This document shows positions 1 through 64,000 of a stretch of DNA of 64,000 bases, piece by piece. Within the stretch, counting starts at the first letter, position 1, and the number at the start of each line of letters is the position of its first letter. The stretch is taken from contig JAECYW010000015.1 of the NCBI GenBank assembly GCA_023014335.1, positions 1-64,000 on the forward strand, given 5' to 3'. The notes beneath the pieces are model-generated. The model was given only the letters and a program-made list of their open reading frames with translations, did not search any database and was not told where the DNA came from. This DNA comes from Galerina marginata. Taxonomy: Eukaryota > Basidiomycota > Agaricomycetes > Agaricales > Galerinaceae. The position numbers and the translations under genes are program-made.

Positions 1-1
1 T

Positions 2-1027
2 CCTGCCCATGCCAAACTCCAGGTCGGCGTTTTTGTCGCTGCCTTTCAAGATGCTGTAAATCGTGCGAGGCAACTGGAGGTAATCACATCCATGAGTGTC
101 CCACTGGGATTCCCGTCTCGCTTTTTGGTGTCCATTGACGAAGGACCTCCTCCGTCGGAAGTACTGAAGAAGTTGCTATCGAGGCGCATGATTACTGTTG
201 ACGATCCTCCAGAGCAATTGGACCCGAGGGTGAGTGCCTGCATATTATTCCTTATACGCCTGTCCTAAATTGAAATTGGTTTCCAACTAGACCTTTCTAG
301 AGCACATAACAAATTTATCTGCGGTTGCGATTCATTTTCATAGACGGCCAAAAGGACATAGGACGCCTGTAACTAATCCCTCCAATTCTCATACATGGAC
401 CTTAAACCGTCTGTCAGCAACTGCAATGACTTCCACCTATGCATCAGACTTGGTGCTATTCCTTGATTACGAGGATGAGTTCGCCTTAGGTACCAAAGTG
501 CACCAAGTCTATGTCGGCCTGCTTGACAGCAGACTGAACCCTCCTCGGTATCACACGAAGCGCGTGGTCATGAAAATGGCATGCAACTTACATGAGAGGA
601 CTCGGTTGCGGAAAGAGTACAATCTACTTTCTAATAGTGAAACGGCGCCACCAAGAGCACAAATACAGGGACATGTTAATCGTCACGGGTGAGCTCTCTT
701 TTGCCCAGCCCTTTCGACCAAAACAGTAGCTGACTATTTGTCGGCAATAAAAGGTCGAAATACACAGAAGCCATAGCAACTCTTCACGGAGGGGGTTTTG
801 TCCACAAAAATATCAACAACACTCACGTCTTGTTGGACCTTGGCGCAACCAAGAAAGTACCCAAGTTCATTAGCTTGGCAGGATGCGAGAAATCAGATTC
901 TCCAACGGATAAAGTCAAAGATATTCAATCTCTAAACGATGCATTAGGTCGATCCTCTCAGGCGGTACAACAAGCAGTCCAGAATCCACTTGCTGGACGA
1001 ATTTTGGAAACAGACATCCTCTTCTAG
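2..1027 (+). CDS. Kinase-like (probable pseudokinase) protein, C-terminal part; 5' end outside window
   Basis: Three exons are seen, 2-229, 291-688 and 754-1027, with GT-AG introns between; together they give 299 codons plus stop in one frame, and the reading frame is open to the left edge. The last exon carries FVHKNINNTHVLLD, which aligns with the catalytic loop HRDxKxxNhLhD of protein kinases. The usual catalytic Asp is Asn here (HKN), so phosphotransfer is doubtful. Upstream, VVMKMACNLHERTRLRKEY looks like the VAIK lysine and the following helix. Such kinase-like genes are much expanded in Agaricomycetes; substrate and role are unknown. It converges on the next gene, also kinase-like. No frameshift was seen. 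I infer family only; exact membership would need a profile search. Confidence 0.6.
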
Positions 1028-1706
1028 ACTGTAAATTGGTAACTGGTAATAGATTTGACTGACTACGTCAAAGGTCGGAAGAACCTTCGCGTTCGTTATT
1101 ATCCCATATTCTTCTTCCGTCAAGCACCAACGCATACAACAAAACTACCCCCCTTCGTTTGCGAGATTATTCGCCATTACATTACTCGACTTCGACGAGT
1201 TGGAGAGAAGACGAAGCGCCGAACATGTGCCTGTTCGCCATCCCCATAGCAAAGGCGCCGATACCAGAATATCGTCAATCTTACTTAGTGCACCTGGCAC
1301 AGCGACAGATGCCGGTAATGACTTCTGCAAGGTTTCTGCTCTAAGGCTTCCGTTGGTCTTCGCGCCGATATTCCTGACTTTCAACCGGCTGGGTCATTAT
1401 TGTAAGCAAGGCCACCCATAACGTCCCGTAAGACATTGAATGATGAAGGGAGTTGCTGGATCTCACAGTTGCAAGAGTGTCTGGATGAAGGAAATGAATA
1501 TGTAGTTTCAATTTTGTAAGCGTTGCCCTTCGATAATTGCCATTCGGCTGGTCAGCGCTAGTCAGCGCCTGGTCCTTCGTCGTGAGCTCAATCCGACTAT
1601 TATTTAAAAGCAATTATTTAAAAGCAATATACAAATATACAACTAAAAGATAGGGCTATCCGAAATATAGAGATACTATCAAGGAAACAACTAAATGTAT
1701 GTAGAT
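1028..1706. other. Intergenic, no gene recognised
   Basis: Space between two convergent kinase-like genes. Short open frames on both strands show no family resemblance. A direct repeat of attatttaaaagcaat is present at about 1600-1628. Confidence 0.5.
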
Positions 1707-3990
1707 TCACGGATAGTAATTTTTTTGTTGATATCGCCCTTCGAGAACAGCATTCATGCATATAATCTCCTGCTCCTTCTTGTCTTCATAAACATCGTTA
1801 TCGGCACAGTCAAAGTCAATAATGAAAACCTGATGGTCGGAGTTGACGAGAAGGTTATCAGCCCGAATGTCATGATGCCTGATGCCGGCGCGGTGTATGC
1901 TATTCAAAGCCCGTAAAAAGGAGTCCCTGAAAAAGCGAAGCTTATTCAGAAACAGCAAATGAGAGTAAATGATTAAAAAAACAATTGTACTTCTCTTCAC
2001 TGGTAGTCACCACCTGGACAGCGTCTCCGCTGCGCTCCATCTCACGACGGCGAAGTGACACACCTCCATCCGACATAAGTATAGCCAAAGCCGAGGATTC
2101 CCGGTCTTTAAAAAGGCCATGCACAGTAACAATACCCTCGACACCTTCCTGCTTTGAGAGATGCTGGTAAATCTGGAATTCGTGATACAATTTTTCCATT
2201 TGTTCGAAAGAAAACGCGAGCTTGAAAATAAGGTTCTGCGTTAAGATTTCACCCGATTCCAGAACAACCTCCAACGTAGCAGGATGAACAACGCCAACAG
2301 CACCGCGGCCGAGTGGTTCTTTTAGGGTGAGGGAGAAATATTCGTGGGCACGATATTTGGCTTTCACCTTGGGATTATCCACCTCATTCATTAGACCAGG
2401 AGCACACAATGGCACAACGCGGGTGAACGAGGTCGGAACATATGAGCAAAACGCCCCGTATTCCAAGCTAACCAGCGCTAGCTGGCGTTTCGCCAGCTCT
2501 TCAGAGATCTTCAGAATCTGCAATTTGAGAATGGCATTGGGGCAAGGAGAGGTTACATACTTGATGAGGCTCATTTGGTTTAGATTGGGGGTTTTTCTTC
2601 CGCCGCTTGGAATCCGATATTTCTTTTGCTTCTAGGTGTTCTGAGGAGCGCTTTTGACCTACGTTTTGTGCATTGACACGTTCTTGACGTTCCAATGCAT
2701 CCTTAACAATCATGATGTGGAGACCAAGATGAAGCTTCCGATAATGAGGCTCTTGGATGTTGACTGTGTCGATTAGTCCAGACAGATATAGGGTTTGTGA
2801 TTCGCGGTGGCGAATGCCGATCCGCTCATAGCGTCCACAATTCAGGATGATGATGTGGAAATCGTGCATGGCCGCATTTGCCCACGCCTGCTGCAATAAT
2901 AACCAACGGCCGATAATGTTTATTGGCATCAGTGCACGCACCCGATTGAAGGAAGTGTCGAAAATCTGGTCGATATCGATCCTCTTCATAGTGAATTTTG
3001 TGGGGCGTGACCAACTTTGCCTTCACGTTGCGCTTTGTAGGTGGTAACGGCTGGCGTGGTTTTGCTTTTTTTCGGGGCCTTCAGAGATAGAGACGACAGG
3101 GCGTATTTGGCATCTGGAGGAGGCCGCTTGTGCGACATGGTTTTGGCTCCCATTGTGTGAGAATATTGCCATATAAATGCTGTGTCCTCCTTCATCGTTT
3201 GAAACATACCCATAGCGGCGTCTGTCATTGCGAACATGCCACGTCGCCAATCTAGAAGATTTTCTTGACAAGTCCAGGACCTTAGCCTTGGTCGCGTGGG
3301 AAGACAACTTTTAAGGTCTTCGTGAAGAGAAAGGGATCCATCCTGCCGTCTTACCGACACTTCAAGCCAAGATTGGGTGGTGAAATCGAAATGATTGCCT
3401 GTGGTCTCTCGGTGAACCTGAAGGACCCGACTTCCATGTGTCGCATTGCGGGTGACGGCAGACCTTGGATGCAAAAGCATGGCAAATGCGTGCTATGTAT
3501 TCACCGTAATAGAAGCTGACTGATATGGGCGTCGCGAAACTCCTTTGATCTCGTGTGGCGGGAAAACACATAACCATTGTTGGATAACTTGTGACCATCC
3601 TTTAGGAAGCCTCGGATCGCGTTATCGCATGCCTTGGAAAGTGACTGCGTAATTGATGGCAGATAGATCACGTTCTGTAGAACAAGGCTGGGCATGATGT
3701 GCCGGTCATAGAAGATTTGAGGAGGCTTTGGAGATATTGGCACCCCTTCTAGACGCTCCAAGTCGAGGATAATCCCAGGATCGTAGTTTGCTTCAAAAAT
3801 CTCCTTTAGACGAGGGTAAAAACGGGTCAGATATTGGTAGCATCAGGGGACAACTTCAACAGGTAGCTGGAGAGCTTTGTGCCAGTCTTGACAGAGGAAC
3901 AAAGGGCGAGGTTGAATTGCGTCCTCAGTCCTGCGACCTTGTATATGCTCTCACGATCAGCGTTCCGGCCCGGTATTCTACTTAAAGTTG
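1707..3990 (-). CDS. Protein-kinase-like protein of the agaricomycete expanded type
   Basis: Exons read right to left. Well supported are 2561-2989, 1991-2517 and 1707-1926, joined by introns 2518-2560 and 1927-1990. An upstream exon of about 3050-3480 joins 3525-3761 by an intron that starts GTGAATAC. The 5' part near 3800-3990 is open but its splice sites are unresolved. The kinase core is clear: a glycine loop LGRGAVGVVHPA, a candidate lysine in LIFKLAF, the loop HHDIRADNLLV with the catalytic Asp kept, and IIDFDCAD where DFG has become DFD. Before the core, AWANAAMHDFHIIILNCG and the following GIRHRESQTLYL match a conserved N-terminal block seen in these mushroom proteins. Whether it is active is unknown, because the metal-binding motif is altered. 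It may carry damage in the 5' exons. Confidence 0.6.
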
Positions 3991-5224
3991 AACATGAAGC
4001 ATTTACTTAGTACCTTCACACTCGAGACCTTCCAAGTAAACAGGCAGATCGTGCAGGCGAATTGAAACAAGGTAAATACTCTAATTTGCTTGTCTGCCCT
4101 CTTTGATTAGCATCGTAATCAGCAGCCGAGTTTCGAGATTCTATTGCCAGCGGAATTCCTTAGATCATCGCCCTCCTCAGTGCTAGCAGCCCTTTAGTTC
4201 GTAAGGCGGTTGGAGATTCAGTTGCCCAACTTTCGGAGCAAGATATGTACGACATCTAATATCTGGTCTCGTGGCGTTGCTGATGAGCATGGAATCATCG
4301 CAGCTGAGTTTCGACGGTCTATTCGGCTTGCCTTTTCCTCAGATTATCGCCCTCTTCAACGATAAGGACGAGGAGATTCGACACGCTGGTTCACGATCCG
4401 TGTCGAATAATGGTAAAGGACTTGCTTCTCATCTCAGCCTAGCTTACAAGTTTCCCATTCAGCCGACTTTTTCGAACCCATCCCGGATGCCATGCCTCAG
4501 ATCGGTGATAAAAGCACTCGTATGGCCGGTGCAAGTTTGGTGGTGAACCGTTGAAGCAAGGTAAAGTGAAAGGTTTCTAGTTCTATGCAAGCGCCACTGA
4601 CCAGAAAGAATCCCAGGCGACATCTGAGCCAAGCACGGCATCTACACCATACCCTGACCACGGAGGGCACATCACCAACTGTACGCTCTCTCACACCTTG
4701 CCTTTATTTTCGTCCCAATTTTATCTTTCTTTTCTTTCTATAGTCTGGTATCACAAAGACTTCCAAGACCGCGTCCTCTGACTCTGGACCTCACTCGCAA
4801 AGCACTATAGAAACCACAAATACATCGCAAGCTACAACCCGCTCAACAGGCCCACCGACGCCAAACACACTCGCGTCATCGCCGTCTATTCTGCCGTGCA
4901 CACCGCCATCCGCGCTGTCGACCCGACCACGGGATCTTCTTCGACGGCAAACACCTTCGCATCTGACTTTTCGCACTTCGGGGATGCACAAAAGAAGTGT
5001 GAACAATACCGCGTACTCGATCCACGACTATTCGTCCTTTGGGTTATCAGGCGCGCAGGAAGTACATGACCAAGACCGCGGTGTAAAGTACTCAAAGATC
5101 AAGTGGACCATTACAAAAAGGGTACACCCATCATGACTTATCTATCGACACAGATAATTGTGTCCATAAATTCCGCTACACCAAAGGGTCTTGTCCGTTA
5201 GGGTTACTTATTGAGCTTCTAATT
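3991..5224. other. No gene recognised; possible left extension of the UTP20 relic
   Basis: Scattered frames only. At 4350-4420 a + frame reads FNDKDEEIRHAGSRSV, which resembles a HEAT-type repeat and could be a further remnant of the UTP20 copy downstream, but this is weak. Confidence 0.35.
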
Positions 5225-7790
5225 GCCGTTTCCGTTCTCAAATGGTCGCTTTCGCCCTTCATTTGCCGCGATTTCTCGCTTTATATCCATCTCGCATTCA
5301 CGTCCTCTTCGAATGGCGGGTCTGCGCCTCTTGGATAGCAGGCTCATCGCACGACCAGGTGGAGGTGTTCAAGCGGTGCCTGCAAAGCGAAGAGGTTTCT
5401 CGTGACATCTAAGGCGTCAGACAGAGGAGTGATAAGGATAGTACACAGGCTGTGGGCGACGAAGGAAAGGAGCGGACCTCTGTGCGAGGGTGGTTGATTG
5501 CTCAGCTGAAAGTTAACCTGAGACCGCTATGGACGCCGGCTGCCGTTGCACTTGGGTCGTTGTTGCAGCGGTTCGGCGATTTGGTTGTGGAGGTTGCTCT
5601 TCAAGGAGCCGAAGAAGGCTACTTTGGATGTTCCGAACCACAACTTGAATGTTTCGGCGTCAGAGTCAACGTCTTCTCTAGAGTCTGGACTATCAGCTCC
5701 TTTCACACTAGGGAATGCTCGCATTAGCAGAGAAGGATAACCATGACTCCATTCTCCAAGTTCTCCCAGTCCCAAGGCACACTATACAACGGATACTTTC
5801 CAATCATTCTAAATCGCCTACCTTTTCCCAATCGGACCACGCTCTTCAGACATATCCTATTTGTCTGTTGACCGCACTCAACCCCATATGATTCTCCTTG
5901 GAGATGTGTTGAAGAACTTGGGTTCAAGGCTTGAAAGATCCTGGCCTGCATTGTTTGGAATGTTGGTCAATGTGACTGCAACCTTACAAGCTCGGATAGA
6001 TGACACAATACAAGGGAAATTGGGGGATACTGAAGGAGACGACATTATGTCGAAGAAACAGGGGCCGACGGACTGCTTCAAAGGCCAATCCGATCGATAA
6101 GGCAGCGGGCCTTAAACGATTCGCGGATTTCTCTGCATTCCCATTCTTTTGAATTCTCACCATTATTGCCCGTTTTTGCGAAGTTGATCTCACCAAGGCT
6201 GCCAGCTCTTGATTGGGAGATCGCCTGAGCCCCTTCTGCTCTGTTGGAGCTGTTCCACGTCTGGATAGTTTTGAATGTTTTATTGCCCCCAACGGTCAAG
6301 CCTTCACGTCAAACCAGATCTTGTCTGAGATTGCCAATACTCCAACTCGGAACAGGCATCCTCTATTACGAAGACCTGCCAAGATTATACCTGAAAACAG
6401 TGAAAGTCGTGTTTTCTTGAATTATCGCATGTTTGATTCCAGATATGAAAGACAAGACGAGCGCGACATACCAGAAGACGTATGGGTTGGATCACAGCCT
6501 GTCAGCGCAACCTCTTCTCTACATTTCGTCGCGGATGAACCTAACTCGAATATCGACTCAGCACGTTTACGTCCTTGAGTGAGACCCTGTACAAGACGAT
6601 CTCATTTTCCGACTGGTTGCCCATTCTACACAACGTGCTCAACTTCATTCAAGGCCTGGCTACCCGCAATAGTGCTTCGTATGCAATGCGTCATTTCGTC
6701 GACTTCGTTGCCGCTAATGCGTCTGCCAATGACGGAGAAACCTTCCTTAAGGTGCTCTATCCCGATCTAAAGAACGCTTTACCTTCGAAGAACGAACTCG
6801 TTCGAGCGGAGATCCTTGGTTAGCAGTCGACAAATGCACGAATTTGGCGCTTTTAGAAGTTCTACTGGAAGCTGGCGACGAAGAAGCCAATTTCTTCAAC
6901 AACATCCTCCATATCCAAGTTCGTCGACGTTCTAGAGCACTTCGTCAGTTGGCGGATCACCGCGACCAAGGACACTTGCGGAGTACAACCATCGCAGAGA
7001 TCTTTGTGCCCCTTGTTAGCTAAATTGGGTCGACCTCTTCTTTGCTCTGCTCGACAATTTTCACTTCTCGATGGAAAAAGCTGTCGCTGTTCCCGAGCCT
7101 ATAAATTAGGAAGCCATGGCTGAAGACGAGGACGATCCTTAGAGTGACACAGGCAGTCAAGAATACTGCACGAATTGCGGATGCCTTCTATCTTCCTACC
7201 CACTTGGAGGAATTCAGACAATGGACGACAATACCCGCATACCCATTCCCATCATTATCATTACACCCAAATCTCAGGAAACGAGAGATCTAACCAGCGA
7301 TTCTATCAACCGCATTGCCGTTGCCCTTGGGCCTTCTTACCTGCCCATCATTCTCCGAGAATTAGGAGCAGCCCTTTTGCATGGCCCATAACTTTATGTG
7401 CCTGCATATGCCTTGATAGTTCGGATCACATCTGGCGAACACGTGGAAGAGTTTTCAAAGTTCGACGACCGCCTCAACGACGCTTGCCTATGTCTTGGTT
7501 GAGGTCAGTTGACTCGATGGGCATCGTTGCAAAATATAAACATATCACACCTGCTGAGATCAGTAGCCTATCGCTTCCTGTGACGACGATCCTGCACCAG
7601 CCGTTTCTGAATTCAAACTCAAGTATTGACAAGTCTGCTCAACGTAAACCCAACCTCTCTCCGCTGCCTCACCCTCGAGCGTTTTTGATTGCCCAACATC
7701 GGTTGGATTCACCGTATCTTGGATTGTGTCCTCGAGCTGAGTCAAAAGTGTTTTGGAGATGCTGCTCCTGGGTGGGTGGGTCAGATCGAA
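5225..7790 (+). pseudogene. UTP20 (U3 snoRNP / SSU processome HEAT-repeat protein) degenerate copy
   Basis: Several separate + frame pieces match UTP20 in order. They are ATRNSASYAMRHFVDFVAA and SKNELVRAEILG (about 6650-6820), EEANFFNNILHIQ followed by a SRALRQLADH block (about 6880-6960), LRSTTIAEIFVPLV (about 6970-7020), and IAVALGPSYLPIILRELG (about 7305-7365). A weaker upstream match is LKVNLRPLWTPAAVALGSL, with the frame changing just after RFGDLV near 5590. UTP20 is a very large (about 2500 residue) nucleolar scaffold for 18S rRNA processing. Here the pieces lie in different frames and are broken by stops, and most of the protein is missing, so this is a decayed partial duplicate; the working gene must lie elsewhere. 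The family assignment rests on remembered conserved blocks, not on a search. Confidence 0.65.
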
Positions 7791-9213
7791 GCAGATTATC
7801 GGCGTAAGTTTTTATTTTCCTTACGAGGAGCAAGCTAGCTGATAAATTTATCGTAGATGACTTTGACACCCACTGCCATCTCCAATCTCAGTGTGAACGC
7901 GAAAGAGAGCTCGAGACGGCCGTTGTTATCCTGCCTGCATCCGCGTTACTCTCAAGAATGTCAACCTCGCATCGGCATCGGACCAAACGTCGTCTGAAAT
8001 CTTGCCAAACACTTCTCCTTACACCTGCACCTTAGCCATTGTTGGCGACTGGAACCTTGTTTTCTCAAGCTCGCGCACCCACCACCTTCTTTCCGCAGCG
8101 ACCGTTTCGAAGCGCAAGCAAAGCCACAGCTGCACTCGCCCAATTGCAAGGAGACACGCAGGCCCTTCCACCGCGTCAATGCTGGCTTACCGTGAGGTCT
8201 GCCAGGCCACTGCGTCTCAAACACCAGAGTCTTCACTGCCAGCGCCGTTGTTGATATTGCAGTAAGTTGGTGGTCGATCTCTTCTGTGGACGGTGGGAGA
8301 TACTGTGAGGATGAGGTCGAGATCCACTTCGATCTCATCGTCGGCGCCGGCTCCGGAGATAGACGAGAATATTGAGGTGGGAGTGGAATCTCAGGTCGAA
8401 GAAGGAACAAGGATTGTCATTGCCGTTGACTAGTCATAAGTCTGCCTCGAACATCGAGGTGGACAGACCTGCATCCGAGGTTCCTTCTCCTTCCACTGCC
8501 ACGCCTGTCGGACTCACTACCCCATGATCGACAGAAGGGTCACTGATCCCTCAGAGGAGCTGGAGCTGGAGAGTGTGCAGGTGTCATTACTGGGTGTCAG
8601 CTTGGCTTAGTTGATGGAGGGTGAAGGAGATCTGGTCCCTGCAGCTGGTGGTTCGAAGGGAGCGGACATGGGTGCTGATGGAGCTTTGGATGTGGATTTT
8701 GGGGTGACTTGGCTCGGATGAAGAGGTCAGGGTACAATTGATGTAGTGCAAGCTCCGTTCATATGGGCGAAGCAAGGGTATAAGAACATCATTCCGACAG
8801 CACCCGCGTAACCAATAGAGAGCAATGCTCATGAAAACCAGTTCACTAAAATATGGACTGTTACGTGGCAAATAAATTTACATTTCGACATAATAGGTGA
8901 AGATGGGTGTGCTGGAGAGCTCGAGGCCAATCCTTTAACCAAGCGAGGACCAAAAAGCGATCATTGTCCTTCTGGATCAACAAGTCGAAAGGACTGAGGG
9001 GTTACGGTCCTCCCAGCTCACTCATCCAATCCATCATATCGCCTCCACTTCCACCGTCTTTTACGGTGCCCGCCTAAGCCAAAGGTATAACACATGGTTG
9101 ATCGGACGGAGGAGCTAGACATTCGATGGAAACGGCCAGAACTTCCTTGAAAACACTGCATGATGTTCATCTATGGCGTCAGAATATAACATTTCAACTA
9201 GAAAAAACAAACA
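7791..9213. other. No gene recognised; contains a short dispersed repeat
   Basis: Short frames on both strands lack family features. About 8036-8095 resembles 12812-12890 (see repeat entries). Confidence 0.45.
8036..8095 (+). repeat. Dispersed repeat, copy 1
   Basis: Contains ttctcaagctcgcgcaccca followed by ccaccttctt; copy 2 at 12812-12890 has the same run with one substitution (cgt for cgc), and both are preceded by a similar attgytggcractgraac block. Copy 2 has an extra block of about 30 bp between the two shared parts. Confidence 0.5.
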
Positions 9214-11298
9214 CTAAGTACATATCGGACAAATTCCAAAGGAGGAATTACGCACTTGTAAACACTTTGGACGATTCTCTCCTGACAGGCTCCTGTGCCA
9301 CAAATATGCAGATCTTGCCCAGTCACAGAGCCATAGCCGCTCCAGTAGTGGGCATCGTAAATTAAGTTCAGCCTGAACATTTCTATGTTTAGTGTCCACA
9401 TCCATGGTACCACCTGCGGACCAGTCAATGGACAAAGAGTGCAGTTTGGATGGAAATGGAAGCTTGAGAAGATCATCCAAAAAAGTCTTTCAGAGTTTAA
9501 TGAGAAATGTTTAGTTGATAAAGATAAAGTGTCTTGACATACCGATTTGGTAGCGACAACGGTGTGGTCAAATTTTAATTTTAACCTAAGGGACAAATCT
9601 AAGTCTTGCAGACTCGGAAGCAAAGCAAACAATACTGCCAGATCACTGCACTCAATGGAGTTGAACTGGGTGGAAAACTCAGTCACATTTGTTAATTGGA
9701 GTGTGTGAGCAGGCGAGGACAAAACTTGCAAACAATTGAGAAGGGTTCCCGGTCTTGGCCTTGGTTGTTCAGGTGAATGCTGTATAAAGGCAACGGTCTG
9801 GAGGATCTGCCTAATAACACATGGAGGAGATCGTATGGGCCACTATAAAGTTCAAGGTTGGGCGGCGATGATTCAAGAGAAGGCTTTAAAGCTTCAGCAG
9901 TCCGCTTTCCCCCTTCACCCGGTATAAATCCAAAGAGAGGAAGTTGAATGAACCGAAGTGCCGGCATTTTGGAGAGGACCAGTGGTAATCGCATGAGCAT
10001 TTTTTCAGACCTGATAGCTATATCCGCCGTGGAGAGCGACATGAAAGGTCCTATTGAGGGGATGTCCTGGAAGAATATGGCAGATGCACGAGCTGGGCCA
10101 ACTTGAATGAACTCAAGGACATCTGAATCCAACATGGATAACCAACGATTGACACCTAGCATTTCTAGCTCATGGGGCCTGGCCATGTGCCAGAATCTTA
10201 AGGTAGTCAGGCAAAAGGATCTACCAGCTGGGGCTGAAGAAAGTAACTGGCAGCCGCTGAGGTCCATGTCTCGTAAACCCGGTAATCTTAACAATTGCCG
10301 CAACGCGAAGCATCTATTTCGGTATTGGCACACGTGAAACTCTGGGTGTTGGTAAAATTTGGTACCGCCTCGTAGAACTTGCGAACTAAAGAGTCGAGAG
10401 TGTCTGCTATTCCGACTGAAGATTTCGGAATGATTTGTTCGCCACTCAGCGGCCATGGGCACAAGTCAAGACGGCGCACAAAATTCGCAACTTGACCGGA
10501 GCTGTAAAATTTCAAGCGTTGGATTTCATGAGACGTCTCCTCTGGCGAAAGTGGAAACCACTCAGATCTTTTCCAGGCTCCCCGGAGTGTCGTTCTACAG
10601 AAAAAGGGTGGAAGACGAGGGTGCGATAAATGAGTGGAAGTGAAAGTGAGCGAAAAGCTTGGCATGTCAAAGAGACGTTGAACAACGCGGCTTGAGAAAA
10701 GTGCATCGTGATGTCCTCAAGTATATGAAACCAGAGATGAACGGGCAGGCCATCTAGGGCCGACTGAGAAATATGGGCGGATTCCGGGGCATGGTCTTGG
10801 GCTGTAAGCTTCAAGATCTCTTGTTGGCGACACTTGGCGACATTGCCAGTGGAAGCCAAGGGAGCACTTTCTAAGATCGACGCTGAGATCTATCTCATTG
10901 TTAGTACCGTTAAGCTGACTTTAAAGACTAGAGAAATGTACCTGTGGACTCCCCGTGTCTACCTCACCTTGGCCTCGATTATGCATCGGAAGGGTTTTCT
11001 GCTCGGTAGGGATAATTTCAATTCCTTGGGATAGTGAAGAGTGTTGTCTTAGAACCAAAATGGGGGCCTCGGGGTCGTTCTCCATGCCCGACCTAGTAAA
11101 AGCGCCTCTCATTTCCAAAGGATTCAACTTGGCTATGCCAGTGGTCGGTGTTTGCTGAGTAATATAGGTTTCTGTTCGTTCTTCGGCATTGTTGAGTCGC
11201 TGGGCTAGACTTCTCGCCTCTGACGCTGTTTCGGTTTGCAACCTCATATCCTCGAGGCGGATTTCCGACTGCTCGATATTCGCCCACATTTCGGACAT
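9214..11298 (-). pseudogene. F-box / leucine-rich-repeat-like protein, frameshifted
   Basis: Start ATG at 11298 opens an exon with a short coiled-coil-like N-terminus (MSEMWANIEQSEIRLEDM), then an intron 10890-10941 leads in frame to an F-box: LPVHLWFHILEDIT then LPLIYRTLVFHP. F-box proteins dock on SKP1 to select ubiquitination targets. The following 450 residues are leucine-rich, with LLRLPGLRDMDLSGC and LLPSLQDLDLSLRLKL resembling LRR segments. Continuity demands three frame changes with no usable intron: near 10606 (after LVFHP), near 10310 (before FALRQLL) and near 9740 (before CLQVLSS). A last intron of about 9482-9543 is normal and the frame ends at 9214. Either a young pseudogene or indel errors in the assembly; RPB1 in the same window shows no such errors, which favours a pseudogene. 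Confidence 0.65.
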
Positions 11299-13179
11299 CC
11301 TGTGATCACAGTAGTCAGCACTCCTTTTGTTCGAGAGGGGGTGGGTGGAAGATATTCAAGCTTTGCTTCCAGTTGAAACGAATCTTCAGCAGGAGGCGGA
11401 GTATGGCTTTGGTAAAGGAGAATGTGTACAGGAGGCCTGTTTAACAAGCGTCGGCGATGGCATCTCTTATATAAAGGTGCTACCAATGCATGAGTCAAGA
11501 AATCTTGACCCTAGACATCAGAAAAGTCTGACTCATCGTCGTGCGGCCCCAGGCAGTCGGAAGAGCTGTAGATCTAGAGCACTGTGGAGGTTTTGATTTT
11601 GTCCCTGGCGTTGCGTGATACTCATAAACCGGCCCGTATTGACGACCGCCGTGGGAAGTACTACTTAGTTCTGTCCATCCGCCATGATGTTTTTGTCTAT
11701 GCTGTGCACGGATGGGGCGGTGCTCTTCTACTCTACTACAATGGCCACGGTTTCCAAATCAACAGCCGGCGGAGACTTCAACCAAGGATAGAGAATCTGG
11801 GCGGCGTGGCAGACATTAGTCGCTTGTGGCCATGACTCCACTGGCAGCGCTGTGAGCCGGGACGAGGGCGGCCGAGATTCTCTCAAGAAGGTGGCGTAAG
11901 TATGACCCTCTCCGTTAGGCAGCGATTATTGACTTGATTTCGTACAAGTTCGGGGCTATAGTGAGTTGGATCCATGTTTCCTCGACTTCAACACCAACGT
12001 CGGTTTCTCGGGCCATGGCAGGCGTTGCACGAGCCACTCTTGCTCGTGGAATAGCATGTCCACCTGATCCTGTACACATACCTCGTTCTGCCCCATAAAT
12101 GCCCATATTGTCGTGTGTCCTGTCTCCTCTTTCTTCTACTTCGAGCCTGACATACGCCCTTCAGCCATCCAACATCAGCTATCACTGCCATGCCCCTTGT
12201 TTCGACGCGGAGAAGTACGTGATAACAGGTATATTTATTTTCATCCATTTAAAGCTTTTTGAAGATTCTGAACTGACGCACGTACGTCAGATTGGTTATT
12301 GTTCATATATCTAGTACCCTTGCACCCCGCCCATCAACTCTAGGATTCGACGTGTCGGCGTTCAATGTCCCGCGAGCACGCTGTCAAAGTCGAACCGACA
12401 TATTGAGATCTTTGATATAACAAACTGAGTACATGCTGAGTATCAATTCATATCGTCTTCGAATGCTTACTCACCTGGTTTCCGGCCATTTTCAGGACCC
12501 CCAATGCGACCTCGAGATATCAATGTCGAAGTCAGATGTCCCGTGGTAGTCTGCCAGCAACTGCAGCATCCACCTACCGGAGTCCCGAACGCCTGCACCC
12601 ACATCCTTCAAGCCGCGGCGTATGTTCCCGCTGCCTGAAAACAATTCAAGTACCCGATGAACAAATCTTAGCAATGACTCACCAAAACAGCCAGCCAGCC
12701 CTACCTGGGCGCTCGTCCTCACCGCCTGCGGCCACACCTCCAAACCTGGTTGAGAACATACAAGCCCGAAGGCCGAGTGCGGTCTGCCCAATCCGGGTAT
12801 CTCAACTATTGCTGGCAACTGAAACTTCGCCATTAAATTCATTTGCCAGCGTTAATTTCTCAAGCTCGCGTACCCACCACCTTCTTCATCCGTAGGAGCT
12901 GTTACATAAGACCAAGTGATCGTGCGTGACTGTCTTTTCCTTACGCGCCAGCTTGGAGGTGCTTGGTAGTGCACCCTCTGCGGGGGGCCAGCCAGCGGTC
13001 TTATTTTTTTTTCACAATTTTTTTCCTGAACTTTTACTTTGCCCGATATCTCTTTCAATAATTAGCAGCCACCACGATGTCCATGGAAGTCAATTGTTGG
13101 TCTTTGACAGAAGCATACCCAGTCTGAGTCTATGACCTTCTTCCTGTGCGCCTTTGTATTGAATCATTTATGCCATCCT
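11299..13179. other. No gene recognised
   Basis: A 1.9 kb stretch. Overlapping frames at 12492-12895 on both strands have no recognisable motif. The minus frame 11244-11498 could be a 5' exon of the F-box gene but no splice link was found. Copy 2 of the dispersed repeat lies at 12812-12890. Confidence 0.45.
12812..12890 (+). repeat. Dispersed repeat, copy 2
   Basis: Matches 8036-8095. Its extra block, tttgccagcgttaatttctc plus aagctc, matches 23 of 26 bases of the leader of the second pheromone-like gene at about 48311-48336. Confidence 0.5.
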
Positions 13180-13370
13180 ATCTACGCATTGGGACCGACC
13201 AACTTCCACTTTCATCAGCCGCCTCTATTTCTCCTGATCTGACCGACGAAGCGACCAATGACTTCCCATTCGCGATGCAGGTGTCCAAGAAGCATGGGAT
13301 CGTGTTCCTCGTCACGAAATTTGGTTTCATCCACCTCTACGACCTCAAATCCGGTGCCTGCGTGTATGTA
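13180..13370 (+). pseudogene. Clathrin heavy chain fragment (N-terminal beta-propeller part)
   Basis: One + frame reads [20 protein letters not shown] and then [19 protein letters not shown]. This matches a highly conserved propeller stretch of clathrin heavy chain (NDFPVAMQ...[13 protein letters not shown]). Clathrin heavy chain is about 1700 residues; only some 60 are recognisable here. The match ends abruptly at the left edge of the inverted-repeat element that begins at 13371, and nothing like clathrin is seen on the other side of that element. Upstream of 13180 the frame is not convincingly clathrin. It is therefore an isolated exon fragment, perhaps carried here by a duplication. Confidence 0.7.
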
Positions 13371-13489
13371 GTCTGTTTTGTACCACGCCCCCAAAACCAC
13401 GCTAGAAAATCTTTATGTAATCTTCGGACTTTTAAACCCCGGTCCGGCCTTGTCGCGTCAATATTCCTCTCTCCAGCTTTGTTCTTGAC
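13371..13489 (+). repeat. Left terminal inverted repeat of the helicase element
   Basis: Starts GTCTGTTTTGTACCACGCCC; pairs with 14940-15044 on the other strand. A block of about 14 bp near 13435-13450 is absent from the right copy. Confidence 0.75.
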
Positions 13490-13492
13490 GCG

Positions 13493-13605
13493 ATAATTCA
13501 ATCATACTTGCCCAGAAATTTCGCTTCTTTGTGGTCTGAAACCAATAATTCAATCATAATTGCCCATAAATTTTGATTATTTCGCTTCTTTGTGGTCTGA
13601 AACCA
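13493..13605 (+). repeat. Tandem duplication, two units (52 and 61 bp)
   Basis: Unit 1 is 13493-13544, unit 2 is 13545-13605. Both begin ataattcaatcata and end ttctttgtggtctgaaacca. Unit 2 has an extra 9 bp block (about tttgattat). It sits just before the helicase ATG at 13623. Confidence 0.85.
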
Positions 13606-13622
13606 ATTACGAGTCAAAAATA

Positions 13623-14652
13623 ATGGCTTCGGGAAACCGCTGGCAGGATTTCCGAGTCATAGGCCTTGAGACGATTGTAAAGAAAATTCTACCAACCTGG
13701 ACCGACCGTGACGGTCGACACGCGTTCCACCTTGAGCTCGTTTCTGGAATCCTGGACAGAAAGGACATGCGACATGGTTTTCTGTACTGCAACTGGTGCC
13801 GGAAAGTCAGCTGCGTTTGCCGTTCTCCTTGAGTACAACAGCCCAGGAGCCTATTCCCATGGTCTTCCTACTCGAGCAAAGCCTATCACACCAACGAGAT
13901 CTGGCCAAACTCGACGTATCCAGGTTTTCTAAATTCTTACTGCTACGCCTTGACCTACCTTGACGGATGCAAGGAAAACTTGACTCCGCTTGGCAACAGA
14001 AATCAAGGATTGTGTCAGATGGCAAGTCGTGTGTGTGGACCCAAAGCATCTCCGTGACAAGAAGTGGCGCGAAATCAGAGAGCTCACCTTTCGATCCAAC
14101 GCTTATTTGCGTGCGTCGATGAGGTCCACCTGATTAACTCCAGGCCTTTCTTTTCGTCCCGCTTTCACCGTCATTGGAATATTCTTCCGTGGACGCTTTC
14201 CGTCGTCAATTTCTGTTCTTCGGCTCGCAGTAGCTCTCGAACTTGGTCTTCCAACCGAATCTGTTTGCAGGTCTTGACTTTTTTTGAAGGAATGAGCGCC
14301 AAAATACGCACTTCACTATCCTATTCATGGCTCATGGGATGACTGGCAATAAATTTCCAGAATTACTTCCGTACTTGGCTAGCGGAAGAAAGACGATAAT
14401 ACACTGCCAAACACTTCGTCCAGTCCTCAGCGTACACACTTACCTTTGGCGCTGTCAACCGAATGGAGCCAACAAACTCATACAAGCTCGAATTTACCAT
14501 TCGATCAGCACCCTAAAGTACAATCACGAGACGATCCACCTAGTCGAGACTGATCCTCGTTGTCAAATTGTCATCGCGACAGTCGCTTTTTCTAACGGGC
14601 TCAATGCGAAGATGCTGCTTGAATTGGCCTGGGCCGACTCGAAGGTTCACTG
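13623..14652 (+). pseudogene. DEAD/RecQ-like helicase relic of a dispersed agaricomycete family
   Basis: The N-terminus MASGNRWQDFRVIGLETI (ATG 13623) is the conserved start of a helicase-like family I recognise as repeated in mushroom genomes. In other frames follow a Walker A motif in TATGAGKSAAFAV, a Walker B DEVH box in ACVDEVHLIN, and the second helicase lobe in SGRKTIIHCQT and a TDPRCQIVIATVAFSNGLN stretch. The frame changes at least four times (near 13765, 13890, 14110 and 14300), so no complete protein can be made. The whole lies inside the inverted-repeat element 13371-15044, which suggests the family is spread by such elements. Confidence 0.7.
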
Positions 14653-14939
14653 AGCTTGCTGAAGGGAGAGCCGAGAGATGTCAGCGAAGTAATGGGCAAA
14701 GAAAGTTGGAGACTATCAGGAGAAGTCTTGACAGATAGCAACGCTCCAGACTTTGACGAACTGGGTGTAGATTGCGATAGGAAAGAGGAGATGAACCGTG
14801 GTGTTTCCGGCCTTGAACTGAGCGTGTTTCCTTGTATGATTGGACAGTTTGAACATTGTTTTCACTATGAGTCATTCTATAAAGGGGATATAAATTGAAT
14901 TTGAGATGATAGAACACGTTGTGGAACTATAAATGCGTC

Positions 14940-15044
14940 GAGAGTCAAGAATGAGGAGGGAATATTGACGCAACACGGTTTCAAAGTCCAAAGACTATAT
15001 AAACATTTTCCAGCGCGGTTTTGGGGGCGTGGTAAAAACAGGAC
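14940..15044 (-). repeat. Right terminal inverted repeat of the helicase element
   Basis: Read on the minus strand it starts GTCCTGTTTTTACCACGCCC, differing from the left end by single-base indels and substitutions. Confidence 0.75.
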
Positions 15045-16260
15045 TAGATGAGACTTGAGCTCCATGGGAGGTCTTGCATGGGAGGTCTTGCATTTGACTG
15101 CGTTTGAATCGCTTTGCTACAGTAGGAAACAGGGTCCGCAAGAGTCCTTCGCGACGGAGGTAGTGGTAGGACCCAGACTGGCGTTTGGATTGCCTTGTTG
15201 GAGTGGGAAGGAACACAGGCAATCCCAGTGGGTGGAGCCGGCAGTTTGGTTCGCTCTGATGTTGACCTCATTTGAGTGGCACTGTTGGGGTTTTGAAAAC
15301 TGGCCTTACCCACTAGGTGGGCGCATCCAAGTGTAGCTGTCAGTGATCCTCGTTGGATTGGCCCTGATGGTGCCTGAGGGTTGTTAAAAGGGCGGGGTGA
15401 TACACTCTTTGACAAGGGTGGTGGTGGGACATGGGTATGGCAGCCGTTGGAAGCAGGACCGCCTCTTGTTGCTACATTGTCCGCTCGCTTGGGAGGTTTG
15501 TTTGCCTGAAGCTTCGTAGATGGGCGACTCGCCACTTGGTCTTCTGGGTGGTGTTTTTTTCTTGCGGGGACATTCAACTTGTTCGCGTCTGAGTCCAACA
15601 ATTCATCTCCTTCCGAGTCCGACAGGTCGGAACGAGACCGCTTAGGGAAGGATAAATATGTGCAATAATTGAGAAGGCTTGGACCTACTTTGATGCTTGT
15701 TTTAAATCTGTGCCGTAAGTTATTGTGGTGTGTTCGGGTCAGGCGCATAACCAAGTAAATGTTGCTGTCACGGTCCTGCTCCATGAAGCTATCAGGGTAT
15801 TTTTCCAGGATCTGAGTAGAGGTGTCAGGGTGCCGGACAGAGAACAGGTGGAGGTGTTGAATCATACCTTATTTTGAATAGTTTCTTCGGCTTTGAGTTG
15901 GATGCTTGGAGGGTCATCGATGTTATAGTATGTCTCTGAAAGTGATCGAAGGAATTCCTGCTTCCAAGTCGGTATAAATAGCAGACAAAAATCAGTTCAC
16001 TCACGAGCACCCGTACGAGCACATCAGGGTTATTCTTCAATTTCCAAGCATCTGCAAGTTGTAACTTGTAGCTGCGTTTGCCAAGAGGAAGAACACCTTC
16101 AGGACAATTCTCTCCTGTTTCAATGATCAGCTACAATAACATTGAAAGAAAAGGCTGGAGCTTACGAATAGATATAGTCATTATGCCGTGTAGGATCGAA
16201 TGCAAAAGATAAGTAGAAGGTGAGTCTGAAACCCTTTATACGAATCATGTTGACGCGAAC
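15044..16260 (-). CDS. Unrecognised protein, C-terminus truncated by the helicase element
   Basis: Supported exons are 15868-15957, 15689-15811 and 15044-15640, all phase 0, with introns 15812-15867 and 15641-15688. An upstream exon ends at 16005 (LADAWKLKNNPDVLVRVL) and a first exon with ATG near 16240 (MIRIKGFRLTFYLSFAF) is likely, though that junction is unresolved. The middle has a folded-looking block (ILEKYPDSFMEQDRDSN). The C-terminal 200 residues are low complexity, rich in Pro, Ser, Lys, with an acidic SDSEGDELLDSD stretch and a repeated SKAIQT motif. I do not recognise the family. Its stop codon (15044-15046) is made from the last base of the adjacent element plus the TA target site, so the original C-terminus has been lost. 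Confidence 0.55.
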
Positions 16261-17022
16261 CCAATGTTGATCAACAGAGTTTAATCTTTCAGACGCGACG
16301 CGTGTCCACATTCGGCCCGGAACGCAGGCGCGGGATCCTTCTTTCTCACGATTTGTTGGGCGAGCCCACCACTTTCCTCCTCCTAGTTCGACTCGGCCTC
16401 ACCGCCGCTAACGCCTTACATGCTGGTCAGAGCTTCGCGAATTGTTGAAGCCAGGCTGAGGTAAGTGACCCGGCATGACAGATTAATGAAGCATTGGAGG
16501 TCTAGAGTTCGACAAGGTCAGTATCTCGCAACCTGGCGTATTCAGTGAAGCCCTCTGACGAAACCTGACGAAATTTGGCCAGTGATGGAAATAGGCGTGA
16601 ATGACCGTGAGGGCGATCTCGACTGGAGTCCCTGGGTAGGGGGGGTTGTGGTGCCGGAGGCTTAGAAAAAATTTATTGTTAGGGCGTCAAATTTCGAATT
16701 TGGTAGCTGCCCACGGTGTACTACATAATAATTTATTCCCTGGGACTTTTTATGATACGGAAAAGACTCATTCTTGATAGCTGGTCCACATTTACCTCCG
16801 GCGGGGAAGATTTTTGATAACTGACAGGCAAAGCGAGACTTCAAAAACAGTGCAGTACCATATATTTGATGCGTATCATATCTCGCGCTGCCGGAGGAGT
16901 TTGACAACCTAATTGTAGGAGCCTCCCAGTTCCCCGCAAGTTACTGATCTTTGTGTCTGCACAATTTTGTCAGACATCATACAGAGTGCTTGGAATCAAC
17001 AGCTTTTTGCCCCCCTTTCTTC
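16261..17022. other. Intergenic, no gene recognised
   Basis: Between two minus-strand genes. One open frame (16662-16907 -) has no family features. Confidence 0.45.
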
Positions 17023-17786
17023 CTAAAATCCTTCTTGAGGCCAAGTCAAAGTTGACAGTGGATCATCCTTATTGATCACGTAGACTATGTCCTCGTCCTT
17101 TTTGGCCTAAGTGAGTTGTCAGTTTTTGCCAGTCCTCACAGCAACCATGACTGACCTGGAGCTCTTCCAATCTGTCAGTCAATAACTTTTCTGTCTGATG
17201 CTTAGCGCGCCAGGTCTCTTCAATTTCTTGCTCCAATTCTATGCGTCTCCTTTCTTGGTCTGCGATCTGCAAGAAGTTTGAATGGGGTCAGTAACGTTCT
17301 TCATAGTTGGAAATCACGTGTACCCTCGCCTTGGATTCTTTGGGCTCTTGAACAACTCGCTCTTCCGCCTCTTCGAGAGCCTTCACCCTTTCGACGAGAG
17401 GGACAAGGAATCTAATGACAGGGTGCACGGCACCGATCCATTTATAACATCATGGCCTGCCTGGACAGTGTCAAAGTCATTAGAATAGCCATATAATGGA
17501 AAAATAAGACTTACCTAGCAATTTTGCTGCGGATTGGGAAACCATTTGACAAAAGCACGTAAATCTCCTGTGAGTAAAACGAAAGGATTGCGAAAGGAGG
17601 CCCAGTACAGGACCTATCAGAAACTTCACATTTGCCTCGCACCGGGTGGCTGTACTCAAGTGCAAAGAATGCTCCATGCGTCAACCGCACAGTGCTTAAT
17701 TTCCCAACCAAATGAACACCAATGTCGTCTACCGCTAACGATATGAATTCGGCAAGCCTCCCACAAATGACGCAGCCTTTCCACAA
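17023..17786 (-). CDS. Small coiled-coil protein, unrecognised
   Basis: Four exons can be joined in frame. They run from a 5' exon beginning near 17786, through FALEYSHP, then a GFPIRSKIAR exon, then FLVPLVERVKALEEAEERVV, then the coil exon (RRRIELEQEIEETWRAKH), and finally KKDEDIVYVINKDD ending at 17023. Introns begin GTGCGAGG, GTAAGTCT, GTACACGT and GTCAGTCA. The Glu/Lys/Leu-rich heptads from the third exon to the end predict a coiled coil of about 70 residues. The family is not recognised, the start is uncertain, and the first exon may extend upstream. No frameshift is needed. Confidence 0.45.
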
Positions 17787-18949
17787 CCGTACGCGAGGAT
17801 GGCAAAGACAGGAAGAATCACTGGCAATGACGACGGCAGCAGCGACAACTGGAAGTAATTGAGACTGCTGTCCAACTTTGGGCTAACGTCATTGATTCGG
17901 TAGGCGTCCGTGCCTGCCATTGTGCCCATGTATCTATTTTTTTGCTGCCATCCATCTCGCCAGACGATACCTCCTCCCCTCTCCCTCCAGATTCCGCATA
18001 AATTGCTATCAGCATTGACAGCGAAGCCGGTGGCTGCAATAACCGGAAGCAGTCGAGGCTGCTGTTCCGACTCGGTTGGACGTTGGTGCAATTGTTTTCT
18101 TCCATATCAAAGGCGGCGCGGAGGAGCGAGACGTTAACGATAACGGCGGCGGCTTCCTCAGTGCTTCTCCGACGGTCGTACTGGCCGAACATTGGGTAAC
18201 GAGAGTTCACTGGCTCTTAGAAACAACGTAAGCAAGTGTTCAACAAGAGAAGGAATGGGAACCACCTGAGAGCTGCACCGAACGGATGCGTGGAGATCAC
18301 CACCTCCTAAAGCAAACCTGGCACAATTTCGCATCATTATCTAGGTGGCGAACGCAAGCAACGACGTTTCCTGTTGTGTCCTTTCGGGGTGTGCGACTAC
18401 ACAGTGGTCGAGCATGGCTTGAGTCACTGCAGTACGATACGAACTGTTGCTCGTTGGAAATGGAAGGCAAGGAGGGTATGGATGAGCAAAGGGACCTGGT
18501 AAGAACGATCCCTGTGCTCGTGAACAAAAGTGCGATGGAAAAAGGAGTGCGCGGCGTGGGGTAGCAGTGAGTGCGGTCAAAGTGCAGTTGCAGCGTCGAG
18601 GATTCGAGAGGGAACCATAACGGTGCAGGAAGAAAATGGTTGGGGCAGCGAGGACGCCAAATTCCCAACGCACTTGCGCCAGCAAAATAACGGGCAGGAT
18701 TGAGGTGTCAGTCACAGTGGGTGATGGAGCTGGTAGGTAAAGAAAACAAAATTAATCAGGAATCGAGGGGCAATGGTGAAAAAACGTACCAACATTCAAA
18801 CTTAAGGCCCAGTGACAGTGCGGGTTGTTCAGTTTGGATAAGATTGGTTGTATTTGGAATTTGTCTGTTCAGATCGGTTACTGTTGGTTGAGTTCAACAT
18901 CGATTCAAAATCCAGGGGTCTGTGAAGATTATAAGAACTCACTTTTACA
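17787..18949. other. No gene recognised
   Basis: Overlapping frames on both strands at 17735-18210 and 18286-18715 look like shadows of each other. Two stretches of about 60 bp (near 17835 and 18020) are roughly two-thirds identical, hinting at an old local duplication. Confidence 0.4.
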
Positions 18950-20400
18950 AAGTAAAAGACTCGTAACTTGATCCACCTAGCCAGATCACCCCATTCCGTC
19001 TTACGTACTACGACAATGAGCAGCAGCAACGTACATTTGCTGCTCGTATGTCAGCGCGGGGAAATCCATGAGTAAACGCCTAAAGATGTTCATCTACATT
19101 AGCTACAATAATAATTGGCAAGGGAGACCGCAAGGAGAACGTACCATAATGCCGTCAACAATTCCGTAGTCGTCCCAAAGTGCCTTCGTTCCCAAAGCCT
19201 TGAAGAGAGCCTCCGTGAGGTCATGACACCTTCGGACACCTCCATCAAGATTGTTCCAATGGGCATCGCATCTTTGATGAAGATCAATGGACTGCAAGAA
19301 AACACAGTGCTAGGACAAGCTTACCGTGGACACCAATTCTGAACGATACATACAAGAAGTACCTGCTCAGGGTAATCAGCGATGTAAGGGCCAAGCCCGT
19401 AAAATGTTCGACGATAATGTCCACCCGCATATCGTACGACCTTGGATTCCGTCATCGCCGGCTTCAATGATTGAGGAATACGATTTATTGATCCATGAAA
19501 AAGCTGGCGACGGAACATCCGGAACCCGTCTGAATCTTCGTGCTCCTTGGTAGCTTTGAGTACATTTCAGTACAATATAAGACTGATGGTCATGCTCATC
19601 AGTGACTTCCTTGGCTGCGAAATGGATCTCAGTCGCAAAGTCCGTTAGATTAGAGAGTTGGTTGTGGAGCACAATCACCGACGCCGATTGCGTCAATAGT
19701 GTCGTACAAGTCCTGCTTGTTAACAAATGGCGGATCTTGGTCCTCTGGTAGTGTTGCAGTCCAGATATGTAGGAGCTCGTTGATGTTGGACGCCGACATT
19801 TGATTCTTGCGAAATAGTAAGCAAGTTCAAATTCGGCACGGTTCGCAAAGTCGTCGGCAGGTGGTCGATCCCAGGGTGGCGGCGACGCCCCTTCGGGCAG
19901 AAAGTTTCCCTTGGAATCACAAGGAAGACCTGCAGGAGAAAGAGGTCGTGAAATAAGACTGAATTCAAAAGAGGAAGAAAGGCGTACCATCGATTAATGG
20001 GTGATATCGAACACTTTCGCCTCTCTTATGCGATGGACCATCTTCCGTAGTATCCATTGGCTCGTCTTCAGCACCAGAGGCACCTGTGTTCGGACTCGGA
20101 GGGTCGTTATTGTTGATAAATTGTTGCTCGGGGGCCGCAGCTTGATTTTGTGGCGAAGGTGCATGGTTTTCTGGAACACGCAAGGTGTATTTTGAGATGA
20201 TTGTTGAGACCACCACGGTTCGTAAATGCCATTCATTGTGGCACTGGGCATGGAATGTTTCGAGCCTTGATTGTTCGAGGCATTGCGGAGACAAGCTGAT
20301 GGTTGGAAACGGTGGGAAGGCTGCGTTGACGGAAAGTAAATGAGGTTGGTCAAATGCATGTACATACGGCTGATCACCCACCGATAATGTGTTGTTACAT
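18950..20400 (-). pseudogene. Plavaka-like transposase relic (N-terminal half)
   Basis: Minus-strand pieces follow the order of the Plavaka transposases of Basidiomycota. First is a C2H2-like remnant (FTNRGGLNNHLKIH, near 20200). Next is HPLIDG, joined by a proper intron to LPCDSKGNFLPEGASPPPWD and RAEFELAYYFARI. Then come ATEIHFAAKEVTDEHD, FRRQLFHGSINRI, YGLGPYIADYPEQ and GTKALWDDYGIVDGI. The last blocks are in different frames, the central catalytic section is largely missing or broken, and no inverted repeats were located, so this is a dead copy. It is divergent from, and almost touches, the gene starting at 20412. The family name rests on remembered motifs. Confidence 0.7.
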
Positions 20401-20411
20401 TACTGTCTTCA

Positions 20412-22530
20412 TGGCGCCAAAAGCTGGGCTCTCCAAGTTCAAACCAACGATCGAGACGCGAAGTGGTAACAAGACCCGACACGCTGGCCAAGTCGTCAAT
20501 GATGCCATGCAAAGGCGTCGGACTCCTGCGGAAATGGCGAAGGTTCGTGCGGAAGAGGCTCGTGTGCAACTGGAGAAACAGACGGAGGACGCGGCGAACA
20601 TTCAACGTGCTGCTGATGTTGAAGATTGAAGATCGGCTGCGGAAGGAAGACATCGACCGTCGATCTTCCAATCGCCACTCAACAAGCCAGGATCCATTTC
20701 GTACACCAGTGGCCACTGTCGATGACGCTGAACGAGCTGAAGATAAAGGTGTGTCAGTTTAATTACAACTTTCTGGAAACGAAACATCAGGTACTCATTT
20801 GTTAGGCCGGGAAGTAAACCAAGACCCCAAAGCTACGGATCCAGATCATTTAGAGGACCAGATAGTAGTGGCGAGGAATATTCCCCTCCCACCTATGCTG
20901 GTGGAGACGAGAGTGAGGTTGAGTCCGAGGAATCCGACTTGGATGGGGATGTAGAGAGAGGAGCCGAACCACAGAAACCCAAGAGAGGGAAGAAGCCGAA
21001 AACAGCAAGAGCTGACATCAGGGCCAAACGGTATTTGCACCCTCGCCTCGACCGCTCACCAAGCGCAAGGCACATGATAGGTTTGCTCTACATGATGCGA
21101 TGTCTTGCCTCTTGTACTTGCTGACGAGTCCCTGAATAGTGGCAGACAGGAATCCGGCAGACAGGAATCCAGCGGCAATCCAAGAAGAAAAAGGTCAAGG
21201 GTTCTGCCGGTTGGGACGCAATCAGTGGACCAGAATCTCGCACCCAGGATGCCGGCGAGAAAGACGATTCGATGGTGAGACCAGGTGGATTCATGGCAGA
21301 TGGTGAGACCGATGTTGTGGAGCATAAATCTCTGTCCGGTTTCCAAGGAAAGAGGATCGTGGTGAGTTGTCATTTTAAAACCTTTGGACGATAAACTCCT
21401 GCTTGGCTGTAGGTGAATAACATCAAGATTTCCGACTCCAAACCGATGGCCCAAAGCACGAAGAGGGCACAACGTGGCGGCGCTACCAAGTGGAAGCTTG
21501 ACCACCTTCCATCTGGAGCTGCCTTCACTGAGTCTCTCGCCCCGCTCGCCAAAAATCAAGGTCGGCACTCTCGATGCCTGGGAAGGGTTCTCGTCAGTCC
21601 AGATTCAACATCTGGTTGATGCTATTTTCCCCGAGGATGGACACATCATTGAAGATAACGACGTTGGGGCGGCCTGGTAAGATTTAATGTCCAAATTTTT
21701 CCCCTTGTTCATCTCTTTGTGGTAGGTTGGCTACCGCCTCAGCAACTGGCGTAACGGCTTCTTTACGCGTGCCAGAACCGCGGTCAAGAACTTCCTCGAA
21801 GCTGGAGAAGGGATACTTGTCGAGGGCCCGGCTGACATCGCCGAATACCTTAGCTTATTCACTGAGATCCAGGGCAATCCGCCTACTGCCCCATTCCACT
21901 GGCGAGTGTGGGACGAAGACGAGGAAACAGGCAAGATCACAAAAAAGGTATTTCTTTTAGCTATTCACTTACTTGTATTGACTTGAAATTTCGCAATCGT
22001 AAAGGGTTGTCTTCAAAATGAGCTTATCATGTCTTTAGCTCATGCTTATTTTGCCGAATACGAGGACATTCCGGATCCACGCGACCTCTACCCCTCGGAG
22101 CCGCCTGGGGGGGCGTTGATACTTGCGATGCAAGCTGTGAGTTTTCTAACACGTCTTACATGAAGTTGATAATTAACCATCGTCGTTTCAGGTGGAACTT
22201 GCTTTCACATTTTGGAGTACTGGAGAATTTATCGAAGATAAGTCCTCCCATTTCTCTGCGGAAAAATATGGTGACAACGTCAAAAGGAAGCCCAGCGCCG
22301 ACGGCGGAAGGGCAAAGGATGTCAAGGTCCTGGTTGCTGGTCGATTCAAGCCGACAATCCGCAGTCTTACCGTGGAGAAACACTGGGTCCCGATCTTCAA
22401 AGCCGTCACGGATATTCCCAATGTCAATCGGAAGAAGAAGGCTCGCAGCAAATCAGCCTCTTCGCGTGCAAGTTCAGAGATGATCGTCGACGAAACGCCC
22501 GAGTTCATATTAGTTTCCGACGAGGACTAG
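20412..22530 (+). pseudogene. Agaricomycete expanded family protein (transposon-associated type), frameshifted
   Basis: Start MAPKAGLSKFKPTIETRSGN is typical of a mushroom protein family of unknown function. Later blocks are also typical: acidic ESEVESEESDLDGDVE, WKLDHLPSGAAF, DAWEGFSSVQIQHLVDAIF, YRLSNWRNGFFTRAR, APFHWRVWDEDEETG, AHAYFAEYEDIPDP and FWSTGEFIEDKSSHFSAEKY; the frame ends at 22530. Introns near 20755, 21362, 21680, 21948 and 22138 have good GT-AG sites. Three frame breaks were found: a 7 bp tandem duplication (tgaagat) at about 20622-20635 that creates a stop, a shift near 21548 after LAPLAK, and one at the 21725 junction. A role is unknown; members often sit beside transposons. 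Confidence 0.6.
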
Positions 22531-22584
22531 TGTTATCTGCAGACTCTTAGTGTCATCCCCGGTCTTTCAGTTGGTAAGGTTCAG

Positions 22585-23380
22585 TAACCCTTCCCTTCAA
22601 GCTTAAGCTTCGAACTAACCAACCATGAGCAGATCTTCAGCCGCATCACGCCCATCGCCTCTGAGTGCGTCTTGTTTCGGTGTTCGTATTTTATCTTACC
22701 TCTAATTCAATGTTTATTTTGCTCCTAGCTCTGGTCTTAGTGGTCTATGATTGTCAGGATGGCGGCTTCAGCAGTCGTTGCTAGACTTTCATTCGGTGAG
22801 TTTCACTTTCAGCAACGTTTTCCTTTATCAAACTAAGTATCATGAGCAGACCTTCTGCTCGTGTAATCCTATCACACCCATGGCCTCTCGGTACGTCCTT
22901 TACTGTCATTTTCTTGATCTCAGTTGCCATCTCAGATCTTTTTTTGATTCTTAGCACCGCGATACGCTGTACGAGTCGCCGGCAGAAGTGGCTTTGTGAC
23001 CTTGTCAGAGGTGCGAAAGATAACATATCCGTGTCCCGCTCCCGCTAACTCTCGCATCAAATCCCCCAGGTAATTTTAGGGTCAGCGGTGGGACGCGTCG
23101 ACGATACTCGGTCCATGCATTGCCAGGTCTTCGCTGGCGCTGATGATGGATGCTAAAATCGGCCCAAATCCGGTGAGTCACCGCCGTGCCTTACTCTATT
23201 CAATGTACTAACTTTCAGCCCAGGTTTTTCCTCGTCAAGATGGCGTCAGTGGCCATTGGTGGTCTTTCCATCAGTGAAGTTCAGCGGCATCCTCGTTCTC
23301 CAAACTAACCAAGCTTGAGTAGATCTTCTGCCAATGTAACCGTGTCACGCTTATCGCCACTGGGTGCATTTTGTGCTATT
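22585..23380 (+). repeat. Three-unit degenerate tandem array of a small exon-intron unit
   Basis: A unit of about 475 bp is seen at roughly 22764-23235 and again from 23240, with a shorter first copy at about 22590-22700. Each unit has an ATGGCG.C start (22760 and 23240) followed by a CTTTC block, then an intron-like stretch ending gagcag or gagtag. After that comes a block like cttctgctcgtgtaatccta and a tcacgcccatcgcctctggg-like end. Units 2 and 3 share a third part ending in a CAG followed by GGTAA. No intact frame joins the units. They look like tandem copies of a short gene that decayed. Confidence 0.5.
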
Positions 23381-24271
23381 GTCCATACCTTCTCGTCCTA
23401 GGCCGCCATCCCTGCTATTCTTGTCTCGATTATCAGCATGACAACAAGTTGTACAAGTCAGAAGTGATTAACCTAGGTACGAAAGTAATGAATTTGCGTC
23501 CTTCTCCCACTGACTTTTGCATCAGTTTTCCAGGGTAACTGGAAATTATTTCGGAGTGTTGGATCGGTGGTAGGACAAGGTAATATATTTCATTCCGTAG
23601 CATATCTGACTACTTGACAGCACCACGTTACCTCGGCTATTATGGTAAGCAATCCGCGTTCGCTTTGGCAATAGACGTACTTTAACTTATCGTTAGGTAT
23701 GATCTATCGGGCTTTATCTATCGCGTCACCGTCCTCCTCGTTGCAGCCACCTCTCTCTTGCTACCCCCTGGCTGGTATAACGATAGTGAGTTTAAGCTTG
23801 ACGATCCCGATGGAGTTGTTAGTTCGGAGGATGAAGCAGCTATGTAACAGTAACTAGTTTTCACGCAGTTACTCTCGTTATATGATTATGGTTTCTATGA
23901 TGCGCGGTCTGTTCAGGAAGGTTCTCCTGAGTTATGGTTACAGAATGAACTGACTAACCTGGCCCTACTTATACGTGCAGTTCTGACGAGGCTAATTTAT
24001 GATATCACGACTCATTTGGACACCAAAAGTAAGCTATGGCTTTTGAAACTGGAAATGTGCAGGTGCATTATGTGGCCACGACTTTCCGAGTCATGGCGGT
24101 GTGGAAGCGTCTGGTGCCAGACGTGCCAGACGGATGGAGCTTTCTTGACGCAGGAAAGAAAATGCTGTCACGCATGGCTACGTCAGGATGTACAGCGCAG
24201 CGTCAACAATCTAGGCATTAAACTACAAAGATAGAGCTAAATATTTCTGTGATAGCCCTCCGGCATACGAA
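23381..24271. other. No gene recognised
   Basis: Frames such as 24036-24221 (+) are short and unsupported. The stretch 23480-23640 resembles about 22985-23090 and may be the tail of the third array unit. Confidence 0.4.
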
Positions 24272-25260
24272 TCACCCTTCTACTCTCTGGAACTCAATGA
24301 GGTCCAGGGCAGGTTTAGCGCCGAGTAGACCCTTCTGTACTTCATCCAAACCATCATACCACATGTCGTCGTAGAAGTTAACTGGCAGTCCAGGAATTGG
24401 TCGCCTTAGGGTTTCAGTTGCGTTGACTCTTCGTTTTCGTGGCCTCGGCGCGTTCCCAGTGACATTCTCGTAGCAGTTCTTGAAGTTTCGATCACGATCA
24501 ACAGTAATCATCCTTGCGACCAAACCTAGCCTCCTCCAGCTCATTTTCTTGGCAAAATAGATCTTCTGTCCATCATCGTCAATGTCGCTTTCATCAGAAC
24601 TCATCCCTCCTGCTCCTAGAGTTGCTACTAATTCGTCGAGGTGTTCCCAGATAACCTGACCATCCCCACACTGCGATGCAGCATTCTGGACTGTTATGCG
24701 ACTTCGTACCGAAAATCTCTGGTATTTTCGCAAGGATAAATTCGCATGACCAAAGCAAGCCAAAAATGCTTACCTCGTTCCTTCTTGAATTACGCCTTTG
24801 GTTTGCCAGCACCCGCCGGTGTTGAGTGATTAATCTCTGGTTCATCTGCATATTGGTTTCACCGATACGTCGCGTAGCTTGCTTCACCTTCTTCTTAAGC
24901 CTTCGAAGTCGGTCCATAAACATCTTGCAAATTTCTTCCTGCTGTCCTCCGTCGATGACGATATATTTCTCCGTATATGCTTCCATGAAAATCTCCAACA
25001 GGGCATAGTTCCAGGGACCCTCGATACTGACCCAATCTGGGGCGTACGGCGGCGAAGGCCCAGGACCGCGCTCCTCCTCATAGGCTACTATCACATCTTC
25101 TTTAACCTCATTTGCATGAACAATGTCAGTGTCATGTTTGATGTCGAGCAAAGTGTTCATAATGTCTCGTACAGCCCTCTGAAATAAGGTTATTAGATTA
25201 AAGAGAACCAAGGTAGAAACCTTACGAGTTGATCGTTTCTTTGAGGAGTGGTATGTCTTT
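24272..25260 (-). CDS. Agaricomycete family protein of unknown function
   Basis: Exons 24774-25178 (135 codons) and 24272-24718 (149 codons with stop) join through intron 24719-24773 in phase 0. An upstream exon ending near 25230 (QRNDQL) joins through a GTAAGG...TTTCAG intron. The middle is basic and helical (RLRRLKKKVKQATRRIGE). The C-terminal part has the block GMSSDESDIDDDG followed by WRRLGLVARMI, and ends with LPVNFYDDMWYDGL; I recognise this arrangement from many mushroom proteins of unknown function found in repeat-rich regions. No known catalytic motif is seen. The two main exons are intact, the 5' start is unresolved. Confidence 0.55.
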
Positions 25261-26359
25261 GTGGAGGTAGTTTGAAGATTGTTGTCCGTATTTCTTCTTA
25301 CGCTGAGCCTGATCTATACTGGAACGAGGCCTCCTCTAGCTCTCTTTCGCGTTCACGCTGGGATGGCGGTGGGTGTCTATAGTAGATTTATCAGCCAACT
25401 TGCTCATCCTCGTAGGGCAGACAGAAAATCAAACCTACGCTGATAATCCCTTTCCCCACTGGCAGACCCACCCGCCCAGGAGAAGCACCTCCAAATTTAA
25501 AAACACTATCGAGTTCGTGCCTGCCCGCGCCGCTTGATCCTAACCCAGCTCTAGGACACAACCCAAAGTAGGTGAATCCGATGCAAACTTAGTAAAAGGC
25601 TCGAGGGTGAGGCCAAAGGTGCACCCCACTGTGGTGAAGAGGACGGCGCATCTTCGACTTGAGATAGTCAAGGCCACTGTCTGCGTGGTGAATCGACTTG
25701 GTCCTCGCCTTGTTTATAATATACTGCGTGCATCAACTGAAGTGGGGCGGGGGCTTTGAACAACGACGGAGGATACGAAGCCCAGCCAATATGTTGGGAA
25801 TGCTTGCCTCATCGTTTCCGGCATCAACCTGGAAGAACAGTGTGTTTGAGGTCAGCGATTGACAAGCGGAGCAGGGAGACATGAAAGTGGCATCGAGTGT
25901 GACGCGTGACCGGAACACCCGCTGAGCGTGTCGAGGGACACCCAGCGGCAAGGGTGCCACACGCTCATCGCGCGATACATTTTGCTTGAGCTGAAATAGG
26001 CTATTTTGTCTTTGAACAAAATATTTGTGAGAATAACATATTTTGACGGTAATGGCAGAGGCACACGTTTTGCCCCACTGCTAAATAAGGAATTCACATG
26101 AAGACAAAATCCTGGCAAAATCTGTAGTTTTGATCCTTCACGTAAAAGCTATATTTCCCACAAAATCAAAACTGGCAGTTTTGCCAGTCGTTTTGCCAGT
26201 GGGTAAATATCCTATTTAGACAACAACGCCAAATCAAATTTTTTGCCCATCTTTTGCGCTCTATCAAAAAGTTGCATTTCGACCCATTTTTTCCCTCAGG
26301 CCAAAACATAAGCGGTCTATCCCACATTTTGACCGCCGTCAAAATAGTTCCACCCCAGT
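25261..26359. other. No gene recognised; AT-rich 3' half
   Basis: From about 25970 the base composition turns AT-rich, with repeated TTTTGCC motifs and a palindrome-like actggcagttttgccagt at about 26170-26187. This directly precedes the first recognisable MSH4 codons. No inverted terminal repeats were found. Confidence 0.45.
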
Positions 26360-28868
26360 AGTGCTGCGAAACGTTGTCAAGAACTTGCCCATATTACGCA
26401 AAGCCTTGGAAGGTAGTCAATCGCAGCTCCTTAGGATTATCTGCGACGTGAGCCCTCCGTCTGCCAATTCATTGCTCGTTGGTAAATATTCTCCGACGTA
26501 GATGCTGGACGACGAAAGGATCGATAAGATTGATAAGCTGGTGTCTGATCATCTGAATGAAGAAGGTGTGCCGGCGAAGGTCCGTATTAAGCGTCGTTTT
26601 CTAACCAAAGCTAATGAAATGGACAGGGTGGCCTTGCAGCTGTTAATTCGCGTGTATATGCTGTCAAGGCAAACAGAAATCGCTTGCTTGACGTTGCTCG
26701 CGAGACTTATAAGGAAAACATTGGAGATATTTACCAACTTAATCGCACACTTTCTGAAGAGCACGACTTACCGTTGACACTTGTATATCAAGAAACAGGG
26801 TTCATTTTTGCCCTGAAAAAAATTGAACTCGAAGGAGAGTTACCGAAGGGTTTTGTGAACGTTGCCATGAAGAAAGGTAGATGGATGTTCTCCAGTATGG
26901 AGCTGGTGTGTTTCCGGTGATTTGTCCTCGATTTCTGTCACTGATATGTTTGTCTGCAGAAAAAAATGAACTCACGAATGAAAGACGCTTTGGACGAAAC
27001 CTTATTATTGAGTGACAAGTACGCAATTTCGGTGCTACATTGTTCCTTATCAATGTTAATTGCTTCACAGAATTGTACAGGATCTCATGTCAGAGATTGT
27101 CGGTGACATTGGAGCCCTATACAAAGCCTCGGAAGCTGTAATGTTTATTTTAAATACCTCTACCGTTAAGGACTACTCATGAGGTTTCAGGTTGCCCTGG
27201 TTGACATGCTCTGGTCATTCGCTCACGCATCCATCAGTAAGATTGGTATATGTCGTGCTTTAAATTTTCTAATAATACCCTCTTCAGTGCGTAACTATGG
27301 TTAGGACACAATTTGTTTCTCGATCCATACTTCAGTTTTCGTACCCGTTCAGTTCGACCGGAATTCACAGGTACTTTGGCAATCAAGTCGGGCCGACATC
27401 CTGTCCTAGAGACATTGCAAGCAGCTGGCACACTTGTTCCAAACGACGTTTACTGCGACGATTCCTCTTCCTTCCAGATCATCCAAGGCCCTAAGTCTGT
27501 CTATTTCCTCCTCTCGCGTCGTTTTTCGAGCTCATCCGGTATTCAGTATGTCTGGTAACGTTTGAAAACTCTCGTTTGAACCTTACGTTACTCAGCCTCT
27601 TGAACAGGGAAAAGTACCTATCTGCGAGAAGTCGGACTGTTAACTGTGATGGCCTTTTGTGGCTGTTTTGTTCCCGCCGAATATGCGAGCTTCAGGTTTT
27701 TATTCAAATGTGCAATTGGAATTCAGCTACCATTTTGACCGATTATACATATATTAGAATTCATGACTTCCTATTATCGCGGCTGTCGAACGACGATGAT
27801 CTAGAGAAAAGTCTGAGTACGTTTGCCAGCGAGATGGCATCATCTGCTATGATCCTTGGTCAATTCCAAAATTTGCTGAGTCTCGATCCTCCCCTGATTT
27901 TCGTCAATATCCAGGGTTGGCTACTCAAAATTCGTTGGTTCTTGTCGATGAACTCGGGCGAGGAACTTCACCAAGGGAGGGGGTCGGAATATCACACGCT
28001 ATCGCAGAAGGGTTAATCTCTCTCAAGGTAGGTTTCTTATGGGTCTTGCCATAGATCGCCGAGATTGACATCTCGATGCAGAGCTTCGTCTTTTTTGCAA
28101 CGTTGGTTAACTTTGCATTAAGTTCAGCCTTCCCTCTCATTCCATGTACTCCATGGTACATTATACAGGCATTTTAGCGAACTGACGAAAACACTATCAC
28201 GACAACCAACTGTTATCAAGTACGCGATATATATATTTAAATGTGGAAGTAGCCTGCTTATTTTTTGCAGTTTACACCTGTCGGTGCAGGTAACGAGCAC
28301 TTTGTCTTCCTGCTTCGCCCATTTATGGGTTCTAAATTCAGCGAGCTCGCCCATCGTCTTCTAACTTCGGAATTACCTTTCAATACAAGTAAGTCAGGGA
28401 TAAATTTCACGAGCGGGCGCCCGTTTATATCCTAACCTACAGAATTCTCGACGGTGCTGCGGAGGACACCGGACATTACGGTCTACATTTACTCTTTCAT
28501 GAATTTAGTTGGCACTGATGTTATTACGGTGCAGGGATAGAACTTGCACGACTTGCCGATCTGCCTGCAGACATCTTGGTTGAGGGTAGGAGAGTTGCAG
28601 AGAAGCTGGCCGCTCTGCAAACGATGCACGAAGAATCGAGCGATGGCCACCAGATTGCAGTTCGAAGAAAGGCACTGTTGAGGGTATACCGGCTCTATCT
28701 TTCTAGAATAATCTCAATCCTACCACTTACACTTACACTGATATCCCTTAGCTTCGGACGCAGCTCCTTCAGGCTTGCGAACATTCGACATTACCTGACC
28801 AAGAATTGCTGGCCTACATCGGACGTTTCCAGGCTGACATCGCGAAAGCTTTTTTACCCCGCCAATAA
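26360..28868 (+). CDS. MSH4: MSH4 meiotic MutS homologue, N-terminal half missing
   Basis: MSH4 pairs with MSH5 to stabilise meiotic recombination intermediates. Recognisable protein starts around 26365 ([19 protein letters not shown]), continues after intron 26448-26501, and runs to a stop at 28866-28868. Conserved blocks in order: [35 protein letters not shown], Walker [30 protein letters not shown], Walker [34 protein letters not shown] and AAEDTGHYG. Walker A is assembled over an 8 nt exon at 27547-27554, between introns 27495-27546 and 27555-27607. Family members have roughly 400 more N-terminal residues (mismatch-binding-like and connector domains), not found upstream. Around 26628-26676 the frame changes; a 49 bp intron would fit but would remove YAVKAN, so a TA insertion is the alternative. 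Downstream of this the frame is clean, so decay, if any, is recent. Confidence 0.85.
27547..27554 (+). other. 8 nt micro-exon inside the MSH4 Walker A motif
   Basis: The exon tatgtctg is bounded by ...ttcag and gtaacg. It supplies the third base of Asn, then Met and Ser, then the first base of Gly in GPNMSGKST. Both flanking introns (52 and 53 bp) are of normal size, and the frame works only with this exon. Confidence 0.85.
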
Positions 28869-29009
28869 AAGTTAATGGAAACGTATATTGTAATGGAGCT
28901 GTCTGCTTTCCCAGCTACCGAACGAAATGGTTATGCTACAAATGATTAATTTTACCTAACAATGCGAGTGCCTCCTGGGCAAATACTCATCCGACGGATT
29001 ACTCAGGCT

Positions 29010-30037
29010 TTAGATAAACATACCAGCTTCCCGTAGCAGCGCCATGACCTCAAGCGTGTCGGGCTTCAATTCAGGCTGCAGTCCTGCCGTTACAGCGACG
29101 AAAGCGTCCTGCCTGTTGACCTTGTACCTATAACACCATAGGTGCGGGAAATGCCCTGAGAAATTTCAACACCTAGCAAGGCCCCTTTGATTCTATGAAT
29201 ACTTACCAACTTATCACATATTACAATGCAAGAGGTGTCAGATCCACAGATCTTGGCCATTGTTGTCGTCTGTTGGGGGGGGGTACCCTCTTTCTATAGA
29301 AGGTGATTCGCACGATACTTATGGAGACATCCTGGACGCATCAAAACCACGCATCACAATTCATGAACGCGTCAACGCGGTTGCAGAGCGTCAGGCCAGT
29401 TGACTCTGTGGACGCTGTCCCAAACGCGCAGGTCGCAGGCTATTGCACGCTCCGCCGACAATAGTTTAAGTTGTGTCTGCTGTGGATTGACTCTTGCGTG
29501 CTCCTGACAACTGTGATCTGAAGCACATCTGAAGCCTGAGGTCTGAGGCCGCATAGTGTAACATCCATTTGTTAAAATTTTTACATACAAAATAGAGGTA
29601 TATCTGAGGAGGATTGCAAGCAGCACCGCCAGGCTAGATGTACTCATTATCGTCCAAAAAGTCAAAAGCACGAAGGCAGCCGCAATGCCGGCTATGATGG
29701 GAGTGATGGCTCAGGGCTTCGGACATCACCGATCAAAAATCAACAGACGGCCAAGATCTGTGGATCTGACACCCCTTGTTACAATGCCAGTTTCGCATAA
29801 GATATTTCCTTTGCGCCATTTACGAGTATTTCTTTCTCATCCGCGCTAAGTATCCAGACGGGATCACCAGGCTGGCAGGTAAAAAAAAAGGAGATTTATA
29901 CACCCGCTAAATTTGAAAAGTGAAGTGTTTACACTAGCAAACCAATGAAATGGTTCATCGAGTGTATGAAGATGGACATCCCGCAGGGTATCCTCGACGG
30001 TGCAAGGGACAGTTTCCTTGTAGTTGCGTAATCTCAT
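29010..30037 (-). CDS. Small unrecognised protein, split by a MITE
   Basis: Exons 29933-30037 (35 codons from ATG), 29783-29871 and 29010-29127 sum to 312 nt, that is 103 residues plus stop. Residues include TVEDTLRDVHLHTLDEPFHW, PGDPVWILSADEKEILVNG and NRQDAFVAVTAGLQPELK, and the C-terminus is LLREAGMFI. No domain is recognised. The first intron is 29872-29932. The second now spans 29128-29782 because a 550 bp MITE (29229-29778) inserted at its donor; the TSD repeats the donor context GCATT/GTAA. A 45 nt stretch of the MITE end (29225-29269) has an acceptor and the second donor copy, so it could be exonised in frame (15 residues). The upstream limit of the gene is not certain. Confidence 0.55.
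29221..29228 (+). repeat. Target site duplication of the MITE, left copy
   Basis: TTACAATG; identical to 29779-29786. Confidence 0.88.
29229..29778. mobile_element. hAT-type MITE, 550 bp
   Basis: The ends form 30 bp terminal inverted repeats with one mismatch: CAAGAGGTGTCAGATCCACA at the left and CAAGGGGTGTCAGATCCACA at the right on the other strand, both continuing GATCTTGGCC. The element is flanked by perfect 8 bp duplications TTACAATG (29221-29228 and 29779-29786). An 8 bp duplication and CARNG-like ends are hallmarks of hAT elements. No transposase frame is seen inside (one open minus frame 29372-29671 has no hAT motif), hence a MITE. Confidence 0.88.
29779..29786 (+). repeat. Target site duplication of the MITE, right copy
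   Basis: TTACAATG; on the minus strand it reads CATTGTAA and contains the splice donor GTAA at the end of exon 2 of the host gene. Confidence 0.88.
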
Positions 30038-31112
30038 CGAAAATTGTAGGATGAAAGGTCGAGAAGAGGAAATGTATGACGGTATTAGAAAGCGAAAGGT
30101 GTAGTGAAAGATGCTGAAGAATGTGAAAAGGGTGGGTTAGGCTGCGATGAGGGCGAGTAGTAGATGATGGTGAGGTTCCCAGGTTGAGAGACTGGTTTAT
30201 ATAGCCGAGAAGTATAAGCTAAATTGCGCATTGCATAATAGGAACGCGTCCCTGGAAGCCCACAGTCGAGGCGAACATGACAATAAGCAGAGTTGCAGCG
30301 TTGAGGCGAGAATGCCCCTGTCCCGCTTTTGGACCTCCTCTCTTTCCCCGTGGGCAGGTCGACATGTTCTATGAAGTTGCTAGACCAATGGCCGGCAATG
30401 TTGATCTGATCAGCTGGTCAGTCAGTTTAATTGAGGCTCCACCAAGAGACAAAAGAATCAATCTTCATCTAGGTTGGCAACGAGACGTTCTCCTTGAAAT
30501 GCAACATGTGGGCATTTAAGTTGATTCTGATTCAAAATTGAAATTCAAGGCCCCGGTGGGGAACCCATAAGAGCAAAAGAAGTCTTGCTCTGCCTTTAAG
30601 TCCTGACCACGAACGATAAGCTGCGGATTAGAATGGGCAGATTAGCTACTGCTGGAGCGATGTGATTTATGTAAAATGATACTTGCAGCTGGGAATCAAT
30701 GGCAATAAAGTTGCAAGGACTTATGATAACTGGGTGGTGCGGCTGTCTTTCATAAGGTAGGACATGACTGCCTTATCGGACTGGCTAGCCAGTCAGCCTT
30801 GGGGTGTTAGAATATGGCATTCAACAGCAAGGGTAAGATCGGGGGTGAAGGCGGGGCGGTCCCCGAAAATTTAAGCGCAGTGTAAATGCATTCAGGCTCA
30901 GTTAATGGACCAACAGGAGAACACAATTCTGCTCAGTGTCTACTCATTCTCATCGTGATATCCACTTAATCGTGCAGCGCCGATGTGTGCAGTATCTCTC
31001 ACGTTTTGTCGTATCTTGTCATGCGGCTGTGTCGCTCCATGCGGGTCGCAGCATCGTTTCAAGGATAAAGACCTTGCTTGTTATCACTCTTGAAGGTTCT
31101 CATACTGCGACG
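30038..31112. other. Intergenic, no gene recognised
   Basis: Lies between divergent genes (the small minus gene and the ABC transporter) and presumably holds both promoters. Open frames at 30277-30519 and the upstream part of the 30936 frame show no family features. Confidence 0.45.
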
Positions 31113-34100
31113 ATGCCAGTAACGATGCGCTTTCTGAACGAGATTCAAGCAGTGTCCAGCAGACTACTTGCTTCGACTTTGCTCAAACTCGATATCGACT
31201 CGTACGCGTATAAACCACTTGCCCTTTATACGGACTAGCTCATGAGTCATTTTCTTCCAGGTGGAATAACACAGTCATCATACCTCTAGCTTCGACTTTT
31301 ATATCTGGAGGAATTTTGTTGCTGCAATTAACGGTTCACTTTTCACCGAAACCCAATCGTTGTGGAAACAGCAAGAGGATATTCCCGCCGCCTGCCTCGG
31401 ATAATGCCTGTTCCACTGACCTTGATAGCACGATCGCACAATATGCAGATTCTCAAGGTTGTTCAACTATCTTTGCGTTTAAAGTAGCACGCTTCCTTGG
31501 CTGTTTAATTTTGTTTTCGTTGTCCCTCGTTAAGCTTGTTACCGAAAAGGAATCTCGATCTTCGGAGACTGCTATTGTGATTACATATGTGGGTAGCAAA
31601 CATTTATCTGCTCTTTATGAGACATTAAATATCACCTTTTCCCCAGTGCTATACTGCTTTTCTTTCTGGGGCTGCTCTTGCTAGCAGTACTTGGAACCAA
31701 CTGCTAACGCGTCATACCAACGTGATTCTCCTGACGGCCTTTGGGGTGTATTTCTATCGCGATGTTTGGCCTCTTGCAACGTATACACAAGTACCCCAGG
31801 ACCAATCCGATGGACCATTTCTCTGGGTGAAGATCGTGGTATTGACTTTCACGGCGGTTGTCACCCCTCTGTTCGTCCCCCGTCGATATTACCCCGTCGA
31901 TCCCAAGGTAAGCCCTTATTCGGCCAAGATAAATTTATATTGACAGAGAAGTAGAATGCAATGCAAGTCCCAAATAGAGAGCAGACCGCTTCCCTATTTA
32001 GCTTGATGGTTTACAGCTTCTTGGATCCTGTGGTCTTTGAGGCCTATCGCGTTCCCCATCTTCCATACAACCGATTACCACTCTTGGCGGATAAAGATTA
32101 CGCGAAAAATTTGACGGCAGCTGCTTTCCCGGTAATAGTCGCATTGCCCTTCAGCATGCTATTCTAACCAATTTTCACAAATAGTATCTCGACCCATTCC
32201 TTGCTAGTAGAGAGATCCACCTTTTCTTCGGCTTATTGAAGGTCTTCTGTGAGTTCATTGTAACTTCGTTGTAATTTGTTCTTATGCTGTATTTTATCAG
32301 TTTGGGAATACCTTGGAATGACCATTGCACTTGTCGTACAAGTTTTTGCCAGTTTTGCTCCACCAGTTGCGCTAAATAGAATCTTGGCGTATGTACCATC
32401 GCCTTCATTGAAACAAACCAGGTCTCAACAGCTTCCAGTTCCCTTGAATCAGAAGGGCATAGTGATTACATTCGACCCTGGTTTTGGGTAGCATGCCTCT
32501 TTTTCGGGCCGCTCATGGAGTCGATCAGCCACCAAGGGTACATTTACCTCGGAACCATGGCGCTAGCAAGAACTCAGGCTATATTAACTGAACTAATATT
32601 TGAACACAGCCTTCGTATCCGTTCCAATGGTGGGACTTCAAGCCATACCAGCAAAACGTCGGAAGTCGGTTGCTCTGACAGTGAGGACAGCGAAAGTCGC
32701 TCGACAGAGACGGGAGTGAATACCTCATCAAAGGTCGACAATGCGACAACCCATACATTACCTACAGAGAATGCGAAGAGGGATAGGCTCGCCGGAAAAA
32801 TCAACACCTTAATCACTGTCGACTTGGACAACATTCTTTACTCGAAAGATTTCCTGATGCTCAGTATGTACAATCTGACTATATTCCTTAATTGACAGAC
32901 TATGTAACCACAGCTTTGTAGTCGTTCAAATCCCACTTGAACTCGCATTGGCCATGATCTTCCTTTATGCGATACTTGGGTGGAGGTGAGAGAGTTCATG
33001 GCACCTGATGTGGACCCTCTTTCTGACTAGCTTTCAGTGCAATTGTCGGCTTCGCCAGCATCGTATTGTTGCTTCCCGCTCCAGGTTATCTTGCCAGTCG
33101 AATGCAGGTCATCCAGGGAAAGAAAATGGAATGGGTATGGCTACTTTTGTGTTAATAACGATAATCGATATCTGAGCGTAACTTGCGCGGTCCTAGACGG
33201 ATGCCCGAGTTGAATTAATAACAGAAAGTGAGCCACCCAGAATCTGACGGAGATTCATGTTAACTGTGAGCCATCAGCGATTGGCGTCCTTCGCATGATC
33301 AAGCTCTTCGGCTGGGAAAAGAAAACGAGCGATGCCATCAAGGACAAGCGAGATGAAGAACTAGAATGGATATGGAAAGATAAAGTGAGAATTGTCGACA
33401 TTGTTGCAAGAAGAAATTTAACGTTTCGTGGCATTTGCTCTCCAGATGACCAATCTCCTGAATGGTGTCATCAAGTAAGCTTCATACATTCGAATCCGGT
33501 ACCCCTGCTCATAAAACACAGCTTTATTATACCCATCATTACGATGTTGGTTACGTACGCGACATATACCATAGTTATGAAGAAAAGTTTGAATGGTAAG
33601 TGTATTTATTAGTGGCCATGTTTCTGAATGCTCCAGCACTCAGTTCCTTCCTCTGTACAGCGTCCAAGGTCTTCTCCAGCATGGCTGTCTTCGATGTAGT
33701 CGCAAACCTTCTGCATACCACGTCGTCCATGTTCAACATGTGCTTGAAAGGTATTTTTAACATGGTCGCATTTGTTCGCTCCAATTCAACAGTATCTTTA
33801 GGCAAGGTCTCTCTAGAACGAGTAGCGGGCTTCCTCGGGGAATCCGAACTTTTGGATTGCTTTTCTGTTGATCCAGTGTCCGAACCCACCAACGCCAATG
33901 AAGGGCAGTATAATGGAATTACTACTGGTTTCAACAACGCTACATTTTCTTGGTCAAATGACGTGGAAGATGAGGGGCAGGCATCGTTCTCGTCTCGGTC
34001 CTTCCGACTGCGAATTGATGGGATGCTCGCGTTTAAACGCGGTTGTATCAATCTTATCATTGGCCCAACGTGAGAGATCAGTTCATTCCATAGACTCGCT

Positions 34101-37100
34101 TCATTCTGATGCAAGTTTTAGAGGTTCTGGAAAGACGTCGGTGCTGATGGCTTTGCTTGGTAGATATATGTCATTTGACTTCATTTTCACTGACATGTTT
34201 ATCATTCAGGCGAAATGCATTTTATACGATCCTCTAACGATTCCTGGTATAACCTTCCACGCGAAGGAGGTGTTGCGTATGCGGCTCAAGAGTCTTGGGT
34301 TCAAAACGAAACCATCAGAAACAACATTCTTTTCGGATCACCCTTCGAGGAAGGCCGGTATAATAAAGGTAGGACCTTGTCAAATGTGATTTACTTTTTC
34401 TAATGAAATTTTTCCAACAGTTATTCATCAATGTGGTTTGAAGCACGACATAGAGCTCTTCGAGGCCGGGGACCAGACAGAAGTTGGGGAAAATGGTCTC
34501 ACATTAAGGTCAGCATTCAATAAATTCTCAGGTCGAGGCCTATACTCAAACCTTATGGCTTAGCGGTGGGCAGAAGGCTCGGATCACTTTGGCTCGAGCA
34601 GTATACTCTTCTGCAGAGATCATCTTGCTCGACGATGTGTTGGCTTCCCTCGATGTTCACACGTTAGTTTCCTATCTTGTGCATAACTTGGGTCCTAAAC
34701 GCTGTCTATAGGTCTAAATGGGTCGTTGATGAATGTCTGAAAGGAGACTTAATTCGTGGAAGAACTGTGTTACTTGTGGTCAGTTGCATGAACTGAGATC
34801 TTAACTCTCCGTTAAATTTGATATTAACAGACGCACAATGTTACTCTCGCTCGCCCTATCGCCCACCATATTGTCTCGGTTGGCCACGATGGAATTATTC
34901 ATGAAGTTGGATCAGATATATCAGTGGCTCTTGCACATGATCCTGTCCTGGCCCATGAAGTCGAACAGGAAGAAGACACGGCAACAATGGAATTAGATAT
35001 GGTAGATGATGTCGCAGAAGACGAACTAAAACATCACGGAAAGCTTATTATGGGCGAGGAAATCCTGGAAGGTCATGTAAGCTGGCGGTCGATGATGCTC
35101 TTCTTGAAAGCAATCGGAGGGGATCGACCCTTCTTGTTCTGGGCTGTATGGATGATCAGCCTTGTCCTTCTGCAAGGTGGCATCGTGTTTTCAGTTTGGT
35201 TTCTCGGATATTGGAGCTCTCAATACGAAAACCATCAACCTGAGGATGTCAGAATTGTCAAGTATGTCTTGCGTTGCAAAAGTCCCCAATTGTAAGCTGA
35301 CCTTACCCTCAACCTAACAGATATATATCATTATATTCATCAATTCATCTTGCTACTGTCGCCATCTTTGTTATGGCGGCTACCATATATAATATTGGCA
35401 CAGTGAGAGCGTCAAGAAGGATCAATGGCCTACTTATCAACTCGATCCTTGGTTCCACCCTTCAGTTAGTATTGACCTATCTTCGTGCCCGTTCCTCTGA
35501 TAACCCTGTATCTGTGCCTCGGTAGTTGGCTCGACGAGACTCCGGCCTCTCGTATTATTACCCGCTGCACACAAGATATTGCCTCCATTGACGGGGCACT
35601 TACCGCGTACTTTGGTTTGGTAGTCGAAATGACCATCTCTGGCGTGATCAAGTTAGCAGGACCTGTTATATATTCGCCTGTCTTCCTCCTGCCGGGAATT
35701 TTTATCTCCGTACTCGGTATATATTTGGGGAACATCTATCTCAAGGCTCAGATGTCTGTCAAGCGTGAAATGAGGTTCGTGCTTTTATATTTTATAACGT
35801 CAACATGTACTCAGCATAGGTTCTAATAGTAATGCGCGATCGCCCGTCCTCGCTCATTTCGGGGCTGCTACCGCTGGATTAGGTATGGTACTGCCTTTGC
35901 CTCTGAACTACATTATTACTAAAGATTCACCCCTAAGTTTCTATTCGGGCGTATGGCGCACAAGAATTCTTCAAGGCAGAATCCCTCATTCGTATAGACC
36001 ATTACACCAGAGTCTCTAGAACATCCTACAACCTTAATCGCTGGATTGCCATCCGTGTTGATATGCTTGGGGCTTCATTCACAACAGCTTTGGCTTCCTA
36101 CCTTCTTACTCGCCGAACTCTGAGCACTGTCAGCATCGGCTTCTCCTTGAATATGTCCGTCGAGTTTTGTGCTATGATTTTGTCACTAGTGAAGTACTAT
36201 AACGATTTAGAGGTACAGGCGAACAGGTAAGTCTATGCCTTACGACGCGTAGCCTAGCTAACGCAATGTTAAGTTTGGAACGGATCCAGTCATACCTTGA
36301 AATTGAACACGAGCCGAAGGCGACCGAAGCCGGAAAGCCTCCAGCTGCATGGCCCAGAAGCGGAGACCTTAGAGTCGAACGTCTTTTCGCGCGTTACTCA
36401 GCGGTATGTTGGTGTCCGTAAGAGTTGGAAACAGCAATGTTCATAAGCCACCCCACGACATAGACAGGACCAGAGGTACTCCGTGACCTTTCTTTCCATG
36501 TGAAGTCCGGCGAAAGGATCGGAATTGGTGAGCCTTTCTAAGGATGAGGCAGACTCATTTACTAATATCGACCTTTCGAAGTTGGCAGAACCGGTAGTGG
36601 CAAGGTTCCTGTCTGCTTTGACATTTTGTGTCTTGATGTTAACAAGCATTTAGACGTCATTGACGCTCTCACTTTTGCGTTGTATTCTAACTGATGGCGT
36701 GGTTTATTATGATGGCATTCCTACAAACGAAATCAATTTGGATGACTTGAGGTCGAATATAACTCTTATTCCCCAAATGGTGCGCTATCAACCAACGGTA
36801 TATTCTTCAACCTAACCCTTTTTCTGCAATAGCCTGAACTCCTTAATGGTAGGCGGATGAACAATTTGTAGGGGTCCGCCTTGATTCTTAGTACTCCGCA
36901 GGTACCTTGCGGCGAAATTTGGATCCGTTCGAACAACACGACGATGCCGCGCTCAACAATGTTTTGCATGCAGCTGGACTTTTCTCCCTTCAGCTTCAGC
37001 TAGAAACGGATGTAGTTCGGCTCAACCTCGACAGCGAGCTTTCTAGCAGAGGTGCTAATATTTCTGTTGGTCAACGGCAAATAATTGCACTTGCCAGGGC

Positions 37101-37626
37101 AATTCTTCGTAACAACAAGTTACTTGTGATGGATGAAGGTACGTCATGTGGGTTCTGTTGCCGTCGTCGCCTGTCCTAACCTAACGCTTCCAAGCTACTT
37201 CCGCCATTGGTCTGCACAACGTATCTTGGTTAAGGTTCCTTGCTAATCCTTGAACAGATTACCAGACAGATTCCATTATTCAGTCTTCGTTGCGCAGTCA
37301 ACTTGGATCTGATGTGACCGTTTTAACTATTGCACATCGCCTCCAAAACGTAATGGATGCCAGCAAGATAGTAGGTCTTCTTTCGTGGATCTATGTGTGT
37401 TATAACATACTTAACGAACTTTCCCAGATGGTGTTGGATGATGGCCGACTTGTAAGTGGAAGTGTTTTATATGCATCAATGGTTTATACTCATCTCTTGA
37501 TGTCTGAAGGTCGAATTTGACTCCCCTCAGAACCTATTACAAATGAAGGGAGGTTACTTTTGGTCTCTAGTGAATGGAAATGAGGGGCATGAAGACACTG
37601 CTGAGTCGAGTTTGGCTTTGCAGTAA
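31113..37626 (+). CDS. ABCC (MRP)-type ABC transporter, full length
   Basis: ATP-driven membrane exporter with the layout N-terminal helices, TMD1, NBD1, TMD2, NBD2, in about 30 short-intron exons and roughly 1500 residues. NBD1 shows [17 protein letters not shown] (Walker A split by introns near 34073 and 34162), [19 protein letters not shown], signature [14 protein letters not shown] and [14 protein letters not shown]2 shows [13 protein letters not shown], signature [28 protein letters not shown] and [13 protein letters not shown]1 has Asp where NBD2 has the catalytic Glu, as usual in ABCC. Intracellular loops are also typical ([29 protein letters not shown]). All junctions checked keep frame: for example VIVITY to CYTAFLSGA, and GEMHF after 34208. 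The start is taken at ATG 31113, though 30936 is open upstream. Substrate is unknown; fungal relatives include YBT1/bile-acid-type and drug transporters. No damage seen. Confidence 0.9.
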
Positions 37627-38263
37627 AGTGTCTTCCACCGATATGATTTAGAATGACTCTACCTACGTACCATTTCGAAGGAATTTTAAGAAAAATTGCC
37701 GTAGTAATTTGGTATGGAGTAATGGTTGAATCCATGTTACATAAGCTTCCACTTCCTTGGCGCGGGATTATATTCCCCAAATAATGTTTGATGGTGCGCC
37801 GCACTAATTTTGGGCTCAGCGATTACTTGTTGATCTCATTGCATTGGATTCTGGACTCAGCGATTGCTTTCCTCTCCTTACTACATGTCCTTAGCCCATA
37901 ACTTGACTCAACCTCTCCCGCCTTCTTCATAACCCAGAAATGCTTAACTTTCCACGGTCCAGGATCGTCCGCCGGTCCTGTGGATTTCGATCATGCAAAC
38001 ATACGTAAGTGGTGTCACTGGGATCCGGAAACCATGTCAGAAAATGCAGGTTCATTCTTTTCTGAACTAAATCTACTCCATGTTTATATAGCACTGTCTT
38101 CCGGCATTTGGATGGCCATTTTGCCTTAATTAAAGAAGCCCCATGCGATCGGATGAATGGCCATGCTATAATTAAACATCACCCAATCAACCCTCGAGCT
38201 CATCACTGACCAGAGGTCAAATATTATTTTTCTAATTACGAATACGACATCGATAGAAAGATT
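37627..38263. other. Intergenic, no gene recognised
   Basis: 3' space between the ABC transporter and a convergent minus-strand gene. Confidence 0.5.
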
Positions 38264-39680
38264 CTAAGAGTGAGTTGGAATTTGTGGTTCCCTGGACGCT
38301 ACTGAGTCCGCGGATTGAAGACGTGTCGGATAAGAAAACGAGCTGAACGGGGTTGAGCCAGTGCCGTTACTAGGTCCGCCACTAGCTTCCGAATTCGTTG
38401 GAATGTTGAAGGTGCTGCCAAGGTGAGAGAGTTCGGTGAGCTCAATCGTAGTCACCACGGTCCTAGCTGGGCTGGAATCACTCTGGGAGGTCGCGGGTTC
38501 GGCGGAGTTGGCGGTTGTTGGAGCGGTAGGGTCTGCAGCGTTCGGCCTTCTCATATTATTGGAAACATGTCGGAAGACTCGATAAATATAGGTGACGAGC
38601 ACGAGTAAGTTAGATATTACAATAGCGACTGCGACCTTGAAAAAAAAAGATAAAAACAAATTTTCTGAAACCTGGGTGAGGAGACTGCACCTCTATGTGT
38701 CCCGTGAGGCCTAGCCAAACAGGGGAATTTAATAGAATAAAGACGCTGTGAGAGATGCTTGCCAACGACGTGAAGATACCACAGAGAAAAATAGCTAGGA
38801 TCAAGCGATGATGTGCACGCTGTAGTTTCATTTGAAACAACATGTAGGCCGGCGCAAGGAGAAGCCATAGATCAGCGAGAATGTTGGCTGGGAAGGTCGT
38901 ATCACGTTGAACGGTGTAATCAAACAGGACACGTAATTTCACTCACTGACAAGCTCTATGACGCCAGTATAAGTTGGTATTGCGCACCTCGGAAGGAAGC
39001 CCCATTTCTTGCCGCAGAAGAATATTTTTTGAAGCACCATAACCATTTCGAAAACGCCAAAAATCATTGCGGCTACTTTTGCCGTACGGCGAGTGGGACC
39101 TTGCGGCAGCAACCTCACAATGGTCACCGCTACAGTCAACCGTGCTGACCTTCGAAAGGAGGACATTGGTTAGAGTAAATACCAGTCAGTGAGATCGAAT
39201 GCGCCGTACCAGATACCTATCGTATAACCCTGAAGAGTTAGCCACCTTGAGGCATATCGAAGAGCTTTCGGCGTCGCTGATTTTTTTATATTGTTAGGCC
39301 GGGGTATGCCGAATATACTAGACACCGCAAGACGTACGCTGGGGTCCAAGGGGGATTGCGAAGTAGACGACAAAAAGGATGATATCGCACAGAAGTGCAA
39401 TCATAGCCCAGAAGTCATCCCACCACAGTTTACCCGTACGACAACGATGAAAAAGTCGGAAACAGGTGGTTGGAATAGCGAACGAGTGGCAAACAATGAC
39501 AATATCTTTACAGAAGTCAGCACAGGCTTTTGAGGTGAATGAATGAAAGGTATGTACTTTTCACGGTCTTCAGGGTAGGAATCGGTATCATCTCCTGAAA
39601 ATAAGATGTGCGGACCCTTATTAGAACAGCGACTAGAGGCAGGTAGACGGGGAGAACTTGTAGATGTCGGACATGAGCAA
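38264..39680 (-). CDS. Fungal rhodopsin-like (seven-helix) integral membrane protein
   Basis: Minus exons give a hydrophobic multi-helix protein. In order: ILSLFATRSLFQPPVSDFF, then LWWDDFWAMIALLCDIILF, then RLTVAVTIVRLLPQG, AKVAAMIFGVFEMVMVLQ, ILADLWLLLAPAYMLFQMKL, RLILAIFLCGIFTSLASISH and AVAIVISNLLVLVTYIYRVF. The C-terminal 100 residues form a Ser/Thr/Pro-rich cytoplasmic-type tail ending at 38264. WWDDFWA after the second helix and the RLILAIF helix are typical of the fungal rhodopsin-like family (PTH11/SAT4-related) common in mushrooms; it is not a STE3 pheromone receptor. One intron ends ...TTTTCAAG before AVAIVISN (about 38643-38694). Start near 39670 (MSDIYKF) is uncertain. Likely a membrane sensor, ligand unknown. 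Confidence 0.7.
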
Positions 39681-40988
39681 TTTTACCCTCCAGTATATAA
39701 GTGCCCCAGCTCGCAGGGACCCTTTTCTGCGCAAAGGCGACTTAACATAAGTAACCCTTTAAACAAAATCGATGCATAGGACACCGTGTCCCTGAGTCGA
39801 TCACTGCCCTGGCGAAACGGGGATCTCGATCCCGATTGCAGTACTACAAAACAAGAAGGGTGAGCGCTGTAAGATATTCCAGCACCAATAAATTTAATTC
39901 ATACAGACAATTCTCCAATGAACAGCCAAAGGGTGATAATAGGTACATTGTGAGAAGACTGATGACCAACTGATGACCTTCGGTAGCATTGAATTAGCCA
40001 CCGGCGCTGAGTCCTGGTACATAAACTGACATAGTTTTGAACGGCAATGGGAAAAGCCTGCCTTTTATAATGCCTGTAAGCCGTTTGCTTTCCGAGCGTC
40101 GTCCTTCTCCTCGGCCAGGACGGCTTAGTAGTGTGAATCAGCGCCTAAACCATTTCCCACTTTGCTGTGGCGTAATTGACCCAAACTCAAACTCACCCTC
40201 GTAATTCTGACAGTTTTGAACACCTACTGTCAATTAAAGGCACGGGGTACAAAAGAACGGCAGAAATTGACGATGGCGTCTAAGTAAAGTGCACAATTTT
40301 GAATTCGGATCTGCAGAAGTTCGTTATTATATAATCACGGAGAGCCAGAGGGTCCCACGTCAACCTTAAATATTCAGAAATTCAGAGCCTAAGTATCAGC
40401 TCACAGTGCACACGTAGCTTCAATGCCAGTCGCTCCTCCTCTTCAGAAAATGCTAAACAAATGGACACACAAGGGTTATTCCAAACCACTCCCATTCCTC
40501 GCCGATGACGCCAGCAGTGGTCAATACAAAGATCCGTTCGAGCTTTGGTCAAGCTTTGGTTTTCTGCCATCGACAAGTCGTGGGTGCAGAACAGCATTGT
40601 GTGTTGGGTTTTCATCGTTGGCATAGACCCTGACAACGTTTAACTCCCCACTGAAGCTGTATGGCACATTGACGGCATCCGCGACTGTTGGATTGTAGTT
40701 CTGGTATGGGACAATTCGGGTGCTGACCAGAAGATGTACGGACGAGGTGCATTATTTTCAGCGAGTAACTCTGTTCTGTTCTGCTAGTCTTGTGGGGTGT
40801 CATACAAAGATCAACGAACCGAGGCTACATATTTCCGACATCAACGGCGAGCAAGCCTCAGCAAGGTGAGTTTGCCATCACGGGATGAGTCATCTTCCAC
40901 CAACGAAGGTCACTCAAATTTCAGAATTTCAGAATTTCAGCCTTTGACAACGCACTGGGTCCCGTCGACTCCCCGAGGAACCTGAGAA
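39681..40988. other. No gene recognised
   Basis: Frames at 40382-40985 on both strands are short and unsupported. A small tandem of cagaattt is at about 40918-40942, just upstream of the first MFS gene. Confidence 0.4.
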
Positions 40989-42556
40989 ATGGCTTCTTCA
41001 AATATCCTGCCACCGACTGTCCTCGATTACACAGACAATATTCATAAGGAACCCAACTATATATCAAAACTTGCGGAAATTGGCGGCATTGTCTCTTCAA
41101 GCCGAGATGCTTTCATTCGACGTATCGAATCGTCGCAGGCAGAAGAAAACCTTGAAAGTCGAGAATTCAAGCTCCCAAGTAAGAGGTCCCTATTCATAAT
41201 CATTGGAGGAAATGCCCTATTTCAGGTGTGTCGATGCGTTCAATAGGTGTGAGAACAGTCAATATTAATTCAAGGGTCATGCATCAAAGGCTTCATTCTT
41301 CATCGTCGTCTCCTCAGCCAGTGCCTATGCGGAACACCTTGGGGGATCGGCTACATTCTCGGGTCTAACAATCGGAATTCCCACCGTTTTCTCTGGTTTT
41401 GCATTGATATTCGTTACTAGGCTCGATGCAGGTGCGTATGGTGGTCATAGGTCATCTATATTTCTCTTTCCCTAATCAGATAAAATTAGGGCGGTATAGG
41501 CAACCTTTAAATCTCGCATACGCAGCGATGTTCCTAGGAAACATCCTTTATGCACTTGCCTATCATGCAAACTGGCTCTACCTCATACTCATTGGTCGTA
41601 TAGTCTCGGGGTTTGGATTCATTTCCTTCATGTACAGCAAGCGCTACTGCTCGGATCCACGTATCGTCGGTATCCGTCGCCGCACAACTCTTGCGAGCTG
41701 GCTCGTTATTGGACAGGCGTTCGGATTTTCCGCCGGCCCATTTTTCGGGGGTCTACTTTACAAAGTCGGTTTCTCCAACCCAGTCTTTAACGGGTACACA
41801 AGCCCAGGTTGGATCATGTCCGCCATTTGGGTGATGTTCTGGGGTTTGAGTAACCTCATATTTCAGGATGTGCCCCGGCCTCGCGACCAATCCATCGAGC
41901 TAAGGCCAACCACACAATCAAGTAATGACGCCCCATCACCCGCGATAGAGGAACCTCAAAACCCTTCGGTGTCCCTTCCGCAATGGGGTGTAATCGTGTG
42001 TATGTGTTACTACTCCATGACATGTTTCTTCATTCTCGGCAGCTGGGAATCCAACATCCCAGTCTTCACCGCCAAGGCACTCAACTACTCCCCATACAAC
42101 GCAGGAAATTTCATCGCTTTAGGCGGTATCACATCTTTCCCTTTCCTCCTTCTGAACGTCTGGTACGCACGCCGCGTCCAAGACCGCGTCATCCTCGCCA
42201 TAGGCACCTCGCTTGGCATGCTCGGCCTTCTCATCATGCTCAGCATCCTACAGACGGCCAAAGTCACTTTTGGCTCCCTATTCGTCTGCTGGTTCCTCGT
42301 CGCGTTAGGATTCAATCTGGCTAGTACATGCACCTTGAGTTTGCTCTCGAAGCAGCTCCCGGATACATGGAACAGGAAAGTAAGCATGGCGATTCAATAC
42401 AGCAACTATGCAGGTCGTGTCACTGGAGCCATCCTTGGAGGAGCAGGTGTAAAGATGGGGATGGTCAACTATATTGCAGTGCAAATAGGTGTTGTCGGCC
42501 TGGGCGGAGTCATGTATTTAACATTGTGGAGGCAGCTAAAAGCCAAGACCGGCTAA
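40989..42556 (+). CDS. MFS transporter (MFSD8/CLN7-like shape)
   Basis: Exons 40989-41225, 41290-41431 and 41490-42556 sum to 1446 nt, 481 residues plus stop. A hydrophilic N-terminus of about 60 residues precedes the helices, beginning SLFIIIGGNALFQ. Typical MFS features follow: LIGRIVSGFGFISFMYSKRY (loop 4-5 region), VIGQAFGFSAGPFFGGLLY (motif C-like in TM5), a polar central loop (about residues 285-315) and six further helices ending YLTLWRQLKAKTG. The closest shape I recognise is the SPX-less/MFSD8 group of vacuolar or lysosomal carriers; the substrate is not deducible. ATG 40989 is the first in frame after a stop. It lies 400 bp before a second MFS gene of a different subfamily. Confidence 0.82.
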
Positions 42557-42955
42557 ATAGCCCGGTGGGAGGAATTTAATGGATAGTGGGACAATTCCTT
42601 CACCACAGGACTTCTAGATTTTCCTCGGTTTCGCAAGATCCAATAGGCCAATTGCCCGAGGCGCATAGACAAAACTACTGTACGACATAGAACAACTGGC
42701 TTCCGTGTATTCACGTATAATAATCCACAGTGCTGGGATGAAAGGCGTTCAAATCATAAATGGTGAATAAATAGACCTGGAAACTTTTAAGTCGAATTAC
42801 CTAAAACTCGAAGTGGCCCCGACGGTGGCGGTTGATTGAATACCGAATATGTGCCGCCTGTGCAGGTTGACTGCCATACTCTTCCCGCAACTGCTACCAT
42901 TGGACCAGTTTCTGGACTGACGCGGACGTTCATCTGTGGGACGCAAAATCCAACG
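42557..42955. other. Spacer between the two MFS genes
   Basis: No gene seen; 3' end of the first and promoter of the second. Confidence 0.5.
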
Positions 42956-45696
42956 ATGTCAACCCCAGAACACTCTCGCGTGAGAAGGTCACACTCTCGA
43001 CCAAGTACATCACGAAGCGCAACCCCGAGCTCTGTTCCGCATATTCTTCAAGCAGATGACCTTTTCCTACCCGATGACTCAGTAGGCGAGGGAATCACAG
43101 AGCCTTTGACTGAGGCGCAGGAAGCCTCTGTCGGTTCAAGCGAGGAAGAATTTGATGATGACATCGATAAGAAACCCAGACTCCCCTGGTGGAAGAGACC
43201 GTCCCCTTGGTGGTAAGGTTCCGTGTCATCTATGCAAATCATTTCACTCATATGTTCATAGGGTACTTGGAGTTATACCATTCACCTCTATGGCAAGCTC
43301 TGGGACATACGCTCCCTGCATTGAAATATACACTATGCTTGCCTGCAGCGTTCATAAACCTGACATTTTCGAGCACAATTTTTCTGGCTTGGACCTGCGC
43401 CCTCAAGGCATCCCCCTTGAGCCTGCCGTCTATGGTATTCAGACGCCTAAATTGTTGAACATTCCATTTTCGCCGTTCGGTCCTAATCTACCCCAGACAT
43501 ATCTCCTTGAGGTTTCTCCCTTCCCCACCATCATACAGAATTATGGCTCTCCTGTTCCGCCCACAAAAAGGGATTTGTGTGCCTCAGATCCTGTGGTGCA
43601 GGCAGCTGTTGCGAAACTAACTGCAGGTATGTTATATTCTTGATACTGTGTCTCGCCCTTTTCTTTCTTTTTGCCTATGCGCCATGCCATTGCACAGGTC
43701 CTATCTAACAACAATTGCGCCTATCCTCATACTCCTGGAAGGTCCGAAGCATCCAAATGCTGATACCTTCATCCAGTTATAGGAGCCTCCATGGGTATTC
43801 TCAGCTGCATCACCACTGGCTGGTGGGGCGCTGTAAGTCGCTTAAGTTTTTATGCGGTCTCCCGAACGAAAGTTAACCACAATTAGTTCTCCGACCGATA
43901 TGGTCGAACCCGTGTTATGGGCTTTTCTACTCTTGCGCTCCTCATCACCGACTCCATTTTCATTATGGTAACCTTGTTCTCGAAACATATTCCTGGAGGA
44001 TACTGGTTCCTGGTCGTGGGGCCCACGATACAAGGGCTCCTCGGTGGTTAGTTAGCCTTTCGATCACTTATTCATTTACGTTTTTCAATCGACTCCACAC
44101 AGGAATGGCAACTGGCCTTGCAGCTATCAATGGATATTTGGCTGATACCACAACTGAAAGCGACAGGTAAAATTCTAATATCGCCATGTCGATTACATTT
44201 AACTAAAACGGAGCTGAAGATCTCGAATTTTCTCATTAAGTCTGGGTCTTCTCTTCACTGGCGTGGCCATTGGACCATCATTGGGAGCTTTACTAATCGG
44301 GTTTACGGGACAACCAATATCCGTCTTTTACGTGGCTGCAAGTCTTCATGTTGTATACACTATTCTCGTATGGACTACGATTCCGGAGTCTCTGACCAAG
44401 AAGAAAATGGATCAGGCCAAAGCGAAATATGCGGCAGATCTCTTGAAAACGGCGAATGAACGAGAACTCAACCCTGCCGTGGGCTTGCTCGTCAGATTCC
44501 GGCGCCTTTTTGCTTTCTTGAGCCCTTTGGCAATTTTCATGCCTGAAGAGGAGAAACCTACCGGCAACCCTCTCAAGAAGCCGAAGAAGGATTATAATTT
44601 GACACTTATGGCTCTGGGATATGGCTTTACTATCTCGTTGATGGTAAGCCGGACTGCGATGCCGAGCATGTCCTTGACTTAGATCCTTCATAGGGAACTT
44701 ATTCATATCAATTTCAATATGCCGCCGCGACTTTCGGATGGAATTCAGAAACTGCGAGTGGTCTTCCTGTACACATTTCTTCTTATCTCACCATATATAT
44801 CGTTACAGCTCGGTTACTGGCTGAGTTTAATTGGAACTACACGGGCTATTTTTTTGACTCTGATTCTACCAAGTAGGTATTGAGGTCTTTGTCTGTATTT
44901 TAACTATTCTGACTAAAACGGGCCTAGTTGCAATTAAATTATTCAAGCCGAATCCCATTATCATTGAAATGCCCGCCAAACCCAGAGAGACGGAGGCTGC
45001 ACCCCTACTAGATTCTACTGAGGCTGGTGCTCAGACCCCATCCACTTCTGCGACACAGTTGCCGACGACGATCAAGAAGGAGATACATTCCCCATCATTT
45101 GACCTCGGCCTTGCGCGCGTCTCCCTTGCCGTAGATGTTGTCGGCTACACTTTCATGGCATTGGCACCCACGCCATGGACATTTACACTCTTTGGGATGA
45201 TGAATGCCCTTGGTACTGCATTCGGCCCCGCTGCGCAAAGTGTCACCCTAGCATTGTACGCCCGTCGCGGGGGAACAGAAATTGGGCGACTCTTTGGTGC
45301 TCTTAGCGTCATCCAAGCTCTGTGGTATGTATTTTTCTTTATTTTCGAGTCATTGTTCTCGTACCTAATCGTTCATTCGTGCTTAGTTCACAGATTCTCG
45401 GTCCATCACTATTTGGCTTGGTATACATGAAGACCGTTGCTACCTATCCGCGAACGATTTTCTTCGTTGCCGTCGCCGCTGTCACTGTGTCCTTTTTCTT
45501 GCTCAGCTTTGTCAGACTTCCGAAGGAGAGCGACTATCTGCGCCAAAACCTTGCGGATCTGGAAGAGCCTGACTCAGGATTTGATACCACATATCTCGAA
45601 GAGAGTACGCTGGTAGATACTAGAGTGGACGCTGCCGGGGCTCGCAAGCGACAGGCCGTGTCATATGGCTCTACGAAGCAGACAACATCGGCCTAG
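42956..45696 (+). CDS. MFS transporter, tetracycline-resistance/MFSD14-like, 723 residues
   Basis: Ten exons: 42956-43212, 43262-43626, 43777-43832, 43887-44046, 44103-44166, 44220-44643, 44694-44768, 44809-44872, 44928-45324 and 45387-45696. They sum to 2172 nt, so frame is kept throughout. The N-terminal 90 residues are Ser-rich and acidic. Helix 1 (VLGVIPFTSMASSGTYAP) is followed by a loop of about 90 residues, then MGILSCITTGWWGAFSDRYG, which has the MFS motif A (SDRYGR). IFSLSLGLLFTGVAIGPSLG is helix 5. The long central loop carries ESLTKKKMDQAKAKY and PLKKPKKDYNLTLMALGYG. ARVSLAVDVVGYTFMAL and RRGGTEIGRLFGALSVIQAL mark the second half. The tail is cytoplasmic. Intron 43627-43776 (150 bp) is the longest. 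Substrate unknown. Confidence 0.85.
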
Positions 45697-46229
45697 ATTC
45701 TAATTCGTGGATTGGGTCCAATATCACTCGAGTTATTTTTTCGTTTTACAATCCATGATGTTATGACAGATTCTAGCTCTGATATCTCACTTTCTGTCAT
45801 CGTTGCTCCAAATACATGACCGGCCTCATGGTGCAAAGAAATGCATCCGATACATTGGTCCAGGACATAGAGGCGGTGTAAAAACAATAATTGAACAACA
45901 ACAATCATAGAGATCTAAGCAGCTTCGGGACACCAGTTATGCTCACATATATTTGTGCCCTTAATCTCAGATTGATGACGGGAACTGCAAACCCGTGTTA
46001 AACTTCACCTGCCAATGACTGCCACAGCACTAATTATGTTAGCGTGCTTGTAACGTGCAGGCAATAAATAATTATCGAAGGTGGAAGTCCCTATTGTTCG
46101 TCCCTGAATTGACTCGGTCAACCAAATTTCTCTTCTCTACCTTGCATATGGGATATGCAACACAATTGGGAGTCTGGGACGAATAATGTTCTTGCCTTGA
46201 CATACAGGGAACCTGTCCACATGAAAATC
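45697..46229. other. Intergenic, no gene recognised
   Basis: Space between the MFS gene and the first pheromone-like gene; no supported frame. Confidence 0.5.
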
Positions 46230-46236
46230 TATAAAG
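46230..46236 (+). promoter_or_regulatory. TATA box of pheromone-like gene 1
   Basis: TATAAAG, 97 nt before the A of the ATG at 46333. The second pheromone-like gene has the same heptamer 95 nt before... its ATG counted from the box end to start within a few bases, so spacing is conserved. Confidence 0.6.
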
Positions 46237-46332
46237 CTGGAATATTTCTGTGCTTTCGACTTCAGGCTCAACCGCAACAGCAGCAACGCCAACTTGCCGA
46301 CTCTCACGTCCTAATCACCTCACGAAATTATA

Positions 46333-46437
46333 ATGGACTCCTTCGCAATCATCGTCAACACCACCACCGTCGACTCTGTCCCTTCCAACGAGGAGAACGG
46401 TGGTAATGCAGGCAACGCGTATTGCATTGTGGCTTAA
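46333..46437 (+). CDS. Mating-pheromone-like precursor 1 (34 residues, CaaX end CIVA)
   Basis: A single small exon, too short for usual gene calling. It begins MDSFAIIVNTTT and ends ENGGNAGNAYCIVA followed by TAA. Agaricomycete lipopeptide pheromone precursors are 30-70 residues, often start MD.F, are rich in acidic residues and end in a farnesylation box CaaX; all fit. The family is processed at a charged pair about 10-15 residues before the Cys; here the acidic pair in SNEEN is the likely site, giving a short Gly/Asn-rich peptide ending in the modified Cys. The second gene (48400) has almost the same C-terminal peptide. Expected role: secreted, prenylated ligand for a STE3-type receptor. 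No receptor gene is seen in the window, so it may be a pheromone-like gene outside the mating-type locus. Confidence 0.8.
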   Translation: MDSFAIIVNTTTVDSVPSNEENGGNAGNAYCIVA

Positions 46438-48298
46438 ATTCAATTGCACGACGTCCTCACACGTGCGTTTTTTTTTTCACCGCCGAGTTCTAAAATCGAT
46501 GTAAACCACCTCCTTTCACAGACCCCATCATTTATTATATTATACCATATCGTGAATCGCACTGCATTTTTTGGTCATAGAAGGCCTGGGGAGGGGGTTG
46601 GGAGGGGGTTACTCGGCTAGAACGTTTCTAGTGGGTTGAGTGATATAGCCATTTCGTTTTCTTCAATATTGCTGTATTTGGGGTGGATCATTGGGGAATT
46701 GATAACAACTTACATTCTTATCTCGGGTCTGATTTCCTCTTGAAAGCCAGACAGCCTTCAAACTTAGTAAACGGACTAGATCCGGGAGACTTTTACAACT
46801 GAGGTGGTAGAGCAGATATCATGACATGAATTCTGTCCAGCTGCTCGTCGACAACGGCCCTCCTAGCCGCCCAATCTGAATCGCCTTTGCCATTAGCGAA
46901 AACCAATGATAAGTTGAAAAAAATTTATCGAGAATATGTCAACCATTCTCAATGACAAACTGAACGTAGGTCATGGATTTTTTAATGTTATGAGTCAGTG
47001 GATAACGGAGAAAATACCCGCCAGGGAGTCTGGTCAAGGAAGAGTATATAAATATATGTTCAGTGAGATCAATTCGAACTTTGCAGGCTGGGTAAAAATT
47101 TGAATCAGAGAGAATATGCCTATCGTCAACTACACAGAGTGCGGCAGGCGTCCGAGGAATATTGATACTTCCAGATTTCTTGGAATAAAATGCCTTGTCT
47201 AAAATGTTAGACAAGTCAGGCGACTGGTCGTCGGCTCTGAGTATCCAATTTAAGAGACCTGTCGGAAATGGTCGTCATAAATGAGAGAGCAGGTTTTCAA
47301 CGATTTCCGTCCATTCTACAGACTACTACATGGCGACCAGTCACACTTTGGTTACACTAAGCTCACTTGGTTACAGCTTCTCGCCGGTGTCCGGCGTTTT
47401 CTGTCCCTCCGTCTATATATGGTATACTAAAGACAAATAAACGCTTTCTACCTTTTGTCTTATGCCCTCTTTTGTTTTTCCTCTCGGTTGTGCTGATTTT
47501 TATGCTCATCGATCGGCTTGTAGTCTGTAGAAGGAACTCTGCCAGGGTGACTCTAGTCAAAGTACTTTGTGAACGGACATTAAGGAAGCATGGCATACTA
47601 CAACAATTTTTGAGGACAATTGGACATCCTTATGTCTGGTGACTATACAAAAGCAACATCATTTCCTTGTGTCGTTCCTGTCCGTGAACCCGTGGGAAAG
47701 GCACGTCGTCCGCCTCGACTCCGAGATTGGCGCTCACATTGCTATATTTAGACAGTTTCCATATTTAGCTGCCTGCCCGCAAAAACAATAAGGGACCAAG
47801 TTGACAAAAAGTTGACATTTGGCTCCGGAGTGAGGACATCACAATACGATAGGATGGGCTTGGGCTTGGGCTCGGACTGGATTAATTAGGTTGAGGTCGA
47901 TATGGCATGGCCCAAAATCCTAGGTGTTTTTAACTCCAAAGTTCCGTTTGGTTATTCAAGTTGATGGCTGGATGATGAAGGTGAAGGCAACCCTCGTAGT
48001 TTATTGTTATAATACGCGAGCGAGATCGCAGCCGCCTGGCCTTATTGGCAAGAACTGGTTGCTATTGTCTTCTTTTTTGTTGTCCAACTCGGCCCAGATC
48101 TTCGAAATACCACGGTTTCTCACCTGAGCGCTGCGAACCAAGCAAGATCCTGATTCACGTATTTATGACCCAAATGACAATAAAAAAACCCTAAGTAGGA
48201 CGCCGGAAGCTCATGCAACGCTTTGCACGAGAACCTTTTGCAGATCCGACCTCAGAAGGCCTGGCTGGCCGCCGAAAACCTAGAGCCATAGAGTCCTG
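46438..48298. other. No gene recognised between the pheromone-like genes
   Basis: About 1.9 kb with frames of up to 91 codons (47367-47642 +), none with family features. A run of gggcttgggcttgggctcgg occurs near 47851. Confidence 0.45.
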
Positions 48299-48305
48299 TA
48301 TAAAG
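48299..48305 (+). promoter_or_regulatory. TATA box of pheromone-like gene 2
   Basis: TATAAAG, with its last base 95 nt before the ATG at 48400, nearly the same spacing as in gene 1. Confidence 0.6.
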
Positions 48306-48399
48306 AGTTGGTTTGCCAGCGTAAATTTCCCCAGCTCACTGCTACTCCCCAAACGTACAAAAGTCCCGTCTTTGTCTTCTCTCATCCTCACAGGTTATA

Positions 48400-48525
48400 A
48401 TGGACTCTTTCTCGACCATCGGATCCTTCTTCATGATCGCATCAACACAAGATGAGGAAACGAAGATACCCAACGACGAAGAGAATGGTGGGAATGTAGG
48501 CAACGCCTACTGTGTCGTTGCTTGA
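48400..48525 (+). CDS. Mating-pheromone-like precursor 2 (41 residues, CaaX end CVVA)
   Basis: One exon, MDSFSTIGSFFMIAS at the start and DEENGGNVGNAYCVVA at the end, stop TGA. Compared with gene 1 the predicted mature part differs at one position (NGGNVGNAYC against NGGNAGNAYC), while the pro-part is 7 residues longer and different in sequence, so the two look like old duplicates under selection for the peptide. CVVA is a classic fungal farnesylation box. The acidic DEEN before the peptide is in the place where these precursors are cleaved. Both are on the same strand with similar TATA spacing, which suggests joint regulation. The alternative, a chance small frame, is made unlikely by the paired conservation. 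Confidence 0.82.
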   Translation: MDSFSTIGSFFMIASTQDEETKIPNDEENGGNVGNAYCVVA

Positions 48526-49513
48526 GCACTTTTCTGCCCGGTTTTGCATTAATCATCTTCATGGTGAGCTGATCTTCAAGCTCTTTTACCCATATTCGGC
48601 TTTCTAATTTTTGAATAATGACAGATTACAACTTCGTCTTCACATCCACCGCTTTTCTTTTTTTTTTTTGGGGGGGGGTGGGGGGTGGGGGGATATTCGA
48701 TTCGGACGACACTTGCGCGCCACACTGGCCTCGCACAACGGCATTACTTATTATATCAACTTCAACTTCGATTTCATATATTACATCAATTTTTGCTGAA
48801 AGTTCGAATGACGTTAATGGAGCAAACCGTCTCACCTCACTATGAAAGAACGTTGAAGGGCTTGTATTGATAAAGTCTCTAGAGAGTGTGCATAAAGGAA
48901 TTACAATGTAATCTTTTCGGGAAAAACAAGACCGTGCACACCGCTTAGTAGAAACCAACTTCAGCGAGCGACCGCCAATCGAGGCCTAAGCCCGCAAAGC
49001 AACTTGTCGTCCAAAATGTCAAGGAAAAAGCTGATCAGTGGGCGCAGTAATTGGCAAAGAAGATATACGAGTCTCCGTCCTGGATATGTTCCGGGCTTCG
49101 CAGTGCCGCGTCAATAATGGCAAACCCAGTTGCTTTGATAGACGGCCAAATGTCCCAGATACTTACTCTTTGGTCTATTGATCCTTTCGTTTCGCATATG
49201 GTCATGAACTCGTATGTAGGCTTCCTCTGAAACTGTAGGAGTGCCAAGCACTTTCTGGACTAAGGATCACCGCATCGACAGTCGAGAAACTGACTTCACG
49301 ATTGCTTCCCGAAGTAACTGTTAATCATTTTTATTTCCCGTCGGGGTCCGGAGTCAGCCACTGAGACAGAAGGGAAGGTCCTTTGTACAATCCCCAGGCA
49401 CAATGATAACCTCTGGACGAGTATTGGACCTTCGTTAGCTGCCAATCGAGTACTGTATTAATTGTCGAGGTCCTCAAATCCGGATCTATTAACCCACTCT
49501 GTCGACAGGATGC
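48526..49513. other. No gene recognised; contains a G-rich run
   Basis: A minus frame at about 49120-49265 reads KVLGTPTVSEEAYIRVHDHM, which looks protein-like but has no recognised family and no clear neighbours. Confidence 0.4.
48652..48692 (+). repeat. Poly-T followed by G9-T-G6-T-G6 low-complexity run
   Basis: A pyrimidine tract of about 18 bases ends at 48669; G runs are at 48670-48678, 48680-48685 and 48687-48692. The three G runs could be divided into four tracts and form a quadruplex. It is about 145 bp downstream of pheromone-like gene 2. Confidence 0.85.
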
Positions 49514-49527
49514 TAATCGGCCGATGA
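49514..49527 (+). repeat. 14 bp direct repeat (target duplication), left copy
   Basis: TAATCGGCCGATGA; identical to 50339-50352; contains the palindrome ATCGGCCGAT. Confidence 0.75.
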
Positions 49528-49551
49528 GTTTGAGTTTGAGTTTGAGTTTGA
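49528..49551 (+). repeat. Hexanucleotide tandem repeat, GTTTGA x4
   Basis: Four exact units, forming the predicted 3' tail of the minus-strand SINE. Confidence 0.9.
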
Positions 49552-50254
49552 TACTATTGTTTTCACAGCTTGATACATGACAGGGTCTTAAGCGGCTGCG
49601 TAGTATGACCGGGCGTGTTCTACAAAGTCCGTGTCTATCTAATTTTGTCGTTACATCCTGTGGTTATATCTAATCATGGCTTGCGATCCGGAATGCGCTA
49701 TCGCTAGGGTTAGGAAATGTCTTCCCTCGCTACTCCCGGAGTTAAGCTATTTTTACATAGCACCCTTCCCAATTCCACTCAACACCCTGTCGTGCAGGTA
49801 ATCGTTATCGGCAGCATGATCCTCGGCAGCCGGTTGCCGGCGAATCCTGAGCAGTTTAGTCCTGTGGACTTGTCCTTTCGGGTCGGCTCTAGCCGTCTTC
49901 TGAGTCGGGTTGTCAAACTTCCACCTGATGGCCCAGTTGGTTCGTACGGTTCGGGGACTGGTTTACCAGCCTCGGCAATTCTGCCAGGATCAACTGACCC
50001 TCGTCCCAATCCTCCCAGCTCTCCACCTGTATCTCGGCAATACCTGTTTTTCGCAGGCAAGGAGAGTAACGTCACCACAATATCATCAATTAACTGAGTA
50101 CGAAAGTGGGTATGTCATTATCGGCCGCTGCGGCTCTATTTGCCCCGACCGCGGCTAAGTAAACCGGCAGCATTCTTAAAGCCTCCCCATCTATCGCATT
50201 CCCACAGTGTCACCCGAGGGCGTAGAAACTCCGCACAGTGTCTAAAATGTTAAC

Positions 50255-50334
50255 TGCGCAGAGGGCAGATTGAACTTGCGTCCTCCATGCCTGGGGGATC
50301 TTGACTCGCGATGGTGCCACTAGGCCACTGCGCC
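50255..50334 (-). other. tRNA-like (degenerate) sequence, head of the SINE
   Basis: Acceptor stem of 6 pairs (GCGCAG with CTGCGC), pol III boxes A and B at tRNA-like spacing. D, anticodon and T stems do not form cleanly, so it is not called a working tRNA gene. Confidence 0.5.
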
Positions 50335-50338
50335 CCCG

Positions 50339-50352
50339 TAATCGGCCGATGA
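50339..50352 (+). repeat. 14 bp direct repeat (target duplication), right copy
   Basis: TAATCGGCCGATGA; directly outside the tRNA-like head. Confidence 0.75.
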
Positions 50353-51151
50353 ATGGAGGATGTCGTTAATACTCGCAGTTTGGATTTCGATTGGTGTAAA
50401 TTCAGCTGCCGCAAATGTGTACCCTTCCGGAGGCAAGTGTCATTATGCAAGGCTGCCCATCAGCGAAAAGTTTTCACCACGCCTCGATATTCGGCCATGA
50501 ACGGTATCGGTTGAGTATATTCTCTTGATTGGTTCGTCTGGGATGTGGCAACCGCATTTCGATTGTCTTGAGGACGCGAGGACGGGTGAATGTTTGTTTC
50601 ACATCTGGCGACATATTCTGCAGTGATATATGACTGCAGAGTCAGAAGTTGTAACAGCAGGCTTTGGCATTGATCTTGTCGTCCAAGGCGGCGAATCGAA
50701 AATGGGTTTCGACCTAAGAACTGCGAGCTAACGTCGATGTGGCGAGAAGACCTGGTGTGTAAAGGCTGTAGGAACAAAGAGCAGCCTTACAGAACGTCGG
50801 TTAGGGCTATGCTCAATCAAAAGCCCCTCTGGACGTCCTGGTAGGCTGGTACGATGTTAGTTCAGAGGCGACAAAGGTTTTTTCTAAATGCCAATCCAGG
50901 ACACGTATAAATAGAACCAAATCGCGGGAAATGAGCTGCAACGTTAACTCCGTTTCATGGCGGCAGATGTCCCAACGTAAACCTCTGAAGAAATTTCAAG
51001 GTAGTTTAAGACATGTTCTGCATCTCAGGGTTTAGACAGGGAAGGGTTTGCAAAAGCCACACAAAAGTGGTAATCATATTCTACAAAATGGTTGGAAAGG
51101 TAGATAATTATGCGTGCAATGACAGAGGGAGGATGCTATTCCTCAGACCTC
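50353..51151. other. Intergenic, no gene recognised
   Basis: Between the SINE and the 3' end of RPB1; a minus frame at 50460-50777 has no family features. Confidence 0.45.
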
Positions 51152-57848
<6,697 letters not shown>

Positions 57849-59685
57849 GGTGACTTAAACAAAAAGGATGCAGTTGAAGATGGTGATAATAGGGTAGGAA
57901 AAAAGCAATATTTTAGGATGAAAGGGCTTGGAAAGGAAATTATGGTGTATGGGTAAGGCCTTGTATAATCCGGGGAAGCTTTGGAAGCTTGTGGTAAGCT
58001 TTTTTGAGGGTTGCTGGCTGCGAGACCCAAGAGACCGAAAACTTCTCTAAAAGATAGAGAAAACCGAGGGAAAGCAGCTGTCGCGGCCGAAGACTAGTGG
58101 CTAACGTCCAAACGACCTATTAGACCACAAAACACGAGACCAGAGGGTGGTATTGTGTGTCCAAAGGACGATGATGAGGAATTGCGTGGTGGTTGAGGGA
58201 CAACCAACGATGCAGACTCCCAGTTTCCGACTCCGATACATGTCGGCTCCGCATATGGCTTACCGTCACATTTGTCACTAGAATTTGTCACATAAAACAA
58301 TGGACTTCGAAAGGTGGGACCCTTCTTCCTCACCTATTATGTATTTGAAACACCAACGAAATGCAGTTGAGGATCGAGCAGATAAATTTTGACTTCGGAC
58401 CCGCCACACTTTTTTTTGATATTTTGTTTAGGATTTTTTGAGATTTTGTTGACATTTAGTCGGAACTTGAATACCTGGTCCAACTGTTTCCAGGGTTTCT
58501 CGCTGTTTGATCATGATCTGCAGCACCTTGGACATTGTCCGGGGCACTACACCCGTTCTATGCCTTGCTCTTTCGGATCCAGTAACCGTTCAAGCGCTCT
58601 TCTTCACAGATACCCAGCCCCATCTCTGAAGATATGAGGAGCCCAAACCGCCCCCATCTCGCGTTCGAGGTCTTATCTCGGCGTTATCGTTTTAGAACTC
58701 ATGTTGGAAGCATGTAAGGCGCTATTTTCGACGATGACTCTATTGGCGAGCCGTAGAAAGCGGGAAACATGATTCTTCATCGCCCAACGTCCCCAACAGC
58801 CATGAAGGCGGTTGGCCGCAACACCCGGTCACGATTAGTAATTAGTGGCCCGGCTCTGCCTTGGTTCCCTCTGACTCAACCTGACTCGGCTGCCCCTCCC
58901 AACTACCTTCAAAGATCTACCTGAAGCCAAAATACTCTTCTAGACGCAGGTAAATCTGGAGAGGCAACACACTTGCTTTCCGCTATATGTTCGCAATGGG
59001 GACACTCTACCATAATTGTCTCTACGAAAGTCAACCGGATTCAAATCTTTGCCTTTACGAAAGCAAAACGCTTTATGATTTGAGAAGGCTTGTCGTCTTA
59101 CTAGGCTTCATCATTCATGCCAGCTCCCGTTGTTCTTCTATGAGCTTTGAGTACCTTATTGCGTAATTGCGTGTTCCCGTTGCGCGTGTTGCTTCACTTC
59201 CAATTCTTCTCGGACTTGCAGTAATTTGTGCTCAAAATTTCATCTAAATGCTTCGAAACAACACCGGGTACTGATCCACGCTGCCGCACTGGACCCACAA
59301 ACCGAAGCACTCGCGTGAAGGGTTATCAGATCTCCATGTAACAATGTGTCGATATTTATAGGCCGTTGTATCAATGTATAAGGCGCATCTGCGATTAATA
59401 GACAACACCACCCCACCCTGTGTACGTCGCAACGACTGTCTAGAATACATAATATGTAACATAAGAAAAACAATGACGCGGTCCAAAAAGCGACAGAAGG
59501 GTTGACACGACCTTGTACTTGACTCTCATGACATTGCCAGTAGTAACGAAAGCCTTCATCAATCAATGGGCGCCTATTCATAACGATCTATAAGTACCGC
59601 AAATTTCGACTCTACCCTTCAGCACCTCTAAATACATACTCATCTTCTCCCACTCGACTCATATCGACGATCAACCTAATTCATT
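57849..59685. other. Intergenic, divergent promoter region of RPB1
   Basis: 1.8 kb between two divergent genes. Frames on both strands (58094-58333, 58389-58637, 59240-59581) show no family features. Nothing else recognised. Confidence 0.45.
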
Positions 59686-60378
59686 ATGTCGTCTTCTACC
59701 TCAATCGACAACTGCGACAATGCAGCCTCAAAGCAACTGGAACAGGTGGTCCCCTTCGTTGAAGGCACCCCCACAGCAGTTGCAATACAAGATGCCCCAA
59801 GCGATGATCTGCCTAAAAAAATGGCTATGGAACTAGTGATGGGAGCGCAACTAGTTCCGTTAGAGACGATAAAAGTAATGGAAAGTTTGGGCACACAAGC
59901 AAAACAAGAGGACGAGGAATTTGGGGCAGAAGGAGAGAATACCGCGGTCGTTGAAGCTGACAACGGAGAAGTTTCTCGTTCGGTGGATTGCCCGGCGTTC
60001 AAGCCTGCTGCAAGGATTGCGCACAAACTAGACGCCATCCCCGAGCTCCAACTCACGCTAGACGACGATAACGCATTTACACCGCCCATATCTGGGGAAA
60101 TACCTGCACCAAGGGGATCACCCAACCAAGTCGATGACCCTGACAAGATGCTCCGAGATATCACCCAAGCAGTGAGTAACTTCTACTTGCCTCGTGTGCT
60201 AAAAGCTATATGAAATCTTCACCTCACCAAGGCATGGTCTGAATTCGTCGTTGATGATCCGATATTCCGGGAGGAGTTGGGAGTCAACACCGAGGCCAAG
60301 AACGACCTGCTTGAAAAGGTGTGCATCGTTGACAAGACTGGTGGCATGCTCGTCCTTAATAAACCCGACTGTCAGTGA
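59686..60378 (+). CDS. Unrecognised acidic protein, 210 residues
   Basis: Exons 59686-60171 and 60232-60378, with a GTGAGT...CACCAAG intron, give 210 residues plus stop. The first exon is rich in Glu, Asp and Ala without transmembrane or signal segments; blocks include QLEQVVPFVEGTPTAVAIQD and LQLTLDDDNAFTPPIS. The second exon has a more folded look, AWSEFVVDDPIFREELG then NDLLEKVCIVDKTGGMLVL. No family is recognised. ATG at 59686 is the first in frame and is preceded by pyrimidine-rich sequence. It is divergent from RPB1 and has no close partner gene. I consider it real because both exons stay open and the splice sites are good, but the role is unknown. Confidence 0.55.
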
Positions 60379-62377
60379 ACACCAGTCGAATTGTTTTGTT
60401 ACTCGTACATTGCCTACCTCTCGAAGCTCTCCTCTTGCGTTTATAGTTATAATGTTTTCTTGGGTTAAGTTATACCCCGTTGCTGTTTACTAATGCTATC
60501 CTGCTCGATCCCGCCTGGCTTTGCTCCTGTCCTGAAACTGCTATCTTGCTTTTTGTAAATGGAGTAATTTGCATGCTACAACGAAGTATTCAGCGCAAAG
60601 CCGTAAGGAGGTGCAAGATTGGTCGAACTTGAATGGTTAATGATCGAAAGGGCCCGGTCGCCGTTCAAGAAAATTCAAGAATTCGAAGGCGTGTATCGTA
60701 TAACTAATTCCATATAAAATGGAAATGTCGGTTCTGGATTTAATCCCAATTTAACCATTTGACGCCCTTGGAGACATTCACCTTGAATCTGTGAACCCGC
60801 AATATCTGTCAAATGCCAAAGATCAGAGAACAGTCTTAGGAAGAGTGTAAGTGATCGTACACACTCAGGCTAGACAAGCTTTCATGCCCCACTTAGCTCA
60901 TTTCGAACTTGGATTGGCACTATCCTTCTTGCAGCCACAACAACTGGAAGAAAGTGGAGATTCGACCCCATCTGGCTTGTCTATCTTCGTGGGAGGCATG
61001 AAAGGAGTACCTTCAGTCATTGTTGCCATCATCATATGTTGCGCGTCGACGATTTGGAAACAAGGATTAGATCCCGCTTCAGTGGTGGTGAATCTGGATT
61101 CGCCAAATTTCAAGGAGGCCCTCTGAACATTGCATAACACTTACGTAGATCAAAACGCGGAGTTCGGGTAGAAGAATCCAGATATCCATGAATGAAATTG
61201 TATTTATTTCTCTTGCCGGCTGCCTGGTAAACGCAGGACGATTCAGGAATGCAACGAAGTGACCAACTGCAAATTTCGCATAACCGCGCGTGATTTTTGT
61301 GTTTAAGGTCAGGACCCAAAGCCATCCCAGTGAGTTTGCCCATAATTGCACTTGATTGCACCAGGAATACCATTCCTCGAGTATTTTCGGGGATGTAGCT
61401 CGACTGTTGAAACCACAAACAGTAATGAAAGCTGCGTCGAAGTCGGTTACGGTCTGTTACGTTCGAACGTCAAGGCAAATTGCCACTTGGGAGAGAAGAA
61501 AGGTACCCAATGGCCCTTAAGTTAAAACTGCGAGGTTGAGTTCCGACATTAGTGTTGTGAGATGAAGCCCTTCAAGTTGCGAGTCGAAACCCTGACGCGT
61601 TGATTGGCTGGCATGAACGTGACCTATTTAGCGGTGACGTCACTCAGGACTACTTAGGACGTTCAGTTTTGTGTTGAACTTCCTCTAGTCTTCCTTTACA
61701 ACCAACGCGCACAGATGTTACAGACGACATTCATGATAGCGGCGTAAACGCTGGATCTCCCAGCGCCAAACTTGCTGACATCAAGGCTGAATATTTGAAT
61801 GCCGTGCCATTCCCACCTCTGTCCCACTTGTCCCAGTCCCACCTACCAGTCGCCGTGGCTAAGTTAGTAATTAATGAACAGGGCACCAACTTTGACCCAC
61901 TAGTTCTTATCTTCAACGTCATTCGTGGGTGTGGTTTGTTCATTTGGTCCAGCTGCTTTCCTCCATGTGACAGTAAGACAAAAATATTATCTCTGTGTCG
62001 CAGGAAACTACTGACATTCTTCTTTGGTTATCTAGATGTTCCGCTTCAATTTCAGGCCACCCAATGCTTCTACTTATAAAGATATTCCCATGAACTTTCA
62101 ACGGGCACCCGTTTCTTACAATGGAGTCACCTCTGCTAAATCGGAATACTATGTAATGGGGTTTGGGAACGGCTTCGGGCTATGGTTATTCTGGTTGGAA
62201 AAAGCGTGTTGGGAGAAATCCCCTATCCTCACCTTCATTTTTTTAAACCAGTCTACGAATACCTGGAAGATGCGCGGAGGTTTGGGCCGAAAGATAGAAC
62301 CTCCAAGATATCATTGACGTCCTTCTCAAGTCGAGTATAAAACATGGATGTCGTGGTGCTCTGATCTTCATTCCGCT
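60379..62377. other. No gene recognised
   Basis: 2 kb. Frames at 60851-61126 (+), 61110-61418 (-) and 61795-62317 (+) were considered; the last may be 5' untranslated sequence of the permease. No motif found. Confidence 0.4.
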
Positions 62378-64000
62378 ATGGCGAATATCCTCCGAAGGAT
62401 CGAGAAGAAGATTGCTCTCGAGAATTACTCCAACGAGGCCAACGAAGACCTTCTTCCAAGTCCTCCTGAAGCCCGTACCTGGACATGGTGGAATTATAGC
62501 TCGGTTTGGGCAGGGCAATCTCTGGATGCGACTTGGGTATGTTTCCTCGACTTATTTTGATCTTTCATTTCGCGTTCTTGCTCATTTTTTCGTCAGTGGA
62601 GCGTTGGTTCTTCCTTTATTAGCGTCGGCCTCACAGTGAAACAAACCATCGCCCCTGTCCTCATCGGTTGTGCGATCCTAGGTGTTGCGGCTGTGTAATG
62701 ACCCTCCTGTATCAGTCATCTGGCGTTGTCTAACTTGCTTTTAGTCTCAATGCAACTTTTGGGGCTCATTATCACGTCGGCTTTCCCGCAATGATTCGGT
62801 ACGTGCGCGTCTCACGATACATTTCAGCTAGTCTGATCGACCCTTTTCTAGCCCAACCTTTGGTGTCACAGGTTCAAAGTGGTTTGTCGGTTTGCGAGGA
62901 CTAATTGGAATCGTAAGTATATCATTTTTTTCTGAAATATGTTTCTGATATTTCTTACCTTTAGGTTTGGTAGTAAGTTTCTCGAAATGGTTGTATTGTT
63001 TATAATGGAACTAAGAGCTGTGGTCGACCAGTGCCATCCAGGTGTTCTACGCCGCCCAATTGATGAACATTATGTGGATCTGCGTCTTTGGTCACATATA
63101 CAAGGATTGGAACCCGCCCGTACCGTCTTCTGCTGGTACCGATGCTAAAACCATCATGAATTGTACGTCTTTGATGTCCTGGGCAGACCGGCCTTCTGTC
63201 TTATCTGTAATTCTCAGATTTCCTCGCGTGGGGAATCTCATTACCATTGTCGTTACTTCACCCGTCAAAGTTGCGCGCTGTCTTCTCGACAAGAGCTATG
63301 TTCGGATTCATCGCCTTTTTCACTATGTTTGGTGGGCCTTGACCTCTTTCAATCTTTATAAACGATTTTAATTTTTTGGACAGTATGGTGTACCGTTTTA
63401 GGTCAGAAAGACCCCGCCGGTTTCAAGGGTTTCAGCATCCTTCAAGAAAACCCCATCTCCGGAGCTGCCGTTGGGTGGGCGACAATGAGCTCTATCAACT
63501 CCATTCTCGCCACCACCGCACCTATGATCACGAACCAGTCCGACGTCTCTCGCTACGCCAAGACGCCCGGACAAGCTGGCTGGCCTCAAGGCATGACCAT
63601 CTTCGTCACCAAAACGGTGATTGCATTTTTCAGTATAATCTCAGCGGCTTCTCTACAATCGCGCTACGGAGGCATCGCAAAATGGAATATTTGGGACCAG
63701 CTTGATCTCCTCCTTAACGAGAATTGGTCTGCAGCGACGCGATGTGGATGGTTTGTTTATTTTCATTGGGTCTCGTTTTAGTACGCGCTGAAGTTTTTTT
63801 TTGCATAGTTTCATCGTTGCCTTGGGAGTCTTTTATTCGGTCCTCGTCACCAACGCATACTGTAACACAGTTCCTTTCGGCGCTGATATCGCCGCCCTTT
63901 TCCCTCGTTCGTTTTTTTCCAGTCTTTCAGTTGTAGCATCTGCTGAAAGCGACATCTTCCTGCAGGTTATTTCAGTCAGTTCGACCACTTCCTCAGTGTC
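62378..64000 (+). CDS. NCS1-family nucleobase/allantoin permease, 3' end outside window
   Basis: Proton-coupled importer of uracil, allantoin or related compounds at the plasma membrane. The N-terminus ends in DLLPSPPEARTWTWWNYSSV, the family's DLxPxPPExRTW block. After intron 62537-62596 come VGLTVKQTIAPVLIGCAILG, then HYHVGFPAMIRPTFGV and KWFVGLRGLIGI; later VFYAAQLMNIMWICVFGH, FLAWGISLPLSLLHPSKL, GFKGFSILQENPISGAAVGW, MITNQSDVSRYAKTPG and VALGVFYSVLVTNAYCNTVP. All junctions found keep frame across about nine introns. The last exon (PRYFSQFDHFLSV) runs to the window edge; about 150-200 residues should follow. Start is set at ATG 62378; an in-frame ATG at 62348 is possible. FUR4/DAL4-like is the closest group, substrate not resolved. 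Confidence 0.88.

Follow-up and report, generated by a model that had tools for sequence, protein, structure and literature searches.

We asked how a decayed helicase gene enclosed by inverted repeats came to lie in a contig of the mushroom Galerina marginata, and what kind of element had carried it. The sequence analysed, referred to as the window, comprised 64,000 nucleotides (assembly GCA_023014335.1, contig JAECYW010000015.1, positions 1 to 64,000 of the forward strand). Taken as a whole, the explanation that we consider highly probable is a dead, non-autonomous copy of an AcademH-kind cut-and-paste transposon, whose parent carried convergent genes for a DUF6589 DDE transposase and a helicase.

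Structure of the window copy

The sequence-only reading had reported inverted repeats of about 120 bp around a decayed helicase gene. Both were real, the arms (13366-13473 and 14942-15049) being 108 nt long and 73% complementary and the interior a homologous helicase remnant; it was the interpretation placed on them that needed correction. The repeat core occurred twice in the window as exact inverted copies, against 0.03 occurrences expected within three mismatches. The genome search with this core that the same reading had proposed was productive, yielding 11 exact copies in 69.3 Mb (43 contigs) versus none for the pattern read backwards. The features of the locus are listed in Table 1.

Table 1. 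Features of the window copy and its left neighbour (positions in the window).
Feature	Position	Strand	Basis or remark
Clathrin heavy chain fragment abutting the truncated left end	13248..13367	+	Clathrin_propel E 0.0019, below cut-off; 96% identical to C5:42513-42632
Remnant of two-gene DNA transposon	13365..15046	+	Left end truncated, one internal deletion
Inverted-repeat core TACCACGCCCCCAAAACC, left copy	13381..13398	+	Internal to element, not tip
SF2 helicase gene (DEAD + Helicase_C), decayed, interrupted by stops and frame breaks	13623..14622	+	Pfam, homology to longer copies
DUF6589 gene, N-terminal coding remnant	14616..14810	-	Faces helicase; protein comparison
Internal deletion junction	14617..14622		Two matches to L045 meet, 6 bp overlap
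Inverted-repeat core TACCACGCCCCCAAAACC, right copy	15017..15034	-	Internal to element
Right terminus AACAGGACTA, outermost element bases	15037..15046	+	Flank comparison between copies

The true ends were established by comparing the flanks of different copies. The element extends past TACCACG, and its right end runs on to GGACTA at 15046. On the left, homology of the window to five other copies (L043, L044, L045, L048, and L049) starts at 13365, whereas the left, helicase-side tip of other copies lies about 60 bp further out, at TAGTCTCTCCTAGCCAGAC or a close variant; these outer bases are missing from the window copy. In the left ends of L048 to L061 (for example, L048 and L052), the outer 60 bp or so contain the motif GATATATG twice, one of the two being variant in L057 and L049. 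Nothing equivalent to this part exists on the right, so the two element ends are unequal, the left one exceeding the other by about 60 bp.

Pfam matches of the helicase remnant, whose start was placed by eye at an ATG in the homologous frame, were below curated cut-offs for both DEAD (E 0.016) and Helicase_C (E 0.013). Its two pieces showed 86% and 67% identity to a longer copy's helicase, and the upstream piece contained three TGA. In DNA alignments, window positions 13365-14622 corresponded to 1270-2589 of the longer copy L045, and 14617-15031 to 7002-7426, so that about 4.4 kb of L045 is absent from the window copy. A single internal deletion of that size accounts for this copy, which is what remains of a DNA transposon after that loss and the truncation of its left end. 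The deletion may have arisen by repair at a short repeat. A minus-strand ORF at 14601-14861 resembled the N-terminal part of the DUF6589 gene products of L045 (50% identity, 68 columns, E 3e-11) and L042 (43% identity, 72 columns, E 2e-6), each in a single comparison. The earlier statement that the element has no transposase thus described the window copy correctly and its family incorrectly: longer copies encode DUF6589, a protein with a transposase-like predicted fold, and the window copy lost this gene through the internal deletion, keeping only its early codons.

The clathrin fragment and the element have 3 bp (TAT) in common at their junction, beyond which the clathrin copy on contig C5 diverges from the window and seems to read on (both by eye). 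Clathrin heavy chain sequence was also present on C21 and C22, as if pieces of the gene had been copied several times.

A twin of the window element on contig C9 (L047) was 99.94% identical over the element. The similarity continued outside it: when window positions 9549-18546 were compared with C9:30000-39000, 9001 of 9001 retrieved bases matched at 99.9%. By this alignment, C9 and the contig of the window (C7) share, near their starts, a duplicated block of 9 kb or more. Because the twin is part of this larger block, it is no proof of a second insertion, and independent insertions on C7 and C9 were unsupported. A search of the window for the telomere repeat TTAGGG as a sign of a subtelomere (three units, at most one mismatch) gave no matches. 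Elsewhere in the window, a minus-strand ORF (51746-55216, 1156 aa) with YSPTSPS-like heptads at its end resembles the largest subunit of RNA polymerase II, and an ORF at 41408-42556 (382 aa) resembles a membrane transporter of the MFS kind (both by eye).

Copies and target-site duplications

Searching the genome with the element gave 71 DNA matches, namely the element itself, the near-identical C9 copy, several long but partial helicase matches, and many short end matches. We sampled 20 elements or fragments of the family (the window copy, L042/L043, L044, L045, L046, L047, and L048 to L061); end-like matches at C9:117204, C17:450444, and C12:4185666 lie outside this sample. Both ends were kept in 16 of the 20. 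The window copy and L047 lack the left tip, L045 lacks the right, and for L046, a helicase fragment on C24, BLAST found no matching end.

All 16 two-ended copies were flanked by target-site duplications of 9-10 bp, 15 of them exact and one with a mismatch. Exact 9-bp duplications were found in 13 copies (those of L042/L043 by eye from the flanks). L050 and L051 had exact 10-bp duplications and, since their flanks are the same, represent one insertion site; in L044, 8 of 9 bp matched. Copies bearing the helicase were among those with duplications (exact 9 bp in L042/L043, L048, and L049, in addition to L044), which agrees with the proposal that the helicase sits inside an inverted-repeat element. 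That proposal was to fail if the ends paired with unrelated cargo only; the ends do enclose helicase copies, and they also bound 12 short copies (L050 to L061) of 516-529 bp between family ends. These are too small for either gene, as would be expected of non-autonomous derivatives.

The duplications also bear on the TA dinucleotides that had been taken for target-site duplications. Considered alone, the window shows a TA next to each core and what is left of a helicase, lacks a transposase domain, and could be read as a TA-duplicating element in which the helicase is cargo or engine and which has no transposase of its own. We find this reading hardly credible, as each TA is internal to the element, the two-ended copies duplicated 9-10 bp, and longer copies encode DUF6589, of which the window copy retains the beginning. 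TA duplication is the rule for Tc1/mariner elements (PMC10045372), and the 16 two-ended copies did not follow it.

The gene pair and the putative transposase

Three long copies are L042/L043, with 9170 bp between its ends, L044, with 6265 bp, and L045, in which the right end is altered. Each has helicase ORFs towards the left end, and the DUF6589 gene, represented by ORFs on the opposite strand, faces them. The Pfam assignments come from pieces of L042 and L045, and a genome search located DUF6589 in L044. Five of six DUF6589-gene ORFs from long copies matched PF20231 only, and the sixth had no match at E <= 0.1. Among three DUF6589 proteins, two matched PF20231 only, and that of L065 added a weak, unrelated match (E 0.24). 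Both DEAD and Helicase_C were above Pfam cut-offs in the helicase of L064. No nuclease was named among the Pfam matches of eight ORFs and six proteins, bar a sub-threshold Cas3-like helicase (E 0.037) and ResIII, which is of helicase type. L042, on C10, exceeds L044 in length by about 2.9 kb. The additional part (region ~4980-7490) contains inverted repeats at 5767-5836 and may be a further insertion, within the 3' part of the DUF6589 gene.

The pairing of the two genes was assessed genome-wide. DUF6589 gave 45 matches at 30 loci, and three helicase queries gave 65 matches at 31 loci; these queries were drawn from DUF6589 elements, so the helicase list favours such elements; the counts are lower bounds. 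A helicase was found within 8 kb of 16 of the 30 DUF6589 loci, versus about 0.007 expected by chance per locus. The arrangement was convergent in 15, and the sixteenth uses a neighbour's helicase on C17. No partner was found within 8 kb for 14 DUF6589 loci and 16 of the 31 helicase loci. Among the latter are the window copy, L048, L049, and the C9 twin; most of the others are either short matches or distant ones (24-47% identity). The sequence-only proposal was also to fail if other helicase copies lacked the ends; of these others, L046 was searched for ends, and none was found.

Three other families with DUF6589 and a helicase were delimited, with duplications of 8-9 bp in four of the five copies examined. 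L062 and L063 share 5629 bp without a difference, have inverted repeats of 239 bp, and carry duplications of 8 and 9 bp, respectively; a third locus of this family, on C43, had the same search scores. L064 (5463 bp) has an exact 9-bp duplication. L065 and L066, whose borders were taken from their pairwise comparison, are both on one contig and do not differ over 5673 bp; of the two, L066 alone is flanked by an exact 9-bp duplication. At L065 (on C43), a partial extra terminal repeat adjoins the left end (643-788), which, with the absent duplication, suggests a nested or rearranged insertion. The termini of three families begin with TAGTC, and those of the remaining one (L065/L066) with CAGGC. 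A search for TAGT...ACTA ends with a duplication therefore missed L065 and L066; it gave one match in L064, and reversed-sequence controls gave none in the three sequences. The two families with copies identical over 5.6 kb make recent movement plausible, but less so for L065/L066, given their shared contig and the single duplication.

Mutator-like elements (MULEs) can have duplications of about 9 bp and long inverted repeats. The 9-10 bp duplications and the inverted repeats of 237-239 bp in two of the other families could accordingly suggest MULEs, with the helicase as a captured host gene; the duplication range reported for IS256/MuDR is 4-10 bp (PMC10045372). The MULE transposase domain is pfam10551 (PMC8290104). 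No such domain was found inside the element ends among the six ORFs and three proteins of DUF6589 that were scanned; PF20231 was listed instead. Moreover, divergent DUF6589 genes repeatedly have the helicase as their convergent neighbour, which is unlike a one-off capture, and we judge a MULE origin very unlikely.

The predicted model of DUF6589 resembles Hermes, P-element, and other DDE transposases, its best solved relatives being hAT and P-element, and the D, D, and E residues are conserved. Fold families missing from the comparison list were not counted as evidence. From predicted fold and conserved residues, DUF6589 is very probably the transposase of the helicase-bearing element. In the parent element preferred here, terminal inverted repeats would enclose convergent genes for DUF6589, with an RNase H-like DDE fold, and a RecQ/DEAD-type SF2 helicase. 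DUF6589 would bind and cut the ends and join them to the target with a 9-bp stagger, a catalytic role suggested by its predicted fold and conserved residues. The helicase might, as a guess, aid strand opening at the ends or gap repair. The short copies, and the window copy while its ends were whole, would have been mobilised in trans.

The best 120 of 155 DUF6589 relatives came, where an organism was named, from mushrooms and allied fungi of the Agaricomycetes. The same applied to the best 120 of 177 relatives of the window-family helicase, for which P-loop NTPase or DNA 3'-5' helicase are frequent names. Cut at 120, the two lists do not bear on more distant hosts. Many mushroom entries for DUF6589 (as "hypothetical protein") and for such helicases are very probably the two genes of one transposon group. 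If DUF6589 is named as the likely AcademH transposase, genome projects could mask both genes and stop counting the helicases as those of the host. The element itself is mostly ordinary; its value is that it ties a large unnamed protein family of mushrooms to transposition, and a link between DUF6589 and AcademH would help in asking what a DDE transposon needs a helicase for.

Comparison with known transposons

AcademH, a group of the Academ superfamily, was reportedly defined by Kojima (2020, Mob DNA 11:15). The earlier remark that no named element with the layout seen here was known did not survive comparison with it, as AcademH is described as encoding a helicase and duplicating 9 or 10 bp of target site (PMC10045372). 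Its helicase domains are DEAD/Helicase_C, and its reported hosts include Basidiomycota, Ascomycota, and Mucoromycota (PMC10799480); putative non-autonomous Academ elements have been described in the mushroom Marasmius oreades (PMC8290104). The window family likewise combines a DEAD/Helicase_C helicase, 9-10 bp duplications, and a basidiomycete host. Duplications of AcademH length were present in its 16 two-ended copies and, at 9 bp, in L063, L064, and L066 (8 bp in L062, none in L065). The DDD/E transposase of AcademH has its putative equivalent in DUF6589, through predicted fold and conserved D, D, and E. Given helicase, DDE transposase, and duplication length, the element is most likely an AcademH. 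This comparison with published descriptions covered helicase domains, transposase type, duplication length, and host group, and showed no difference.

The DUF6589 elements may instead form a separate, undescribed superfamily across Agaricomycetes, with a hAT/P-like DDE transposase obligately paired with a RecQ-type helicase and resembling AcademH only in helicase and duplication length. We regard this as improbable, though less so than the other alternatives. It would fit the fold relatives of the DUF6589 model and a likeness to AcademH drawn from descriptions rather than transposase sequence. It would also fit the literature search, in which DUF6589 was not found in full texts and PF20231 only in an unrelated optics paper, an absence that weighs little because the collection is incomplete. 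Against it, both duplication length and helicase coincide with AcademH (PMC10045372), which is also said to occur in Basidiomycota (PMC10799480). The element is most likely AcademH, and the assignment of DUF6589 to it is the part that we did not find in print.

AcademX belongs, by name, to the same superfamily as AcademH, and is described as nuclease-encoding, with duplications of 3 or 4 bp (PMC10045372). The window family has a helicase and 9-10 bp duplications instead.

The best fold matches of the DUF6589 model were hAT (Hermes) and the P element; sequence identity in the first eight matches was 6-9%. The RNase H-like core of Hermes is split by a helical insertion. P elements usually duplicate 8 bp, and neither hAT nor P elements are known to carry a helicase gene. 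Duplications of hAT elements are likewise usually 8 bp (PMC12730594).

Among the systems compared, the window family shares its helicase with Helitrons too. Helitrons are not known to have terminal inverted repeats or target-site duplications. They are helicase-bearing transposons of fungi (PMC4289320, PMC12730594) that use an HUH nuclease and single-stranded transposition (PMC12730594). The window family differs from them in its terminal inverted repeats, its 9-10 bp duplications, and the DDE-like predicted fold of DUF6589.
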